Below, piece after piece: positions 1-64,000 of a stretch of 64,000 bases of DNA. The position numbers and the translations under genes are program-made. The stretch is from Calothrix sp. FI2-JRJ7 (GTDB lineage: Bacteria; Cyanobacteriota; Cyanobacteriia; Cyanobacteriales; Nostocaceae): positions 186,001-250,000 of the forward strand of contig JAHHGX010000091.1 of the NCBI GenBank assembly GCA_019359675.1, read 5' to 3'. Positions within the stretch are counted from its first letter, which is position 1; each line of letters begins with the position of its first letter. The notes beneath the pieces are model-generated. The model was not told the origin of the DNA, searched no databases, and saw only the letters and a program-made list of their open reading frames with translations.

Positions 1-1501
1 TCCTGATTTAACTAGCGAACGGTTTATTGCTAATCCTTTATTACCAGGTTTGCGTTTTTATAAAACTGGAGACTTAGCTCGTTATCTACATGATGGCACT
101 ATTGAATACATTAGTCGAATAGACAACCAAGTAAAAATTCGGGGTTTTCGGATTGAACTAGGAGAAATAGAAAACGCGTTATCTGCTCATCCAGAAGTGC
201 GAGAAGCAGTCGTCATTACCCGTTGCGAACAATCATCAGAAAAACAAATAGTAGCTTATATTACTACAAATTGCGAACCAACTCCAGGCAAGTTGCGTGA
301 TTTTTTGAGACAAAGGCTACCAGATTACATGATACCCGTAGCTTTTGTGATATTAGAGGCATTACCCTTAACACCGAGTGGAAAAGTAAACCGTCGTGCT
401 TTGCCAAAGCCAACAGCTTCAAGCTTTAGCCAACACGATGAATTTATCGCACCGCGCAATGACACCGAACACAGACTCGCAAAAGTGTGGTCAGAGATTT
501 TAAACATTCAACCAATAGGTATTAAAGATAACTTCTTTGAAATTGGTGGAAGTTCTCTTTCAGCAATATTCTTGATAGCAGCGATTGGGCAGCAGTTTGG
601 TAAGGAATTACCGATTTCAACACTACTCACCAATCCTATTATTGAAGAATTTGCTCTACTTCTTAATACCACAGATACTTTTGATAACTCCCCCCTAATT
701 CCTATCCAGCCAAAAGGTAACAAAGCGCCATTTTTCTGCGTACATCCCGCAGGTGGTCATGTTATGAGCTACTTGAAATTAGCGCAGTACCTAAGTAACG
801 ACCAACCATTTTATGGCTTACAAGCACAAGGATTTAATGGAGAAGAACCTTTAACGCGAGTCGAGGATATGGCTAGCGTGTATATTGAAGCAATTCAAAA
901 GTTTCAACCAAATGGGCCATATTATATTGGTGGGTGGTCATTTGGGGGAGTTGTGGCGTATGAAATAGCGCAGCAATTACACAAAATGGGACATGAAGTC
1001 TCTTTGTTAGCGATAATAGACTCCTATGTTCCAATTCTCTTAGATAAAAACAAGAAAATTGACGCTCCTTATTTAGTTGGCGCCCTTTCGAGGTATTTTG
1101 GTGGAATGTTAGGTCAGGATAATTTGGTAAACAGTAATGAAATGAAGCACTTGAATGCTCTTGAACAAATCGACTACATCCTTGACAAAGCAGTAGAAGC
1201 CAAAATATTACCACCATCAAATCAAAGCCAACAAAACCGACGCATCGTCGATGTATTAGTTGGCACCCTAAAAGCAACTTATTCTTACGTCAAACAGCCA
1301 TACCCAGGAAAAGTCACCGTATTTAGAGCTAAAGAAAAGCATATTATGGCGCCTGACCCAACCCTCGTATGGGTAGAATTCTTCTCTATCATGGACGCAG
1401 AAGATATAACAATCATTGATGTTCCTGGTAATCATTACACATGCGTCTTAGAACCCCATGTACAAGTATTAGCAGAACACTTTAAATCACAATTGGCGTA
1501 G
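1..1501 (+). CDS. Non-ribosomal peptide synthetase, C-terminal part (A end - carrier - thioesterase), partial
   Basis: The frame is open to the left edge (first codon at base 2), so the gene starts outside the window. About 499 residues are visible. They begin inside an adenylation domain: core motifs YKTGDLAR, then SRIDNQVKIRGFRIELGEIE (A8-like), LPDYMIP (A9-like) and SGKVNR (A10-like). A carrier domain follows, with DNFFEIGGSSL near residues 176-186 (phosphopantetheine Ser near 185). A type I thioesterase ends the protein: HPAGG, the nucleophile motif GWSFGG with Ser near 313, and a late GNHYT His near 478. A thioesterase after the last carrier means this is the terminal, product-releasing module. 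Substrate specificity cannot be read because the selectivity pocket lies upstream. It ends 49 bases from the convergent ATP-grasp gene. Confidence 0.95.
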   Translation, partial: PDLTSERFIANPLLPGLRFYKTGDLARYLHDGTIEYISRIDNQVKIRGFRIELGEIENALSAHPEVREAVVITRCEQSSEKQIVAYITTNCEPTPGKLRDFLRQRLPDYMIPVAFVILEALPLTPSGKVNRRALPKPTASSFSQHDEFIAPRNDTEHRLAKVWSEILNIQPIGIKDNFFEIGGSSLSAIFLIAAIGQQFGKELPISTLLTNPIIEEFALLLNTTDTFDNSPLIPIQPKGNKAPFFCVHPAGGHVMSYLKLAQYLSNDQPFYGLQAQGFNGEEPLTRVEDMASVYIEAIQKFQPNGPYYIGGWSFGGVVAYEIAQQLHKMGHEVSLLAIIDSYVPILLDKNKKIDAPYLVGALSRYFGGMLGQDNLVNSNEMKHLNALEQIDYILDKAVEAKILPPSNQSQQNRRIVDVLVGTLKATYSYVKQPYPGKVTVFRAKEKHIMAPDPTLVWVEFFSIMDAEDITIIDVPGNHYTCVLEPHVQVLAEHFKSQLA

Positions 1502-1503
1502 GG

Positions 1504-1520
1504 GGTGGGCAGTGCCCACC
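1504..1520. terminator. Palindrome between convergent genes, likely bidirectional terminator
   Basis: A 17-base inverted repeat (GGTGGGCAGTGCCCACC) starts 3 bases after the NRPS stop and 30 bases before the stop of the opposing gene. Almost the same palindrome recurs at 33504-33520 and, degenerate, near 25030. The position suggests a transcript end for both genes. There is no strong T run, so the terminator role is inferred. Confidence 0.5.
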
Positions 1521-1549
1521 TTACTATTAATAATTCATCCGTTGCAAAT

Positions 1550-3154
1550 TTAAGCTTCTTCCCAATTAATTGGCAAAGCATACTCTGAAATACTAGAAAA
1601 ATCACGATTTTTATTGCTAGTTTCTGCATCCAAAACTTTCGCAACCTTATTGTAAATCTCTTCAGCCTCTTGCAGCGAGTCACCAATACTTGTTAAACCT
1701 AATTTACCAAACTGTGACAAACAGCCCATTAAATGGAATACTGTTCCTGTCTCGGTACCAGAGTCAAAGTGCAAGCGGTGATGAGCAATAATATCCATCA
1801 AGTCATTCGGCAATAGCCCTTTATAACGGTCTTTTTGTAGGTTGTCGGTGGCAATATAGTATTTTGGGCGCCCTTGTTGGCTGTAAAATAATCCAGTTGA
1901 AGGGTTATAACGACCGTTCGTTAGTAGTTTTAAAGTCATGAATGGGTGAGTTGTACCACCTTTTCGCAAGTTAATTTCAATTGCTTGAATATCCCACTCG
2001 CCATTTTCTTTTTGGACGGTAATAAAGTCAACACCATAACGCTCTAAGGCGCCTTTTTTTGCTAAATTCTGACCAACTTTTAAACCCAACTGCTGTAAGC
2101 GCAACCTGTATACTTCGTCTGCTGGAAACTCACAACCTAAGTATATTTGTCCATCGGGTCCACCTAGTATTTGGTCGTGAGTAGATAAAATTTCTACCTC
2201 TCCTGTGGGAGTAATGCGTCCTTGTACACTAGGAGAACGTTTAATTTCTCCTTCTACAAAAGCTTCGACGATGGCGCCAAGTTCTGCAATACGTCCAGAA
2301 AAATTATCCCAACTTTCTTGGCTTGCTTGGTAGCGCAGTAGCAGGAAATTTTCTTTAATTGCTGCAACACGAGATGAATGTGTCTCGTTTGGTGGCGCCA
2401 TATGAGATATTGGTCGTAAGTCCAACAAAGCATTACCTTCACCAGAAATACCTTCGTTGAGTTTAACAACCATACGTTGTAATGTTGGTTGACGTTCCCA
2501 CAACTGTGTCGCAACTTCCGCTAACTCATCTACAGTTTTAACCAAAGCACTTCCATCGGGATGAGGCACATTTGACTCTGCGAAAATTTGTCTACTACCG
2601 CTTTTCGTTCCCCATATCTGTAAGTCGGGAGCCGCAGCGTATAAAGGGACACCTAACTTTATAGATAATTCAGCCTCTAAATCGGTAGAATTATAGCACG
2701 TAATAAATGACTTGTTTAAACGCAAAGCTTGACGAATCCGCTCAAGCAAACGGGGACGTTCTAAAATTTTTTGACTGAGGGGTTTTTGCGATGAGTCGTA
2801 AGTAGATAGTAGTAACAGACGGTTACGTGCGTGAGAAAATGGAATTCCTGGCAATAACTGTAAATAATAATCAACAACACTCGGATGCAATGGCATTGAA
2901 GTCACGTAAACTAACCGTGTCCGAGGATTTCTTAACCGAATTAAAGAGAATAATAATCGTTCTTCATAATGTTCACAACCTTCAATCTTCATGAGTTCGC
3001 GTTGGTCGATACTCAACGAAGGAATGACAAGGATATCAGCATCGCTGTTATCGAATAACTCAATGGTTTTCCAACGGTCGCGCAAAGCTGTTTGCAATTC
3101 ACGGAATGTATCAACCTGCGCTATCACATGCGAACTACTATCAAAGGTTTGCAT
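1550..3154 (-). CDS. ATP-grasp protein, peptide ligase PGM1-related
   Basis: A 534-residue soluble protein resembling the PGM1-type peptide ligases that join peptide bonds with ATP. The central part carries ATP-grasp-like features: VKLNEGISGEGNALLDL (flexible loop and Lys), EAFVEGE, and the late acidic and Asn pair in AIEINLRKGGTTHPF, typical of Mg-ATP binding. The N-terminal 180 residues look like a separate Rossmann-like substrate region. The neighbouring gene is the end of an NRPS on the opposite strand, so a role in tailoring a peptide product is possible but unproven, because these genes also occur alone in cyanobacteria. ATG start, no better internal start. The palindrome at 1504 lies downstream. 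Confidence 0.8.
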   Translation of the reverse strand: MQTFDSSSHVIAQVDTFRELQTALRDRWKTIELFDNSDADILVIPSLSIDQRELMKIEGCEHYEERLLFSLIRLRNPRTRLVYVTSMPLHPSVVDYYLQLLPGIPFSHARNRLLLLSTYDSSQKPLSQKILERPRLLERIRQALRLNKSFITCYNSTDLEAELSIKLGVPLYAAAPDLQIWGTKSGSRQIFAESNVPHPDGSALVKTVDELAEVATQLWERQPTLQRMVVKLNEGISGEGNALLDLRPISHMAPPNETHSSRVAAIKENFLLLRYQASQESWDNFSGRIAELGAIVEAFVEGEIKRSPSVQGRITPTGEVEILSTHDQILGGPDGQIYLGCEFPADEVYRLRLQQLGLKVGQNLAKKGALERYGVDFITVQKENGEWDIQAIEINLRKGGTTHPFMTLKLLTNGRYNPSTGLFYSQQGRPKYYIATDNLQKDRYKGLLPNDLMDIIAHHRLHFDSGTETGTVFHLMGCLSQFGKLGLTSIGDSLQEAEEIYNKVAKVLDAETSNKNRDFSSISEYALPINWEEA

Positions 3155-3805
3155 AGCACTTGTGCCTCACTCATATACTCCCAATTAGATGCTCAACACA
3201 AAGGTATACCTCGACAAACGCGCGGATGCTTGCTGTGTTTAAGTCACATTATATAAATCTGGAGCATTTATCTGAGGAAAGCAATTACTCTAAAGAAGCA
3301 CTTTTGCTCAAAAAACCCAAGAAACCAGGTTTCTTTGTCATAACTTGTAATAACAACAACGATTTTGGCTATAAACCTAGTTTCTACCCAAAAAAACCCT
3401 AGAAACCAGGTTTATTATGTCATATCTTGTAATATAAACAAAAATTTTGGCTAGAAACCTGGTTTCTTATATCTCAAGGTTGAGATATTTAGAATTTTTT
3501 TATTATTTGTCTATATCAGAAGAACGATTAATTAATTTAAAAAAGAGTTTAAATTTTAAACATAAATTTACAAACAATCCTTGATTGCGATGGGCTTGTT
3601 GAGTAGATAGCGTTGACGGTTGCGAAAGTATAATTTTTGGTGTGAGGCAATAAAAAGCAATTTTACCTTAATTGTTGAATACCAGTAGTAACTAGCAATG
3701 CACATTATGGGAACACACACACATCTTTATTACCTTGGAGAGAGTAATCAATCCAAGGCTTAGTTTTTAATTGCGGCTGATAGTTAATTAATTTTAAGTT
3801 TTGTT
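3155..3805. other. Repeat-rich intergenic region, 651 bases
   Basis: It lies between divergent genes and so should hold two promoters, but I could not assign them. From 3320 to 3467 it holds several copies of the palindrome AGAAACC-N-GGTTTCT with a conserved spacer. An 80-codon open frame at 3160-3402 runs straight through these repeats and is not credible as a gene. The rest is AT-rich with no protein-like frame. Confidence 0.6.
3320..3467. repeat. AGAAACC/GGTTTCT paired-palindrome repeats (two overlapping copies)
   Basis: Palindromes of about 15 bases occur at 3320-3334, near 3377-3390 (degenerate), at 3400-3414 and at 3453-3467. The spacers between pairs share a pattern: a CTTGTAAT-like block, an A-rich stretch, then ATTTTGGCTA. 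The same pair-plus-spacer layout recurs at 8088-8154 and 20526-20591. Each pair could fold into two small hairpins or one long stem. Confidence 0.75.
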
Positions 3806-4660
3806 ATGCCACAAGAACAATTACAACCACCACAATCTCAAGAGTTACCAGGGTCTGAAGCGCAAATGACTCCAAAACCCCAAGCCGATGATTCAAAATA
3901 TCGAGGTAGTGGTAAATTAGAGAATAAAGTTGCATTAATTACAGGCGCCGACAGTGGTATTGGGCGTGCAGTTGCAATAGCGTATGCTAAAGAAGGTGCC
4001 AACGTAGCAATTCTTTACTTAAGCGAACACGAAGATGCCAAAGAAACAAAACATTTAGTTGAGAAATACGGTGGTCGCGCGATTACAATAGCAGGGGATA
4101 TTGGCTCAGAATCATTTTGCCAGCAAGCAGTTCAGCAAGTTGTAGACGAATTTGGCAAGCTAGATATTTTAGTAAACAACGCTGCCGAACAGCATCCGCA
4201 AAAAAGTATAGAAGATATTACCGAAGAACAATTAGAAAAAACCTTCCGTACAAACATTTTTTCAATGTTCTTCATGACCAAAGCAGCCATGAAGCATTTA
4301 CACGAAGGCAGTGCAATTATTAACACAACTTCAGTTACAGCGTATAAAGGTAGTCCTGAACTACTTGACTATTCTTCTACCAAAGGTGCCATTGTAGCTT
4401 TCACCCGTTCCTTATCGCAAAACTTAGTAGAAAAAGGAATTCGCGTTAACGGTGTTGCACCTGGCCCAATATGGACACCATTAATTCCCGCAACATTCCC
4501 TGAAGAAAAAGTAGCCAACTTTGGAAAACAAGTACCAATGCAGCGAGCAGGGCAACCCGAAGAAGTGGCGCCAAGCTATGTATTCCTAGCCTCAGACGAC
4601 TCATCATACATAACAGGTCAAGTATTGCATCCAAATGGTGGCGCCGTTGTTAATGGGTAA
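3806..4660 (+). CDS. SDR family oxidoreductase (YghA-like)
   Basis: A 284-residue NAD(P)-dependent short-chain dehydrogenase. A polar 40-residue N-terminal extension precedes the Rossmann core, as in the YghA-like or general-stress SDR group, which is longer than a classical 250-residue SDR. The cofactor motif TGADSGIG is at 46-53, then NNAA near 124, the catalytic Ser in TTSVTAY, and YSSTK near 190. The C-terminus GQVLHPNGGAVVNG is typical of the group. The substrate is unknown; related proteins act on aldehydes or sugars. It is monocistronic and followed by a tandem repeat block. Confidence 0.9.
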   Translation: MPQEQLQPPQSQELPGSEAQMTPKPQADDSKYRGSGKLENKVALITGADSGIGRAVAIAYAKEGANVAILYLSEHEDAKETKHLVEKYGGRAITIAGDIGSESFCQQAVQQVVDEFGKLDILVNNAAEQHPQKSIEDITEEQLEKTFRTNIFSMFFMTKAAMKHLHEGSAIINTTSVTAYKGSPELLDYSSTKGAIVAFTRSLSQNLVEKGIRVNGVAPGPIWTPLIPATFPEEKVANFGKQVPMQRAGQPEEVAPSYVFLASDDSSYITGQVLHPNGGAVVNG

Positions 4661-4667
4661 TTATCAT

Positions 4668-4822
4668 CCCCCCAACCCCCCTTAATAAAGGGGGCTAAAA
4701 ATCTTCTTGATCGAGGGGACTAAGAAACTTCTTGATCGAGGGGACTAAGAAACTTCTTGGTCGAGGGGACTAAAAATTCTCTCTCTTGTTCCCCCTTATC
4801 AAGGGGGGCTAGGGGGGATTAC
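4668..4822. repeat. 25-base tandem repeat (three units) between C-rich and G-rich arms
   Basis: Three units of 25 bases (CTTCTTGATCGAGGGGACTA plus GAAA or a variant) run at 4703-4727, 4728-4752 and 4753-4777. The first two are identical. They are flanked by CCCCCCAACCCCCC with AAAGGGGGCTA on the left (4668-4697) and CCCCCTTATCAAGGGGGGCTAGGGGGG on the right (4790-4817), so the whole block can form a long hairpin. It lies directly downstream of the SDR gene and may also end its transcript. Confidence 0.8.
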
Positions 4823-4945
4823 TCTATATAAAGGTCAATTCCTCTTACACTAAAATCACCGAAATTTCAACCGTAAGAGAGAAGACTTAATAAATAATAA
4901 TAGTTAGTTTAATCAAAATGGCGAAATATAAATAAGGAAAAAACT

Positions 4946-5203
4946 ATGGCATCTCTAGAAAAATTACAAGGCACAGAACTAGTAGACTGCGCGCGTGCGA
5001 ATGCCAAACAAGGAATACAAACCGCCGCACGACAATGCGGTTATGGCGATAATTTAAACGAGTTTGCCAGAGACTTACGAAAAGCTTGCGAAGATATGAA
5101 CTTACAAGTAAAAGAACTAAGTGAATTAATCACCGACCAAGACATGATACTCGAAATCGGCAGTGGAGAAATAGTGGCGCCAGACACAGCAGGTTCACTA
5201 TGA
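4946..5203 (+). CDS. Small conserved cyanobacterial protein, function unknown
   Basis: An 85-residue soluble acidic protein with no signal peptide or membrane segment. It looks mostly helical, with a central GYGDNL motif, a pair of Cys (residues 12 and 31) and the C-terminal segment ELSELITDQDMILEIGSGEI. A good ribosome site (AAGGAAAAAAC) precedes the ATG. I recognise the general sequence type from cyanobacterial genomes, where it is annotated as hypothetical; I know of no function. It stands alone between two long spacers, so context gives no clue. Confidence 0.75.
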   Translation: MASLEKLQGTELVDCARANAKQGIQTAARQCGYGDNLNEFARDLRKACEDMNLQVKELSELITDQDMILEIGSGEIVAPDTAGSL

Positions 5204-5610
5204 TTGTAGGTTGGGTGTAGCGCTTTTTCGCTTCCCAACACACATCTATCAATTATTTAATAAGCACCAGTCTTATTAAACACAACCCAACAGTTTTAAA
5301 CAAAATCTTCAAATCTGAAATGGCTTTAATAACGCGCGTATAGTTACGACGATTAGTACCCGCTTTGTATAAACCTGAAGTTACGAAGATAGTAAGTTCA
5401 ACAGTTACATTCAGTAATAGAAAAGATACTTCTTGTGTCCAGGGTGACTGAATTGGAGTACCGAAATGTATCGCTAACTTCTATGCAGCAACTAACGAGA
5501 CTGCATCTAAAAGCACCAATGTGATTACTCGGAGTAATCGAACTATGAATCTCGCTAATTTCTTCTACGTTTGGGAGTAAATCTATCATGCAGATATCTC
5601 AACTACTTCA
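5204..5610. other. Intergenic region with one palindromic repeat
   Basis: Starting about 6 bases after the previous stop is an inverted repeat built from TAGGTTGGGTG and CCCAACAC around a GCGCTTTTTCGC loop. It belongs to the GTTGGGT family also seen near 32005-32045, 62305-62335 and 62470-62505. The remainder shows no convincing gene or regulatory motif. Confidence 0.5.
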
Positions 5611-5826
5611 TTACTTTAATTGCGGTGCCTGAACATACAAACCAGGGTCTGCAATAGTTATGTACTGCGAACATAAAATTCCTCTTTGACATTGTAACCA
5701 CTCATCCGCGCGTGTCTGCGGGTGAACTTTCCAACAGAAGAATTCCCAACTTTTATTCGAGAAACAACGTATTTTAGCGGCTGTCAAACCTTTTTTTCGG
5801 AAAATTTCTTGTTTAGCCTGGATTTT
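5611..5826 (-). pseudogene. Probable small protein gene or relic without a standard start codon
   Basis: The complementary strand holds 71 uninterrupted codons ending in TAA. Their translation looks strongly protein-like: it includes KKGLTAAKIRCF, KSWEFFCWKVHPQTRADEW, QRGILCSQYITIADPGLYV and a QAPQLK end, rich in Trp, Tyr and Cys. No ATG or GTG lies in the frame. A TGA sits immediately upstream (5827-5829), and the only usual alternative start is a TTG at 5785-5787 (58 codons). The gene may use that TTG or ATC/ATT, or may have lost its 5' end to a frameshift or deletion. The function is unrecognised. A homology search of the 71 residues would decide. Confidence 0.5.
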
Positions 5827-5981
5827 TCAATCAAATCTCAACTTTATCAAGACTTTAAAATATAGTACCAGTGTCTTTATATTTTCTTTAAAATTGGGTG
5901 GGGATGGGACTCGCGCGCGGACGCCCATCCCACAAGATGATGTTTATCCAATAAGATAATATTTATTCAATAAGAGGCGCC

Positions 5982-7217
5982 TTACGACCCACTGAATAAA
6001 AGTAGGGCTGTTTGAAGTAAGCCGACGACGAACCCTAAAATACCACCTAGACTTACGATGGCTTGCAATTCGTTTTTGACGATTCCTTCGATGGCTGCTT
6101 CAAGGTCGGCAGGTGATGTGGATTTTACGCGGTCAATGATAACTTGGTCGATGGATAGAATGGGTATTACTTGAGCTACGATTTTTTCTAAATCTCTTTC
6201 TAAATATTTTTCGAGAACTAACGCAAGTTCTTTACTGACGGTTTCGAGCGAAGCGCTTACTACTGGTGAGGTGCCTAAACGAGTAATAAGTACTGCTGCG
6301 ATGTTGTCCCAGTCCATTGAGTCGCTTAGTCCTTGTAACAATTCTCCACCACTGGTTTGCAAATAATGGCGAACACTCTCGCGTGTGGTTTTGCGTAATT
6401 GGCGAACTGTGGCGATAGGGAGATTTTGTAGCGATAGGTCGAGCAAAAATCTTTTAATGCGGTCGTTGACGTTTAAATCTTGAGTGAGTTCGCGTAAGCG
6501 GGTGTTTGTTGCGTCTTTTTCGTCGAGGCAAAAAGTTCTCAAACGGGTTAAGGTATTTCGTAACCCAAATAAGTTCGCCACCACCCAGTAAGTACCACTG
6601 GTTTTTTCGCGAAAACTCTCATCTATAGTTTGTATCGTGCGGTCGGTTAAAAAATCAACGATTGCCGACCGAATAGTATCAGGGGGTAAAACAACTTGCA
6701 GCAACCAATCAGCAAGACGTTTAGCTTGTTCGTCGTTAAGCTGAAATTCGAGTAATACTTGATCGAATATTTGGTTGATTTGCGTCTCTAAAAAATCTTC
6801 GCGACGCGCTAAAGTCTTGAGCAGACGCGGTAAAGACTCGCCGAGTAAATCACGCAAAATACTCGCTAGAATTTTGGCGCTTTTCTGGTCTTTGTCAAAT
6901 TTTATTTGTTCGAGTGCTGATTGCAGCAACCAAAGAATCGCATTCTCAACACGATGTGTTTGCAAAAGGCGCCGCGCCAAATTTTGCAATTCTTGAGGTG
7001 TCAATAATGACCCCATAATCGTATCCGAAATATTTTTAGCAAGACGTTCCTGGTTACGAGGTATTAAACCAGGAGTAAACGGGATACGCTTAGTACCGAT
7101 ATAAAGCGCGCGGTAAGGACGGAATAGCATTTTGATGGCTACATCGTTGGTGAAGTAACCAATAATTCCGCCGAGAACCGGGGGGGACACGTAAAGCCAG
7201 AGATGAGACCAATCCAA
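5982..7217 (-). CDS. DUF445 family membrane protein
   Basis: A 411-residue protein of the DUF445 (YheB-like) family. The N-terminal motif [20 protein letters not shown] is characteristic, followed by [15 protein letters not shown] hydrophobic segment lies at each end (residues about 10-30 and 385-410) with a long helical middle of about 330 residues, so both ends are probably anchored in the membrane with a soluble coiled domain between. The biochemical role is unknown across the family. It is followed at 7218-7362 by a spacer of AGGAGTTA/TAACTCCTAAC-type repeats and then menG on the same strand. Confidence 0.9.
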
Positions 7218-7224
7218 GGGAAAT

Positions 7225-7372
7225 TTAGTTAGAAGTTAAGAGTTAGGAGTTAAAAGTTAGGAGTTAGGAGTTAAAAGTTAGGATTCAAAAATCAAGAAAA
7301 ATAGTTTTTTAGTATTAATTTCTATCAATCTTACTCATAACTCATAACTTATAACTCCTAACTCATAACTTT
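7225..7372. repeat. AGTTAGGAGTTA-type repeats in inverted halves
   Basis: The left half (7230-7275) repeats GTTAGGAGTTAAAA several times. The right half (7330-7370) holds the complementary CATAACTCATAACT and TAACTCCTAACTC. The two halves can pair over tens of bases around an AT-rich centre. The same text occurs at 15490-15525 inside a coding sequence and at 63775-63800 and 63935-63975. Confidence 0.7.
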
Positions 7373-8052
7373 TTAACGACCAATACTCCCATCATACCGT
7401 TTGCAATTGGGTAATGTGTGGAAGAAGCAAAACCAACTTGGCGCGCGATGGCAACTTGTTCGCTACCAATAGGGAAACGGTCTAAGCTAGGACTGATATA
7501 AGCATATTCTTGCTTCAATCCCATTTGTGTAGCGGTACTCACAACTAAATTATCTAGATACCATTGCTGAAAAGAGCGCATTATTGGGTTACTGGGACGG
7601 TGAAAATCTAATATCGCACATGAGGCGCCTGACTTTAAAACACGATAAATTTCTTGTAAGCAGCGCTTAATATCGCCAACGTTTCGTAGCCCATACCCCA
7701 TTGTCGCAGCATCGAAGAAATTATCCTCAAATGGTAAATTTAGAACATCACCTTCTATCCAAGTAACTGGGGGTTGCTTGTACAAACTTTTTGTCCGCGA
7801 TGCTGCTATAGCTAGTAACTCACTCGAAAAATCAACTCCGTATACCTTTCCCGTCCCGATACGACGCGCTAACCGTAACGAGATATCGCCACTACCGCAG
7901 CATAAATCAACACATGTATCACCAGGTTTAGCTTGGCTCCATTTCACCGTCATTTCTTTCCAAACCCGATGCTGCCCAAAACTTAGCTTATCGTTAAGTT
8001 CGTCATAGACAGGAGCAATGCGGTTAAAAATAGCACGTACTTCTTCGCTCAT
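7363..8052 (-). CDS. menG: 2-phytyl-1,4-naphthoquinone / demethylmenaquinone methyltransferase
   Basis: A 229-residue SAM-dependent methyltransferase of the UbiE/MenG family. In cyanobacteria it methylates demethylphylloquinone in the last steps of phylloquinone (vitamin K1) synthesis for photosystem I. The start MSEEVRAIFNRIAPVYDELND and the SAM motif VDLCCGSGDISLRLA are diagnostic. MGYGLRNVGD, and the C-terminal YPIANGMMGVLVVKK, also match the family. Length is normal. Its stop lies inside the TAACTC repeat block shared with the DUF445 gene downstream. Confidence 0.93.
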   Translation of the reverse strand: MSEEVRAIFNRIAPVYDELNDKLSFGQHRVWKEMTVKWSQAKPGDTCVDLCCGSGDISLRLARRIGTGKVYGVDFSSELLAIAASRTKSLYKQPPVTWIEGDVLNLPFEDNFFDAATMGYGLRNVGDIKRCLQEIYRVLKSGASCAILDFHRPSNPIMRSFQQWYLDNLVVSTATQMGLKQEYAYISPSLDRFPIGSEQVAIARQVGFASSTHYPIANGMMGVLVVKKL

Positions 8053-8087
8053 GAATCAGGGAGAAATATTTATTCTACAAGAATACT

Positions 8088-8154
8088 AGAAACCGGGTTT
8101 CTTTACTAAATGTCTTGCAATGAAAGAACGATTTTGCAAAGAAACCCGGTTTCT
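8088..8154. repeat. AGAAACC/GGTTTCT paired palindrome
   Basis: Two 15-base palindromes (8088-8102 and 8140-8154) lie 52 bases apart between menG and the EamA gene. The spacer resembles those at 3334-3453 and 20541-20576 (a CTTGCAAT block, A-rich stretch, ATTTTGCA). Confidence 0.8.
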
Positions 8155-8163
8155 CTAGTTTCT

Positions 8164-9141
8164 CTAATGCTTCGCTTCAGGTAACTGAGATATAAACAGC
8201 ACAACTACAAGAATAAGTCCACCACCTAAAGTCTGAATTAACGAAAGTCTTTCTCCAAGCGTTACATAAGCAGTCGCAACACCAAATAATGGAATAAGCG
8301 TTAGATATAGCGAAGTTACACTCACACCAGATGTTCGTAGTGCGAGTAAATATAGCCAAAACGCCAAACCTTGTCCGACAATACCTGAAATAATTGCTAG
8401 CAAGACACTTTCAAAATGAAATTGCCCTAAGTTAATGGGGTTTTGACCCATCAACTGCAATATTGTAAGAATTAGTACAAACCAAGCCAGTGCAAACGAC
8501 TGTTGAAGCGCTACTAAAACTAACGGCGCCACTTTCTTAAGTAAAGGTCGAGCTACAATCGCATATAGTGAAGCGCATACAACCCCAAGCATTACAAGAA
8601 AATCCCCAGTTAAAGAATCACCTGTAATATTAGTTATACTTGGAGATGCGACCATCCCAACTCCCACACAAGCAACGAGTGCTAATTTAATAAGTGGTGA
8701 ACTAATTTTTTCTTTGAGTAAAACCGCTGCTAAGGCAATAGTTATAATTGGTTCGCTGACAGAAATTAGTGTCGCATTGCTTGCTGTCGTCATACTTAAG
8801 CCAATAGTCGCGAAAATATATGATAAACCCGGTTCTAAAAAACCGATTAAACTCGCACTCCAAGCAACTGATTTTTTTGGTAACTCAACTTTTTGATATA
8901 AGACAACTGACCACAAAAAAATAATGCTTGATATACCTTGAATTACCAAAATCATTAAAGGTGATAAATCAACAAGCGATTGCTTCGTCATTGGAACCGT
9001 TACACCGAAGCAAGCAGCACATAACACTGCAAGTCCAACCGCTGGAAATTTTGATAGCTTGGTTGATAATGTTGTCGATATGGGTAAAAGCGTCGCTTCC
9101 CCAAACGTATCTTTCTTTATAGTTTCTACTAGCTGAGTCAT
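8164..9141 (-). CDS. EamA family (DMT superfamily) transporter
   Basis: A 325-residue integral membrane protein with about ten hydrophobic segments in two homologous halves, the EamA/RhaT-type drug and metabolite exporter architecture. The first repeat includes VTVPMTKQSL and the SEPIITIALAAVLLKEKIS signature at the end of half one. The second has LTLIPLFGVATAYVTLGERL in the equivalent place, which is typical of the duplication. A 35-residue cytoplasmic N-terminus precedes the first segment. The substrate cannot be predicted. It is probably transcribed alone. Confidence 0.9.
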   Translation of the reverse strand: MTQLVETIKKDTFGEATLLPISTTLSTKLSKFPAVGLAVLCAACFGVTVPMTKQSLVDLSPLMILVIQGISSIIFLWSVVLYQKVELPKKSVAWSASLIGFLEPGLSYIFATIGLSMTTASNATLISVSEPIITIALAAVLLKEKISSPLIKLALVACVGVGMVASPSITNITGDSLTGDFLVMLGVVCASLYAIVARPLLKKVAPLVLVALQQSFALAWFVLILTILQLMGQNPINLGQFHFESVLLAIISGIVGQGLAFWLYLLALRTSGVSVTSLYLTLIPLFGVATAYVTLGERLSLIQTLGGGLILVVVLFISQLPEAKH

Positions 9142-9801
9142 AAAAAATTTTGGTAGTTCGAGACCTTAAGCTAGTGGATAACCACGCGCTTCTTACAGAA
9201 AACCAGAGACAATACGAATGATGTCTCTACTTAATTTCCACTCATTGGAAAGTTTTCCTAGTCTCTTTTTCTTGATGTGAAGCACAGGGTATTACCTACG
9301 ACTTCAAAAATGCTTGAAACGCTTGCTATTATTATTTGTTCAATTTCTAATTCTCATAGCAGTAATACTATCAACAGTACATTAGATTTTGCCACTTCTT
9401 CATAGAAATGCACTGCTTTAGTCTCAATAGCAAGCTTCATTACAGCTATCTACCAATAGCTATATATCGGGAATTCCTTCTAAAACATCATCAAAGTTAT
9501 ACATAAAATTGCACCTCAACTACTACTGACATAAAATTCTTTGGTAGTAGCTTTGCTGTTTAATTACAAGGTTATTTTTTTATAGCACTTATAACTATAT
9601 TACAATAATTAATAAATTTAGTCAATAAATTTGGTTGAAGAGTAACAATGTTTCTATACAAATAGAACGTTATATATCTAAATATAGAGGCGTTATAGAA
9701 TGTATAGATGTAATTAGCTACATACAAATATAAATAATGTAGAGACGTTACATGTAACGTCTCTATACGTGGGATTTTTACAATAAAGTGTAAACACTGT
9801 A
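9142..9801. other. AT-rich intergenic region with one palindrome and possible gene relics
   Basis: A perfect 26-base palindrome TAGAGACGTTAC/GTAACGTCTCTA is at 9740-9765. On the complementary strand a good ribosome site precedes a frame starting MYNFDDVLEGIPDI near 9510 that stops after 14 codons. A further short frame, MKLAIETKAVHFYEEVAKSN, starts near 9440. These could be the remains of a small decayed gene, but the support is weak. Confidence 0.4.
9740..9765. repeat. TAGAGACGTTAC palindrome
   Basis: A perfect 26-base palindrome. Other copies are at 48737-48762 (perfect), 54114-54139 and 40954-40983 (degenerate). Longer relatives with different centres lie at 22186-22215 and 37833-37862. 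Confidence 0.85.
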
Positions 9802-10746
9802 TTAGCAACAGCGAGTAGCAGTAAGTGCTATAGCAGCAAGTTGAGCAGAGCTATGAATAAGTTTGAGTTCGTCTTCACGTAAGGCTAATGGTTGTTTCCA
9901 TTGAAGCGACAGCACAGCAAGAGTTTGACTGCGATAGATAATAGGTACCATTAAATGCGCTTTAACACCATTATCTGAATAGTGTGAAACAGCTGCTAGC
10001 TTTTCATCATTACTCACATTTACTGAGACTTGCATTTGACCAGATGCTATTGCCTGCGTAGTTAGTGGGTCAGCTCTTAGCCAGTTTTCAACTTTTCCAG
10101 CAGTCGAGTAACTTCCTTGTATCGGCGCCAGTTCCCGCGCGTCAATCATTTGTAAAATACAACCATCGGCGCCAAAACTTTCTCCAAATGACCTTGCAAG
10201 GGGGTCGAGAATAGAATCAAAGCTCGTTGATAGCTGTGTAACATTGACCAAAGAAGTTAGAAGTGCCATCTGGGCATTGGCACGACGTAATTCTTCTGTG
10301 CGCTGCTTGAGTAAGTCATAAGTTTCTGCCGCACGTTGAACCACTGCCTTGAGTTCAGTAGGGTCCCACGGTTTGGTGATATACTTATAAACTTGTCCAG
10401 CATTAATTGCTTCTACCAAGTCCTCAATATCGGTAAAACCAGTGAGGATAATACGAACGGTATCAGGAAATTGAGGTACAGTTTTACTAAGAAACTCAGT
10501 TCCCTTCATTTCTGGCATTCGCTGGTCAGAGATAATAACAGCTACTTCTCCCTCAGCAGCAAGAACGTCAAGCGCGTTGACACCGCTGTCCGCTTTTAAG
10601 ACATTAAAGTCTCGTCGAAAAGTACGATAGAGCAAATCGAGATTATCTGGCTCATCGTCAACGACTAAAAGCTTAAGTTTTTTAGGTTTTTCTATCGTCA
10701 TTAATTGCCTACAGATTTTATCAATTTCAGGAATCGGATTATCCAT
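9802..10746 (-). CDS. Response regulator with GAF output domain
   Basis: 314 residues. An N-terminal receiver domain spans about residues 25-145, with the acidic pair DD at 30-31, phospho-acceptor Asp74 in ISDQRMPEMKG, and the conserved Lys in YITKPWDP. A helical linker (TYDLLKQRTEELRRANAQ) joins it to a GAF domain (about 165-308; FGADGCILQMID, AHLMVPIIYRSQTLAVLSLQW). The RpfG-like FTDIEDLVEAINAGQVYKYITKPW text is common in receiver domains feeding signalling outputs. There is no DNA-binding or catalytic domain, so it probably passes a signal by protein contact. The C-terminus ends in Cys-Cys, which is unusual. AAGGAATT precedes the ATG. Confidence 0.9.
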   Translation of the reverse strand: MDNPIPEIDKICRQLMTIEKPKKLKLLVVDDEPDNLDLLYRTFRRDFNVLKADSGVNALDVLAAEGEVAVIISDQRMPEMKGTEFLSKTVPQFPDTVRIILTGFTDIEDLVEAINAGQVYKYITKPWDPTELKAVVQRAAETYDLLKQRTEELRRANAQMALLTSLVNVTQLSTSFDSILDPLARSFGESFGADGCILQMIDARELAPIQGSYSTAGKVENWLRADPLTTQAIASGQMQVSVNVSNDEKLAAVSHYSDNGVKAHLMVPIIYRSQTLAVLSLQWKQPLALREDELKLIHSSAQLAAIALTATRCC

Positions 10747-11148
10747 AAGATAATTCCTTTAATTCTTATTGATATTGTGATATTCAATACCAAGCTTAAT
10801 TTAAAAAAAGAAGTATTAACTTGTGGAATATCCTGAATTATTTAATTTGAATATTAAACCTTACGTATTTATTTTTAAATACAGTATCCGTATTTCGGAG
10901 TCAGCATAAGAAATAATACGCAAATACACTTATGGTATTGAGTATTTTTTATTTATAACCACAATCATACATGGTCGGCAAGTGTTACATCCCAAATCGC
11001 CCTATACGGGCTTTGTAACAAATTGTGTAGAAGCAAGCATTAATTTTCCTGTAGTTACGGAGCATCATAACTATATGTTGCGTAATCAAGAACGAGTACA
11101 GGCGCCTACCGTAGAATGTATCTGACTAGTAAAAATGCCCAGCGTTCT
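10747..11148. other. Divergent promoter region with a hairpin
   Basis: An AT-rich region between the REC-GAF gene and raf1. It holds a nested inverted repeat: TGTTACA (10983-10989) and TGTAACA (11014-11020) around GCCCTATACGGGC (10999-11011). The hairpin could be an RNA structure or operator upstream of raf1. I could not place promoter boxes with confidence. Confidence 0.4.
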
Positions 11149-12237
11149 ATGACCTCCCAACCACAAGATACTCAAAACCCCGGCAATATAAGCTCTGAAG
11201 AGAAATCTGAGCTATTGCGAAAACTCAGACAGAAGCAAGGTAATTGGGTAGAATGGGGTTCTGCCATTACGCAGTTGCAAAAATCTGGTTACAATCCCCA
11301 AACAATTTTTGAAGAAACTGGTTTTGAGCCAGTTCAGCAAAATCAAGTCACAGTTGGCGCCCAAGTTTATTCGTCTATCGAAAAAGTTGGCGCTTCCAAA
11401 GAAGTACTATCCCACTTTAGTCAACGTGCCAGCGATGTACTATACGAATTTCGCTTATTGACTCAAGAAGAACGTGCTTCTGCGGGGGAACTTGCCTTTA
11501 AACACCAACTTGACTGCGACGAAGCCAGAGAAATTGCGCGAGCAATCAAAGATTATTCCCGTTTCCGTAACCCTCCTGAAGGTTTTACTGCACACCCAGG
11601 TGATGCAGTTGCCTATCAATCCTGGAAACTCGCACGTCAGTACACTGACTTACAAGAACGTTCGCGTCTCATTGCTAAAGCACTACGTTTTGCCCACTCA
11701 CCCCAAGCACGTAAACAAATCGAGCAATTATTAACAGATTTTACAGTAGTGAGTAAACGTCCAGCGCCAACTTTACCTTTTTACCGTCTCGAATCAACAA
11801 GCGAGTTAGCACGCATTTTACCCGTAGCAGGTGAAATGCCATTAAAACCCCAAGACTTAAAAGCTGTACCAATAGTTGAAGAAATAGGCGCCTTTCGGAT
11901 GGTACGCGTTTCGGGAGAACAAGCATGGGTACCACTACCTGGTTGGCAAGTAGTACTAGCAATAGAAGACCCTGTAGTTATTTTATCTAGTACCGAAAGA
12001 CTACCCAACCAAACCGCAAATTCACCATTAGAGCAAGTGGTAGTCGTTATCGACCGTGCCCAACGTCAGTGGGATGAGAATAGCTATTTTGTCATCGATA
12101 ATAATGGTGAACTAGACTTTCAATGGTTTGAAACGGAGCCGGAAGTACCAATATTAGGGAAAATTACGGTTATCGTGCGCGCGAAAAAAGTACTCGACGA
12201 AGACTTTAACAAAGACTCCTGGCAAATTGAAGAATAA
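11149..12237 (+). CDS. raf1: Rubisco accumulation factor 1 (Raf1)
   Basis: About 362 residues from the ATG at 11149; an in-frame ATG at 11116 would add 11 residues with no resemblance to the family. Raf1 is the cyanobacterial and plant chaperone that helps RbcL dimers assemble into the Rubisco octamer. The N-terminal alpha domain (SELLRKLRQKQGNWVEWG, QVYSSIEKVGASKEVLSHF) and the FEPVQQNQ segment fit. The C-terminal beta domain (LPVAGEMPLKPQDLKAVP, AWVPLPGWQVVLAIEDPVV, ELDFQWFETEPEVPILGKI) is the dimerisation part. Length matches other cyanobacterial Raf1. It stands alone, not next to rbcLXS. Confidence 0.92.
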   Translation: MTSQPQDTQNPGNISSEEKSELLRKLRQKQGNWVEWGSAITQLQKSGYNPQTIFEETGFEPVQQNQVTVGAQVYSSIEKVGASKEVLSHFSQRASDVLYEFRLLTQEERASAGELAFKHQLDCDEAREIARAIKDYSRFRNPPEGFTAHPGDAVAYQSWKLARQYTDLQERSRLIAKALRFAHSPQARKQIEQLLTDFTVVSKRPAPTLPFYRLESTSELARILPVAGEMPLKPQDLKAVPIVEEIGAFRMVRVSGEQAWVPLPGWQVVLAIEDPVVILSSTERLPNQTANSPLEQVVVVIDRAQRQWDENSYFVIDNNGELDFQWFETEPEVPILGKITVIVRAKKVLDEDFNKDSWQIEE

Positions 12238-12279
12238 AACACCAAAATTGTATTGTGTAGTCTTGTAGAACAGTCTTGT

Positions 12280-12302
12280 GGAACGGGCATCCTTGCCCGT
12301 CC
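12280..12302. repeat. Short GGGCATCC..GCCCGT palindromic repeat
   Basis: ACGGGCATCCTTGCCCGT lies downstream of raf1 in the common context CTTGTGGAACGGGCATCC. Variants occur at 30055-30085, 30108-30135, 39465-39515 and 53750-53775. It may serve as the transcript end of raf1. Confidence 0.55.
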
Positions 12303-12332
12303 AAGCATAAGCAAAATTGATAGAATAAAAAC

Positions 12333-12580
12333 ATGACCACACAAGATACAATATCACTAAAAAATATCTTGGACTACTTGCCAGAGCGTATAAAGCAGGC
12401 AATAGAAGAATACTGTAAAGAAACCCAACTTCCCCCGAATTAATTATAGAATTGGCGATTGCTAACTTTTTAGACGTAGACTCTGTGACCTTTGATGATT
12501 GCCAAATTGATTCACCAGGAGTACTTCGAGAACAAAATAAAATTCTGAAAATTCAGCTAGCAGCTAAAAATAATGATTAA
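12333..12580 (+). pseudogene. Small cyanobacterial gene split by a one-base frameshift in a C run
   Basis: From the ATG at 12333 the frame reads MTTQDTISLKNILDYLPERI and on to KETQLPPN, then stops after 36 codons. The next frame continues the protein as ELIIELAIANFLDVDSVTFD and runs to a TAA at 12578-12580. One extra C in the five-base C run at 12432-12436 would restore a single 82-codon gene. Both halves look like one coherent helical protein (Leu-rich, acidic, ending LREQNKILKIQLAAK). It could be a genuine mutation, a homopolymer sequencing error, or slippage-dependent expression. I do not recognise a function. Confidence 0.65.
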
Positions 12581-12601
12581 AAATTGGCGCCAACTTTAAG
12601 C

Positions 12602-14275
12602 TCAATTAAACTCTCTTCTGTGTGTACTCTGTGTCTCTGTGGTAACAATCTTACACCGATAAAGTTGGTAAGGAATACCAATGCGGTAATATTGCTTCTC
12701 ATCCTTATTACAACCCAATTGCGAAGAAACATTTATTTGTTGAGGAAAATCGCGTTTTCGTAAACCCGGAGCAACAACCCATAAATTCAAAGGCGCCTTC
12801 TGGGTTGGTAACTGTGCTAATTTATCTATAACTGCTTGGAAATTAGGTTTTTTATCAAAGAAGGCTAAATTGTATGGTGTTAAAGAATTACTTTTGATTT
12901 GTTGTAATGCCAACCCAAAGCTTAATCCTAAAGCCACATCTTGATAATCACTGTATCCCACTACTACCATTAATGGAACTGAAGGTTCTTGGTTAAAGTT
13001 TCGCGCGACTAGTTCCGGTTGGAAAGGTTTTTGAAAAACCAAGTTTAAGTTTAAGAATATACAGCTAACAATACCAACAACTAAAACCGCTGGAAACACT
13101 TTACCCCTTCCCAATAAACTCACAGCGAGTAAAGCGCAAAAGCCAGGATAATATACGAAGTTATAACGCGGTACGACGGTAATATCTTTTTGAGTTAAAT
13201 AAATAATGGCAAAAAATTCTAAGACTACGCAAGCAGAAAACCCCAATAGCGTTAGGGTAGAAAGTTGAGTGTCTGGATTTTTTAAAAGTAGTTTTAACCC
13301 TTTTATTGCTTCACGAACAAACCATAATCCGCAAAACAGCATAAAAACAGCACTAATAGCAGCGTTGACTATTGGTTGTTGTTCTACAGGAAAGGCAATT
13401 ACCATTAATAGCCAGTTAATTATAGTTTGGTATAACGGCGCCACATGCTGAGGCGCCTCTAACCAACCAGTTTCGGAACGCTTGGAGTGATGCAGCATTA
13501 CCATGAACCAAGGAACAAAACTAACTGCAATACCTGTGATAGACAAAGTTAGTGTTAACCAAATTTGACGGCGCCTGACTTTTTGCCATATTAATAGTGA
13601 AACTAACGTAGCTATTTGAGCGATTAAAGCCAGAATACAAAAGTAATGCACGTAGAGACTAATACTATTGACTATTGCCCAACAGCCCCATACCCAAACG
13701 CGAATTCTTTGATGACGAAAAATATCCTGCTGAATTTTAACTAGAAAGAGCAGCGCCAAAGTAATTAACAGCATTGGCAAAGTATAATGTCGCGCTTCTT
13801 GAGAAAGGTACACAGCAAATGGAGAAACAGCCATACAAGCTGCTGCTGCTAACCCAGCTTGAGGTGAAAACGCAATTCGGTTTACCCAATAAATCACAAA
13901 AACTGTTGCCACACCAAATAAAGCTGGTAGAAATCGCAATTCAGCTATCCAATTTCCTAACGGTTGCCACCACCCCAACCAAGTGTACATAGCGCAGAAA
14001 AACAATGGTGGGTGTGTAGATTGCGAAGCGAGATTGGCAGCAATATCATGACAGCTTTTTCCTGATTGATAGCTAAAAATCTCTGTTAAGTTTGTTAGTG
14101 GAAATACCTTATCGAGAGGTAAATCTTTGTAATTTTTACCTAAACTAAAGATAGCGGTGATTACTTCATCCATCCATAGCGGTTTAAAATCTAAATTCCA
14201 AAACCGCAGGAAGGCGCCCAGTAGAATAACCCCTAGTAAAATTTGGTAATGTAAATAAACTTTCCGTTTTATCAT
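12602..14275 (-). CDS. GT39-like (ArnT/PMT type) membrane glycosyltransferase
   Basis: 557 residues with about eleven to twelve hydrophobic segments. The first loop carries the catalytic-type acidic pair in RFWNLDFKPLWMDEVITA, characteristic of polyprenyl-phosphate-sugar-using glycosyltransferases (GT39/GT83, PF13231). VSPFAVYLSQEARHYTLPML is the family's next landmark. The C-terminal 130 residues form a soluble domain. It probably moves a sugar from a lipid carrier to a protein or envelope glycan outside the membrane. The last residues, TETQSTHRREFN, are encoded by an intergenic-type repeat (ACCACAGAGACACAGAG), so the natural end has been overwritten. Confidence 0.88.
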   Translation of the reverse strand: MIKRKVYLHYQILLGVILLGAFLRFWNLDFKPLWMDEVITAIFSLGKNYKDLPLDKVFPLTNLTEIFSYQSGKSCHDIAANLASQSTHPPLFFCAMYTWLGWWQPLGNWIAELRFLPALFGVATVFVIYWVNRIAFSPQAGLAAAACMAVSPFAVYLSQEARHYTLPMLLITLALLFLVKIQQDIFRHQRIRVWVWGCWAIVNSISLYVHYFCILALIAQIATLVSLLIWQKVRRRQIWLTLTLSITGIAVSFVPWFMVMLHHSKRSETGWLEAPQHVAPLYQTIINWLLMVIAFPVEQQPIVNAAISAVFMLFCGLWFVREAIKGLKLLLKNPDTQLSTLTLLGFSACVVLEFFAIIYLTQKDITVVPRYNFVYYPGFCALLAVSLLGRGKVFPAVLVVGIVSCIFLNLNLVFQKPFQPELVARNFNQEPSVPLMVVVGYSDYQDVALGLSFGLALQQIKSNSLTPYNLAFFDKKPNFQAVIDKLAQLPTQKAPLNLWVVAPGLRKRDFPQQINVSSQLGCNKDEKQYYRIGIPYQLYRCKIVTTETQSTHRREFN

Positions 14276-14336
14276 TCAGCTTAGTTACCAGCGCTCAAGC
14301 ATAAATTAATTAATAATCTAAAATTCTAAATTTTAT

Positions 14337-16715
14337 ATGTCAGACGCTTATATTACTAATCCAGTGCCATTAGATACATTCGCGTTAAGGAATGCAGCAA
14401 TTAACAGCATTCGTAATGGTTTGCGTCTGGGGCAGCAGCAAATGGCAGATTGGACATCTGGGAAACTCGCGGTTTCTGCGGTTCCTGGCGCCGGGAAGTC
14501 AACCGGGATGGCAGCAGCAGCAGCTATTGCGATTGCGCGTCAGTATGAACAGTCAGCGATTAGTTTTCGCAATACTCGGCGCCAATTAATTGTCGTTACA
14601 TTTACTCGTTCTGCTGCTGCAAATATTAAAATCAAAATTCGTAATTACCTGCGTGACCAATTATCTTTACCTCAAACTGGGTTTGTTGTCAATACGCTGC
14701 ATGGATTAGCGTTAAATATAGCCAGTCGTCACCCCGAACTTTCAAATTTACAGCTTAACGAAGTAACTTTAATTACTCCTAACCAAAGTCATCGTCTCAT
14801 TCGTAACGCTGTTGAACAGTGGATTGCATATAATCCAGGGCGTTACATGCGGTTACTAGAAGGTGTCCAATTTGACGGCGAAGAAACTGAAAGATTGCGG
14901 CGCCAGTCAGTACTACGAACCGAAGTATTGCCCGAATTAGCAACGACAGTAATTCACGAAGCCAAAAGTTCTGGCATATCTATAGAAAACCTACAAAATA
15001 TGAGCAGGTATATAGACGATGAATACAGAATATTAAACGTTGCCGCAGGGTTATACGAACAGTACGAAAATTTAATGAAAGCGCGCGACTTTATCGACTA
15101 CGACGACATGATTTTAGCAGCATTGCGAGTTTTAGATGACCCTCATGCACGACGTATTGAACAAGGTCAAGTATTTGCCGTATTTGAAGATGAAGCGCAA
15201 GACTCAAGTCCTTTACAAACGCGACTTTTAGAAATTCTCGCCACAGAACCGCAAGGTGGACAAGTTAATTTAATTCGAGTTGGCGACCCAAATCAAGCAA
15301 TAAATTCAACCTTCACTCCCGCAGACCCTATATACTTCCGGGAATTTTGTGAAGAATGCGATGGCGCCAATCGACTCGCCACAATGGACCGTGCTGGACG
15401 CAGTAGCCGTATCATTATCGAAGCCGCCAACTTTACACTAAATTGGGTCAACAGTTTTTACGGAGCAAAAGCAAATCCCACTTCTTCAACTCATTACTCC
15501 TCACTCCTAACTCATAAGTTTCCCAGTCCTTTCCGTCCACAAATGATTTGTACTGTTGACCCAGATGATCCACAAACAGATGCAAACCCTCCTCATGTGG
15601 GACGTGGGCTAGAAATTTGTACTCCGCGCGATATTCATCACACTGTTGAATTATTAGGTAAACGTATAGTTGAACTTTTTACCCCAGACCCTACTAAAAC
15701 GCGCGCTGCTATATTGGTGCGCGAAAACCGTCAAGGTAAATGGCTAGCTGAGGCACTTGCTCAGGTATGTAAAGACAATAATATAATTTTGTATGATGCA
15801 GGCGAACGAGATAGACACTCACACGTTCCTGCCGAAATTTTAGCTTTACTGCAATTTTGCGACCGTCCTCACTCCCCTGATTTTCTCAAAGCTGCTCTTG
15901 ATGTTTTGGTAAAGCGACAGTTAGTACCAACCCAAGACCTTAATACTCTTGCCGCGCAGCCTGAAGACTTTTTATATCCGGGACCTCTGGCACCCGAACA
16001 ACCTGAACCCGTCCAAAAAGCCGCACGTTTATGTCGAAGTTTACTTCAAGCAAAGCTAGCACTACCGCTATATCAATTAATTTCTTTTATCGCCTTAGCA
16101 CTTAACTACGACCAAGCCGAACTAGCAACTGCCGATAAACTTTCCGAACGGCTAACACAGCAAATAGCTAGCACTAATTCAATGGGTTCAATGCTGGGCT
16201 TTTTAAGCGAAATTGTTACTTCAGAACGTTTTGAAGCCGTCGAAACCGAAGACATTGAAGCCCGCTACACCCGTGCAGGACAACTGACTATTATTACCAT
16301 GCACAAAGCCAAAGGGCTAGATTGGGACTATGTATTTCTACCTTTTTTACACGAAAACTTGATACCAGGTAAATTTTGGATACCACCACAAGGACAATTC
16401 TTGGGTAACTATACACTTTCCGAAGTCGCACGCGCGCAAATTCGTGCAGCACTCCACGGAGAAGAAGACATTCCCAGCGTTACCGAAGCTTGGGAACAAT
16501 CAAAATATCTCAAAACTGCCGAAGAATACCGTTTACTATATGTCGCAATGACACGCGCAAAGCGTTTACTATGGATGTCCGCTGCCAAAAAGGCGCCCTT
16601 TACTTGGAGTAAACCCTCAAATCTACAAGACCAAAATCCATGTCCCGCATTTAATGCATTAAGGCGCCAGTTCCCCCAATGTATTGTAGACCTAGCCGTT
16701 TCCAAATCTATGTAG
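14337..16715 (+). CDS. UvrD/Rep-family (superfamily 1) ATP-dependent helicase
   Basis: A 792-residue SF1A helicase. Motif I SAVPGAGKST spans about residues 47-56, motif Ia is VVTFTRSAAANIKIKI, motif II VFEDEAQDSSPLQ, motif III GDPNQAI, motif V TMHKAKGLDWDYVFLP and motif VI LLYVAMTRAKRLLWM. All ATPase motifs appear intact, so it should unwind or translocate on DNA. It is longer than Rep but lacks a nuclease domain. Residues about 381-398 (NPTSSTHYSSLLTHKFPSP) are encoded by a TAACTCATAA-type repeat found elsewhere between genes. The insert falls between motifs III and IV, in a surface-loop position. The stop overlaps a palindrome. Confidence 0.93.
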   Translation: MSDAYITNPVPLDTFALRNAAINSIRNGLRLGQQQMADWTSGKLAVSAVPGAGKSTGMAAAAAIAIARQYEQSAISFRNTRRQLIVVTFTRSAAANIKIKIRNYLRDQLSLPQTGFVVNTLHGLALNIASRHPELSNLQLNEVTLITPNQSHRLIRNAVEQWIAYNPGRYMRLLEGVQFDGEETERLRRQSVLRTEVLPELATTVIHEAKSSGISIENLQNMSRYIDDEYRILNVAAGLYEQYENLMKARDFIDYDDMILAALRVLDDPHARRIEQGQVFAVFEDEAQDSSPLQTRLLEILATEPQGGQVNLIRVGDPNQAINSTFTPADPIYFREFCEECDGANRLATMDRAGRSSRIIIEAANFTLNWVNSFYGAKANPTSSTHYSSLLTHKFPSPFRPQMICTVDPDDPQTDANPPHVGRGLEICTPRDIHHTVELLGKRIVELFTPDPTKTRAAILVRENRQGKWLAEALAQVCKDNNIILYDAGERDRHSHVPAEILALLQFCDRPHSPDFLKAALDVLVKRQLVPTQDLNTLAAQPEDFLYPGPLAPEQPEPVQKAARLCRSLLQAKLALPLYQLISFIALALNYDQAELATADKLSERLTQQIASTNSMGSMLGFLSEIVTSERFEAVETEDIEARYTRAGQLTIITMHKAKGLDWDYVFLPFLHENLIPGKFWIPPQGQFLGNYTLSEVARAQIRAALHGEEDIPSVTEAWEQSKYLKTAEEYRLLYVAMTRAKRLLWMSAAKKAPFTWSKPSNLQDQNPCPAFNALRRQFPQCIVDLAVSKSM

Positions 16716-16737
16716 CACAGGCATTCTTCGCCTGTGC
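16715..16737. terminator. GCACAGGC hairpin between convergent genes
   Basis: GCACAGGC (16715-16722) pairs with GCCTGTGC (16730-16737) over a short loop. The left arm begins at the last base of the helicase stop codon, and the hairpin ends 11 bases before the stop of the convergent SDR. It is a likely shared terminator. Related hairpins occur at 18545-18564 and 46680-46701. Confidence 0.5.
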
Positions 16738-16747
16738 AGTCCAAAAA

Positions 16748-17464
16748 TTAAACAGGTTGATTTGCAGGCACAACTAACATCCTAGGAATTAAAACATTGT
16801 CTGGTTGTTCTAAAATAAATCGTACACTGCGGGCAATGTCTCCTGCTTGAAGGGCGCCTCCTGAATTAATATAGCTTTTATCTTCTTGGTTCCAGTGGTC
16901 ATACAAACCTGTATCAACTGTACCAGGTGCAATCGCAGCTACTTTAATACCTGTGCCAGCCAGTTCCATACGTAAAGCATCGGTAAAAGCTTCGACGGCG
17001 TATTTTGTACCATTATAGGCGCCATATCGAGGTGCGGTTTTTAAGCCTGCGATACTAGATGTATTAATCAAAAAACCACTACCAACTTTTTTGAAATGTC
17101 GTGTTACAGTATAAGCCATGCGAAATAATGACTCAACGTTCAAACGCACCATATTACAGATGGCTTCAATATCTACTTCTTCAATTGAACCTACAGTCAT
17201 TACACCTGCATTATTCAAAACAATATCTAACTGTCCAAATTTTTCCAACGCAAAATCTAAAAGTTTTTGAGGTACATCTGGGTCTGTTATTTCTCCTGCA
17301 AACACTTGAGCTTGTTTTAGAGTTGATGCAATTTCTTCGAGTTTGCCCTGTGAACGCGCTGTCAATACCAGTTTCACTCCAGCAGTGTCCAATTCTTGTG
17401 CAATAGCTTTACCAATACCACTGCTGGCGCCTGTTATCAGTGCGACTTTACCCATTAATTCCAT
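16748..17464 (-). CDS. SDR family NAD(P)-dependent oxidoreductase
   Basis: A classical SDR of 238 residues. TGASSGIG at 11-18 binds the cofactor, NNAG and TSSIAG follow, and YNGTK holds the catalytic Tyr and Lys. IAPGTVDTGLYDHW is the typical substrate loop. The Arg in VLTARSQGKLEE favours NADP. The substrate is unknown. It is the last of three same-strand genes (hybrid kinase, AraC regulator, SDR); gaps of 77 and 126 bases make a single operon uncertain, but regulation by the AraC protein is plausible. Start could be Met1 or Met4. Confidence 0.9.
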   Translation of the reverse strand: MELMGKVALITGASSGIGKAIAQELDTAGVKLVLTARSQGKLEEIASTLKQAQVFAGEITDPDVPQKLLDFALEKFGQLDIVLNNAGVMTVGSIEEVDIEAICNMVRLNVESLFRMAYTVTRHFKKVGSGFLINTSSIAGLKTAPRYGAYNGTKYAVEAFTDALRMELAGTGIKVAAIAPGTVDTGLYDHWNQEDKSYINSGGALQAGDIARSVRFILEQPDNVLIPRMLVVPANQPV

Positions 17465-17590
17465 TGTTTTGCCTCTAGCACCATTGTAAATCGTAAATCA
17501 AAGATGCTTTTGAGCTTATCGAAATCTCGTTATCGCTGTCTTTCACGCGGTTGCGAAATTTTGCATTATCTTGCTGGTAGCTTCAATTAA

Positions 17591-18493
17591 CTAAAAAGTA
17601 TTTTGTCTATATGCCTTTGGAGTGATATTTAAATGCTGGCGAAATAACCGTGTTAAATGGCTTTGACTTGCAAACCCACAACTGTATGCAATATCAGAGA
17701 TTGTTAATTCTGAATCAACAAGTAATTTCTTAGCTCTTTCGAGTCTTTTCTCAACTAAATATTGATGTGGAGTTAAACCAGTAGATTGTTTAAACATCCG
17801 GGCAAAGTGAAATTGACTTATACCTACAACAGAAGCTAATGTTTCTAGAGAAAACCCCTCTCCTATATGCTCGTGTATATACTCAATCGCGCGTTTTAGC
17901 CTATACTTTGGCAACCCATCTTTATAATTGGGCAAACTCCTACTACGTGAACAATAATGCCGTAATAAATGGGCAAAAAGTGCTGTAATCAGTGATTCAG
18001 CATAAAGGTTACTACCCGCAGCACCAATTTCAATTTCTGTCTTAAGTGCTAACATTATTTGACTAATTAGCGCATCAGGTTTAGAGAAATGCGGTATAAG
18101 TTCCACGCTATCAGGTTCAATTGATTCATGTGCCATACGAGCAAAATGGAGTGGTTCCAAAATCATCACGTTGATACCAATCTCTGTATCCCAACTGGCG
18201 CCGTGAAAAACGTTAGCTGGAACTATGACAATATCGCCGTCTAACATACAGTCACGCTGTTGATGTCCGTCTAATTTCCGCGTTATGTTAGATAAGCTTT
18301 GATGATTATGACTAATAATTACATGTTGTGCTGGTGAATACTCTGGCATCGAATAAGGTGGCAGATTGTAGTGTTTCAGATAGGCGCCGTTCCAACCTGC
18401 TTTTATGTTAGAAACCATTGGTCTTACCGGAAGAATCTGCAAGCTAGAATTTTCTGATGTCAAATCAAGTTTTAATGGTTTGATTTCTAACAT
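17591..18493 (-). CDS. AraC family transcriptional regulator
   Basis: 300 residues from the ATG at 18491-18493. The open frame extends 25 codons upstream to 18568, but that part is read through a CACAGGC palindrome and is unlikely to be translated. The N-terminal 190 residues form a cupin-like sensor (SPAQHVIISHNHQS, DGDIVIVPANVFHGASWD). The C-terminal hundred residues carry two helix-turn-helix motifs: FSLETLASVVGISQFHFARM and LTISDIAYSCGFASQSHLTR, ending in FRQHLNITPKAYR. The effector is unknown. It probably controls its own promoter or the downstream SDR. Confidence 0.92.
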   Translation of the reverse strand: MLEIKPLKLDLTSENSSLQILPVRPMVSNIKAGWNGAYLKHYNLPPYSMPEYSPAQHVIISHNHQSLSNITRKLDGHQQRDCMLDGDIVIVPANVFHGASWDTEIGINVMILEPLHFARMAHESIEPDSVELIPHFSKPDALISQIMLALKTEIEIGAAGSNLYAESLITALFAHLLRHYCSRSRSLPNYKDGLPKYRLKRAIEYIHEHIGEGFSLETLASVVGISQFHFARMFKQSTGLTPHQYLVEKRLERAKKLLVDSELTISDIAYSCGFASQSHLTRLFRQHLNITPKAYRQNTF

Positions 18494-18544
18494 ATATTTA
18501 CTTGTTCTTTGGCAAGTATTCCTTTGGAAATATATTATTGGCAA

Positions 18545-18564
18545 CACAGGCGGCGACGCCTGTG
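18545..18564. repeat. CACAGGC..GCCTGTG palindrome
   Basis: A 20-base hairpin, CACAGGCGGCGACGCCTGTG, sits between the hybrid kinase stop (18571) and the AraC start. Its position suggests a terminator or processing site for the kinase transcript. Confidence 0.6.
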
Positions 18565-18570
18565 CCACAA

Positions 18571-20166
18571 TTAAGTTTTGAGTAGCTTGGTGATAGCGTT
18601 TACTAGTTCTTCTGGGCCGATGGGTTTTGCTAGGTGTAGCTGAAAACCAGCTTCGCGCGCTTTTTCTTCATCAGAGTCGCTAGCGTATGCTGTTAATGCT
18701 ATTGCTGGAATTTGATTACATTTATATTCTGATTGTACAGGCGCCATTTCTCGAATTTGACGAATTAGTTTATAACCGTCGGTTTGCGGCATGGCGATAT
18801 CACTTAATAGTATATCTGGCTGTACTTGTTCAATAATATTTAATACTTCGGTTGCTCCCGATGCGATGGTGACAGTGGCACCGCTTTGTTCGAGTATTAA
18901 TTGTAATAACTCGCGTGTATCTGCTTCGTCGTCCACAATTAGTATCTTGACTCCTAATAGTGAGGTTGAAGAATTACTAGCAGTCGAAATATTAGATTCA
19001 GAAAATACTTGCTCCACTTGGTAAGCTGGAAGTATGACTGTGAACGTCGCTCCTTGTCCTTCTCCAGCACTGTATACTTGTACTGTACCATGATGCAGTT
19101 CGACTAACTGACGCACTACTCCTAAACCAAGTCCTAAACCACCAGATTTTCTAGTTGTACTGTTATCAGCCTGACGAAAGAAATCAAAAACATATGGTAA
19201 AAAGTCGGGTGTAATTCCTTTACCCGTATCGCTGAGTGTAATTTGAATTTGAGAATTGACTCGCTCTAATCGAATTAATATTTTTCCTCTCGTCGGAGTA
19301 AATTTTATTGCATTAGAAAGTAAATTACCCAGAATTTGCTGAATTCTATTTGCATCACCCCAAACATAGTTAAATGGTGTACTAATATTATTTACGTAAT
19401 CTATATATATATTCTTCGTTTGCGCCGCTAGTTCTATTGTTTCTATAGCCGATATAATCATCGATGACATATCAACAGCAGCAAAATTTAAATTAATCTT
19501 GCCGCGTAAAATTCTTGATACATCGAGTAAATCATCTATTAGCTGCGTCTGCAATTTGACATTCCGCTCTATTGTATCTAAAGCCCGTGCAGATGCAGCA
19601 GCATCCAATTTGCCACTTTTAAGTAACTTTGTCCATCCTAATATCGGATTGAGGGGAGAACGAATTTCGTGGGAAAGAACTGCAAGAAACTGGTCTTTGA
19701 GTAAATTCGCTGTTTCTGCTTCGGTTCTTGCTTGGACTTCTCGCATTAACAACTCTTCACGTTCAACTTCGGCAGCTTTTTGTGCGCTAATATCTTGTAC
19801 GGTTCCTAACATCCGAACTGGTTTGCCGTCAGTATCATATAATGTACGACCGCGCGCTGCAATCCAATGAATGCTACCGTCTTGCCAAATAACTCGGTAT
19901 TGTGTATTGTAATCTTTCTGGTTTAATATGGCGCCTTGCGCTGTTTCTAAAACCCGTTCTCGGTCTTCTGGATGTACATTTTCTAGAAAAGTTTTTTCAC
20001 TTACATCCATACTGTCGAGCGTAAAGCCCAATATGTGCTTACACTGATTTGAACAGAACGCCATACCCGTCTGTAAATGAAAGTCCCACATTCCTATAGC
20101 TGTAACTTCCAGAACAAGTTCCAGACGTGCTTGGTTATTCACATCAATATCAATAAGGTCATACAT
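18571..20166 (-). CDS. PAS-containing hybrid histidine kinase with C-terminal receiver
   Basis: 531 residues, soluble. A PAS/PAC sensor occupies about 15-130 (MWDFHLQTGMAF, FLENVHPEDRE, ARGRTLYDTDGKPVRMLGTV). HisKA follows with LAVLSHEIRSPLNP and phospho-acceptor His166. HATPase has the N box LGNLLSNAIKFTP and G boxes GKGITPDFLPYVF and GGLGLGLGVVRQLVE. The receiver domain starts near 405 (KILIVDDEAD), with LLSDIAMPQTDG holding the Asp and LAKPIG the Lys. It lacks transmembrane segments, so it senses a cytoplasmic signal. The receiver suggests a phosphorelay to a partner not encoded here. Confidence 0.94.
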   Translation of the reverse strand: MYDLIDIDVNNQARLELVLEVTAIGMWDFHLQTGMAFCSNQCKHILGFTLDSMDVSEKTFLENVHPEDRERVLETAQGAILNQKDYNTQYRVIWQDGSIHWIAARGRTLYDTDGKPVRMLGTVQDISAQKAAEVEREELLMREVQARTEAETANLLKDQFLAVLSHEIRSPLNPILGWTKLLKSGKLDAAASARALDTIERNVKLQTQLIDDLLDVSRILRGKINLNFAAVDMSSMIISAIETIELAAQTKNIYIDYVNNISTPFNYVWGDANRIQQILGNLLSNAIKFTPTRGKILIRLERVNSQIQITLSDTGKGITPDFLPYVFDFFRQADNSTTRKSGGLGLGLGVVRQLVELHHGTVQVYSAGEGQGATFTVILPAYQVEQVFSESNISTASNSSTSLLGVKILIVDDEADTRELLQLILEQSGATVTIASGATEVLNIIEQVQPDILLSDIAMPQTDGYKLIRQIREMAPVQSEYKCNQIPAIALTAYASDSDEEKAREAGFQLHLAKPIGPEELVNAITKLLKT

Positions 20167-20658
20167 TTCTTATAGAGGGAAGTAAAAGTTTTCAACCGAA
20201 TCCTGAATGAGTTATGCCACAGATTTACTGTGATTTACGTCGGATTAATCCGCTTTGTTAACTACTCAAAGTTGAGCGATTGGCACCTACATTTGTAATA
20301 CTCGTAGCTAGTAGAAGTTTCGCAAAGTCATAAAGTGTTGTTTGGGCACTTTCACCAACAATGACCCCAAAATAAGAAATATTAGTGAACTAGCCTTAAC
20401 ATTGCTCACAATAATTTACCTTATTTTTAGATCAGATAAAATATAAATCAATTTTTGTTATGAAATTTTTACTTTTGAACACAATGACCTGTTAGGGATG
20501 ATACAGAGAGATTTTACAAATCCAGAGAAACCAGGTTTCTTTGTTGATATGTGTAATCAAAACAAGAATTTTGCATAGAAACCAGGTTTCTTGAGATTAT
20601 GCGGTAAAATTGACAAAATCGTAGTAACATATTAGATTGTGTCGTTTTAAAGCCAATT
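20167..20658. other. Intergenic region upstream of rpmI with paired palindromes
   Basis: A divergent spacer of 492 bases. It holds the paired AGAAACC palindromes at 20526-20540 and 20577-20591. Cyanobacterial rpmI often follows infC, but no infC-like sequence is present here. The promoter of rpmI-rplT must lie after or within the repeat. No coding frame looks credible. Confidence 0.5.
20526..20591. repeat. AGAAACC/GGTTTCT paired palindrome
   Basis: Palindromes at 20526-20540 and 20577-20591 are separated by a spacer with a GTGTAAT block, A-rich stretch and AATTTTGCA, matching the copies near 3320-3467 and 8088-8154. It ends 67 bases before the rpmI ATG, so it lies in or near the leader. Confidence 0.8.
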
Positions 20659-20856
20659 ATGCCTAAGCTAAAAACTAGGAAAGCTGCGGCGAAACGGTTC
20701 CGCGCAACAGGAACCGGTAAAATCGTTCGTCGTAAAGCTTTCAAAAACCACCTTCTCGAACACAAATCCTCGAAGAAGAAGCGTAACTTGTCCAAAATGC
20801 CAGTTGTGGATGAGCGCGATGCTGAAAACGTGCGTATGATGTTGCCTTATTTGTAA
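20659..20856 (+). CDS. rpmI: 50S ribosomal protein L35
   Basis: A 65-residue very basic protein of normal L35 length. [20 protein letters not shown], then [14 protein letters not shown] and the ending RMMLPYL are the family signature. It is followed after 41 bases by rplT, the standard bacterial pair. No internal L20-binding regulatory stem is obvious. Confidence 0.97.
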
Positions 20857-20897
20857 ATTCAGGTTAAATTTTGGAACTCTCAAGGACTATTTAAGTT

Positions 20898-21254
20898 ATG
20901 ACACGGGTAAAACGCGGTAATGTCGCGCGCAAACGCCGCAAAAAGATTCTCAAGATAGCTAAGGGTTTTCGCGGTTCACACTCAACGCTGTTTAGAACTG
21001 CCAACCAGCAGGTTATGAAAGCACTTCGCAGTGCATATCGTGACCGCAAAAAGAAAAAGCGTGATTTTCGCCGTTTGTGGATAACCCGTATTAACGCTGC
21101 TGTACGTCAACATGGAATGAGCTACAGCAAGTTTATCGGCGCCCTCAAGAAAGCTAATATCAACCTCAACCGTAAAATGTTGGCGCAAATGGCTGTTCTT
21201 GACCCACAAGGTTTTAGCAAAGTAGCTGAAATTGCGGCAAGTCAAGCATCATAA
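20898..21254 (+). CDS. rplT: 50S ribosomal protein L20
   Basis: A 118-residue basic protein of normal length. [39 protein letters not shown] and [20 protein letters not shown] are typical of L20, an early 23S rRNA binding protein needed for 50S assembly. It is the second gene of the rpmI-rplT pair. Confidence 0.97.
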
Positions 21255-21381
21255 AAGGTAGAAGGACAAAGGTAAAGGTAAAAGACTACCAACAAGGTTT
21301 GCTTATCTAAGCTATGATTAATCGGCATAGTTCAGATGCACCTTGTATTTTGATTAGAATGCGGTTTTCAATCGTGTAGGT

Positions 21382-22221
21382 ATGGAAATGCGGTTTATAG
21401 TAATCATATTTTTTACTTTTGCCTTTTGCCTTTTACCTTGTACAAAACCTTGTGGCGCCGCCCAACTCGAAGAAATTCAGCAACGCGGTCATATTAGAAT
21501 TGCCGTCAAAGATAACCTTCCTCCGTTGGCATTTCGTGACCAAAGTGGTAATTTACAGGGTTTAGAAATAGATTTAGCGCAACGTTTAGCAAAAGACTTA
21601 CTTGGCGCCAGTAAAGCTTCTAAGTTAAAACCAGTTCTAAATCGTGACCGTATTTCTCAGGTTTTAGATAATAAAGTAGATATTGCCATTGCTAGAGTCA
21701 CAGCTACCGCATCGCGCGCACGGATTGTAAATTTCAGTATTCCTTACTATTTAGATAGCACTGTTTTAGTTACTAAAGACACATTGATCCAGAATTTAGA
21801 TGACTTTAAACAGCGCAAAATAGCAGTTTTAGCAGGCTCAAGTACAATTGCTCGGATAAAATATTTTATACCTAATGCTGAATTAGTTGGCGTGAATTCT
21901 TATATCGAGGCTCAAAACCTGCTAGAAAGCAATAAAATTGATGCTTTCGGCGCCGATGCAACAGTTCTTAGCGGTTGGGTGCGACAATATCCCCAATACC
22001 GACTATTGAACGTTAGACTCTCCACAGAACCATTATGTGTAGTTATTGCCAAAGGTTTACAAAACGATAAACTTCGGCGCCAAATTGACGTATTAATCGC
22101 AAGCTATCAAGAAACAGGGTGGTTGCAAGAACGCATCAAGTACTGGGGACTTGCACCTTCCAGTATTCTAGATAAAGACGCGAGTCGTAGAGACACGATT
22201 AATCGCGTCTCTACGCGATAA
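21382..22221 (+). CDS. Periplasmic solute-binding protein (SBP family 3)
   Basis: 279 residues. A hydrophobic N-terminal signal (about residues 1-27, ending near CGAAQ) is followed by a family 3 binding fold: IRIAVKDNLPPLAFRD, GLEIDLAQRLAKDLLG, KVDIAIARVTATASRARIVNFS, and KIDAFGADATVL. Such proteins deliver amino acids or similar solutes to an ABC importer, but no permease genes are adjacent. Start may be Met1 or Met3 (21388). The last 13 residues (ASRRDTINRVSTR) are encoded by a 30-base palindromic repeat at 22186-22215 and are not part of the fold. The signal-peptide codons also resemble a CTTTTGCCTTTTGCC intergenic repeat. Confidence 0.88.
   Translation: MEMRFIVIIFFTFAFCLLPCTKPCGAAQLEEIQQRGHIRIAVKDNLPPLAFRDQSGNLQGLEIDLAQRLAKDLLGASKASKLKPVLNRDRISQVLDNKVDIAIARVTATASRARIVNFSIPYYLDSTVLVTKDTLIQNLDDFKQRKIAVLAGSSTIARIKYFIPNAELVGVNSYIEAQNLLESNKIDAFGADATVLSGWVRQYPQYRLLNVRLSTEPLCVVIAKGLQNDKLRRQIDVLIASYQETGWLQERIKYWGLAPSSILDKDASRRDTINRVSTR
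22186..22215. repeat. GTAGAGAC-type palindrome overlapping a gene end
   Basis: A 30-base inverted repeat (CGTAGAGACACGATTAATCG plus its complement, one mismatch) forms the last codons of the solute-binding protein gene and ends 3 bases before its stop. It belongs to the same family as 37833-37862 and 9740-9765. Confidence 0.85.
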
Positions 22222-22251
22222 TAAAAACGAAGATGACGTTTAATAAAAGCA

Positions 22252-22776
22252 ATGGATAGTAAATTAGCGGTTTTTTATCTCTCTGTTTTCGTAGCGATAC
22301 TAGCATTCGCACTGGTTAACGTGGTGCGGCAAATTTTTAAAACTCGTCGAGTTGAAAGCTCGTTCTCGAAACTGCGAACCAAACTCACCAAAGAAAAGGG
22401 CACAACACAAGAGTATTATGAGCTTGCGAGTATTTACTCCGAGAAGAAACTATACTCACAAGCCATTTCCTTATTTCAAAAAGCTTTAAAGACTGCTGAA
22501 GAAGAAGGTGAGGATACCGTTGCCCCTATCTATAACGGACTTGGGTTCGTATACTTTGCTCAAGAACAGTACGACTTAGCGATTCGCCAATACAAAGAAG
22601 CAATCAAATTTAAGAGTGATTACGTTGTCGCTTATAACAACCTAGCACATGCTTACGAGCGCAAAAAGCTAACCGCACAAGCGCTAGAAATGTACGAACA
22701 AGTACTGAAATATGATGCTAACAACACAGTAGCAAAACGTCGCGCTGAATCTTTACGGCGCCTAGTTTCAGCGTAG
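22252..22776 (+). CDS. ycf37: TPR protein, Ycf37-like photosystem I assembly factor
   Basis: 174 residues, starting 30 bases after the preceding stop. One N-terminal membrane anchor (about 5-25) is followed by a basic stretch (KTRRVESSFSKLRTKL). Three tetratricopeptide repeats follow (about 53-87, 93-125 and 127-160; QEYYELASIYSEKKLYSQAI, IYNGLGFVYFAQEQYDLAIR, VAYNNLAHAYERKKLTAQAL). Length, anchor and three TPRs match Ycf37, which supports assembly or stability of photosystem I in cyanobacteria. Other small TPR proteins share this layout, so the orthology is probable, not certain. Confidence 0.75.
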   Translation: MDSKLAVFYLSVFVAILAFALVNVVRQIFKTRRVESSFSKLRTKLTKEKGTTQEYYELASIYSEKKLYSQAISLFQKALKTAEEEGEDTVAPIYNGLGFVYFAQEQYDLAIRQYKEAIKFKSDYVVAYNNLAHAYERKKLTAQALEMYEQVLKYDANNTVAKRRAESLRRLVSA

Positions 22777-22797
22777 TTTGACCCCCCCTACGGGGGA

Positions 22798-24444
22798 TTA
22801 TTCCTTTTTCTTTATCATTTTTGCTAGTACATTGCGTGTTATAGCTTGCGCGTCTTTACTTAGTAACCTAGGACGTAGTTGTGGTGCGTTGAAATTATCT
22901 AAACCCCAACTCCATTGAATGGAACCTGTGGCAAATACGGTTGCTCCTGAATCAGTTGTATAAGTTGTCATATCTGAATATTTGGTTCTACCGCTGTGAC
23001 GGTAAGGTGTATGAGCTATACGAATTGTATTTGGCGGCGCCGATTTAAACATTTTATCTACTTCGTACCCTAATAAGCCTGTTAGCCGCATTTCTTTTTT
23101 ATCTGGATATAAAAAGGCTAATAAGTTATTTGATGCTTGATTTGCACTTTGACTTAATTGTGTATCAGCGAGAAACCACTGTGGCGCCGTGTTTGGTACT
23201 ACAATATCGGCGTTTACTTGAAACGTGTCGTACATAACTCCAATTAATGCATCTTCTGGACGGTTAATTGGTTTTCGGCGCCATTGTGTTGTGACAAGAT
23301 AATCATTATTTGGGTCTCTATCGCGCGCAAATGGGTCTAACGCTTCACCTTCTTTATACCCAACTATCACCCGGTTAAGGTCTCGACCGATACGACTTGC
23401 CTCAAACCGTATTTGCCAGTAACATGTATTTGCTGAGAAAAACCCTAAACTTACACCCGCATCACGTGCTGCTTCAACGTTGTCCCGCATTTTCCAAGAC
23501 CAGTATTCATCATGTCCTACCGATAAAAATGCTTTGTGTAGTAACAAGGCTGGTTTACCACTCAATTCATCTAAACGATTTTCGTGAGTATCTATATTAG
23601 TAGAGTAGGTGACATCATAACCATTTTTTTCTAGCCAGCGTACCATATTATACTCCCAACTTGCATTATAGGTTCGACGTTTGGGTTGGACGTTGGTTAA
23701 AAATTCTCCAGCACCTACACCATATGCAGCATCTTTATTTGAACTAGCTGCATAAGGACGGTTAAAAGAAACTTTCGACGCTTGTTTTCCTCTACTGTTC
23801 CACCGATACAGCGACATTCCACCCCAGTTGTTATATGCCTGGAACGTTGTCACACTCGATTGAAATAATATATCTGATGGGCGCCCATCGTCACGAACAA
23901 CAAAAATAATATAGCTTTGTTTACCACTTCGACTTCCTGTTAACTTCGCTAAGTAAAACCCACTTGCCCATTGCGAGGAGTCATCAATATTATTTGGTAT
24001 CTTTAATATATATGGGTCTTTCCAATCACATTCAATTAACCCTGTTGCCTCATCAATAATTGGTGCTGGCTGTTTTACAGCTTTACGAAATACTGCCGGT
24101 GCTAAGAGGCGCCCACCTTTACCGCCATACCAACCCATACGGTAAAATTCAATTGTGTAAGCTGGGTCTTTAGTTTTGACAAACAGCTTGATTACATCAC
24201 CACGATTGACACTGGTTAGCGAAGCATACCCTTCAATTTCATGATTTATCGCGGGTTTCCTCAATTGCCAGTCAGAAGTCCCAGGTTTGATATTTTCGAT
24301 TTGAATTGGATTATTCTTAAGAGTTGTAGGCGGTAAATCGATTGCAAATACTGGCGCCTGAATTAAAAACAAGGCTGTAATAATAGGCAGTAATCCTGCA
24401 ATCAATAACCCGTAAATAGCTTGTATTTGTGTTCCAAGTATCAT
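22798..24444 (-). CDS. Exported N,N-dimethylformamidase beta-subunit-like protein
   Basis: 548 residues with an N-terminal signal or anchor (about 10-33, AIYGLLIAGLLPIITALFLI). The mature part resembles the large subunit-like domain of N,N-dimethylformamidase (PF20254 type): an N-terminal beta-sandwich (EGYASLTSVNRGDVIKLFV, YRMGWYGGKGGRLL) and a flavodoxin/GATase-like core (TFQAYNNWGGMSLY, SVGHDEYWSWKMRDNVEAAR, GFFSANTCYWQIRFE). In cyanobacteria these are annotated only by domain; no amidase activity is shown. The export signal suggests a periplasmic or secreted role. It converges on the ycf37-like gene with a 21-base gap. Confidence 0.82.
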   Translation of the reverse strand: MILGTQIQAIYGLLIAGLLPIITALFLIQAPVFAIDLPPTTLKNNPIQIENIKPGTSDWQLRKPAINHEIEGYASLTSVNRGDVIKLFVKTKDPAYTIEFYRMGWYGGKGGRLLAPAVFRKAVKQPAPIIDEATGLIECDWKDPYILKIPNNIDDSSQWASGFYLAKLTGSRSGKQSYIIFVVRDDGRPSDILFQSSVTTFQAYNNWGGMSLYRWNSRGKQASKVSFNRPYAASSNKDAAYGVGAGEFLTNVQPKRRTYNASWEYNMVRWLEKNGYDVTYSTNIDTHENRLDELSGKPALLLHKAFLSVGHDEYWSWKMRDNVEAARDAGVSLGFFSANTCYWQIRFEASRIGRDLNRVIVGYKEGEALDPFARDRDPNNDYLVTTQWRRKPINRPEDALIGVMYDTFQVNADIVVPNTAPQWFLADTQLSQSANQASNNLLAFLYPDKKEMRLTGLLGYEVDKMFKSAPPNTIRIAHTPYRHSGRTKYSDMTTYTTDSGATVFATGSIQWSWGLDNFNAPQLRPRLLSKDAQAITRNVLAKMIKKKE

Positions 24445-24651
24445 TCGCTTTGACTTGTGGCACTATGAATTCTAAATAGATTGTGTCACTTAGTTCAAAA
24501 CTTTGGAACTTTACATGTAATGCTGTATACCTTTGTTAGGGTACTTTTATTTGTAAAACCAAATATATATCGTGGATAGCAAACGATATATAAATTTCAA
24601 CAATACACCTAAAAGAGCTACCCACTTACCTGAAAGAATTAAATTCTGTAC

Positions 24652-24906
24652 TCAGCGTGATGCCGCCAAATCACGTATTAAAACCAAACGCGAATCTATG
24701 TAAATACTTAACGCCGTAATTTCTTCGGTACTGAGTATTCCGTTGTATTGAAGTTGTCTGAGTAGCTGCTGTACGAGTTCCGTATCGCTAAAACCCAGAA
24801 GGATGTTAGTTTGAGTATCTTCGACCACTGACCAAAATTGGCGTAGCAACGAAGAGTTGATAGGACATATCCACATTGCATTAGCCTTTGTAGCTGTTTG
24901 TAGCAT
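24652..24906 (-). CDS. Small conserved cyanobacterial protein, function unknown
   Basis: 84 residues, no signal peptide. The central segment SLLRQFWSVVEDTQTNILLG, then FSDTELVQQLLRQLQ and a C-terminal helical half (LSTEEITALSIYIDSRLVLI), is a pattern I associate with a conserved cyanobacterial hypothetical family. A ribosome site (GGAAG) precedes the ATG at 24904-24906. Spacers on both sides are about 150-200 bases, so it looks like an independent unit. Its function is unknown. Confidence 0.75.
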   Translation of the reverse strand: MLQTATKANAMWICPINSSLLRQFWSVVEDTQTNILLGFSDTELVQQLLRQLQYNGILSTEEITALSIYIDSRLVLIRDLAASR

Positions 24907-25057
24907 TGCACTGCTTCCGTAAACCTTAAGACAATCTTAAGTTATTAATATGAAATCGTCTGTAATATTTACATTTTATTCGTAAATAGATACAAATCGA
25001 AATAACCCGTTTACAAAAGTTAATGGTGTGGTGGGTAATGCCCACCCTACTATTGAG

Positions 25058-26611
25058 TCACGAAATCTTAGTCAAAAGTCCTAACAATCGCTTGGTTCTA
25101 GGAGTGAGGAGGGTTCGACGGTATGCGTCAGCAGCTTTTCTGATTGCTTCAGCTTGAGTTGGATAAGGATGGATGACGGTAGTAAGTTTGTTTAAACCAA
25201 GTTTGTTAACAATTGCTGTTGTAACCTCAGATATCATTTCGCCTGCGTGCCGCGCGACAATTGTAGCACCAAGAATTTCGTCGGAACCCTGACGGAGAAG
25301 AATTTTAACAAAACCTTCTTCTTCTCCATCTGCAATAGCTCTGTCTACGCTGCTAAAAGGTATTTTAATGGTATTGGCGCCACTACCTGCTTGATGTTCA
25401 TACATTCCTACATGTGCAACTTCAGGGTCTGTGTATGTTACCCAAGGCATGATTAAGCTGCTGAGTCGCTGCTTTGATAAACCGAAAGGTGAGAATAAAG
25501 CATTTTTAATGACAATTCTAGCTGCCGCATCTGCCGCATGGGTGAATTTCCAATCCATGCATATATCTCCAGCGGCATATATTTGTGGATTTGTTGTTTG
25601 TAAAAAATCATTAACAACTACACCTCGGCTTTTGTCGTAGTCAACACCGACCGCTTCCAAATTTAATCCTTCAACATTGGGCACCCGTCCAGTACCGACT
25701 AAAATTTCATCAACGGTTATTGAATTGCGCTCTCCCTTGCTACTAAAATAAATTCGTTTACCATCGCTCGTTTTTTCAACTCGTTCAACTTGGCAGTTAA
25801 GTTCTAGACGTATCCCTTCTTTGATAAAAGCGTTTTGTACAACTTGTGCAGCTTCTATATCTTCTTTATTCAGGATATGCGCCTTGTTATGGAACACTAT
25901 TACGTCACACCCCAAGCGTCTAAACGTCTGTGCCATTTCGCAACCAATAGCACCACCACCAATTACTGCAAAACGCTGTGGTCGTTGGGTTAATGAAAAC
26001 ACTGTTTCATTTGTTAAATATTTAGCTGCTTCAATTCCTGGTATCTCTAAAGAAGCAGCTCTGGCGCCAGTAGCAATTACAGCTTTTTTGAATCGAAGCG
26101 ATTTTCCGGCAACTTCAACGGTATCACGTGAGGCAAAGCGCCCGCTACCCAAGAAAACATCTACACCTAACTTTTGAAACCGTTCTGCGGAATCATTATG
26201 ACTAATCGAAGCTCGTACCCTTCGCATCCTTTGCATTACTTCAGGAAAATCAACTTCAATATAATGAGCGGCAGAAATACCAAAATCTCTAGCACGAAGT
26301 ATTTCTCCAACTACCCGTGCCGAGCGAATAATGGTTTTAGATGGTACACAGCCATAATTTAAGCAATCTCCACCCATGAGATGCTTTTCGACTAACGCGA
26401 CTTTTAACCCTACATCTAACCCAGCGGCGCCTGCTGCCACAACTAAACCAGCAGTTCCGGCGCCTATAACAACTAAATCGTAATAATCAGCAGGTTGTGG
26501 ATTTACCCAATCTGGTGGATGGGTATAAGAAACAAGTCTTTGGTTATACTCGTCCATCGGACGTAAAGAAATAGCGTGAGATTCAAAATTGGGAATATCA
26601 GAATTTGACAT
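25058..26611 (-). CDS. FAD-dependent pyridine nucleotide-disulfide oxidoreductase (mercuric reductase-like)
   Basis: 517 residues. The FAD motif VIGAGTAGLVVAAGAAGL is followed by the redox-active disulfide GGDCLNYGCVPSK, the NAD(P) motif FAVIGGGAIGCEMAQTF, and AAGDICMDWKFTHAADAA. The C-terminal dimerisation domain ends with HPYPTQAEAIRKAADAYRR. It lacks the N-terminal metal-binding domain and the C-terminal Cys pair of true MerA, so mercury reduction is not supported. It is last in a three-gene set after a glycosyltransferase and a TVP38 protein (27-base gap to the latter), a pairing common in cyanobacteria. A role in thylakoid or thiol redox is inference. Confidence 0.9.
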   Translation of the reverse strand: MSNSDIPNFESHAISLRPMDEYNQRLVSYTHPPDWVNPQPADYYDLVVIGAGTAGLVVAAGAAGLDVGLKVALVEKHLMGGDCLNYGCVPSKTIIRSARVVGEILRARDFGISAAHYIEVDFPEVMQRMRRVRASISHNDSAERFQKLGVDVFLGSGRFASRDTVEVAGKSLRFKKAVIATGARAASLEIPGIEAAKYLTNETVFSLTQRPQRFAVIGGGAIGCEMAQTFRRLGCDVIVFHNKAHILNKEDIEAAQVVQNAFIKEGIRLELNCQVERVEKTSDGKRIYFSSKGERNSITVDEILVGTGRVPNVEGLNLEAVGVDYDKSRGVVVNDFLQTTNPQIYAAGDICMDWKFTHAADAAARIVIKNALFSPFGLSKQRLSSLIMPWVTYTDPEVAHVGMYEHQAGSGANTIKIPFSSVDRAIADGEEEGFVKILLRQGSDEILGATIVARHAGEMISEVTTAIVNKLGLNKLTTVIHPYPTQAEAIRKAADAYRRTLLTPRTKRLLGLLTKIS

Positions 26612-26638
26612 AATATTATTTTTAATGTAAATAAATAA

Positions 26639-27331
26639 TTAATTATTTTCTAACGCATTTCGCGCAATACGGGTAACATAAATTGTGACCGCTACAGTAG
26701 CAATAAAACCAACAATGCGAACACTCCACTGCAATGTTGGATTTGTCGATTGCTTCATACCAATCATCGCAATATCTCCTGCAAGCGAACCAATATAAAC
26801 ATACATAATAGTTCCGGGAATCATGCCAATTGAACCTAGTATGTAATCTTTAAGTGAAACTTGGGTGATACCAAAGGCATAATTCAATAAATTAAATGGA
26901 AATAAAGGTGATAAGCGAGTTAAAAATACTATTTTCCAACCTTCACGAGCGACAGCAGAATCAATTGCCTGAAACTTGGGATATTTCTCAAGTTGTCGTG
27001 ATACCCAATTGCGCGATAAATAGCGTCCAATTAAAAATGCTACAGTAGCTCCAATCGTAGCTGCAATAAACACATAAATCGACCCCCAGAACACCCCAAA
27101 TAACACACCTCCACCTAAAGTCAGAACTGAACCTGGTATAAATAATATTGTAGCTAAATTATAAATAACCATAAAGGCGATTGGTCCCAACACACCAAGA
27201 CTTTGTACCCATATTAAAGCTTGCTGCAATAAACTTTGAAAATTTAAAGCTTTTGCGATAAAAATCATAGCACCGACAACAAGACATACTAATAAAATCT
27301 TAATAATCACTTTTAATTTCAGCTTGCCCAT
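26639..27331 (-). CDS. TVP38/TMEM64 (VTT domain) membrane protein
   Basis: 230 residues with about five to six hydrophobic segments. The VTT/SNARE-associated motif region includes LGPIAFMVIYNLATILFIPG, GGVLFGVFWGSIYVFIAATIG, and RYLSRNWVSRQLEKYPKFQA, followed by FLTRLSPLFPFNLLNYAFG, a signature of the DedA/TVP38 superfamily. Family members move or flip lipids or act in envelope homeostasis; the substrate here is unknown. It sits between the glycosyltransferase (49-base gap) and the MerA-like gene (27-base gap), all in one direction. Confidence 0.9.
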   Translation of the reverse strand: MGKLKLKVIIKILLVCLVVGAMIFIAKALNFQSLLQQALIWVQSLGVLGPIAFMVIYNLATILFIPGSVLTLGGGVLFGVFWGSIYVFIAATIGATVAFLIGRYLSRNWVSRQLEKYPKFQAIDSAVAREGWKIVFLTRLSPLFPFNLLNYAFGITQVSLKDYILGSIGMIPGTIMYVYIGSLAGDIAMIGMKQSTNPTLQWSVRIVGFIATVAVTIYVTRIARNALENN

Positions 27332-27380
27332 ATAGTTATATCATGTTTAATTGAATACAATCCTCAAACTTTTCTTAAAC

Positions 27381-28091
27381 TTATCTTAATTTTCTTCCTC
27401 TATACCAATTAGCTAACCGAGTGGGAGAAACACCTATAAAATACCCTATAATTATAATTTGATTAATTAAAGTAGTCCTTAAAATTCCATGTAGCAACCA
27501 TCGGCGCCCAGAAGTAAGCACAGGTGCTGGAATAATGGCAATTTTTCCAATACTTTTCAAGCGTCGCACTAATTCAAAATCTTCCATTATCGGTAATTCA
27601 GGAAAACCATCTATTTTATTAAAAATCTCACTTTTAAAAAAAATTGCTTGGTCGCCATAAGGAAGCTGAAAATATTTGGAGCGCACATCAACCCCCCATT
27701 CTATCAATCTTAAACCCCAAGGTGTACCATTAATTTTTAATTGAAATGCACCTGCCACAATACCAGGTCTTTGTAACATTTCACGAACCATATCATCAAA
27801 TTTAGGCGGTAACAGCGTATCAGCATGAAGAAATAATAAAATATCTCCACTTGCAACTGCGGCGCCTGTATTCATTTGTATCGCACGTCCTCGCTCAGAA
27901 GCAATAACTTTTACACCTGCCCCTAAAGCTATATCACAGGTTTTATCGTCTGAACCAGCGTCTACCACAATGATTTCAGTATTTATACTTTTTTGAGCAG
28001 TTAGAATAGTCGCTAATATATGTTTTTCTTCATTGAGAACTGGAATAATAATAGATATTTTGTTCGGACTACGCATTTGCGACTTACTCAA
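27381..28091 (-). CDS. Family 2 glycosyltransferase, TIGR04283-like
   Basis: A 236-residue GT-A glycosyltransferase. It has IIIPVLNEEKHI at the start, DAGSDDKTCDIA, the DXD-like FLHADTLLPP, and FPELPIMEDFELVRRLKSIG with the ED pair of the catalytic base region. The length and GRAIQMNTGA motif match the rSAM/selenodomain-associated transferase 2 group, some of which take part in arsenosugar synthesis. One C-terminal hydrophobic stretch (LINQIIIIGYFIGV) may touch the membrane. It is first of the set with the TVP38 and MerA-like genes. The acceptor is unknown, and no arsenic genes are visible here. Confidence 0.88.
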   Translation of the reverse strand: MSKSQMRSPNKISIIIPVLNEEKHILATILTAQKSINTEIIVVDAGSDDKTCDIALGAGVKVIASERGRAIQMNTGAAVASGDILLFLHADTLLPPKFDDMVREMLQRPGIVAGAFQLKINGTPWGLRLIEWGVDVRSKYFQLPYGDQAIFFKSEIFNKIDGFPELPIMEDFELVRRLKSIGKIAIIPAPVLTSGRRWLLHGILRTTLINQIIIIGYFIGVSPTRLANWYRGRKLR

Positions 28092-28278
28092 GCCTGTTGA
28101 CTTATCCAGGGTAATACGAAATTTTGATTAAATTGAATTTATTGTTACTTTTTAGTTTAATTTAATCCCCCCAACGAGGGGTTCATCATTGTAATAGAAT
28201 AAAAAAAAGCTAAATTTATCGTGCTTGTTCGTTTCACAACAATATAATTACTGAGTCAAGCAATAAATATAAAACACT

Positions 28279-30018
28279 GTGTTCCGACTCAAACATTTAA
28301 CGCTAATAAGTCTAGCCATAATAACTACCGCTATATTAATCGTAGTTGCTCCAAGCTTTGCTGTAACAACCGTCAGTTTTAACGGTATAGCATCGGGAGA
28401 TGCCACTCAAAACAGTATTATTCTATGGACACGCGCTTTCAATACTGCTACAAACCAAGGTATCGTAAGTAACTTAACTGCTCAAATTGCCACAGATTCC
28501 AAATTCCGCAATATTGTTTCTTTTACTAAAACTAGTACAGACCCCAAACGCGATTATACTGCCAAGCTAGATATAAAAGGGTTCAAAAGTGGTACACGCT
28601 ACTATTACAGATTTTTAACCAAAAATAAAATCAGTCCAGTTGGTACCTTTAAAACGGCACCATTAAATAGTGCAAAAGTACCTATACGTTTAGCATTTAG
28701 TGGAGATGCTGACGGTCAATGGCGCCCATATCCTTCGACGCAAAACTTTGACAAGCTTAATTTAGATTATTTTATTTTACTGGGTGATGCAATTTACGAA
28801 ACCAAAAGTGCCATATCTGAAGCAACCGCTGACCCCTTTACAAATACATCTCAAGCATTATTAGACTACCGTCGTAAATACCGCGAACAGTTAGAACCAG
28901 TCAAAGCAGGTGGTTTTACAGGTTTACAAAAGCTGTTTGCAGCAAACGCTAATTATACACTTCTCGATAATCACGAACTCGCTAATAAACAATTTATCAA
29001 CGGTGGGGCGCCTGCGGGAACTCCCGAAGGTAAAGGTGTAGACGCAGCTAACTCCCAGTATGATGCCAACACTGCCAATAAATTTATCAATAAAACTGAG
29101 GGTTTCAGAACTTTAGTCAAAGCTTATAGCGAATATGAACCAATTCGAGAGAAAACGATTTCCGTCAAAAACGACCCTCGTACAGATAGAACACAACAGC
29201 TATATTTTGCACAGCAGTGGGGTGCAAACAGCATATTTATTAATTTAGACGACCGTTCTTATCGCGATATTCGACTCAAAACAGCAGCAAGTGCAGATGA
29301 TATTGGTGCCCGTGCAGATAATATTAAACGCACCATGTTAGGTAAAACTCAATTAAACTGGTTTAAACAAACGCTTTTAGATGCCCAGAAAAAACGTATA
29401 CCCTGGAAAATAATAGCAATTTCGTCTCCAATTGACCAAATAGGCAATGATAGCGGTAAATCTTGGTATGGTAATTATCGCGCTGAACGTAATGAAATAC
29501 TTAAGTTTATCGATGACAACAAAATAGAGAACGTAGTTTTTCTCTCTACAGACGACCATCAAAACCGCATCAACGATTTAACGTACTTAACAGACTTTAA
29601 CAATCCTGACACTCGTACAGTCAGTCAAAACGCTTTTACCATTGTCGCAGGGCCGATAGGCGCCAGTGGTCCAGATAAATTTACCAAACACGACTTTGAC
29701 ACAATTCAATTTTTAACCGATGGTCTTGTAACTTTACAAAAAGCCAAAGGTATTAACCCTATTGGTTTAGACCCAAAATTTCCAGGACTGCAAAAAGTAT
29801 TTCGCGAAGGAGACCCACAAGCAGACCAACACCGCGAACCAATAGATTTTTTCAGCCCAGACAGTTTTAATTATGTGACACTTGATATTAGTGCTGACGG
29901 TAAAACATTATCTGTAAATACCTATGGTATTAACTCGTATGCAGCTAATACTTTTCCTGAACCTGAGCAAACAGGCGCCGAGCGTCGTATTTTAGGTTTT
30001 GAAATCACCAAAACCTGA
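28279..30018 (+). CDS. Alkaline phosphatase D (PhoD) family protein
   Basis: 579 residues from a GTG start. An N-terminal signal (to about residue 29, VVAPSFA) is followed by the PhoD N-terminal beta domain (GIASGDATQNSIILWTR). Metal-site motifs follow: FSGDADGQWRPYP, ILLGDAIYE, LLDNHELAN and FLSTDDHQNR. PhoD enzymes are calcium- and iron-dependent phosphodiesterases/monoesterases secreted on phosphate starvation. The DDHE site typical of PhoD reads DNHE here, a conservative change. No Pho box was recognised, although the upstream 180 bases are AT-rich. The start lacks a strong ribosome site. Confidence 0.88.
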   Translation: MFRLKHLTLISLAIITTAILIVVAPSFAVTTVSFNGIASGDATQNSIILWTRAFNTATNQGIVSNLTAQIATDSKFRNIVSFTKTSTDPKRDYTAKLDIKGFKSGTRYYYRFLTKNKISPVGTFKTAPLNSAKVPIRLAFSGDADGQWRPYPSTQNFDKLNLDYFILLGDAIYETKSAISEATADPFTNTSQALLDYRRKYREQLEPVKAGGFTGLQKLFAANANYTLLDNHELANKQFINGGAPAGTPEGKGVDAANSQYDANTANKFINKTEGFRTLVKAYSEYEPIREKTISVKNDPRTDRTQQLYFAQQWGANSIFINLDDRSYRDIRLKTAASADDIGARADNIKRTMLGKTQLNWFKQTLLDAQKKRIPWKIIAISSPIDQIGNDSGKSWYGNYRAERNEILKFIDDNKIENVVFLSTDDHQNRINDLTYLTDFNNPDTRTVSQNAFTIVAGPIGASGPDKFTKHDFDTIQFLTDGLVTLQKAKGINPIGLDPKFPGLQKVFREGDPQADQHREPIDFFSPDSFNYVTLDISADGKTLSVNTYGINSYAANTFPEPEQTGAERRILGFEITKT

Positions 30019-30054
30019 TCTTAAAATTATATTCATCTAGTATCATATTATATC

Positions 30055-30140
30055 TTGTGGAACGGGCATTATTGCCTGTTCTTGATATATAGTTGCTCAT
30101 CCTAATATAAAGGGCGGGCAAGGATGCCCACCCCACAAGA
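30055..30140. repeat. Two GGGC-type palindromic repeats
   Basis: AACGGGCATTATTGCCTGTT (30060-30079) is followed by GGGCGGGCAAGGATGCCCACCCCAC (near 30111-30135) in opposite orientation, together with CTTGTGG/CCACAAG ends. The pair lies between the phoD-like and methyltransferase genes and may end the first transcript. Confidence 0.6.
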
Positions 30141-30182
30141 GCATTTTTGTTTGGAATAAACCTACACGCTAATTAGAAGCCA

Positions 30183-31061
30183 ATGCAATCACCAACAAAC
30201 TCATTTGACAAAATTAGCCCTACCGCATTAATGGTAGCTCATGTCAGGCAATTTACCGATATTCCTTATAGCAAAGAAATTGCACAATTAGTCAATGCTC
30301 AAGCTGTAGTTGAACAACTTCTAGAGAATAGTTCAAATAGACCAGTAGAAGTAGGTGTTTATATAGAAGGACGCTACAAATTTATAAATAAATTAATTGC
30401 ACAATCTCAAGCAACTCAAATTATCGAGTTAGCATCTGGCTTACAACCGCGCGGGATGATAATGACAGAAAACCCAGATATCATATTTGTAGAAAGTGAC
30501 TTACCTGGAATACTTACTCAAAAACAAGAATTAATCCAAAAACTCATTGGTAATCGTCCCAACTATAAATTTATACCAATCAACGTTACAAGTGTTCCAA
30601 GTCAATTTCCTTTAGATGCCAATTATTTAAATACTCAAAAGCCAGTTGTAATTACATGCGAAGGGTTAATGATGTATTTAACATCTGCAGAAAAGCAACT
30701 TGTTTTCAAAAACATTCGCGAAATGCTGGAAATTTATGGAGGTATGTGGATTACTTCAGATTTCAATAGTAAAACTGAAATTGAAAATATTAGAAAAATT
30801 AGTCCAAGCTTACAACATTTTACTCAAATTGCTAGTAACATTACAGGTCGAAATCTAGATGACTATCTATTTCACAACTTCGACCATGTAAAGCAATTTG
30901 CTTCAGAACAAGGATTTGACATCGAGTCATATAGTAAGGTTGATATACTAAATGAACTCACTTGCTTAGAACCTTTAAACATTGATTTTGAAATTGCTAA
31001 ATCTATGCTCGCTAACGCTTTTGTATTTGTACTAAAACTCAAAAACAGCAACCCACAGTAG
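30183..31061 (+). CDS. Class I SAM methyltransferase, leucine-carboxyl-methyltransferase-like
   Basis: 292 residues, soluble. It resembles the LCMT/PPM-type methyltransferases (COG3315): early PTALMVAHVRQFTDIPYSKE, QIIELASGLQPRGMIM in place of the usual ELGAGLDTRA, the acidic FVESDLPGILTQKQE, and ITCEGLMMYL, the family's EG-hMYL motif. The acceptor substrate is unknown; relatives tailor polyketides or methylate carboxyl groups. It stands alone, flanked upstream by palindromic repeats at 30055-30135. Confidence 0.82.
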   Translation: MQSPTNSFDKISPTALMVAHVRQFTDIPYSKEIAQLVNAQAVVEQLLENSSNRPVEVGVYIEGRYKFINKLIAQSQATQIIELASGLQPRGMIMTENPDIIFVESDLPGILTQKQELIQKLIGNRPNYKFIPINVTSVPSQFPLDANYLNTQKPVVITCEGLMMYLTSAEKQLVFKNIREMLEIYGGMWITSDFNSKTEIENIRKISPSLQHFTQIASNITGRNLDDYLFHNFDHVKQFASEQGFDIESYSKVDILNELTCLEPLNIDFEIAKSMLANAFVFVLKLKNSNPQ

Positions 31062-31119
31062 CCTAATATAGCTAAAATTCAGTTCAATAGTTCAATTAAG
31101 ATTGATATTATATCTTGTG

Positions 31120-31521
31120 TTATTTCCACAACGTCCGCGCGATAATCACACCTAATTGAACACCAATAACTCCAAGTATAGCGCTACCTGCCCAGTAAAA
31201 ACCCGCGCGCAGTAAGTTACCTGTACGTAATAAATTAATAGTGTCTAACCCGTAAGTTGAAAATGTGGTATAAGAACCTAAAAAACCAACTGCAACAAGT
31301 AATCTAATTTCTGGCGCCATAGTTGGGATTTTCTCTAATGCTAAAGTAGCAAAGAATCCCATAATTAAACAGCCTGTGATATTTATAAAGAATGTGCCGT
31401 AGGGAAAACTGGCGCCAAATTTTTGTACAAACCATAATGACAAGTAATAGCGAGTTAAAGCACCTGCGATGGCGCCTAAACTTACTGCGATGGCATTTCT
31501 TATTTCTGGGTTGTTTATCAT
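31120..31521 (-). CDS. crcB: Fluoride channel CrcB/FluC
   Basis: 133 residues with four hydrophobic segments. [15 protein letters not shown] and [16 protein letters not shown] carry the pore Asn. [15 protein letters not shown] holds the Phe, Thr and Ser of the fluoride path and the central Na site; the usual second Gly of GGxTTFST is Ser here. Fluc channels are dual-topology dimers that export fluoride. Only one copy is present, which is compatible with a homodimer. It lies 3 bases after the retropepsin-like gene, so both probably share a transcript; no fluoride riboswitch is seen directly upstream. Confidence 0.93.
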
Positions 31522-31524
31522 TTA

Positions 31525-32043
31525 TTAAGCTCGAATATAACTTTGCTCAGAGTTCATTGGTAGTAGCCGCAGTTTCTGATTTTTGAAATCTAGCTCTAGT
31601 CCTAAAACTTGTATTGGTATAATACCTAATAGAGCATAAGATACTTCGGTAGGTTCTAAACAGCTAAAAGTACTTCGGCGCCCTTCAATACATAATTCAA
31701 CGTCTCTAAATATTTGGCATTTTTTTACTCCACTACTTGTTTCTACGGTTACTTGTCTTCCTGGAACTAAACCTAATTGATTAATAAGAGATGATAGTAA
31801 ACATAGTAATGTGGTGCCTGTATCTACTAAAACATCTGTTAATTCAAGTGAACGAAGTTCTGCTGGTGAAATAAAACCGCGTTCGGCTAATATTTCTTCA
31901 ATTCGGTTGGTTACTTTTAAGGTAATTATTACTTGACCTGTTTGTCTTTCTTGAAAATACGGTATTGGTAGTTTAGTTATAATATTCTGTTTTTGAGTAT
32001 TTGATACTATGATATGTTGGGTTCCGCTGTGCGCTCCACCCAA
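31525..32043 (-). CDS. Retropepsin-like aspartic protease family protein
   Basis: About 135-172 residues. The core VLVDTGTTLLCLLSSLINQL holds the DTG aspartic site (Asp near 74 of the longest frame). YALLGIIPIQVLGLELDF is the closing beta-hairpin with the family's LLG motif, so it is a single-domain retropepsin-type (gag-asp) protein. Clear homology starts at QVIITLKVTNRIEEILAERG, but no ATG, GTG or TTG lies just before it. The only standard start in frame is a TTG at 32041-32043 inside a GTTGGGT palindrome, so the true start is unclear and may be a non-standard codon. Next downstream is crcB. Confidence 0.75.
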   Translation of the reverse strand: MGGAHSGTQHIIVSNTQKQNIITKLPIPYFQERQTGQVIITLKVTNRIEEILAERGFISPAELRSLELTDVLVDTGTTLLCLLSSLINQLGLVPGRQVTVETSSGVKKCQIFRDVELCIEGRRSTFSCLEPTEVSYALLGIIPIQVLGLELDFKNQKLRLLPMNSEQSYIRA

Positions 32044-32048
32044 CCTAC
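31998..32048. repeat. GTTGGGT/ACCCAAC palindromic repeat
   Basis: ATGTTGGGTTCC and CCACCCAACCTACAT form an inverted repeat around GCTGTGCGCT. The same family is at 5206-5240, 62305-62335 and 62471-62506. It overlaps the only standard start codon of the retropepsin-like gene. Confidence 0.7.
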
Positions 32049-32203
32049 ATAGTATTACTTAGCGGGAAAACCGCACTCAATCGGGCGCAATTTCTACCTG
32101 AAGAGTTCATGTTTGAGTTGATACAATCGAGATGTGCTGAAATTGTGCTGCTGGCTTTAAAGGTTAAGAAATTATATAGCAGTCTTCAGGAGAATATAAT
32201 AAT

Positions 32204-33064
32204 ATGGGAAATCAATTCAAAACTCTAGGTTTGCTTGCTGCGCTCAGTGGTCTTTTGATTGCAATTAGCTATTACTTTATCGGTGGAACTGGTGGTCTAG
32301 TTATCGGTATTGGTTTAGCAGCAGCTACTAATTTATTTTCTTGGTATCAGTCAGATAAAATAGCTTTGGCTGTATATGGCGCCCAAGAAGTAAACGAAGC
32401 GCAGGCGCCTGGACTTTATCGGATGGTGCAAAAATTATCTCAGCGTGCAGGTCTGCCAATGCCACGAGTATGTATCGTTCCTGGTTCAACAGCGAATGCT
32501 TTTGCTACAGGTCGCGACCCTGAACATGCGGCTGTTGCCGTCACTGAAGGTATTATGAACATTTTACCCGAAGATGAACTCGAAGCTGTTATCGCACACG
32601 AACTTACTCATATCTCTAACCGCGATACTTTAACACAAGCTGTTGCCGCTACCGTTGCTGGCGCCATTTCTTTTCTAGCGCAAAACCTGTTTTGGTTCGG
32701 TGGTGGTTCCCGTGACGACGAAAACCGTGGCGGCAATTTTGTCGGTGTGTTATTAACTATGATATTGGCGCCTCTAAGTGCCACCGTTATTCAAATGGCT
32801 ATTTCTCGCACTCGTGAATTTGCCGCTGATGCTGGCGCCGCACGTATTACTGGTAATCCTCGCGCACTCGCTCGCGCACTACAACGTTTAGAAGCGACGG
32901 CAAAACAAATGCCTATGGAATCACCAAATCCTGCATTTGAACCACTATTAATAATCAACCCATTTTCGGGCGGGTCTTTAGCTAATTTGTTCAGAACTCA
33001 CCCCACAACTGAAAAACGTATTGAAGCGTTACTTCAAATCGAGCAACAACTACCCGTTAGATAG
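32204..33064 (+). CDS. htpX: Membrane zinc metalloprotease HtpX
   Basis: 286 residues, normal HtpX length. Two N-terminal membrane segments (about 7-25 and 29-45) precede the catalytic HELTH at 132-136, and the third zinc ligand is Glu205 in SRTREFAADAGAA. Two further hydrophobic segments lie at about 145-165 and 180-200. HtpX degrades misfolded membrane proteins. An AGGAG ribosome site precedes the ATG. A hairpin terminator follows at 33075. Confidence 0.95.
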   Translation: MGNQFKTLGLLAALSGLLIAISYYFIGGTGGLVIGIGLAAATNLFSWYQSDKIALAVYGAQEVNEAQAPGLYRMVQKLSQRAGLPMPRVCIVPGSTANAFATGRDPEHAAVAVTEGIMNILPEDELEAVIAHELTHISNRDTLTQAVAATVAGAISFLAQNLFWFGGGSRDDENRGGNFVGVLLTMILAPLSATVIQMAISRTREFAADAGAARITGNPRALARALQRLEATAKQMPMESPNPAFEPLLIINPFSGGSLANLFRTHPTTEKRIEALLQIEQQLPVR

Positions 33065-33074
33065 ATGACAGTAA

Positions 33075-33107
33075 AGCCCACCTAAATTAAATTCCGGTGG
33101 GCTGTTT
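33075..33107 (+). terminator. Intrinsic terminator-like hairpin after htpX
   Basis: AGCCCACC (33075-33082) pairs with GGTGGGCT (33096-33103) around a 13-base loop and is followed by GTTT, 10 bases after the htpX stop. Stem strength is good; the T tract is short. Confidence 0.65.
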
Positions 33108-33574
33108 AATTAAGAATTTTTGATTCTTAATTATTCTACTCTTGTAGCAATTTGAATTAGTTGTGGTAGATTATATAAACAATCTATAAAAGACTCTAAC
33201 ATTCAATACCAGGAATTCATCTACCTTTTCCTTGGTAAAAATTTTGACTACAACTAATTGCCACATACGGTGTGATAATTTTAAACTTACCAACGCTTGT
33301 AATGTATTTAATTGTTGGTGAATTAATTTCATTGATAAAAATTATACAGCTTGGTCAAGCTAAAAGCTTGCTTTTTGCTTTTTTATCTTTTACTTTTAAT
33401 TCTGTCTTACTATACCTTTTGATAGATTATGAATATTGCTACATAGGCTACGGAATTTAGTTATACTTTCTAAAAAGATAATAAAATTTCAATTGCTACA
33501 CCGGGTGGGCACTGCCCACCTTACCAAGTCCTACATAAGGTGTATTCCGGCCAGGTAGTGAGCATGAGAGTTAA
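33108..33574. other. AT-rich intergenic region with one palindrome
   Basis: A 62-codon hydrophobic open frame at 33272-33460 has no ribosome site and is low complexity, so it is not called. A GGTGGGCACTGCCCACC palindrome at 33504-33520 duplicates the one at 1504-1520 and lies downstream of the WD40 gene (stop at 33575), where it may end that transcript. Confidence 0.5.
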
Positions 33575-35929
33575 TTAAGAATCTTCGGTTAATTGCCAAA
33601 TTTTGATGGTTTTGTCTGAACAGCCACTAACTATAAAGCGGTCATCAGGAGTAATGGCGATAGAATTAATAGTGCCTAAGTGTCCGGTGAGAGTTTGCAG
33701 TAATTCACCTGATGGTAAGTGCCAAATTTTAATTGTTTTATCACTGCTGCCACTGATAATTAATTTGCCATCTCTACTAACGGTAAGACTTTTAACTTCG
33801 CCAGTATGTTCGATTAAATTGTGTAATATCTTACCAGAGTTTAAATCCCAGACTTTAATGGTGGTGTCAGTACTGCCGCTAACTAAAATTTGTCCGTTTG
33901 GATGAAGTGCTAAAGCTTTAACTTCTCCTGTATGCCCCATAAAGGTACGCAGTGGTTCACCTGTTTGAGGATTCCAAAGTTTGATTTTGTTATCGCTGGT
34001 ACCGCTAACTAAAATTGTGCCATCCGGAGTAATGGCAGTCGCGTTAACTGCGGATGAATGCCAAAGCGTGCAAACTCTATCTCCTTTTTGCAAGTTCCAA
34101 ATTTTGATTTTATTACTGCCACTAGCAAGTATTTGACCGTCGGGACTAATGCTTACGACGTTAACGGGTTTGTTGTGTCCAAGCAGTGTATGAATTAATT
34201 TACCTGTTTGAAGGTGCCAAACCTTAACATTACTACGAGGTGTATCACTAATCCCTACTGCTAAAAAGACGCCATCTGGACTTACAGCTACTGAAGATAT
34301 TTCCCCTGAATGTCCTGAAATAGTACGAATGACTTTGCCGGTGTGAAGGTTCCACACTTTCACGGTTTTGTCAGCGCATCCACTCACAATTGTTTCACCA
34401 TCAGGACTAACAACGACGGATGTAACTTTTTCAGCGTGTCCAGTAAGAGTATTGACGACGTATGCATATTCAGAGGAACGCAGCTTTTTTAAGTCATTAA
34501 TTGCCGAAAGCATTTCCTCCACTAAGTTCAGATTGGGCAAGTCTCCAATCGCAGTAAAATAAGTTTTGAGATTACTAATATATTTTTCATCTTCAATTCG
34601 TACTGCGTTTAACATTGCCTGAAGCGGGTTACTAGTTTCTTTTGGGGAAATTTGATGGAGTTGTAACCAAGCTTCAAGTGAATAACTTACTTGTTCGCTT
34701 GCCCAAGTTGGGTCATTTAAGCCTGATAAACTATTCGCCAATTGTAATGCTAATTCCGGAACCCAATGCCCTCGTTCATTCTCCAATGCCTGATAAACTT
34801 GTTTGTATCCTTCGGCAATGGCGCCTACCGATTGAAAATCAATACCATCTTCTACTAAAGAAGGCAATAATTCGGGTAACAGTGGCGAAACATCGTGATG
34901 AATTAAGTGATATACATCAGATATCCAGCTAGCAACCAAACAGTGACAATTAGTTAGTACCTGACACAACTTTTCAAAATCTTGGCGATTAACTCGATAT
35001 TTAAGTTCAATTTTACTAGTGTCAACTCCCTTATCTTTCCATTTCTTTTCGCGCTCTAAAACGTCTAAATTATAGACGTTATCTCCCCCCATTTGATTTA
35101 TTTCGTCTATATTTTCCCCTAACAGTATCAATTCATCGCGGATTTGCCTCCACTGTAATGCGCGGTTTTTTGCCGACTGATAAACAATATCTCTGTAGGA
35201 TATTCTGGAAATAGTTTTGTAATAATAGTTGTTTTGACCTAAACCCCAATATCCAATACGAAAATTTATATAATCTCCGTCAGTTTCCGATTCTAATATA
35301 AGTATCGGCTCCGATTTCAACATCCCAAACAAAGCTTTAATGCTCGATTCGCTATGAAACCTTTTACTATACCAGGCGCCTGCTAAAAATTCAGTTGGAC
35401 GAACTGGGTTATGCAGCGAGTAATAGCAATTCAAAAAATCACGCAAACCCTCTGCTAACATCGGTTCAATCTCAGAAATATCTCCTTCACGAGTATCAAA
35501 CTTATCAAATAGAATCTTGGGTGGCGCCACAAATATTTTTAGCGGAGTCCTGACTCTATTATCTTTATGAGACTCCAAAATTTGCGATGGATATAACCGC
35601 AGGGGCCAACTATCTAGTATACGGTTGACTTCAGGTAACTTTAGTGTAGTTTCTCGTTCGTACTTAGCTATATACAACTGAGTTTGACGGTTATGTACAG
35701 CTAGTTGCTGCTGAATTGTCTTTTCCCGTTGATACTCAACTTGTGCTAATTCCGATGTAGTAGTCTCTACAAGCGAATTATTTATAACTTCAAGAAACTC
35801 TTTAACTTCATTCGGTGATTGAAGTTTCGCAAGCACAGAACTTGCTTCGTTCCTTTTTTGTACTAAATTTGCCACTACGGGTGCAAATTCAAGCACTAAC
35901 TGAATTAATACTCTTAATCCTTGCTCCAT
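33575..35929 (-). CDS. WD40 repeat protein with large N-terminal domain of unknown function
   Basis: 784 residues. The C-terminal 300 contain seven WD40 repeats, enough for one closed propeller; they start at TLTGHAEKVTSVVVSPDGE and end IKIWQLTEDS. Most carry GH and WD/WN/WH pairs; repeat 4 has lost the GH. The N-terminal 480 residues match nothing I can name. They start with a helical, possibly membrane-associated stretch (LRVLIQLVLEFAPVVANLVQ), then a coiled coil (about 55-95), a mixed domain (LPEVNRILDSWPLRLYPSQI onward) and an alpha-helical region. WD40 propellers bind partners, so a scaffold role is likely. It is transcribed alone. Confidence 0.9.
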   Translation of the reverse strand: MEQGLRVLIQLVLEFAPVVANLVQKRNEASSVLAKLQSPNEVKEFLEVINNSLVETTTSELAQVEYQREKTIQQQLAVHNRQTQLYIAKYERETTLKLPEVNRILDSWPLRLYPSQILESHKDNRVRTPLKIFVAPPKILFDKFDTREGDISEIEPMLAEGLRDFLNCYYSLHNPVRPTEFLAGAWYSKRFHSESSIKALFGMLKSEPILILESETDGDYINFRIGYWGLGQNNYYYKTISRISYRDIVYQSAKNRALQWRQIRDELILLGENIDEINQMGGDNVYNLDVLEREKKWKDKGVDTSKIELKYRVNRQDFEKLCQVLTNCHCLVASWISDVYHLIHHDVSPLLPELLPSLVEDGIDFQSVGAIAEGYKQVYQALENERGHWVPELALQLANSLSGLNDPTWASEQVSYSLEAWLQLHQISPKETSNPLQAMLNAVRIEDEKYISNLKTYFTAIGDLPNLNLVEEMLSAINDLKKLRSSEYAYVVNTLTGHAEKVTSVVVSPDGETIVSGCADKTVKVWNLHTGKVIRTISGHSGEISSVAVSPDGVFLAVGISDTPRSNVKVWHLQTGKLIHTLLGHNKPVNVVSISPDGQILASGSNKIKIWNLQKGDRVCTLWHSSAVNATAITPDGTILVSGTSDNKIKLWNPQTGEPLRTFMGHTGEVKALALHPNGQILVSGSTDTTIKVWDLNSGKILHNLIEHTGEVKSLTVSRDGKLIISGSSDKTIKIWHLPSGELLQTLTGHLGTINSIAITPDDRFIVSGCSDKTIKIWQLTEDS

Positions 35930-36395
35930 AAGGAGTTTCCATTTTAGTTTCTTAAACTAATAGCGATTTTTCGTGTTCTAGCTTTTACTTTCTCTTCACT
36001 CATTGCTGCTATAAATCTGGAATAACACCAGTTATATGAACTTTATTGGAACTTCACTTATATTTGCAGGGCGCCCAATATAGGATTATTTCCCTACCTA
36101 CAAGATTTATACCAAAATCTCTACAGTCTACTCACTACATATATTTTAACCCATTACAAACTAAAGTATTTTTGAATTGGTCGTATTGACCATACAAACT
36201 TTACCCACTATCGCCTATAAAGACAAGTAGCTTGCTGAATAGATAGCTACTTAAATACCCTTACAACCACGTATTGTATGTAATTTTTATAACTTTAAAT
36301 ACTTATTTACTGAAACCTGACATCTCAAGTTCGCCAATTGGCGAACCTGAAGAATAAGTTTTAATTACTTTTAGGGGAATTCTTATTATATCAAA
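35930..36395. other. Intergenic region, 466 bases, with an 18-base palindrome
   Basis: It lies upstream of the WD40 gene and downstream of the small exported-protein gene. A perfect palindrome, GTTCGCCAATTGGCGAAC, at 36329-36346 lies 50 bases beyond the stop of the latter and may be its terminator. A GGCGCC copy is at 36071. No coding frame looks real. Confidence 0.45.
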
Positions 36396-36782
36396 TTAGA
36401 AGCTGATTCCTAATTGCCCGTTAAAGCCACGCACAGAATTGTAACCGCCTCCTACAAAAAAATTATCACTTGCACGAACTTGAACTCCACCAGAAAATGC
36501 AACACCTTTATCTTCAGAATAGTATCCCAATCCAACATAAGGTGATACAAATGGCAAAGATAAGAACTTCAAAACATCCACACCAGTAGAACCATCTGGT
36601 CCAAAACCGAGTTCGGCGCCTAAGTCTAAAGCACGGGCACCAACCGAGTAAGTAACATCACCTTCATTGCTACCAACAGAAACCCAAGGTTGAGGTATAA
36701 GTTGTGCCGACGCGCATAAGGGCGAAGATAAAGTCAAAAAACCAACCGATGCTATAAGTGTTTTAATAAGCGCTGTTTTCAC
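36396..36782 (-). CDS. Small exported beta-rich protein, function unknown
   Basis: 128 residues with a clear Sec signal peptide (MKTALIKTLIASVGFLTLSS, cleavage near ASA-QL). The mature 100 residues alternate Gly and aromatic or hydrophobic residues (VSPYVGLGYYSEDKGVAFSG, NFFVGGGYNSVRGFNGQLGI) and end in Phe, as in small outer-membrane beta-barrels or barrel-like proteins. The GISF end fits an outer-membrane signal. Its length would allow only about eight strands. It is divergent from the FAD oxidoreductase 144 bases away. Confidence 0.75.
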   Translation of the reverse strand: MKTALIKTLIASVGFLTLSSPLCASAQLIPQPWVSVGSNEGDVTYSVGARALDLGAELGFGPDGSTGVDVLKFLSLPFVSPYVGLGYYSEDKGVAFSGGVQVRASDNFFVGGGYNSVRGFNGQLGISF

Positions 36783-36926
36783 CGTTCATCTCCTCTTAAT
36801 AACAACTTGCCTGTAATCTTTATATCAGCACTTTTACAAAATGCTGATGTTATGCCATTTACAAAGACGAATTTAACCTTGGCTGTGTGCCAGAATAAGA
36901 CTCAATTATTTTAGGTATGAGTCAAA

Positions 36927-38726
36927 ATGAGTAATCAAATATATACAACAGATGTATTAGTCGTTGGTGGTGGAACAGGTGGAACCGCAGCAGCAATTAC
37001 TGCTGCAAGACAAGGCGCCAAAGTAGTATTAGTGAGTGAATTTGCTTGGCTGGGGGGTATGCTGACTAGTGCAGGAGTTACGGCGCCTGATGGTAACGAG
37101 CTTGCAGCATTTCAAACTGGTTTATGGGGTGAATTTTTAAGTGAGTTGCGCTTTCGGCAACCTGGAGGATTAGACAATAGTTGGGTTAGCTTTTTTAGTT
37201 ATGAACCACGCATCGGCGCCCAGATATTTGCTGACTGGGTGAATGCATTACCAAATTTACAATGGATTTCTAGATATGTACCTTTAGAGGTACTGCGTCA
37301 AGGTAACTGCGTTACAGGTGTGAAATTTGCAGATTTTACTGTTCATGCCAAAATAACCATCGATGGTACTGAACTTGGTGATTTATTAGCTTTAGGAGAA
37401 ATACCACACCGTTGGGGTTGGGAACTTCAATCAGAGTTTGGTGAAATAAGTGCCCCTATCGAATATAATTCTCTCACTAAAAAATATCCTGTACAGGCGC
37501 CGACTTGGGTAGTAGTCATGCAAGATTTTGGCGACTCTGCTCCGGAAATACCAAAAGCGCCTAATTATGATGAATCGTTATTTATTGGCGCCTGGGATAA
37601 TTATGGTGCAGAGAAGTTTATGAATTATGGGCGCCTGCCAGGAAATCGATTTATGATTAACTGGCCCCAGCAAGGTAATGATTGGGGTGTACAGGCAGGC
37701 AGATTAATCGAATCAGAAGCAAAGCGGCAGGAATTTTTACAGGAATGTTTTTGGCATAGTCAAAATTTTGCCCATTTTATTCAATCACAACTAGGGCGCC
37801 GTTACGGATTGGCGCCAAACGTTTTTCCTGAATGTAGAGACTCCATTAATGGAGTCTCTACATATAACGTAAGAACAAGTTTCGCATTACATCCTTACTA
37901 TCGCGAGAGTCGCCGTTTAATTGGTATAACAACAGTGCGTGAACAAGATATATTACCGAGGAACGGTGCTAATGCAGCACCGTTACATAAAGATGCAATT
38001 GCCATAGGTAACTACGCTAATGACCATCATTATCCTGGTATAGAGTTTCCTTTACAACCCAAATCGATTCGCTGGGGTGGACGTTGGACTGGAACACCCT
38101 TCACTATTCCTTATCGTTGTTTGGTAAGTGAGTACATTGATGGTTTTTTTGTCTGTGAAAAAAATATATCAGTATCTCATATTGCTTCTGGTGCCACTCG
38201 GCTCCAACCTGTCGTTATGAATATTGGTCAAGCTGTAGGTATGGCAGCACATTTATGTATCGAATATAATCAATTGCCGCAGTATTTACCCGTAGATAAA
38301 TTGCAAGCTGCCTTAATCGAAAATTCACATTTACCTGCTTTAATTGTGCCATTTTTTAACTTAATCCTTGAACATTCTGAATGGTTAAAATGGCAAAAAT
38401 ATTATACAGCCAATCATACAGCTTATCCAACCACTGGCATTTGTCCCAATCTTGATATATCCCAGTATTTAGACTTACATAAAAATTCAGTAAACTCACG
38501 TATAAATATCTCATGTATTGGAACTTTTCATTTTTATGGTCAGCAAGATTACGCATTTACCGTTTTAACACCGTCTGAATACGAAGGACAAACTTGGCAG
38601 CTTGTGACTTTACATCCACATATTGATTCGACACTTAAAAAGCTTGTAAACGGTGAGCAACTTCAGCTTCACGGGCGTTATAACTCAGCAGGTAACTGGT
38701 TACTAGTAGAACATATAGAAAAATAA
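36927..38726 (+). CDS. FAD-dependent oxidoreductase (PF12831 type) with an in-frame palindromic insert
   Basis: 599 residues. The FAD motif DVLVVGGGTGGTAAAITAAR is followed by VLVSEFAWLGGMLTSAGVTA, a characteristic of the FAD_oxidored (PF12831) group. Later ATRLQPVVMNIGQAVGMAA is the second FAD-contact motif. A C-terminal 100-residue extension may be a beta domain. At 37833-37862 a perfect 30-base palindrome adds ten codons (part of ECRDSINGVSTYN) just before the conserved YYRESRRLIG segment without breaking the frame. The substrate is unknown. It stops 105 bases before patX. Confidence 0.88.
   Translation: MSNQIYTTDVLVVGGGTGGTAAAITAARQGAKVVLVSEFAWLGGMLTSAGVTAPDGNELAAFQTGLWGEFLSELRFRQPGGLDNSWVSFFSYEPRIGAQIFADWVNALPNLQWISRYVPLEVLRQGNCVTGVKFADFTVHAKITIDGTELGDLLALGEIPHRWGWELQSEFGEISAPIEYNSLTKKYPVQAPTWVVVMQDFGDSAPEIPKAPNYDESLFIGAWDNYGAEKFMNYGRLPGNRFMINWPQQGNDWGVQAGRLIESEAKRQEFLQECFWHSQNFAHFIQSQLGRRYGLAPNVFPECRDSINGVSTYNVRTSFALHPYYRESRRLIGITTVREQDILPRNGANAAPLHKDAIAIGNYANDHHYPGIEFPLQPKSIRWGGRWTGTPFTIPYRCLVSEYIDGFFVCEKNISVSHIASGATRLQPVVMNIGQAVGMAAHLCIEYNQLPQYLPVDKLQAALIENSHLPALIVPFFNLILEHSEWLKWQKYYTANHTAYPTTGICPNLDISQYLDLHKNSVNSRINISCIGTFHFYGQQDYAFTVLTPSEYEGQTWQLVTLHPHIDSTLKKLVNGEQLQLHGRYNSAGNWLLVEHIEK
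37833..37862. repeat. Perfect 30-base palindrome inside a coding sequence
   Basis: TGTAGAGACTCC, ATTAAT, GGAGTCTCTACA: every base pairs with its mirror. It belongs to the TAGAGAC palindrome family found between genes at 9740, 40954, 48737 and 54114. Its length is divisible by three, so the oxidoreductase frame survives. Confidence 0.92.
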
Positions 38727-38742
38727 CAAGTATTTTGTCAAA

Positions 38743-38756
38743 GTAAAAAACAATAC
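38743..38756 (+). promoter_or_regulatory. NtcA-type binding site upstream of patX
   Basis: GTA-AAAAACAA-TAC is a perfect match to the NtcA consensus GTA-N8-TAC and lies 76 bases upstream of the patX ATG (38832) and 14 bases upstream of the TCCGGA box. NtcA is the cyanobacterial nitrogen-control activator. The same arrangement, NtcA site then DIF1 motif, is what I recall as described for patX genes of heterocyst formers. Confidence 0.75.
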
Positions 38757-38769
38757 TTTTTCCGAATCA

Positions 38770-38775
38770 TCCGGA
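38770..38775 (+). promoter_or_regulatory. DIF1-type TCCGGA box (-35 region) of patX
   Basis: TCCGGA is the DIF1 hexamer associated in Anabaena with promoters induced in differentiating heterocysts. It ends 56 bases before the patX ATG. A plausible -10 (TAAGTACT, near 38791) lies about 16 bases downstream, giving a start of transcription about 30 bases before the ATG. The hexamer alone could occur by chance; position and context support it. Confidence 0.7.
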
Positions 38776-38831
38776 TGCACTAAATAAAACTAAGTACTAG
38801 TGGATGGAGAGTTCTAAAATAAACATCTGCT

Positions 38832-39050
38832 ATGCGTACTGTCATCTCACTTTTGGTAACAACATTTTTCTTCGGGTCTCTATCGTTAGAGTGCCAAAAC
38901 AACTTGCACTCTGAGTCCGTTACTCCAGTCACAATAGCCTCAAGAGCTTCATCAAAAGGGAGACCCAAGCAACCACAACCATTTCCTCATCGTGGTAGTG
39001 GGCGCCGAAGCTTTACAGAATACTTACTCAGCACTTTTCCTGCTGTCTAA
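38832..39050 (+). CDS. patX: PatX: RGSGR-containing heterocyst-inhibitor precursor
   Basis: 72 residues. A hydrophobic N-terminal segment with a basic start (MRTVISLLVTTFFFGSLSLE) looks like an export signal. A polar Ser/Thr/Pro/Lys-rich linker follows, then PHRGSGRRSFTEYL with RGSGR at residues 54-58. RGSGR is the pentapeptide by which PatS-type signals bind and inhibit HetR. Hydrophobic N-terminus plus HRGSGR with a short tail is the PatX pattern, as distinct from PatS, where the motif is at the C-terminus of a tiny protein. Upstream NtcA and DIF1 motifs (38743 and 38770) match the promoter expected of patX. The peptide is probably exported or processed and moves between cells to restrain differentiation. 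It is monocistronic with a weak ribosome site. Confidence 0.88.
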   Translation: MRTVISLLVTTFFFGSLSLECQNNLHSESVTPVTIASRASSKGRPKQPQPFPHRGSGRRSFTEYLLSTFPAV

Positions 39051-40157
39051 GTCGTAGCATCAAGTGTACTTAATAATTTCATATCGTGTTGTAGCATTAG
39101 ATGCACGCTAAAAATATACAAGCATGTTAAAATTAACACTGCTAATACTAGCTACGTTAAAACAATAAAAGAATAAACACATAGGTTACTTACGCAATAG
39201 CTCGATATAATTCTGAGCAATATGTGATTTGTTAATCTTATGAACATATAACGTCGGAATGGCACCGACAATATCAAAGCGCGTATTACTCGCAAGTATA
39301 TTGCACTTCACTACAACACGAGTTGAGTTAACGAAACTGCATCAATACCGCTACAAATTAGTTCACACCAAAATATTTAGATTTTTAGGGCTAACCGAAA
39401 TATAAGCAATTCAAGTTGATTGCCACTAAGGGACTTAAATAAAAAAATATCCACTCATTTCTTGTGGGGTGGGCTTTAAGAATGCCCCGCCTGGATATGA
39501 AACGGGCAAGGATGCCCATTGCACAATTGCCCATTCTACAATTGCCTATTCCACAATTGCCCAACAACGCTTTAGTCTGGCAGCCTACTGCTGGACTAAA
39601 TCGCATATATATTTGGATTACATCATCGTCCAGCAGATGTCCATATCCAAAATAAATGCTATTTTGGATAAGTTTTAATATAGCAAGCAATATAAACGTA
39701 AACAATTTACGTGACTAAAAAATATAAGTAACTATTTATACTAAAATATATTTGTGTATACCCTATATAAGGTTTCACATTAAGAAATCATTAATAAATA
39801 TTATTTTATTACATTCATACGGTGATAATGCCTGTAACATGATATTATCAAGCATGTAGCTTGATTTTTTATTGTTGTAAAGAAAATAAAATATTTTTAT
39901 GTAAAAAAAGAATTAAAATTTTTGTGTTTTTTGCGACAGTTACAGTAATTTAGCGAAAAAATAGTCAAAAATAAAGAAAATATAAAATTATCACGTTATG
40001 TTAATCAATGTGTCTGTTGTAGCTCCAGTAAGATTGACTTAGTAGTTTTGGCGCCTGCGAGTCAATTGGAGCGAAGGCTGCTCGTAACTGCTATAGTTAC
40101 ACCATTGCCGTTTGCTCATAGTGAAAAAATATACGCCTAGGAGCGTCAATCAAGATT
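39051..40157. other. Long AT-rich intergenic region, 1.1 kb
   Basis: No credible gene. A cluster of short repeats at 39465-39570 includes GTGGGGTGGGC...GCCCCGCC, ACGGGCAAGGATGCCCAT and three tandem copies of ACAATTGCC(C/T)A at 16-base spacing. The stretch 39700-40010 is extremely AT-rich and probably contains the promoter of the NYN gene. A 41-codon frame on the complementary strand (39197-39322) ending IVGAIPTLYVHKIN and onward may be a relic but is too weak to call. Confidence 0.5.
39465..39572. repeat. Cluster of GGGC palindromes and ACAATTGCCC tandem units
   Basis: Two palindromic GGGC-type repeats (39465-39520) run directly into CACAATTGCCCATTCT, ACAATTGCCTATTCC, ACAATTGCCC, a decaying tandem array of three 15-16 base units. 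Confidence 0.65.
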
Positions 40158-40919
40158 ATGCAGCTGCTTCCACAACCTCGGAATAATAAAAAGTTATCTT
40201 TGAAAATACAGTCAACCGTGCAGCAAATAACGCCTTATTCAGAGATTGAATCAAAAATTGAGAGTCATGCAGAGATTACAAGTAATATAAAGCATGAAGT
40301 TGGTTACCCAAAAGTTCGCGCAGCGTCGGCTATGGAAGATTCGATTATGTCTGGAATTATCGGACTGAATAATGCTGAGAATTTTCCAGCAGTATTGAGA
40401 CGCGAGCGTCGCATGTCTAGGTCAAGCGGTTCGGCAAGTGAAGAAAAGGTAGCAATATTTATAGATGGGGCAAACCTATTTTACGCGGCAATGCACCTCA
40501 ATTTAGAAATTGACTATACCAAGCTTCTGCGTTGTCTAGTTAAACAGCGTCAGCTTTTACGCGCTTATTTTTACACCCCAGTTGATAATGGCAATGAGAA
40601 GCAGCAAGGGTTTTTATTATGGATGCGCCGGAACGGGTATCGTGTATTCACAAAGGACTTAGTGTATCTTCCTGATGGCTCCAAAAAAGCCAACATGGAC
40701 GTAGAAATAACAGTAGATATGCTGACATTGGCTAGATATTGCGACACCTTAATTTTGTTAAGTGGTGATGGTGATTTAGCTTATGCAGTCAACGCTGTTG
40801 CATACCAAGGCGTACAGGTAGAAGTAGTAAGTTTAAGTTCTATGACAAGCGAAAGTTTAATTGATGTCGCTGATAGTTATGTTGATTTAGAGCAACTGCG
40901 AGAAGAAATTCAAAAATAA
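40158..40919 (+). CDS. NYN domain protein, LabA-like (DUF88)
   Basis: 253 residues. An N-terminal extension of about 95 residues without recognised domain is followed by a NYN/PIN-like nuclease fold: VAIFIDGANLFYAAMHL (first Asp of the site), KKANMDVEITVDMLTLARYC and LILLSGDGDLAYAVNAVAYQ with the second acidic cluster. The closest named group is LabA/LabA-like proteins, known in Synechococcus for negative feedback on circadian output and in other bacteria as RNA-processing NYN proteins. The acidic residues are conserved, so RNase activity is possible. It converges with the phytochrome-cluster kinase gene. Confidence 0.9.
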   Translation: MQLLPQPRNNKKLSLKIQSTVQQITPYSEIESKIESHAEITSNIKHEVGYPKVRAASAMEDSIMSGIIGLNNAENFPAVLRRERRMSRSSGSASEEKVAIFIDGANLFYAAMHLNLEIDYTKLLRCLVKQRQLLRAYFYTPVDNGNEKQQGFLLWMRRNGYRVFTKDLVYLPDGSKKANMDVEITVDMLTLARYCDTLILLSGDGDLAYAVNAVAYQGVQVEVVSLSSMTSESLIDVADSYVDLEQLREEIQK

Positions 40920-40953
40920 TAAAATTAATATAATGTAATATATTGTATTGTGT

Positions 40954-40983
40954 TGTAGAGACGTTACATGTTTAGTCTCTACA
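40954..40983. repeat. TGTAGAGAC..GTCTCTACA palindrome between convergent genes
   Basis: A 30-base inverted repeat with imperfect centre (ACGTTACATGTTTA), 34 bases after the NYN stop and 23 bases before the stop of the opposing kinase. It could end both transcripts. Confidence 0.75.
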
Positions 40984-41006
40984 GTATCATTGTGGGCTAA
41001 TTTCGA

Positions 41007-42650
41007 CTAATTTCGACGTTTCGGCAGACGAACAGTAACCACAGTGCCTTGTTCGACATGACTGTCAAGGCTAATACTGCCCTCATGCAATTCAACGCAA
41101 GCTTTGGCAATAAATAATCCTAAACCTGTACCTGGAATTGTATCAACGTTACTAGCACGGCTAAAAGATTGGAACAAGTTATCTAGCTCTCTAGGAGGAA
41201 TGCCAATACCTTCATCTTTAACATGAAATATTATTTCGGTCTCTTTATCTATTAGATGAAACTCAATATTTCCCCCATCGGGAGAATATTTAATCGCATT
41301 TGATACTAAATTTGTAAATATTTGTCGTAATAGTCCTTTATCTCCCCAAAACAAATGACCTTTACCAGTAACTTTAAAAATTAACTCGTGAGCATCAGTT
41401 ACCACTAAACGCTGCTGTTCCATCAAATCGGAAAAGAAATGCATCAAGTCGAGCGGCGTCGGTTTAAACTTGGTTTTATCGAGTTCAATTTGGTTAACTA
41501 GCAGCATGTCATCAACGAGCTTTGACAAATGTCGAGCTTTTTGCTCAATAATTTCCAAAAAACGCTGTTGCTTTAGTATATCTAACTTTTCACCATGCTT
41601 ATGAAGTGTTGACGCAGCCGCCAAAACTGAAGCTAAAGGCGTTCGATATTCATGAGAAACTGTAGTAATAAACTGTGACTTAAAGCTATTCAACTGCTTT
41701 TCTTTTGCAAGTGATGCCTGAGTTTGAGCTAATAATTCAGCTTGCTGAATTGCAATTGCTAACTGCACTGAAACTTCGCTGAGAATTTCCACCTCATCTG
41801 GTTGCCAAAATCTCTCTTCCTCATTGTGATGAGCAACTAACAAACCCCACAACTTGGCATTGTGACTTAAATTTATGGGGATTACTAAATTCGCCTGTGT
41901 TTTGTCGTTCTTTTGTACTAAATCATGCGGATGCCTCATTCCTGCAGCATAAATATTGCTAATCGCACCCTGACATTGCCAATGATGATGGTTACCTTCG
42001 GTATCAACTTTGTCACAACTGCCAAATAATTGAGCATGAGGTATTGTAGATACCGTAGATGATGCAATCATATTCGTAATATGATCTACTGAAAAATCTG
42101 GGACAAACTGATATACTGCTACACTACAGCGAAGTAACTGGTGTACCTCTGCAACTGCCGTAGACAAAATTTGCTTTAAGTCAAGTGATTTACGAATTCT
42201 TAGCGCTGTTGTTGCTATCAAGCGCTGCCGTTCAAGAGTTTTATTTAACTGCGCTTGCAGGTGCGATTGCTTAATTGCATTTCTAACCGCTAACTGCAAT
42301 ACATCCGATTTTAAATTGTTTTTGACTAAATAATCTTGTACGCCAAGCTTCATTGCCTGCACTGCTAACACTTCGTCCCCATGACCAGTCAGCATAATTA
42401 CGCAAGGTCTATTATTAACTGTTTGAGAGGCAAGAAGTTGAAAAAACTCAAACCCGCTCATTTCTGGCAAACAGAAATCAAGCAGAACAACATCGAATTG
42501 CATCTGCTGCCACAGCGTCAAACCAGTTTCCGCAGAATCTGCCTCCACAATCTCATAGTTAAAGTGGGGGTCTTTCAAAAGATATCGGCGATATACTTTT
42601 CGGTCTTCCGTACAATCGTCAACGATTAGAAGCGTCCTATTATCTGTCAT
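41007..42650 (-). CDS. REC-GAF-histidine kinase, last gene of the phytochrome cluster
   Basis: 547 residues from the ATG at 42648-42650; an in-frame start 30 bases upstream adds ten unlikely residues. The receiver domain has DD at 11-12, Asp58 in LLDFCLPEMSG and Lys110. The GAF domain (about 145-310) is of the phytochrome/cyanobacteriochrome type: VAVYQFVPDFSVDHI, ISNIYAAGMRHPHDL, ANLVIPINLSHNAKLWGLLV. At the place of the bilin-binding Cys there is Pro241 (HPH instead of PCH), so normal chromophore attachment is not expected. HisKA has VSHEYRTPLAS (His333); HATPase has NLVSNAIKYSP and GTGLGLFIAK. It lies 146 bases downstream of the Rcp1-like gene. Confidence 0.93.
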   Translation of the reverse strand: MTDNRTLLIVDDCTEDRKVYRRYLLKDPHFNYEIVEADSAETGLTLWQQMQFDVVLLDFCLPEMSGFEFFQLLASQTVNNRPCVIMLTGHGDEVLAVQAMKLGVQDYLVKNNLKSDVLQLAVRNAIKQSHLQAQLNKTLERQRLIATTALRIRKSLDLKQILSTAVAEVHQLLRCSVAVYQFVPDFSVDHITNMIASSTVSTIPHAQLFGSCDKVDTEGNHHHWQCQGAISNIYAAGMRHPHDLVQKNDKTQANLVIPINLSHNAKLWGLLVAHHNEEERFWQPDEVEILSEVSVQLAIAIQQAELLAQTQASLAKEKQLNSFKSQFITTVSHEYRTPLASVLAAASTLHKHGEKLDILKQQRFLEIIEQKARHLSKLVDDMLLVNQIELDKTKFKPTPLDLMHFFSDLMEQQRLVVTDAHELIFKVTGKGHLFWGDKGLLRQIFTNLVSNAIKYSPDGGNIEFHLIDKETEIIFHVKDEGIGIPPRELDNLFQSFSRASNVDTIPGTGLGLFIAKACVELHEGSISLDSHVEQGTVVTVRLPKRRN

Positions 42651-42796
42651 ACCAGTAACAAGGAGACATCTATCTCCCAAAATTTTTTATAGATTGCACT
42701 ATATTTGAAACAATTATAAATAAATTATAAAGAAAATATACGTATATTATCTATATAATAGTCATTACTTATAAATTCTTAATATTTATTAGCTTT

Positions 42797-43249
42797 TTAG
42801 TATTTTATCATTGGCGCCACATTAGCCTCCAGCCAGTAGTTGACAAACGCGCGCATAATATTGTGAAGCTCTTTGTAATCCATAGGTTTGATTAAATAAC
42901 CGTTGGCGCCTTTTTGGTAGCATAGTTCGATATCTTCGGGGTTAGATGATGTGGTAAATACAACTATGGGAATTTCTCTAAACGTTATATCCTGCTTGAT
43001 TCGTTCAAGAACATAACGCCCATCGACCCCAGGTAAATTCAAGTCTAAGAGAATAACCGATGGTCTAGGCGCCTTTCTTGGGTTGTCATAAGCACCCTTA
43101 TGGTAAAGATAGTTCAATAACTCATCTCCATCGCTACAGCGATATATTGGATTTTTGACTTCAAAACGCTGCATCAAGCGTTGCAACATTCTAAAGTCTT
43201 CGTTGCTGTCTTCTACGACAAGCAAGGGTTCTTGAACTGCATCTATCAT
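42797..43249 (-). CDS. Rcp1-like single-domain response regulator
   Basis: 150 residues. It is a stand-alone receiver of the phytochrome-partner (Rcp1) type with the extended C-terminal helix used for dimerisation. Acidic residues are Glu13-Asp14, the phospho-acceptor is Asp69 in ILLDLNLPGVDG, Thr near 99-100 lies in VVFTTSSNPED, and Lys121 is in LIKPMDYKEL. It is located 45 bases after the phytochrome stop, the usual cph1-rcp1 order, so it should take phosphate from the phytochrome kinase. Confidence 0.93.
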   Translation of the reverse strand: MIDAVQEPLLVVEDSNEDFRMLQRLMQRFEVKNPIYRCSDGDELLNYLYHKGAYDNPRKAPRPSVILLDLNLPGVDGRYVLERIKQDITFREIPIVVFTTSSNPEDIELCYQKGANGYLIKPMDYKELHNIMRAFVNYWLEANVAPMIKY

Positions 43250-43294
43250 GAGTTATAAATGTAAATAAACTTTTTTAAAGAAATATTATTCATT

Positions 43295-45535
43295 TTATAA
43301 TATAAACAAAAATGTCGAACCGTGACCATAGGTAGATTCTACCCAAATTTTGCCTCCATGACGCTGCACAATTTTTTTGGCGATTGCTAAACCGGCGCCA
43401 GTACCACCACCATACTTTTCTCTAGGGTGAAGACGCTTAAATAAACGGAAAATAATTTCTTGGTGATGGGGTTGAATACCAATACCGTTATCTCGAACGT
43501 AGAACACAGGAGATACTGTATCGTTTTTCTGAATTTGCCCTTCAAGATAACCAATCTCAACCCATTTTTGTGGTTGCTCGTTATATTTGAAGGCATTGCT
43601 AATCAAGTTAGTAAATAAATCGTTGATTAAAATTTGGTCGCATTCTATAACAGGAAGATGTTGGGGTATACGAATCTCAAAATTATCTCCCGGGCGACTT
43701 GCGCGAAACATGCCTATAACATTATTAAGTAAATCATTCAAATCAACAAATTCTTTTCTTAATTCGGCTTGACCTAACTGAGATAACCGCAGCAACACGT
43801 CAATTAGCATATCCATGCGTTGAGTTAAGGAAATTAAGGTATTTAAATAATCTAATCCTTCCGCATCAAATAAATGAGCATAATCTTCAATCAGAATATT
43901 AGAGTAATTATGAATACCTCGTAATGGTTCTTTAAGGTCATGAGAAGCTACATAAGCAAACGAGTCGAGTTCTTGGTTACTGCGCTGAAGTTCCAAGTTT
44001 ATTTTTGCTAATTCATCTGTCTTGTTTAAAACAATTCCAACTATCGCATTCCTCAAGTCAATGGCACTATCAAGCTCACATTGCATCCAAGGTAGCGAAG
44101 TTAAACGCACTATTCCTTTCCATACTTCAAACGATTTACGTGGCGATAGTTTTAAACTACCATCAGCAGCAAATTCATATAAAGCATTTGGGGCGCCTGC
44201 CCAGTTTACAGTTTGTATAACTTCAGGTCGAAACCAAAGGATATAATAGCGACGAATACGAGAAATTCGTAGTACAAGTAAGCCACTGGCAAAATCTTTA
44301 AAAGCTTCAGCATCTGGATAAATTTTGGGAAGCGAGTCAGTGGAAAATAAATCTTCATTAATTGTATTTTGACACCACTCAATCAGTTTATGAACCTCTT
44401 TCAAACTAGGTGTGGCGCCAATTAAAGTAATTTCATCATCAAAACAAACTGCACAACCGTTGGCACTAACAACATCAAGCAAACGAAGTTGAGGGTGAAT
44501 TAATGCGTCAATAAAATTATCAGCACTCGATATAGTCGCAAGAAATTGTGATTGTAGTGACTTAAGCTTATTTTTATAATCGAATTCTTGAGTAACAATT
44601 TTGTTGCCTAATTCAAGTGAAACAATTTGTCCGAGAAATGCACATGCTGTTCTAACTTCCGAAGTCAAATATTTGGGATTTGAATTGTGACATGTAATTA
44701 ATCCCCAAAGCTTTTGGTCATAAATAAGTGGAATTACAAAAAGCGCACTCACACCCATATTTTGATGATACTCAATGCAACAATTATCAATGCTGCGTAA
44801 TATTGCATTTGATAAATCAAGAGGTTGTGAGGTGTGGGGATTATCTCGTGGAATCAACTTACTTTGCTGGGCATTAAGATTTGGGATATAGCGTAACGAA
44901 CAGCGTTTGTATAATCTTCTTGCAGGTTCGGGTATATCGCTCTCAGGATAATGCAGTCCTAAATATGATATTAATTCTTGATGTTTTGCTTCAGCTACGA
45001 CTGAACCAGCACCAGACTCATCAAACCTATATATCAGTACCCGCTCAAATTGAGTAAGATTTCGTAATTTTGAAACAACTAAATCTAAAAAATCACTTAA
45101 TTTACATGTTTGCTGAATTTGTGATATAACATCACCTATCAAAGAACGGAAATTCAAAAAACTCATTTCGGTTTTTGAAAATGTCGGCTCTAATTCCAGG
45201 ATGATAGTTGTCTCATTTTTATGAATCGTAGCATCAAAATATTTTTCCTCATTTGCTGTATTCAGTCTTACTTTTAAAAAGTTAAAGCTAGTTGGTGTCT
45301 GTGATGTTGATGTAAGTAAATCTTGAAGCGCTTGAATATATTCGGCGCCTAATAAAGTAGATAATGGTTGGTTAAGTAAGTCTTCTGGTCTTAAATTTAA
45401 GTAATCTTCGACGTTCTCACTAACTTGTAAAATCGAGAGCGACAACGAAAGTGCAATTAAAACTCCATGTGGTTGAATTGAGCCAGGTACATGAATGTGG
45501 TTATAGTTTTGTTCATTAAATGTCGTACTCGTCAT
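43295..45535 (-). CDS. Phytochrome (PAS-GAF-PHY-histidine kinase)
   Basis: 746 residues, Cph1 layout. The N-terminal PAS has VPGSIQPHG without the BphP-type N-terminal Cys. GAF has IYRF (Tyr169), YPESDIPEPARRLY with the DIP motif (200-202) and LRSIDNCCIEYHQNMGV; Cys252 aligns with the chromophore Cys of Cph1. The next residue, normally His (CH), is Cys253 here. PHY has the tongue motifs WAG (445-447) and PRKSF (465-469). HisKA is YVASHDLKEPLRG (His532); HATPase has LISNAFKYN and GTGAGLAIAK. A phycocyanobilin-binding red/far-red sensor kinase is expected. It starts 6 bases after the FHA gene and is followed by the Rcp1-like regulator. Confidence 0.93.
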   Translation of the reverse strand: MTSTTFNEQNYNHIHVPGSIQPHGVLIALSLSLSILQVSENVEDYLNLRPEDLLNQPLSTLLGAEYIQALQDLLTSTSQTPTSFNFLKVRLNTANEEKYFDATIHKNETTIILELEPTFSKTEMSFLNFRSLIGDVISQIQQTCKLSDFLDLVVSKLRNLTQFERVLIYRFDESGAGSVVAEAKHQELISYLGLHYPESDIPEPARRLYKRCSLRYIPNLNAQQSKLIPRDNPHTSQPLDLSNAILRSIDNCCIEYHQNMGVSALFVIPLIYDQKLWGLITCHNSNPKYLTSEVRTACAFLGQIVSLELGNKIVTQEFDYKNKLKSLQSQFLATISSADNFIDALIHPQLRLLDVVSANGCAVCFDDEITLIGATPSLKEVHKLIEWCQNTINEDLFSTDSLPKIYPDAEAFKDFASGLLVLRISRIRRYYILWFRPEVIQTVNWAGAPNALYEFAADGSLKLSPRKSFEVWKGIVRLTSLPWMQCELDSAIDLRNAIVGIVLNKTDELAKINLELQRSNQELDSFAYVASHDLKEPLRGIHNYSNILIEDYAHLFDAEGLDYLNTLISLTQRMDMLIDVLLRLSQLGQAELRKEFVDLNDLLNNVIGMFRASRPGDNFEIRIPQHLPVIECDQILINDLFTNLISNAFKYNEQPQKWVEIGYLEGQIQKNDTVSPVFYVRDNGIGIQPHHQEIIFRLFKRLHPREKYGGGTGAGLAIAKKIVQRHGGKIWVESTYGHGSTFLFIL

Positions 45536-45541
45536 GTATAA

Positions 45542-46342
45542 TTACTTCTTAAAAAATTTTCCTTTTAGTAATGCGTCTATTCCATAACCAAATACTTTAC
45601 CAGTTCTCATTAGCAAATATCCAACAACAAATAATGCTGCTGCACAAACAATTGCTAATAAATTAACTGATGCTAACAAATTACCTGTAAATATTATTAT
45701 ACCAATACCCAATGCAATCAAAACCCATCCAAAGTTACGGTTAAAACGTCGCTGAAGTAGGAAGACAGCACCAGAAATACATAATAACACGCCAGGAATA
45801 CGAACAAAAAGTCCCACTTGAGTATTAGCTGCGAAAACTATAACAGATGCAACCATCAACGCTAACCCAATGAATTTACTCGTTTTATCGACTTGCGTTG
45901 TCTGATTTTGTTGTTGTACTAGTTTTTTGGCTTCTGGTTGAAACACTGTTCGAGATGCTGGTAAATAACTTGAAGAAGGCGCCTGTAGCTTGTGCTGTAA
46001 AATAAAAGCAACTTTATTTCCCTTTCCCAGCGAAATTGTATCACCTAACTTGAGCAAGTAACGCCGTAATGGTTCTAAAAGCTCATCATTAAGATAAGTA
46101 CCGTTGACACTACCATTATCAACGATGTAATAACTATCTTTACTTCTATGAATTTCTGCGTGTTGACGCGACACAATATCTGTATCTGGCAAGCTGGATA
46201 CATTTACTTCTGGTATAATCAGGTCGTTTGGCTTACCGATACGTATCACATCTTGAAGAGGCAACTCGAACGAGGTGTTGGTTTGAAGGTGAACTAACTC
46301 CAGCAGCTTCGTATTACTCACAATATCTATATCTTCTTGCAT
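45542..46342 (-). CDS. FHA domain membrane protein, first gene of the phytochrome cluster
   Basis: 266 residues. An N-terminal FHA domain (about 20-115) shows the phosphothreonine-binding text VIRIGKPNDLIIP, VSRQHAEIHRS and VDNGSVNGTYLND. A Gln-rich linker leads to four hydrophobic segments (about 158-245; KFIGLALMVASVIVF, VRIPGVLLCISGAVFLL, WVLIALGIGIIIF, LLAIVCAAALFVVGYLL). It therefore anchors a phospho-peptide reader at a membrane. The phytochrome ATG follows 6 bases after its stop, so the two are almost certainly co-transcribed and perhaps translationally coupled. That link between FHA and light sensing is inference. Confidence 0.88.
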   Translation of the reverse strand: MQEDIDIVSNTKLLELVHLQTNTSFELPLQDVIRIGKPNDLIIPEVNVSSLPDTDIVSRQHAEIHRSKDSYYIVDNGSVNGTYLNDELLEPLRRYLLKLGDTISLGKGNKVAFILQHKLQAPSSSYLPASRTVFQPEAKKLVQQQNQTTQVDKTSKFIGLALMVASVIVFAANTQVGLFVRIPGVLLCISGAVFLLQRRFNRNFGWVLIALGIGIIIFTGNLLASVNLLAIVCAAALFVVGYLLMRTGKVFGYGIDALLKGKFFKK

Positions 46343-46716
46343 ATTTTATTGTTGCTCGCAAGTGATTAGTATATTGTAAAAGCTTTTTGAGCAAGTAGCA
46401 CAGTCACAAGTGGCGCCTGTGCCTTCAACAGTAAAAACCCAATACCTTTGGGGTTTCGGGTGAAAAAACGAGACATTCTGTGTAACAACTTGCTTAAGTT
46501 GTGTTGGCTGCCTTAAAAACGGCGCCAAATTTGGAGAAAACCGTTTTAGCCCAGAATCATTCCAAGTACGCCATTCTTTCTCCATTCTTTGAGTATGTAC
46601 ATTTGTATTAATAAAATTAATCGGTAAATCTAAAATGAGTTTTGGGTTCAAAAGTATAGTAAATAAACCTTGTATTGTGGCACAGGCCGGAATGCCTGTG
46701 CAGTATATAAGCTAAC
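46343..46716. other. Intergenic region with doubtful 101-codon frame
   Basis: The complementary strand has an open frame at 46346-46651 (TTG start; internal ATG at 46585), giving a Trp-containing, Cys-rich-ended sequence (RYWVFTVEGTGATCDCATCS). It is read through a palindromic GCACAGGCGCCACTTGTG-type repeat and shows no domain I know, so I give it about one chance in five of being a gene. A GCACAGGC hairpin (46680-46701) lies 16 bases beyond the MscS stop. Confidence 0.4.
46680..46701. terminator. GCACAGGC hairpin after the MscS gene
   Basis: GCACAGGC (46680-46687) and GCCTGTGC (46694-46701) form a stable short hairpin just downstream of the MscS stop (46717 on the minus strand). It is the same family as 16715-16737. 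Confidence 0.5.
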
Positions 46717-47736
46717 CTACAAATCCTTTTGTAAATGCAATTCGTATGCAGGAGAAGGAATTTTAATGCCTTCTTTTTGATATCTTTTGTGCAATTTTTT
46801 AATAAAAATATGCCGAGCAATACGTTGGTCAAAAAATTCATTGACTCGAATATAAACAGTAAAATCGATACTAAAATCAGCAAATTTTTGATATCGAATA
46901 AACGGTTCGCTGTTTATTAATTCTGGCGCCACTTCTTGCATAACTTCCTTAGCTACATCTATAGTTACATCTTCGACATAATCCAAATCACTTTCATAAT
47001 CTACACCAACATTTACAGTTAAACTAATTTCTTTAACTGGAAGATGGCAATTCGTAAAAATAGCTGATGCCAATTTAGAGTTGGGCACAATAATGACATT
47101 ATTCGTTAATTCTTGAATTGTTGTGTTTCTCCATGTAATGTCAGTTACATAACCTTCATGTCCACCATCAAGTTTGAGATAATCACCAGTTCGGATTTGT
47201 TTAGAGAAAATCAAATAAAATCCCGAAAAGAAATTTTCTAACGTATCTTTTAGTGCTAAACCAACAGCTAAACCGCTTATTCCTAAAGTGGTAATAATTG
47301 GAGTAATTTGTACACCCACAGTTTGCAGCAGTATTAAACTGCCTAAAACTAAAACTGCTGTTTTCGCAATATTGGCAAACAGTGAAGCTGATACAAGTTG
47401 TGACCTGCGAACGTAAATACTTACAAACCCAGAACTCAAACGCGCAAAAACCACCGTTACTGAATACAGAAAAGCTATAGTTATAATTTTTTGCAGTGCG
47501 CCATTAACATCGGGTGTAAAATAAGGGTAAGCTAATATAGCTCCATAGCAACCAGCAAGCACAAACCAAAGTAGTGTCATCCGATGCAGCGACTGAATAA
47601 TGATTTCGCTACCTGGTATTTGACGCTTTGCTACAAAATTTTTCAATCGCTTATAAATGACATTTTCACCGATTAGGCCTGCTATTAAGCCCAAAAACAC
47701 GATTAGTATCGGTATTATTAATTGCATTTGCAACAT
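46717..47736 (-). CDS. MscS-family mechanosensitive channel
   Basis: About 339 residues; the ATG at 47734-47736 is preferred to the TTG two codons upstream. Four to five hydrophobic segments precede the pore helix and MscS core (LGISGLAVGLALKDTLENFF, FSGFYLIFSKQIRTGDYLKL). A beta domain follows (GYVTDITWRNTTIQELTNNVI, IVPNSKLASAIFTN) with an alpha-beta C-terminus. The length is that of an extended small-conductance channel with two extra N-terminal helices. It should protect cells from hypo-osmotic shock. It is divergent from the HDAC-like gene (about 85 bases). Confidence 0.92.
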   Translation of the reverse strand: MLQMQLIIPILIVFLGLIAGLIGENVIYKRLKNFVAKRQIPGSEIIIQSLHRMTLLWFVLAGCYGAILAYPYFTPDVNGALQKIITIAFLYSVTVVFARLSSGFVSIYVRRSQLVSASLFANIAKTAVLVLGSLILLQTVGVQITPIITTLGISGLAVGLALKDTLENFFSGFYLIFSKQIRTGDYLKLDGGHEGYVTDITWRNTTIQELTNNVIIVPNSKLASAIFTNCHLPVKEISLTVNVGVDYESDLDYVEDVTIDVAKEVMQEVAPELINSEPFIRYQKFADFSIDFTVYIRVNEFFDQRIARHIFIKKLHKRYQKEGIKIPSPAYELHLQKDL

Positions 47737-47821
47737 AAGCAATTTTCATGTCTTAATATCTCTAGCCATTTTCTACAATACCAGTTAGTAACGAAAAATA
47801 TCAGTATCGAAGTCACTCTTC

Positions 47822-48739
47822 ATGAATTTGCCAATCGTTTATCATCCAGATTACGTCGTTCCATTACCAGAGGGTCATCGCTTCCCAATGGCAAAATTTC
47901 GGCTACTCTACGAATTATTACTAAAAGATGGTGTAGCTGATTTTAGCCAATTTCAGGCTCCGGCGCCTCCACCACAAGAATTAATCGAGTTAGTTCATAC
48001 AAGCTCATATGTAAACGCTTACTGCCAGGGAACTCTTGATGCGAAAGCACAGCGACGAATTGGTTTACCGTGGAGTCCAGCATTGGCAAATCGTACCTGT
48101 GTAGCAGTTGGTGGAACAATTAAAACGGCAACTTTAGCTTTACAATCTGGGTTAGCTTGTAACACTGCGGGTGGGACACATCATGCTTTTCCAAGCTACG
48201 GTTCTGGGTTCTGTATTTTTAATGATTTAGCTATTGCATCACGTGTTTTGCAAAAACAAGGTTTGGTAAAAAAAGTTTTAATTGTAGATTTAGATGTGCA
48301 TCAAGGAGATGGAACCGCATTTATTTTTCAAGGAGATGATAGCGTTTTTACGTTTTCCATGCACTGCGACGTTAACTTTCCTGGTACCAAACAAAAAAGT
48401 GACTTAGATGTTCCTCTACCCGTAGGGATGGAAGATGATGATTACCTGCTTGTTTTAGCAAGTTACTTGCCAGATTTATTATCAGACGTAAAACCAGATA
48501 TCGTTTTGTACGATGCTGGTGTAGACCCCCACATTGCCGACAAACTTGGCAAGCTAGCTTTGACAGACAGAGGAATTTTTAAACGCGATATGCAAGTTCT
48601 AACTACTTGTGTTACGGCAGGTTATCCAGTTGCTTGTGTTATTGGGGGTGGTTACGCAGATAATTTAAATGACCTTGTTTATCGTCATTCCCTTGTATTG
48701 CGTGCAGCAACAGAAGTCATGACCATGCAAAAAATTTAG
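47822..48739 (+). CDS. Histone deacetylase family protein (class IV-like)
   Basis: A 305-residue arginase/deacetylase fold. Catalytic residues are visible: His120-His121 in TAGGTHHAFP, and the zinc-site Asp and His in VDLDVHQGDGTAF (about 156-163), with DAGVDPH holding the later Asp. The length and sequence resemble the bacterial HDAC11-like (class IV) group found in cyanobacteria. The natural substrate is probably an acetylated small molecule or polyamine, not histone. Its TAG stop lies in the first bases of a 26-base palindrome (48737-48762). Confidence 0.92.
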   Translation: MNLPIVYHPDYVVPLPEGHRFPMAKFRLLYELLLKDGVADFSQFQAPAPPPQELIELVHTSSYVNAYCQGTLDAKAQRRIGLPWSPALANRTCVAVGGTIKTATLALQSGLACNTAGGTHHAFPSYGSGFCIFNDLAIASRVLQKQGLVKKVLIVDLDVHQGDGTAFIFQGDDSVFTFSMHCDVNFPGTKQKSDLDVPLPVGMEDDDYLLVLASYLPDLLSDVKPDIVLYDAGVDPHIADKLGKLALTDRGIFKRDMQVLTTCVTAGYPVACVIGGGYADNLNDLVYRHSLVLRAATEVMTMQKI

Positions 48740-48762
48740 AGACGTTACATGTAACGTCTCTA
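48737..48762. repeat. TAGAGACGTTAC palindrome supplying a stop codon
   Basis: A perfect 26-base palindrome whose first three bases are the TAG stop codon of the HDAC-family gene. It is identical in core to 9740-9765 and may also act as a terminator. Confidence 0.85.
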
Positions 48763-48848
48763 CATTACATTTCAACCAAAATGCATAGGCGCCTAATCGT
48801 GATGTTCGATACAATTTATATGTAAAGGAGAGACTAGGAGATATTTAG

Positions 48849-49991
48849 GTGGCGCTATTGAAAGGCTTTGAAGTTGAAATGTATACTGGAACGCCGAATG
48901 GTGATGTTGTAGGTCTCTCCGACAAAATTGTCGCGTCTTTAGCTTCAGATGGGTTTGTCCGTGAACCAGATAGTCGTAACGTAGAGTATACAACCGCACC
49001 GAGTGCGAATTACGAAAAATTATTGTGCAGCCTATTGCAGCCTCGGCAGCAGTTAAGGTCATATTTAAGCAAATTGGGTGACTATACTATCATTCCAGGA
49101 AGTACCTTGTCTTTAGGGGGAAATAATCAATTTTTCCGTTCCGACCCCAGTAACCCATATCATGACTTTATTGAGAAAACATACGGTACTAAAGTGGTCA
49201 CTGCCAGCATTCACATCAACGTTGGCATTAGTGACTTAGAAACATTAATGCGTGCTTGTCGGTTAATTCGTGTTGAAGCACCTTTATATTTGGCTCTTAG
49301 TGCAGCATCACCATTTATAGATGGCGCCACAACTGGATATCACTCGACTCGTTGGGGAGTTTTTCCACAAACACCTGCGCGCGTGCCTTTGTTTACCAGC
49401 CATGCCCATCATATACAGTGGGTTGAAGAGCAATTAGCAGCAGGTACAATGCAAAATGTTCGCCATTTATGGGCTTCAGTACGTCCAAATGGAAATGGGC
49501 GCCCTTATGATTTAAATCGCTTGGAGTTGAGGATTTGCGATTTAGTGACAGACCCCATTGCTTTACTTTCTATAACAGCCTTACTCGAAGCACGTTTACT
49601 ACAGTTAATCGAAAATCCTAATTTAGACCCGTTAGTTAGTAGTAGCTTTACAGGCGAGGAATTAATAGATATTACTTTAGCCAACGAAATGGCAGCGGCA
49701 TCAATGAGTCTAGATGCAAAACTTCAGCATTGGCAGGACGGCAGAACAATAACTGCCCGTGATTGGATTAGTGAACTTTATGATGGCGCCATCCTAACAG
49801 CCAAGCAGCATGGTTTTAGCTGTTTTCTTTCACCACTGCAAAAAATCCTCCGAGAAGGTAACGAAGCACAGCAATGGCTCCAACTTCATGCCGTAGGTAT
49901 TTCGACTCGTAACGTACTTACCCAAGCAATTGCTGCTACACGTGACCGTGAAATCGAATTACAAAACAAAATCTGTTCCTCCGTTGGCTAA
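48849..49991 (+). CDS. gshA: Glutamate-cysteine ligase, cyanobacterial type
   Basis: 380 residues from a GTG start preceded by a strong AGGAG site. It catalyses the first, rate-limiting step of glutathione synthesis, joining Glu and Cys with ATP. MALLKGFEVEMYTGTPNGDV, VREPDSRNVEYTTAPSANYE, PGSTLSLGG and TASIHINVGI are typical of the cyanobacterial GCS2-like family (TIGR02048). RPNGNGRPYDLNRLELRICD is the conserved binding region. Length is standard. gshB is not adjacent. A GAAACC palindrome pair follows the stop. Confidence 0.94.
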   Translation: MALLKGFEVEMYTGTPNGDVVGLSDKIVASLASDGFVREPDSRNVEYTTAPSANYEKLLCSLLQPRQQLRSYLSKLGDYTIIPGSTLSLGGNNQFFRSDPSNPYHDFIEKTYGTKVVTASIHINVGISDLETLMRACRLIRVEAPLYLALSAASPFIDGATTGYHSTRWGVFPQTPARVPLFTSHAHHIQWVEEQLAAGTMQNVRHLWASVRPNGNGRPYDLNRLELRICDLVTDPIALLSITALLEARLLQLIENPNLDPLVSSSFTGEELIDITLANEMAAASMSLDAKLQHWQDGRTITARDWISELYDGAILTAKQHGFSCFLSPLQKILREGNEAQQWLQLHAVGISTRNVLTQAIAATRDREIELQNKICSSVG

Positions 49992-49997
49992 AATCTC

Positions 49998-50028
49998 AGA
50001 AACCGGGTTTCTTCGTGAAACCGGTTTC
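49998..50028. repeat. GAAACCGG double palindrome after gshA
   Basis: AGAAACCGGGTTTCT (49998-50012) and GAAACCGGTTTC (50017-50028) lie in tandem 7 bases after the gshA stop, without the long spacer seen in other copies. It is a possible terminator. Confidence 0.75.
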
Positions 50029-50251
50029 TTTGTGTTAAGTCGCTCAAATCAGTATTAGACAATACAATTCATCTAAATACCCTATTGTCAAGTTTCTATA
50101 AAACAATTCATCGTCTGTTTTAAATTTCTAATCAATCGTGTTAGATTATCAAATATTAATAAAAACTATCATTGAGTTCTATCTTAGGGTAGATACGCAA
50201 TGAGCAATACACTGTGTATTTAAATACATACATACGAATCAGCTAGCTTCG

Positions 50252-50713
50252 ATGCCTCAAGTTGTCCTAATCAATCCGTTAATACCTCCAAACACAGGTA
50301 ATATAGCCCGAACCTGCGCTGCAACAGGTACTGAATTACATTTAGTTGGCCCACTAGGGTTTGAATTGAGCGACCGTTACTTAAAACGGGCTGGTTTGGA
50401 CTATTGGGAATATGTGAAATTGCATTATCACGAGACATTGGCAGATTTTCTATTGGCACATCAGCAGCGTTCTGGTCGCTGTCTGGGATTCACTGTGCGC
50501 GGAAACCATAATTATTCTCGCTTTGAGTATGAATTAGATGACTGGTTGCTATTTGGTAGTGAGACTAATGGGTTGCCACCCGAAATGTTGGATAAATGTG
50601 ATGAAACGCTTTATATACCTATGTCTGAGACTGGAGTTCGCAGTTTAAACCTTTCTGTGAGCGTTGCAGTTGGTTTATTTGAATGTCGGCGCCAGTTAGG
50701 GTATTTAGGGTGA
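50252..50713 (+). CDS. trmL: tRNA (cytidine(34)-2'-O)-methyltransferase
   Basis: A 153-residue SPOUT-family methyltransferase of normal TrmL length. INPLIPPNTGNIARTCAATG is the N-terminal motif, LLFGSETNGLPPEML motif 2, and IPMSETGVRSLNLSVSVAVG motif 3 of the trefoil knot. The enzyme 2'-O-methylates the wobble base of certain tRNA-Leu. It is monocistronic. Confidence 0.95.
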   Translation: MPQVVLINPLIPPNTGNIARTCAATGTELHLVGPLGFELSDRYLKRAGLDYWEYVKLHYHETLADFLLAHQQRSGRCLGFTVRGNHNYSRFEYELDDWLLFGSETNGLPPEMLDKCDETLYIPMSETGVRSLNLSVSVAVGLFECRRQLGYLG

Positions 50714-51290
50714 TTTTCTTCGTGTACTAGTTAACTATTTAAAGACCAGCCAAGTAAAGTAGGTCAATAAGTATTTTTTTCGTAAAGACAATTATTTTTA
50801 CGTATTATTGCTGTAGCGTTGTAGTGGGTTTTTCATGTAAACGAGTATTAGCTGAGTGATTATACTTAAAAAGCTCAGTGTGTTTATATAAGAAATTTGT
50901 ATATAAACTGCGAGGTTAATTCCATATTTAAACATAGAGATTTATAAATTGTTATCTTTGATTTCATTGGAACAAAATAGACAGGATATAGTCATATTAG
51001 GCATTTAAGCAATAACAAAAAAGCAAAAACTTTTTTGTGTAAAAGTGCCTGCCCTGTTACTACGGTTGTTTTTTTGGGAATAATTAACGTAAATTCTCGT
51101 GGAGCGGTAGTCAATTGGGTGCATGGCCCTGTTTTAGGGTATATACCGAAAAGACATATATAATTGTTTGTTCCTCAAGATGTTAAGCGCGTCTTCGATT
51201 CCTTGCCGTTTTTCGTGCCAATGTGTCTGTCGTTCGTTTTATCCTGAAGAACAGCACATAACGAGATAACTGTAAAGAGGGAGACCTGTA
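50714..51290. other. AT-rich intergenic region before the M23 peptidase leader
   Basis: No credible coding frame on either strand. It probably contains the promoter of the LysM/M23 gene; TATA-rich stretches occur near 51150-51160 (GGTATATACC palindrome), but no box was assigned with confidence. Confidence 0.4.
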
Positions 51291-51507
51291 TAGCGATGAG
51301 GAGTAATAAGACAAGTAAAGAAAAAAATTTAAGTTTTTTTGAATCATATGAACTTGTCTAAATCAGAGAACCAGGTTAATCTTGCGTAAGTATCTCTGGT
51401 GAATGTGATCTTGATCAATCGTTCGTAGTGATCTAAATCATTGACTATTGTCCGACTGAAAACAAAATCGAGGTCAGTTAAGCGCTAGCGATCATAGGAG
51501 GTCGTCT
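51291..51507 (+). promoter_or_regulatory. Structured leader of the LysM/M23 gene, possible c-di-AMP (ydaO-type) riboswitch
   Basis: TAGCG at 51291 can pair with CGCTA at 51483-51487, enclosing about 190 bases. Inside are GACAAG/CTTGTC (near 51310 and 51353), CAGAGA/TCTCTG (near 51364 and 51391), the text GAACCAGGTTAATC, GGTGAAT, GTAGTGATCTAAATCA (a small stem), TCCGAC and GGTCAGTTAAGCGC. These resemble, in order, conserved ydaO blocks (GAACCG, GGGGU(G/U)AAUC, GUAGGGAU, CCGACAGCUAAC). Cell-wall hydrolase genes are classic ydaO targets. The match is partial and judged by eye. A strong AGGAGG (51496-51501) sits before the TTG start. Confidence 0.35.
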
Positions 51508-53721
51508 TTGAAACGAGTATTAAAAAGTAAAGTAAAGGCTAATCTAGAAAATAATTCCAGTGAGGATGCCACGGTGGACAGTTTGAATTTACCAAGTCAA
51601 AAAGTAAACCGCCGCAAGCGGACAAGCGCAGCCATGATTGGCTTGGCAATCTCAATGGGAGCGGGTAGCCTTTTTGTGACTCGGCAAAGCGACCAAGCCC
51701 TGGCAGCGGAACCTGTAGGCAACCAAAATACAGCTTCTGCCATTCCTGCTGCTGGTGACACTGGGGTGAAATTAGCAACCACTAACCAGATGGGAAGCAC
51801 ATCCGCCGTCTCGAATGTGAGCGCGCCAGAGAATCCCGTTCCGGTAGTTGAGCCAACAGCAATTTCACAGGTGCCTGGGCTTGGTGCTAAATTGCAAATT
51901 GCGGCAAGCAGCGAGCAGTTCGCTCCTAACGCTTCTTCCTTTACTAAGGCAACTACTGAACAGAATTCTGTTTCCGATGTTCAAACAGCCAATAAAGGTC
52001 AAAGAATAGGAAATGCAATTGCTAGAGTGCAAGCAAAAAATCTTGCACAGGCGCCAGTACCAACAAGTTACGGTATTACAAATGGTACGGTTGCTCAATC
52101 GCTAACAGCAAACACACAAACATTATCGTCATTTACGAATTCTAACAATAATGGCGATGTGGATGCTCAACTAAAAGCACAGCAAGAGTTCGCGATTAAT
52201 AAGTTACAGGAAAAATCTGACAGACTAAGAAATAGTCTGAACAAGTTGCGCCTTAGTGACGAAAAACTCTCCCAGCAGCAAAATCAGACAGTTCGAGAAA
52301 GCCAACACTCACAGTACACAGCAACAAATAGCTCAGAATTAAGTGCAACTCCTAACAATGCTAATGTAGCAGAAATGCCTAATAGTGTTGTAGGGGCTGT
52401 GGTACCATCTGCATCTAAAGTTTATGAAGTAAAATCTGGAGATACGCTGGCTGTAATTGCAAGCAGCAACGGTACTTCAGTTAATGAAATAATTAAAGCG
52501 AATGGGATTCAAAACCCAAACGAGTTAAAAATTAACCAAAAATTAAATATCCCTGTAGCGAATGTTCCTACAACAAGCGCTACGCCTTCGGTAACAGTAT
52601 TAAATCAAAAGGCGCCAGTAGCTAGTAACGTAGCGATTCCAACACCTGCACGATTGGGTACAGTTGCATCGAACGACACAGTAGCTCCAGTAGTAGTTCC
52701 AACACCAGTAGCAACTACCGGAGCTTCGATAGTTCAAGAAGATTCAACACCAATTGACCCACAAGCAAACGGCGTAGGTGGTGAAACAGCGCCTAAAGTG
52801 TTTGCTGAAATGCAGCAACGTAACGCAACAAGCAAGCAAGCAAAGCAAGACCGTGGTCTTCGCAGTTTGCAAGCAGAAATTGAGCGTTTACGTGAAAAAT
52901 ATCGCGCTCAACAATCAGGCAGCCAAGTACCGACACAAGCTAACTTAAATAATGTCTCGGTACCTGTTCCTACCTATACTCCAAACGCTGTAACAGTACC
53001 TTCAATTCCTGCGGCTACAAGACGTAACAACATTGCTATCCCAGTTCCTACAGTCAGACCAAATACTGTAGCGATACCCATTCCGGTTCCAACACCTATG
53101 GCGCCTAACTTCAGTGCCGAGCCTGTTAAATCAGAATGGTCTGCCCGCACGCGTAATAACAACAGATTGTCAGTACCACCAGTACCAACAACTGTCAATG
53201 CCTCCGAATCGCTAGGTAAGATGCGAGGAGTAACAGTAAGTCCACAACTACCTCCTTTGGCTGCGGTTGATAGATATCTGCCGAGAGCAATTGATGAAAA
53301 CACTCCTCCAATAGCACCTGTGGCGCCAGGAGTTGGAAACACAGCTTTCATCTGGCCAGCTAAAGGCGTTTTAACATCAGGTTACGGCTGGCGTTGGGGT
53401 AGAATGCACCGTGGTATTGATGTCGCTAACTCCGTTGGAACACCTGTTTATGCAGCAGCATCTGGTGTGATTGAAAAATCCGGTTGGAATAATGGTGGCT
53501 ACGGTAACTTGGTTGAGGTTCGTCATGCTGACGGTACTATGACTCGTTACGGTCACAACAGCAAACTCATGGTTCAAGTTGGACAACAAGTCAACCAAGG
53601 CGACATTATTGCCCTAATGGGAAGCACTGGTTTCAGTACTGGTCCGCACACCCATTTTGAAATTCACAAAGCAGGTAAAGGCGCAGTTAACCCAATTGCG
53701 ATGCTCCCTCCACGAGTCTAA
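51508..53721 (+). CDS. LysM and M23 peptidase domain cell-wall hydrolase
   Basis: 737 residues from a TTG start with a perfect AGGAGG site 6 bases upstream. A basic N-terminus leads to a hydrophobic segment (about 38-62, TSAAMIGLAISMGAGSLFVT), a signal or anchor. One LysM domain lies at about 303-350 (YEVKSGDTLAVIASSNGTSV), then Pro/Val/Thr-rich linkers (IPVPTVRPNTVAIPIPVPTP) and short coiled coils (SLQAEIERLREKYRAQQ). A C-terminal lysostaphin-type M23 domain covers about 615-737. Zinc ligands are in MHRGIDVA (His and Asp near 634-637) and GPHTHFEIH. It should cut peptidoglycan cross-links, possibly during septum or filament morphogenesis. Confidence 0.93.
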   Translation: MKRVLKSKVKANLENNSSEDATVDSLNLPSQKVNRRKRTSAAMIGLAISMGAGSLFVTRQSDQALAAEPVGNQNTASAIPAAGDTGVKLATTNQMGSTSAVSNVSAPENPVPVVEPTAISQVPGLGAKLQIAASSEQFAPNASSFTKATTEQNSVSDVQTANKGQRIGNAIARVQAKNLAQAPVPTSYGITNGTVAQSLTANTQTLSSFTNSNNNGDVDAQLKAQQEFAINKLQEKSDRLRNSLNKLRLSDEKLSQQQNQTVRESQHSQYTATNSSELSATPNNANVAEMPNSVVGAVVPSASKVYEVKSGDTLAVIASSNGTSVNEIIKANGIQNPNELKINQKLNIPVANVPTTSATPSVTVLNQKAPVASNVAIPTPARLGTVASNDTVAPVVVPTPVATTGASIVQEDSTPIDPQANGVGGETAPKVFAEMQQRNATSKQAKQDRGLRSLQAEIERLREKYRAQQSGSQVPTQANLNNVSVPVPTYTPNAVTVPSIPAATRRNNIAIPVPTVRPNTVAIPIPVPTPMAPNFSAEPVKSEWSARTRNNNRLSVPPVPTTVNASESLGKMRGVTVSPQLPPLAAVDRYLPRAIDENTPPIAPVAPGVGNTAFIWPAKGVLTSGYGWRWGRMHRGIDVANSVGTPVYAAASGVIEKSGWNNGGYGNLVEVRHADGTMTRYGHNSKLMVQVGQQVNQGDIIALMGSTGFSTGPHTHFEIHKAGKGAVNPIAMLPPRV

Positions 53722-53930
53722 ACACGTGGCTGTATTCAACTGAAGAATTTTGTGGGGTGGGCATCCTTGCCTGCCCCTTAATATTGGAGACCCTTAACAA
53801 GGGCGATGCCTCACCCGAAAATTTATTTGAAAAAAGACTAGTCAACACATTAATCTTGTGCTACATTTATAAACTGTTGGACTAAATCGTTGGACAATAA
53901 TTGTTAAACAAAAGTTTTCCAACAAATTAC
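53722..53930. other. Spacer before tRNA-Met with GGGC repeat
   Basis: TTTGTGGGGTGGGCATCCTT with GCCTGCCCC (53750-53779) is a GGGC-type palindrome about 30 bases after the M23 gene stop, possibly its terminator. The tRNA promoter should lie near 53860-53925 but was not resolved. Confidence 0.45.
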
Positions 53931-54004
53931 GGCTCAGTAGCTCAGTTGGTTAGAGTAGGGGACTCATAAGCCCTTGGTCGTGTGTTCGAGTCACACCTGA
54001 GCCA
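53931..54004 (+). tRNA. Elongator tRNA-Met (anticodon CAU)
   Basis: A complete cloverleaf: acceptor GGCTCAG/CTGAGCC, D-arm GCTC...GAGT, anticodon loop CTCATAA with CAT, T-arm GTGTG-TTCGAGT-CACAC. The anticodon arm GGGGA/GCCCT leaves an A-G mismatch at 31-39 and a G-T at 27-43; the D-stem ends in G-T. The acceptor starts with a paired G-C, so this is the elongator, not the initiator type. Length is 73 plus an encoded A; CCA is not encoded. A hairpin terminator follows 22 bases later. Confidence 0.93.
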
Positions 54005-54025
54005 TGTTAAATATCCTTATTACAA

Positions 54026-54046
54026 GCCCCTCATTGAGGGGCTTTT
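54026..54046 (+). terminator. Intrinsic terminator of tRNA-Met
   Basis: GCCCCT, loop CATTG, AGGGGC (54026-54042), followed by TTTT. It is preceded by AA and placed 22 bases after the tRNA, a textbook Rho-independent terminator. Confidence 0.85.
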
Positions 54047-54305
54047 AAGTTTTTGTAGGTTGGTGTCGAGGAACGTAAACAAAGTTTTCCCTTTCTGGTG
54101 ACCCAACAAAAAGTAGAGACGTTACATGTAACGTCGAGACAAGGGTTTGGTTTGACGTTTCGCAATTTCTGCGCGCCGAGCAGTATTGACTGATACCCTC
54201 ATTTTCTCCTAAGATTATGTTAACCAAAACCTTAACCTATAGGTTTAGATTTTTGGCAAGATTTAGGCACATTTAGGTACTTTAAGATACAAAAGCTAAC
54301 GATAA
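54047..54305. other. Spacer with TAGAGAC palindrome
   Basis: A near-perfect TAGAGACGTTACATGTAACG/TCGAGA palindrome is at 54114-54139. No gene is visible. The promoter for the unknown 87-residue gene must lie between 54200 and 54300, which is rich in TTTAG/TTTAGG steps. Confidence 0.5.
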
Positions 54306-54569
54306 ATGTTTGAACCATTACAACCAAAAGAGTTTTGCGCTAAATGGGTTCCAAGGAAAAGTAACAAAAAGCCAGGACGGTACGGTTATCGCAAAGAGTG
54401 CTGTAAGCTACTAGCTGAACTAACTGGATACAATGAAAGTAGTTGCAGCAATTGGCTAACAACTCCGAGTGACATACCCAAGCTGGCGCCAGTGTACCTG
54501 CGATTGTTAGATATTGTATGGGAAATGCAGATAATACTTCCTGGAAAAGTAAATAATTCTAAAGAATAA
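54306..54569 (+). CDS. Small basic protein of unknown function
   Basis: 87 residues, soluble and basic. PKEFCAKWVPRKSNKKPGRY, GYRKECCKLLAELTGYNESS and CSNWLTTPSDIPKLAPVYLR suggest a compact helical domain with several Cys and Trp. The middle (CCKLLAELTGYNESSCSNWL) could be a helix-turn-helix-like DNA-binding unit. It lies between tRNA-Met and the coiled-coil gene, with a strong terminator (54618) between them, so they are separate transcripts. Function is unrecognised; a link to a mobile or tRNA-inserted element is only a guess. Confidence 0.65.
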   Translation: MFEPLQPKEFCAKWVPRKSNKKPGRYGYRKECCKLLAELTGYNESSCSNWLTTPSDIPKLAPVYLRLLDIVWEMQIILPGKVNNSKE

Positions 54570-54617
54570 CAACAAGTTCAACTTAGAAGTGAATTTTTGA
54601 GTATAATTATTGAAATA

Positions 54618-54664
54618 GCAAAAACCCCCCGCATATGACTCGCAATCGTTTCGGAGGGTTTTGC
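54618..54664 (+). terminator. Intrinsic terminator-like hairpin
   Basis: GCAAAAACCCCCCG pairs with CGGAGGGTTTTGC around a loop of about 20 bases, giving a long stem 48 bases after the 87-residue gene and 35 bases before the next ATG. The A-run/T-run arms make it possibly bidirectional. Confidence 0.75.
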
Positions 54665-54698
54665 TTCCCCACATTATTAAAAGGGATATCTATTAATT

Positions 54699-55943
54699 AT
54701 GCACTCGAAAACACAAGACGACAAGGCGCCTATCTTTAACATTTCGTTAAACTTAGAATATAGTTTCGACTACACTCGATTTAATGAACCCAGCCTGGAA
54801 AGCACAGCGAAAGCAACTCTAGGTAATTTCTTTGGTTTTGTTCGTCAAAGCTTCGACGGTCTGCTTCAGGTTGGGCATAGCCTAGAAAATTTTTATTTAA
54901 AGTGTCTTTCCAAGTGTCCTGATGGGAAAAAGGTATTTGAAGAATGGCTCAAAAGCGACGATTTCGGAAGTTCTCGCTACATAGCCACCTCGGCGATGGA
55001 AATATGGGCATGGTTTAACAAGCTTCCTGGAAAAATACAGCATCTTGTTCGTCAAAATGTCCAAAAGTGGAGCGTTTCAGCACTTCGTCAATTAACCAAA
55101 GTCAGTAACGACTTGGTGAAAGAATTAGTAGGTACAGGCAAAAAAACAGCGCAACAGGTGAAGAGTGGAGGAGGTTCAACAAAGGGAGGAAATGTTTCTT
55201 CCCCTTCCACTGCCCCACTCAAGAACTCAAGAACTGCCGAAGAACAGGCGCCCGAATTGTTTACTGCTGCCCAAGTGGAGGAGAAAATAGCCGAAGCTTT
55301 GGCACAACGAGATAGAGAAAAAGCAGAAGAGGAGCAAGCGCGGTATATAGAAGTTGGAGACGCAGCGCGACAAGCAGTAAAACGGGAACTCATAGCAGCT
55401 GAACAATACGCTTCATCAATGGCACAAGCAAAACAAGCATTACTTGAGCAACTTGCAGTGGAAGAGCAGGAACTACAGTCTGTCCGTGCTTTACAAATTA
55501 GAAACCAACAATTAGAACAACGAGTGACGGAATTAGAAAAAGCTCTAGAGGGTGCCAGTGCAAACAACTGGAATAATACTTTTACAACCCAAGCAGCAAA
55601 AGTAATAAATTCAGATTTAGAGAAAACAATTGCGCCATTGTCATCAGAAGTAGAAAGGCTGCAAAACCTTGTGAAATGTAAGGAGCAAGAATTATTAGAA
55701 CTTCAAACTCAAAACGAGAAGCAACAAGAGGAACTAGTAATACTCCAGCAATCATCAGTACAAGTGTCCGAAAACATTCTTACGGAGTTTGGTGAGATTG
55801 GAGAACAATTGGGCTGGGCTGGGTGGAGTCGGCGAGGTTATAGAGCAGCAAGTGGAATGTTATATACCGGGATAAATTCGATTGCTGCTTTTGTCGCGGA
55901 TTTATCGTCACAGTTGAGCTATCAACAAGAAATGGCTTTTTAG
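54699..55943 (+). CDS. Coiled-coil protein of unknown function
   Basis: 414 residues. The N-terminal 150 residues are a folded region (FNISLNLEYSFDYTRFNEPS, LKCLSKCPDGKKVFEEWL, AMEIWAWFNKLPGKIQHLVR). A Gly/Ser linker follows (GGGSTKGGNVSSPSTA). About 185-355 is a long Glu/Gln/Ala-rich coiled coil (KIAEALAQRDREKAEEEQAR, NQQLEQRVTELEKALE). A hydrophobic C-terminal patch (AASGMLYTGINSIAAFVADL) closes it. It looks like a structural or tethering protein. I recognise no family. It has its own promoter region after a strong terminator. Confidence 0.75.
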   Translation: MHSKTQDDKAPIFNISLNLEYSFDYTRFNEPSLESTAKATLGNFFGFVRQSFDGLLQVGHSLENFYLKCLSKCPDGKKVFEEWLKSDDFGSSRYIATSAMEIWAWFNKLPGKIQHLVRQNVQKWSVSALRQLTKVSNDLVKELVGTGKKTAQQVKSGGGSTKGGNVSSPSTAPLKNSRTAEEQAPELFTAAQVEEKIAEALAQRDREKAEEEQARYIEVGDAARQAVKRELIAAEQYASSMAQAKQALLEQLAVEEQELQSVRALQIRNQQLEQRVTELEKALEGASANNWNNTFTTQAAKVINSDLEKTIAPLSSEVERLQNLVKCKEQELLELQTQNEKQQEELVILQQSSVQVSENILTEFGEIGEQLGWAGWSRRGYRAASGMLYTGINSIAAFVADLSSQLSYQQEMAF

Positions 55944-56076
55944 GCGCCCCAGACTATTTGCACGTTATGATGTGGCTGAAATCTTGACTTTGCTGAGTTT
56001 AAATCTAATTGCTGAGTTTTAATCTCACTTTCCGCTAAGATGATAAAGTATTGTTAAGATTATTTACAAAATTATT

Positions 56077-57000
56077 ATGAATCTCATTTGGCTGTTAACG
56101 GTGGTGCTAGGGCTAGGAATAATCTATCTCTTTAGTGCGCGTCGCTACCAATCGAGTGATTCTGTAGCCAATGCCTACGACGAATGGACTCAAGATGGGA
56201 TTTTAGAATTTTACTGGGGCGAGCATATTCATTTAGGTCACTACGGTACCCCTCCAAAACCCAAAGATTTTCGTGCCGCTAAAGTAGATTTTGTGCATGA
56301 GATGGTGCGTTGGGGTGGGTTAGAAAAATTACCACGCGGCGCCTCCGTTTTGGATGTAGGTTGTGGAATTGGTGGCAGTAGCCGGATTTTAGCGCGAGAT
56401 TACGGGTTTAACGTCACAGGCATTACTATTAGCCCAGAACAAGTGAAGCGGGCGCAGGAATTAACGCCACCAGAAATTCCGGCTAAGTTCCAAGTAGATG
56501 ATGCGATGAATTTATCTTTTCCAGATGCCAGTTTTGATGTTGTTTGGTGCATTGAGGCAGGGCCTCATATGCCAGATAAAGCAGTTTTTGCGAAAGAACT
56601 ATTGCGGGTACTCAAGCCAGGAGGTGTGCTAGTGGTAGCAGACTGGAACCAGCGAGATAGCCGAAAGCAACCCTTGGTATTATGGGAACGTTGGGTAATG
56701 CGGCAACTGCTCGACCAATGGGCACATCCAGAATTTGCCAGTATTGAAGGATTTGCAGAACTTTTGCAAGCAACAGCATTAACACAAGGGGCAGTTACCA
56801 CTTCTGACTGGACACAAGAAACCCTACCAGCTTGGCTTGACTCCATTTGGCAAGGAATTATTCGTCCTAAAGGTTTAGTAAGTTTTGGTCTACCTGGTTT
56901 TATTAAATCACTGCGAGAAGTACCCACCTTGTTATTAATGCGTTTAGCATTTGGTGTTGGTCTATGTCGTTTCGGCATGTTCCGAGCAGTACGTGCATAA
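56077..57000 (+). CDS. MPBQ/MSBQ methyltransferase (tocopherol and plastoquinone synthesis)
   Basis: 307 residues. An N-terminal membrane anchor (about 2-20) is followed by ARRYQSSDSVANAYDEWTQD, then WGEHIHLGHYGTPPKPKDF. The SAM motif is VLDVGCGIGGSSRILARDYG, with EAGPHMPDKAVFAKELLRVL after it. The C-terminal LLLMRLAFGVGLCRFGMFRA matches what I remember of Synechocystis Sll0418, the 2-methyl-6-phytyl(solanesyl)-benzoquinol methyltransferase. The anchored N-terminus and the GLCRFGMF end distinguish it from gamma-tocopherol methyltransferase. It acts at a membrane, probably thylakoid or envelope. It converges with the Hsp20 gene over an inverted repeat. Confidence 0.9.
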   Translation: MNLIWLLTVVLGLGIIYLFSARRYQSSDSVANAYDEWTQDGILEFYWGEHIHLGHYGTPPKPKDFRAAKVDFVHEMVRWGGLEKLPRGASVLDVGCGIGGSSRILARDYGFNVTGITISPEQVKRAQELTPPEIPAKFQVDDAMNLSFPDASFDVVWCIEAGPHMPDKAVFAKELLRVLKPGGVLVVADWNQRDSRKQPLVLWERWVMRQLLDQWAHPEFASIEGFAELLQATALTQGAVTTSDWTQETLPAWLDSIWQGIIRPKGLVSFGLPGFIKSLREVPTLLLMRLAFGVGLCRFGMFRAVRA

Positions 57001-57004
57001 GTAG

Positions 57005-57065
57005 GGTGCGTGAAAGCCTAGACAAATATAAATGGAAAAGCAAAACATAATAGCTTTCACGCACC
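57005..57065. repeat. Inverted repeat GGTGCGTGAAAGC between convergent genes
   Basis: A 13-base arm (57005-57017) and its exact complement (57053-57065) enclose 35 bases between the MPBQ methyltransferase and hsp20 stops. It is a possible bidirectional terminator or short mobile repeat. Confidence 0.75.
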
Positions 57066-57086
57066 ATCCGCTAAATTTAAAAAAGA

Positions 57087-57524
57087 TTAACCAAGATTTA
57101 TTTTGACGACTTTATTCTTTTCTTGTTCAGCTTTGGGAAGGATAAGTTTCAAGATGCCATCTTTATAATCTGCTTGAACATCAGTATTTTGAATTCGAGC
57201 AGGCAGTGGTACTACACGCTGGAACTTACCATAACGAAATTCCGTGCGAGTCATTCCTTTGTCTTCGGTGTGAGTTTTTTCTTTACGTTCACCACTAATC
57301 GAAACTGCTTCAGCGGTTACTTGAACATCTAGTTCTTTCGGATACATCCCTGGTAATTCTATACTTAAATGAATTGCATCAGATGTTTCCTGAAGTTCTG
57401 CTGCGGGTACAAAAGCAGAGCGATTACCTCCGTCATCATTTGTGGCTAACCAATCAAATAAGCGGTTCATGTCGCGCTGTAAAGATTCCATTTCTTGAAA
57501 CGGTTGCCAACGAATAAGAGCCAT
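57087..57524 (-). CDS. Small heat shock protein, Hsp20/alpha-crystallin family
   Basis: 145 residues from MALIRWQPFQEMESLQRDMN; the ATG seven codons upstream (57543-57545) is less likely because GAGGTGAC lies just before the chosen start. The alpha-crystallin domain covers about 40-135 (AAELQETSDAIHLSIELPGM, GERKEKTHTEDKGMTRTEFR, YGKFQRVVPLPARI) and ends with GILKLILPKAEQ. It matches cyanobacterial HspA (Hsp17) in length and N-terminus. It binds unfolding proteins and can stabilise membranes under heat or light stress. No CIRCE element was seen in its leader. Confidence 0.93.
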   Translation of the reverse strand: MALIRWQPFQEMESLQRDMNRLFDWLATNDDGGNRSAFVPAAELQETSDAIHLSIELPGMYPKELDVQVTAEAVSISGERKEKTHTEDKGMTRTEFRYGKFQRVVPLPARIQNTDVQADYKDGILKLILPKAEQEKNKVVKINLG

Positions 57525-57774
57525 AATTGTCACCTCTAGATTCAATTGATCGTTTATTGATTTAACACTTTTAATATAATAGGCGCCTTCTTTCGCTTCA
57601 GTTCGGTTTTCTGGAATCGTGGTAGTCGTTTTTTCCGAATCTAAACTACGCCAGTAAATATACTAATAATTAATTATATTAGTAATTTATATAACGTATA
57701 ATTACGTAAAAAATCCTGTGAATAATCTACTTTGCCTGTTAAGTTGATTGTTGGTAGTAGTAAACAGGAATACA

Positions 57775-59730
57775 ATGAGCGATATTAGTCTGCTGATGGC
57801 GGGCGTATTAACAACAGGGCAACCATCATTGCCTGTATCACCTATAGAGCCAGAAACTCAGCAAGACAAAACTGTTTTATCTGGCGAAAAATTAGAAAAG
57901 CAAAAAGAACCGCAATTCGTTTCTTCATCAAATAAAGTAGCTCCGCCAGAGTTTGCACAAACCGAAAATAGCTCCGAGCAAACACCTGTGGAACTAACAA
58001 CACAGCAAAAAAATATACTTAATAAACTTAAGGATAAGAGCAGAACGGAAAAAGTAAACGAGGAAGATAAAAATACATATGTAAAAAATCTTTCTCCAGT
58101 TCGTTCAATTCCTCCTAATGTAACTACCTCCACTTTAAAAAATTCCCCAACTCCTTTAAACCCACCTGAATTTATTTCCCCTGATACGCTTGAGACAACA
58201 GAATCTCAAGAAGACGGGATGTCGCAAGTTACATCAGTATCGCAGTTAAATGATGTATTGCCTTCAGATTGGTCGTTTACAGCTTTACAGTCTTTAATAG
58301 AACGGTATGGATGTATTGCTGGATATCCAGATGCAACATTTAAGGGTAATCGCGCGTTGACTCGTTATGAATTTGCAGCAGGATTAAATGCTTGTATGGG
58401 CAAAGTAAACGAGTTAATTGCTGCAAGTAAAGAAAATCTAGCATCGAAAGAAGATTTAATTACACTGCAACGCTTGCAAACAGAGTTTCAAGCTGAACTG
58501 AAAGAAGTTACTGCGCGTGTAGATAATTTAGAAGTTCGTACTGCCCAAATTGAGGCAAATCAATTTTCTACAAGTACAAAACTTTACGGGCAGGCAATTA
58601 TTAGCGCTCAAGGAACTAACGAAACTGATATATTTTTATACCGGGGTGAGGAACAACCTCGTAAAGCCAAAACAAACACAACTTTAACAGCGAGTAGCCA
58701 AATTACTCTTGCTACTTCGTTTACCGGACGTGATTTACTTTTGACTGGATTATCTGCTGGAAACCTGAAACCTTCTACAGAGTCGGTGTCTACAAATATG
58801 GGCAGGTTGGCTTTTGAGTCAGATACTGCAAATGATTTATATCTCAGCGAATTATCATATCGGTTTCCTGTTTCCGATAATTTAGGAGTCATAGTTGGAA
58901 CAGCTGGAGTTAATGCTGTTAATACTTTTCGTGGTATTAATCCATTAGAAGGTGCAGGTGACGGCGCCATTTCTTTGTTTGCTCAACGTAATCCAATTGT
59001 GGCAATTGGTAGCGGTACTGGTGGTATAGGATTCGATTGGCAAATTACTGACCGAGTAAGTTTACAGGGTGTTTATAGTTCCCAAATACCCAGCTTTCCC
59101 GGTGATATAAATATTGGTGGTTTATTTGGTGGTAACTACACCGCAGGCGCCCAGTTAACGCTGGCACCCAGTAACAATGTAGATGTAGGAATTCATTACC
59201 TGTTTAACCACTCACCTGACGGCAATCTTCGTACTGGTGTTGGTGACACACAATTAGCTTCACCTTTGGTACCAGAAACAAGCTTCGATACTCATGCGAT
59301 AGGCGCCACAGTGGCATGGCGTGTTAATGAAAATCTTCAATTAGGTGGATGGGGTGGTTGGACTACTTCTAAGCCATTCAACGTAGAAGGTAACGTTGAA
59401 AGCAGCAACTGGGCAGTATTTGCAGCGCTTCCCAATTTCTTGTCACCTGGAAACTTGGGGGGGATTTTATTTGGACAACCACCTAAAATCACATCAAGTA
59501 CTATGCCAGACGGTTATAACTTACCAAACTTTGCTATCCCAGACTTCGAGACAGGTGGTGTCCAAGGAGGACGTGACGATACTTCATTACATCTAGAAAT
59601 GTTCTATCGTGCCCAAATCAATGACAATATTGCTTTAACTCCAGGTTTATTTGTAATTTTTAATCCTAACCACAACGCGGATAATAATGCTTTGATTGTC
59701 GGCGCCTTGCGTGCAACATTCCGGTTTTAA
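57775..59730 (+). CDS. Iron uptake porin (SLH domain plus OprB-type barrel)
   Basis: 651 residues from the ATG at 57775, with AGGA 5 bases before it. Residues 1-150 are low complexity, rich in Pro, Glu, Lys and Ser, with only a weak hydrophobic start (MSDISLLMAGVLTTGQPSLP). An SLH domain follows at about 160-215 (SFTALQSLIERYGCIAGYPD, LTRYEFAAGLNACMGKV), then a coiled coil (FQAELKEVTARVDNLEVRTA). A beta-barrel of about 385 residues closes with RATFRF, an outer-membrane Phe end. This SLH-coiled-coil-OprB layout is that of cyanobacterial iron-related porins. The N-terminus lacks the usual clear signal peptide. Confidence 0.9.
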   Translation: MSDISLLMAGVLTTGQPSLPVSPIEPETQQDKTVLSGEKLEKQKEPQFVSSSNKVAPPEFAQTENSSEQTPVELTTQQKNILNKLKDKSRTEKVNEEDKNTYVKNLSPVRSIPPNVTTSTLKNSPTPLNPPEFISPDTLETTESQEDGMSQVTSVSQLNDVLPSDWSFTALQSLIERYGCIAGYPDATFKGNRALTRYEFAAGLNACMGKVNELIAASKENLASKEDLITLQRLQTEFQAELKEVTARVDNLEVRTAQIEANQFSTSTKLYGQAIISAQGTNETDIFLYRGEEQPRKAKTNTTLTASSQITLATSFTGRDLLLTGLSAGNLKPSTESVSTNMGRLAFESDTANDLYLSELSYRFPVSDNLGVIVGTAGVNAVNTFRGINPLEGAGDGAISLFAQRNPIVAIGSGTGGIGFDWQITDRVSLQGVYSSQIPSFPGDINIGGLFGGNYTAGAQLTLAPSNNVDVGIHYLFNHSPDGNLRTGVGDTQLASPLVPETSFDTHAIGATVAWRVNENLQLGGWGGWTTSKPFNVEGNVESSNWAVFAALPNFLSPGNLGGILFGQPPKITSSTMPDGYNLPNFAIPDFETGGVQGGRDDTSLHLEMFYRAQINDNIALTPGLFVIFNPNHNADNNALIVGALRATFRF

Positions 59731-59788
59731 TTTTACATGTATGTAAATGTAAATAAACGTACTACGTGTGCGGTTTAGGAGATAAAAA

Positions 59789-61201
59789 ATGCACCTTTCA
59801 AACAGTAATTCAAACAATAATTTAGACTCACAGTCAAATACAAGCGATAAATTACAAAATCAAAACTCGTATAAATTAGGATTTTCTGCCCTAAGTTGTG
59901 GTGGGTTAGCGTTTCTATTGTTAGGATTAGGAGCTTCACATGCTGCTGCTCAACTAACAATTCAAAGCACAGGAACAATATCTGGGACATTACGATTTCC
60001 ATTTGGCCCAACTACTAACGGTCGCGTGACTCGTATTGACACAGATAAAAACGGTACTTACTTCCGTAATATTGGCACCAGAAGTAATCCAAATTTAGTA
60101 CCAGTTTATTCTTCTGAATTTGTACAAATTGAAACAAATCCAGATGGTTCTATTAAAAGATCTTTTGTAGACTTTTTAGGACTTCAATTTATATCATCAG
60201 ACGGGTCAATTAATTCACCAGCGCTTTCAGGAGGTCAACTCAAAACTTATAGATATCAAGGTAGACCAAACCCAGAATTTCAAGTTAATTTTCAAGCATC
60301 AGTTCAAGACGAATTGAGTTTACAAAGAGCTTTTTATGAAGGTGTTGTAACTGACCCCAAAACGGGACAGCAGTATCAAGGAGTCTTTGAAATCAACGGA
60401 CAAGGGCCTCGTTACAGCGATAGAAATGGTGGGGATAGTCCTACAGTTTTTGATTTTCAAACAGACTATAACCCTAAAGGTACTAAACCTAGACCAGCGC
60501 TTAATTCGTATACGATGAAGAACACCCCGTTAGTGCGGTTAACAATTAAAGTACCGGCGGGAATGCAACCAATTAATCCTGGTGGAACTCCAGTGGCGCC
60601 ACCTGTTGTAACACCAGTGGCACCACCCGTTGTAACTCCAGTAACACCACCCGTTGTAACTCCAGTAACACCACCCGTTGTAACTCCAGTAACACCACCC
60701 ATTGCAACTCCAGTAACACCACCCATTGCAACTCCAGTAACACCACCCATTGCAACTCCAGTAACACCACCCATTGCAACTCCAGTAACACCACCCGTTG
60801 TAACACCAGTAACACCACCCATTGCAACTCCAGTAACACCACCCGTTGTAACACCAGTAACACCACCCATTGCAACTCCAGTAACACCACCCATTGCAAC
60901 TCCAGTAACACCACCCATCTCTACTCTAGTCACGGCGCCTATTGCAACACCAGTCACGGCGCCTATTGATAGTGATTCATTTATTTCTAGTTCACCAACG
61001 GCACCTACTATTTCAACTCCCACATCGCCTTCTTCCCAGCCAGGTATCGAATTTAGCAGCGGAAAAGTAGCAATAAATTCCGATAGCGCAATTCGGCAAA
61101 TTACATCAGAACAAACAGTTTGTTTGCAAGATACAGTCAACTGCCGTCCACAAAATCAGTCAAGACCAATAGGCCCTCGTAGTCGTGTATTAGTGCGCTA
61201 G
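59789..61201 (+). CDS. Exported Pro-rich protein with sixteen octapeptide repeats
   Basis: 470 residues with an AGGAG-like site before the ATG. A hydrophobic segment at about 31-52 (ALSCGGLAFLLLGLGASHAA) with cleavage near AAAQ suggests export. A folded domain of about 200 residues follows (GTISGTLRFPFGPTTNGRVT, SEFVQIETNPDGSIKRSFVD, FQASVQDELSLQRAFYEGVV). From about residue 268 sixteen tandem units of VTPPIATP or VTPPVVTP type run on (nucleotides about 60592-60975), then a Ser/Thr/Pro tail. Repeats of this kind form stiff stalks in envelope proteins. It lies 58 bases after the porin on the same strand. The function is unknown. Confidence 0.8.
   Translation: MHLSNSNSNNNLDSQSNTSDKLQNQNSYKLGFSALSCGGLAFLLLGLGASHAAAQLTIQSTGTISGTLRFPFGPTTNGRVTRIDTDKNGTYFRNIGTRSNPNLVPVYSSEFVQIETNPDGSIKRSFVDFLGLQFISSDGSINSPALSGGQLKTYRYQGRPNPEFQVNFQASVQDELSLQRAFYEGVVTDPKTGQQYQGVFEINGQGPRYSDRNGGDSPTVFDFQTDYNPKGTKPRPALNSYTMKNTPLVRLTIKVPAGMQPINPGGTPVAPPVVTPVAPPVVTPVTPPVVTPVTPPVVTPVTPPIATPVTPPIATPVTPPIATPVTPPIATPVTPPVVTPVTPPIATPVTPPVVTPVTPPIATPVTPPIATPVTPPISTLVTAPIATPVTAPIDSDSFISSSPTAPTISTPTSPSSQPGIEFSSGKVAINSDSAIRQITSEQTVCLQDTVNCRPQNQSRPIGPRSRVLVR
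60592..60975. repeat. 24-base coding tandem repeat, 16 units
   Basis: The unit ACACCACCCATTGCAACTCC plus AGTA (or with CGTTGTAACACC) repeats about sixteen times in frame, encoding VTP-P-(I/V)-(A/V)-TP. Central units are nearly identical at DNA level, pointing to recent expansion or homogenisation; the edge units have diverged. The reverse strand is also open throughout, as a side effect of the repeat. Confidence 0.93.
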
Positions 61202-61211
61202 TAATACAAAT

Positions 61212-61246
61212 AAACCGGGTTTCTAACCAAAAGAAACCTGGTTTCT
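61212..61246. repeat. AAACCGGGTTT and AGAAACCTGGTTTCT palindromes
   Basis: Two palindromes of the AGAAACC family (61212-61222 and 61232-61246) begin 11 bases after the octapeptide-repeat gene stop, a position fit for a terminator. Confidence 0.7.
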
Positions 61247-61460
61247 GGAATTCCCGTAATTTCAAGTGTATATAGTTAAAATAGCGATAATTGGTGTAAA
61301 GTTACACTCATACATTAAAAATTCATACTTTTGCCACACTGCCACCACTATATCGATGTCGCTATACTGTGCATAAGCTTCGACGAAACACGTGAAAATT
61401 TTTCCTAGGGTTTTCTACCCAGGATGTATGTACTACTGTAATTATTTTTCAGGAATAGGT

Positions 61461-62297
61461 ATGAAAACAGAGCTAATAGAATTAACTGCTAGAGTCACGC
61501 AGGTTTTACAAATCAATAGCACATGGATGATTTGGAATCTTTTTCTGGCATTTATACCCTTAGTTCTTAGTATTTGGTTATTTCGCAGCAAACGCGACCA
61601 TATAGGAGCTTGGGCACTTGGATTACTTGTTTTATTTGCCTGTGTACCTCCCAATAAAGACTATATAAAAACATTTTTAACTGTTATTAAACATCACATT
61701 ACAAATATTTCCACGCTTAAATTAGCTTTATTTTCGACTTTTGCTTTACTGCCACTTGGTATTTGGATGTCTAAAACTAAGTACGGAAGTTCTGCATTTT
61801 GGTGGTTGGGTTTTATTTTATTCTATGCATTTTTACCGAATGCTCCTTATTTATTGACTGATGTAATCCACCTTATAGATGATATTCGCACCATTCAATC
61901 GGTGTGGATGATTACTTTAGTTTTAATTCCTCTTTACATATTTGTAATTTTTGCAGGATTTGAAGCTTACGTCGTTTCTCTAATAAATCTAGGTTCTCAT
62001 TTACACAGTATTGGTAAGAGCCAATGGATTTTAGGAGTTGAAATTGCAACCCATGCCCTATCTGCTGTTGGTATATATTGGGGAAGATTTTTACGCTTCA
62101 ATAGTTGGGATTTTATCACTCAACCCGATTATTTATTAACGCGCGGAGTCGAAGAACTGTTGGGTAAACAACCTTTGGTGATTATCGCTGTTACCTTCGC
62201 AATCTTAACAGGGCTGTACTGGCTAATGAAGCGGGTAAGTTTGGGGTTTGTCAGGCAATCAAGTCGTAGAATGAATATTCACTCGGTAAACAATTAA
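61461..62297 (+). CDS. DUF1361 family membrane protein
   Basis: 278 residues from the ATG at 61461 (CAGGAATAG before it); a longer frame from 61392 adds 23 unlikely residues. About seven hydrophobic segments run through the protein. WMIWNLFLAFIPLVLSIWLF, FWWLGFILFYAFLPNAPYLL, TDVIHL and LGVEIATHALSAVGIYWGRF are the DUF1361 hallmarks, with LPNAPYLLTD the most conserved. No activity is known for the family. It is transcribed alone. Confidence 0.9.
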   Translation: MKTELIELTARVTQVLQINSTWMIWNLFLAFIPLVLSIWLFRSKRDHIGAWALGLLVLFACVPPNKDYIKTFLTVIKHHITNISTLKLALFSTFALLPLGIWMSKTKYGSSAFWWLGFILFYAFLPNAPYLLTDVIHLIDDIRTIQSVWMITLVLIPLYIFVIFAGFEAYVVSLINLGSHLHSIGKSQWILGVEIATHALSAVGIYWGRFLRFNSWDFITQPDYLLTRGVEELLGKQPLVIIAVTFAILTGLYWLMKRVSLGFVRQSSRRMNIHSVNN

Positions 62298-62600
62298 AAC
62301 TGTAGATTGGGTGAAGGCTCTGCGTAACCCAACTAATGGTATATATTTTTACCATAGAGGCACAGAGTCCACAGAGGGTAGAGACACAACTAATACTTCA
62401 TGCCATAAAATTTGGGAAGTAGGCGCCAACAGATAACTCTCTCATCTGTGTCCTAATTTTCTAATTATATTTGATGTTGGGTTCCGTTCCTCCACCCAAC
62501 CTACTAATTCTCTGGAAAGATGTAAGGAAGGCTTTGTGTGAGGTGAAATAAGTCCAGATATATCTGGATTTAATTGCGTCACAACACAGAGGGAAGTTAC
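62298..62600. other. Spacer with three repeat types
   Basis: GTTGGGT-type palindromes occur at 62305-62335 and 62471-62506, and an ACCATAGAGGCACAGAGTCC repeat near 62350-62370 of the type that also overwrites the end of the gene at 12602. TCCAGATATATCTGGA (62553-62568), a perfect 16-base palindrome, lies 33 bases before the following ATG and could be an operator or RNA hairpin. Confidence 0.55.
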
Positions 62601-63773
62601 ATGCAAACAATTACTAGAGAAGAAATTAAAGCACTACTTGAACAGTCCAAGCAAAACTCCATATCTATATATATGCCAACACACCCAGCAGGGCCGGAGG
62701 TGCGACAAGACCCAATTAGATTTAAAAATTTAATCAAAGAAGCTGAAGCGCGCTTAATTGAGGCAGGTCTAGAAGAACAAGAAGCGAATGCACTTCTTAA
62801 AAAAGCTCACGAACTTGATAACGCTGAATTTTGGGAACAATTAGGTGAGCGAGGACTGGCTATTTTTATTTCCACTGATACTTTTCGTTACTATGCGCTG
62901 CCGTTAGAGTTTGATGAGTTAGTAGTTGTCACCGACCGCTTTCACGTCAAACCGTTACTCCGTATGTTGAATGGTAACGGGCGTTTTTATATCTTGACGT
63001 TGAGCCAAAAAGAGGTGAAGTTTTTTGAAGCTACACGCTATAGCATTCAACAGGTCGAAATTGAAAATATGCCCAAAAGTCTTGATGAAGCACTCAACTA
63101 TGACGAGGATGCTCAAGATGGGCAGTTCCGCATTGCCACATCAAAAGGTGGAACTGCTAATGCAGCTGTACAACCCGGTTCATTTCATGGTCAAGGAAGT
63201 CCTGACCAAGACAAACATCAAGCCGATATTTTGCAATTTTTCTACCTCATTGACGGCGCCCTGCACGACAAACTTCATGAGGATACGGCGCCTATGGTAT
63301 TAGCAGGGGTTGAATATTTATTACCGTTGTATCGTTCGGCAAGTAGTTACAAATATGTACTTGAGGAAGGTATTACCGGAAACGTCAAAATTGAAAGTCC
63401 CCAGGAATTACACGCACAAGCTTGGACTATCGTCGAGCCTTATTTCCACCAATCGCAACAAGAAGTTTTAGAACGATTCCACGAGTTGTATGGTAGCAAC
63501 AGTGGCAAAGCATCAAACAATATCAAAGAAATTGTATCTGCTGCATATTATCAGCGTATTGATTCTTTGTTAGTTGCAGTTGGAGAGCAGCAATGGGGAT
63601 TATTTGACCCGTCAAGTGAGACAGTTTACTTGCATCCAGAAGAGGAAACTGGTGATGAAGATTTACTAGATTTGGCAGCAGCGCATACCTTATTAAATGG
63701 TGGCACAGTTTACGCGGTTGAACCCCAAGAAGTACCTTACAGCACACCAGTTGCAGCCATTTTTAGATACTAA
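62601..63773 (+). CDS. Bacterial archaeo-eukaryotic release factor family 3 (baeRF3-like) protein
   Basis: 390 residues from the ATG at 62601 (GAGGGAAG before it); a TTG nine codons upstream is less likely. MQTITREEIKALLEQSKQNS, SIYMPTHPAGPEVRQDPIRF and KNLIKEAEARLIEAGLEEQE form the N-terminal domain. RFHVKPLLRMLNGNGRFYIL and TLSQKEVKFFEATRYSIQQV are the eRF1 domain 2-like part. The C-terminal half has an eRF1 domain 3/L7Ae-like fold (VSAAYYQRIDSLLVAVGEQQ, AAHTLLNGGTVYAVEPQEVP). Such proteins are thought to act on stalled ribosomes or tRNA; no GGQ motif is visible in its usual place. The family call is by pattern memory. Confidence 0.75.
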   Translation: MQTITREEIKALLEQSKQNSISIYMPTHPAGPEVRQDPIRFKNLIKEAEARLIEAGLEEQEANALLKKAHELDNAEFWEQLGERGLAIFISTDTFRYYALPLEFDELVVVTDRFHVKPLLRMLNGNGRFYILTLSQKEVKFFEATRYSIQQVEIENMPKSLDEALNYDEDAQDGQFRIATSKGGTANAAVQPGSFHGQGSPDQDKHQADILQFFYLIDGALHDKLHEDTAPMVLAGVEYLLPLYRSASSYKYVLEEGITGNVKIESPQELHAQAWTIVEPYFHQSQQEVLERFHELYGSNSGKASNNIKEIVSAAYYQRIDSLLVAVGEQQWGLFDPSSETVYLHPEEETGDEDLLDLAAAHTLLNGGTVYAVEPQEVPYSTPVAAIFRY

Positions 63774-63795
63774 TAGTTAGGAGTTATGAGTTATA

Positions 63796-63932
63796 CAGCA
63801 GATTGCAGGTTGGTGAGGTACAGTAATTGAAAAATGTCTAAAATGTTAGTAATTAATCAAATTAGGTAGAGTTTCTATTTTACCTATTTATACGACAAAT
63901 ATTGGTGTACCTCATTTACTCGCAATCTGCTG
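63796..63932. mobile_element. MITE-like element with terminal inverted repeats and TA flanks
   Basis: About 137 bases with imperfect 26-base ends: CAGCAGATTGC plus GAGGTAC on the left and the complementary GTACCTC plus GCAATCTGCTG on the right. Both ends abut TA (63794-63795 and 63933-63934), as left by IS630/Tc1-mariner transposases. The interior is AT-rich and non-coding. It is inserted in an AGTTATGAGTTA repeat. Confidence 0.65.
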
Positions 63933-64000
63933 TAAGTTATGAGTTAACACTTCGCGCCTCATAACTCATAGCTTTTTCTTCTTGCCGCTTCTAAAATAAT

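Follow-up and report, generated by a model that had tools for sequence, protein, structure and literature searches.

Elhai and Khudyakov reportedly described PatX of Nostoc/Anabaena PCC 7120 in 2018. HetN, an RGSGR-bearing short-chain dehydrogenase, is an enzyme-like protein of roughly 290 amino acids; RGSGR is what it has in common with the protein described below. More is on record about PatX, a cyanobacterial family whose small exported peptide limits which cells turn into nitrogen-fixing heterocysts. The export signal of PatX from Nostoc PCC 7120 is functional and is required for activity, and the protein is processed by the peptidase PatP (PMC12756182). The cleavage sites are known solely from an E. 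coli reporter, and the authors call them unconfirmed in Nostoc (PMC12756182). The hexapeptide HRGTGR binds HetR at 88 nM and abolishes HetR binding to the hetP promoter (PMC12756182). PatX overexpression blocks heterocysts, and loss of the gene has consequences in the absence of patS or the presence of combined nitrogen (PMC7761841).

PatS is likely processed in the cytoplasm (PMC12756182); it ends in ERGSGR. Most putative PatS homologues have 65-115 residues (PMC5812504). The "alternative PatS" proteins of branching cyanobacteria, with several prolines before Y/HRGSGR (PMC5812504), are counted as PatX orthologues (PMC7761841). In Nostoc PCC 7120, patS, patX, and hetR have the DIF1 motif in their -35 regions (PMC7377430), and Arg223 of HetR is needed for inhibitor binding (PMC7476756). 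The pair of HetR and PatX also occurs in filamentous species without heterocysts (PMC7761841, PMC11298460).

The patX gene and its protein

The window, a stretch of 64,000 nucleotides of Calothrix sp. FI2-JRJ7 analysed as a whole, contains a small gene that runs from ATG to TAA and encodes 72 residues: MRTVISLLVTTFFFGSLSLECQNNLHSESVTPVTIASRASSKGRPKQPQPFPHRGSGRRSFTEYLLSTFPAV. PHRGSGRR occupies residues 52-59, and RGSGR residues 54-58; R plus SFTEYLLSTFPAV follows, for a total of 14 residues. The first-pass annotation had given the coordinates, length, motif position, and tail length, and re-reading of the open frame found all of them correct. It had also proposed a hydrophobic N-terminus, which hydropathy bears out. 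Spans of 12 residues that start at residues 1, 4, 7, and 10 have means of 1.5, 2.2, 1.7, and 1.0. Spans starting at 13 to 22 are at zero or lower; those at 25 and 28 are weakly positive (0.6 and 0.3); and those from 31 to 58 are negative, with 0.9 in the final span (61).

Table 1. Features of the patX locus (positions in the window)
Feature	Position	Strand	Basis
FAD-dependent oxidoreductase (PF12831), conserved upstream neighbour	36927..38726	+	neighbourhood comparison
Conserved box CAATACTTTTT, upstream of DIF1 motif	38751..38761	+	80% mean identity over 38748-38764
DIF1 motif TCCGGA, predicted -35 element	38770..38775	+	invariant in 17/17 aligned same-family patX loci
-10-like TACTAG in conserved AGTA..AGT stretch	38795..38800	+	85% mean identity over 38792-38803; position inferred
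Conserved 25-nt leader, predicted transcription start to ATG	38807..38831	+	91% mean identity
patX coding sequence	38832..39050	+	open frame; NCBIfam NF047413 PatX 51.5 bits, cut-off 30
Hydrophobic, export-type N-terminus, residues 1-20	38832..38891	+	hydropathy; common to 35 distinct same-family proteins aligned
HRGSGR hexapeptide, residues 53-58, predicted HetR inhibitor	38988..39005	+	sequence; H before RGSGR in 31/35
C-terminal tail RSFTEYLLSTFPAV, 14 residues	39006..39047	+	tail length 14 in 24/35 distinct same-family proteins

The curated equivalog model NF047413 (heterocyst_PatX) matches the protein well above its cut-off (E 1.3e-13; Table 1), with residues 1-60 aligned to model positions 1-68 of 69. 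The match ends at residue 60, so the tail falls outside the model; Pfam yielded no match to the protein. Both the model match and the same-family alignment extend the similarity to PatX through the N-terminal half (a lack of such similarity had been named as refuting the assignment), and the PatX identity and layout proposed at first pass are upheld. The gene is, with near certainty, a clear and unambiguous member of the PatX family, and nothing counted against its membership.

The protein resembles known PatX (NF047413) in several respects: it is small; its N-terminus is hydrophobic; H-RG(S/T)GR lies near its C-terminus; its gene has a DIF1 motif; and its genome has HetR. It also shows the PatX hallmark of prolines and an H or Y ahead of RG(S/T)GR in the C-terminal part. 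Its 72 residues and RGSGR compare with 56 residues and RGTGR in PatX of PCC 7120 (PMC12756182), and it begins with MRTVISLLVTT, the Calothrix-group variant of the commoner MRAAISLLVSS. It shares the several prolines before Y/HRGSGR with the "alternative PatS" of branching cyanobacteria, and differs from these in name only, as far as the available part of PMC5812504 shows. With PatS (NF047415) it shares RGSGR, a DIF1-type promoter motif (the promoter of PatS being known from Nostoc PCC 7120), and HetR as predicted target. However, PatS of PCC 7120 has 17 residues (PMC5812504) and terminates in ERGSGR, whereas here 14 residues follow the motif, which in PatS is the last part of a very short open frame.

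In a profile search of the whole genome, the window's gene scored 50.3 bits and was the only match above the cut-off; none of 14 unrelated control genomes had a match above it. Six weaker matches (10 to 19 bits) were all below the cut-off, and a second PatX among them was rejected: 12 of the 14 control genomes also match that loosely. The best of these six weak matches is a HEAT-repeat, phycobilin-lyase-like protein that ends in PSRGSGRRT (G000:C31:336222; L009 1498-2214). Proteins of this type have RGSGR in five of the seven genomes of the genus, but RGSSR and RGGGR take its place in the remaining two, and the motif in this protein looks incidental.

The PatX model has matches in 102 of 243 genomes of the order at E 0.01, and matches above its cut-off in 89 of the 243. 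PatX proteins of family f33 (L027, L028, L030, and L031) carry 3, 3, 4, and 3 copies of RGSGR, respectively, as tandem repeats. Closer to the window, the contig scan identified orthologues with 55-97% identity in six named Calothrix or Dulcicalothrix records: Calothrix sp. HK-06 and PCC 7103 (97%); Calothrix sp. PCC 7716 and Dulcicalothrix desertica PCC 7102 (94%); Calothrix sp. NIES-4105 (72%); and a Calothrix MAG (55%). Compared with four close relatives, the patX codons show 1 to 7 synonymous and 2 to 4 amino-acid-changing differences, and none of the latter fall in the motif-bearing residues 44-65. (As a counterpoint, amino-acid and synonymous changes number 4 and 4 in one close relative, and 2 and 1 in another.)

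Tail statistics were drawn from 35 distinct same-family PatX proteins, collapsed from 53, with the window's own counted once. Fourteen residues is the commonest tail length in this sample (Table 1), and that of the window is no oddity; five residues follow RGSGR in 7/35 proteins, and 3, 8, 12, and 13 residues in one each. The residue directly after RGSGR is R or K in 34 of the 35, and the residue before it is usually H (Table 1). Eight of the other-family patX loci that were read end at RGSGR. A basic residue directly after the motif, along with a tail of variable length, fits a precursor whose tail is trimmed, and PatX may be such a precursor. The first-pass annotation had called the trimming unknown; part of the maturation route, PatP processing of PatX, is known from Nostoc PCC 7120 (PMC12756182).

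Promoter, leader, and neighbouring genes

TCCGGA, the exact DIF1 motif, lies 62 nt before the patX ATG. Altogether 35 patX loci were read, six from the contig scan and 29 of the 30 from the order-wide profile search (L038 gave no row). Of these, 23 have TCCGGA within 260 nt of the start used, and the 12 without it belong to other families. Conservation was measured only on loci that protein searches had identified. Of 23 same-family loci fetched, 17 were aligned, with the near copies L002-L005, L019, and L021 left out; the matching genome G220 is also absent. Over these 17 loci, mean identity to the majority base amounts to 58% across 38702-38735, which belongs mostly to the upstream gene's end, and to 62% in the spacer; values for the conserved elements are in Table 1. 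The box CAATACTTTTT followed by TCCGGA has one occurrence in this genome.

The predicted transcription start was placed by the 35-bp rule for the DIF1 motif (PMC7377430), and defines a short leader. In the 19 codons after the patX ATG, identity over the 17 loci is 81, 94, and 75% at the first, second, and third positions; the leader (91%) is more conserved than these third codon positions at the gene's start, as is the upstream box, and both surpass the stretch upstream. The leader pattern GAGAGTTCYNAAATARACATCT occurs in 55 of 145 family genomes, in each of them at exactly one site, with no match for the reversed control. Thirty of these 55 loci were fetched (own genome included), and a PatX open frame follows the pattern in all 30, after a gap of 3 nt in 29 loci and 6 nt in one. 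The exact pattern is absent from the other 90 family genomes; at L032, L035, and L041, patX is kept and the leader has diverged.

Candidate explanations for the conserved leader are a regulatory RNA or protein binding site, or a special translation start. By reading, no clear Shine-Dalgarno sequence can be made out in the leader close to the ATG. A structured RNA leader was considered and rejected: its fold is not significant (z +1.05 and -1.26), and there is no Rfam match at E 1 over 38700-40160. The literature search found no description of the leader sequence; an earlier one in Elhai and Khudyakov 2018 is possible.

The upstream neighbour, an FAD-dependent oxidoreductase, ends 105 nt before patX. 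It occupies this position in all six Calothrix-group loci from the contig scan, all 16 same-family loci found by profile, and all 30 found by leader (own genome included), three sets that overlap in genomes. Its identity outside the genus is 56-64%. Within the flanks examined, it stands beside patX in none of 14 other-family loci. Downstream of patX, flanks of 1.5 kb contain a NYN-domain gene, seen only within the genus.

HetR and the proposed function of patX

The first-pass annotation implied a hetR elsewhere in the genome and marked it for checking. One copy is present: its product is intact, with 299 residues (PF18460, 163 bits), matches the solved HetR chains 3qod (E 2.3e-187) and 4hri over the full length, and retains Arg223 (R223). 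The 846 bp upstream of this gene (L001, upstream of 2391, - strand) contain no exact TCCGGA, unlike the upstream region of hetR in Nostoc PCC 7120 (PMC7377430).

From HetR, the annotation had gone on to probable heterocysts. This step is insufficient by itself, because the pair of HetR and PatX is found in non-heterocystous filamentous species as well, and so alone implies no heterocysts. In heterocyst-formers that have it, an excisable nifD element splits nifD. The genome has nifD above cut-off in two pieces on two contigs (G000:C75:187433-188749 and C77:60369-60488), with the part matching the last 40 model positions on the second contig, and with TACTCCG at the break in both pieces. This is the picture expected for an excisable nifD element, which was not seen whole. 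A nifD in two pieces, as in heterocyst-formers with the nifD element, makes it likely that the source organism forms heterocysts. The locus adds an unambiguous patX, complete with promoter motif, leader, and neighbour gene, to the Calothrix group, in which heterocysts are typically terminal.

What the sequence shows is the patX gene, its family membership, the conserved promoter motif and leader, and a HetR partner in the genome; by homology, the protein may act with HRGSGR as Nostoc PatX does. The best explanation, held with high confidence, is that the gene is a patX; it would be driven by DIF1, and its product would be exported and cleaved to a HetR-restraining peptide around HRGSGR. Transcription would start from the DIF1 promoter 62 nt upstream, most likely in differentiating cells after nitrogen step-down. 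If the protein behaves as in Nostoc, its N-terminal signal sequence would direct its export, cleavage would follow outside the cytosol (by PatP in Nostoc PCC 7120), and trimming on the C-terminal side would free a peptide around HRGSGR. Such a peptide would bind HetR at the site that requires Arg223 and stop HetR from binding DNA, and cells would not differentiate out of place.

Could the open frame and its RGSGR be mere coincidence, with no gene at all? RG[ST]GR occurs once in the six frames of the window, where near 0.9 occurrences are expected (uniform codon use, own arithmetic), and further copies sit in short or unlikely frames elsewhere in the genome. RGSGR alone is therefore not significant, its frequency being about that of chance in 64 kb. 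However, the match to the curated model and the orthologues, together with a promoter motif, a leader, and a neighbour gene conserved over the family, set this frame above chance, and coincidence has next to no probability. It is also very improbable that the protein is PatS rather than PatX, that is, a cytoplasmic precursor of a peptide that moves between cells. Proline-rich H/YRGSGR proteins were once called "alternative PatS" (PMC5812504), but the same proteins are treated as PatX (PMC7761841), which makes the distinction partly one of naming. Against PatS stand the fit of the PatX model; the PatX-like layout of hydrophobic N-terminus, prolines, HRGSGR, and tail; and a separate PatS-like open frame (described below) in the place that patS has in other genera.

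Another reading accepts a true patX and gives it a different main job: restraint of HetR in vegetative growth or in other fates (hormogonia, necridia) instead of heterocyst spacing. PatX predates heterocysts, and Nostoc PCC 7120 is affected by its loss mainly with combined nitrogen or without patS (PMC7761841); in Leptolyngbya BL0902, PatX is largely HetR-independent (PMC11298460). Yet this locus retains an exact DIF1 motif, which marks genes induced in differentiating cells. A main role apart from spacing seems unlikely, if well worth bearing in mind, and the DIF1-driven precursor of a HetR-restraining peptide is the preferred account.

A possible second RGSGR precursor

The PatX identified at first pass stands, but it is not the genome's sole candidate RGSGR precursor. 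In the genome, the codon pattern for ERG[ST]GR has ten matches (three in the control), six of which have identical letters and read ERGWG. The other four were translated, and three hold the motif: a 37-codon frame in L083; a repeat inside a 731-codon frame in L087; and, in L089, a PatS-like open frame with two copies. This search for the E-preceded motif found no ERG[ST]GR in a dehydrogenase-like frame of the HetN kind. An ordinary PatS was sought through a codon pattern of RG[ST]GR plus stop and rejected: there are five matches (17 in the reversed control), and none encodes the motif.

The two-copy PatS-like open frame, MMVFFDCERGSGRVDAVMFLSDDRGSGRINTIMDTNS, has 37 codons (G000:C89:58801-58911; L089 1480-1593, L098). 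It is present in 7/7 genomes of the genus with both motifs intact, preceded by a GAGG-type ribosome site that is invariant in the seven. TCCGGA lies 155-156 nt upstream in four of these genomes, and the sequence there is one base off in the other three. Its neighbour is a dihydroorotase-like gene (amidohydrolase family), a setting in which patS is found in other genera. The same neighbour stands beside three- and four-copy open frames in g126 (L105, L106, and L107) and one-copy open frames in g146 and g150. Beside this gene, RGSGR is found in one copy (several genera), two (own genus), and three and four (g126).

The two-copy open frame is read here as a candidate patS orthologue with a duplicated motif. 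Three points tell against this reading. The NCBI PatS model (NF047415) gives it 23.9 bits, below the cut-off of 30, although its first 13 residues match the whole model. Synteny with classical patS is seen in a minority of loci only: 9 of 30 classical PatS loci have the dihydroorotase-like neighbour, and the other 21 have none within 1.5 kb. Finally, both motifs are intact, yet synonymous codon changes are not in excess; the two most distant genomes show 4 synonymous changes, and 5 and 8 non-synonymous ones, of 29 codons.

Searched against whole genomes at E 0.05, the PatS model has matches in 120 of 208 family genomes, but in none of the seven from the genus. A Calothrix-group genus in which the curated PatS model has no match is a natural place to ask what role PatX plays when PatS is altered.

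The PatX family, its motif, its promoter type, and much of its maturation route are already known, and the multi-copy patS is the more unusual find. The literature search found no description of a PatS with several RGSGR copies, though Elhai and Khudyakov 2018 may hold one; the available portions of PMC5812504, PMC7377430, PMC7476756, and PMC11298460 contain none. The conserved leader and the tandem PatS lift the case somewhat above routine.

A tentative model, to which we give slightly less than even chances, is that HetR is restrained in this genus by a pair of differently built precursors: an exported PatX with a single copy, whose conserved leader is a control element; and a cytoplasmic tandem PatS. 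The copy number in each precursor would then amount to a heritable inhibitor dose. If this is true, RGSGR copy number sets the dose much as in tandem peptide-hormone precursors. The tandem-RGSGR variants of PatS-like precursors make a link between dose per precursor and heterocyst spacing directly testable.

Tandem copies also occur in frames of quite another size. L108 (G272) has four tandem ERGTGRVNSILGEED repeats within a very large frame (at least 884 codons in the stretch), and L112 and L113 each have two RGSGR copies within very large frames (likewise at least 884 codons in the stretch).
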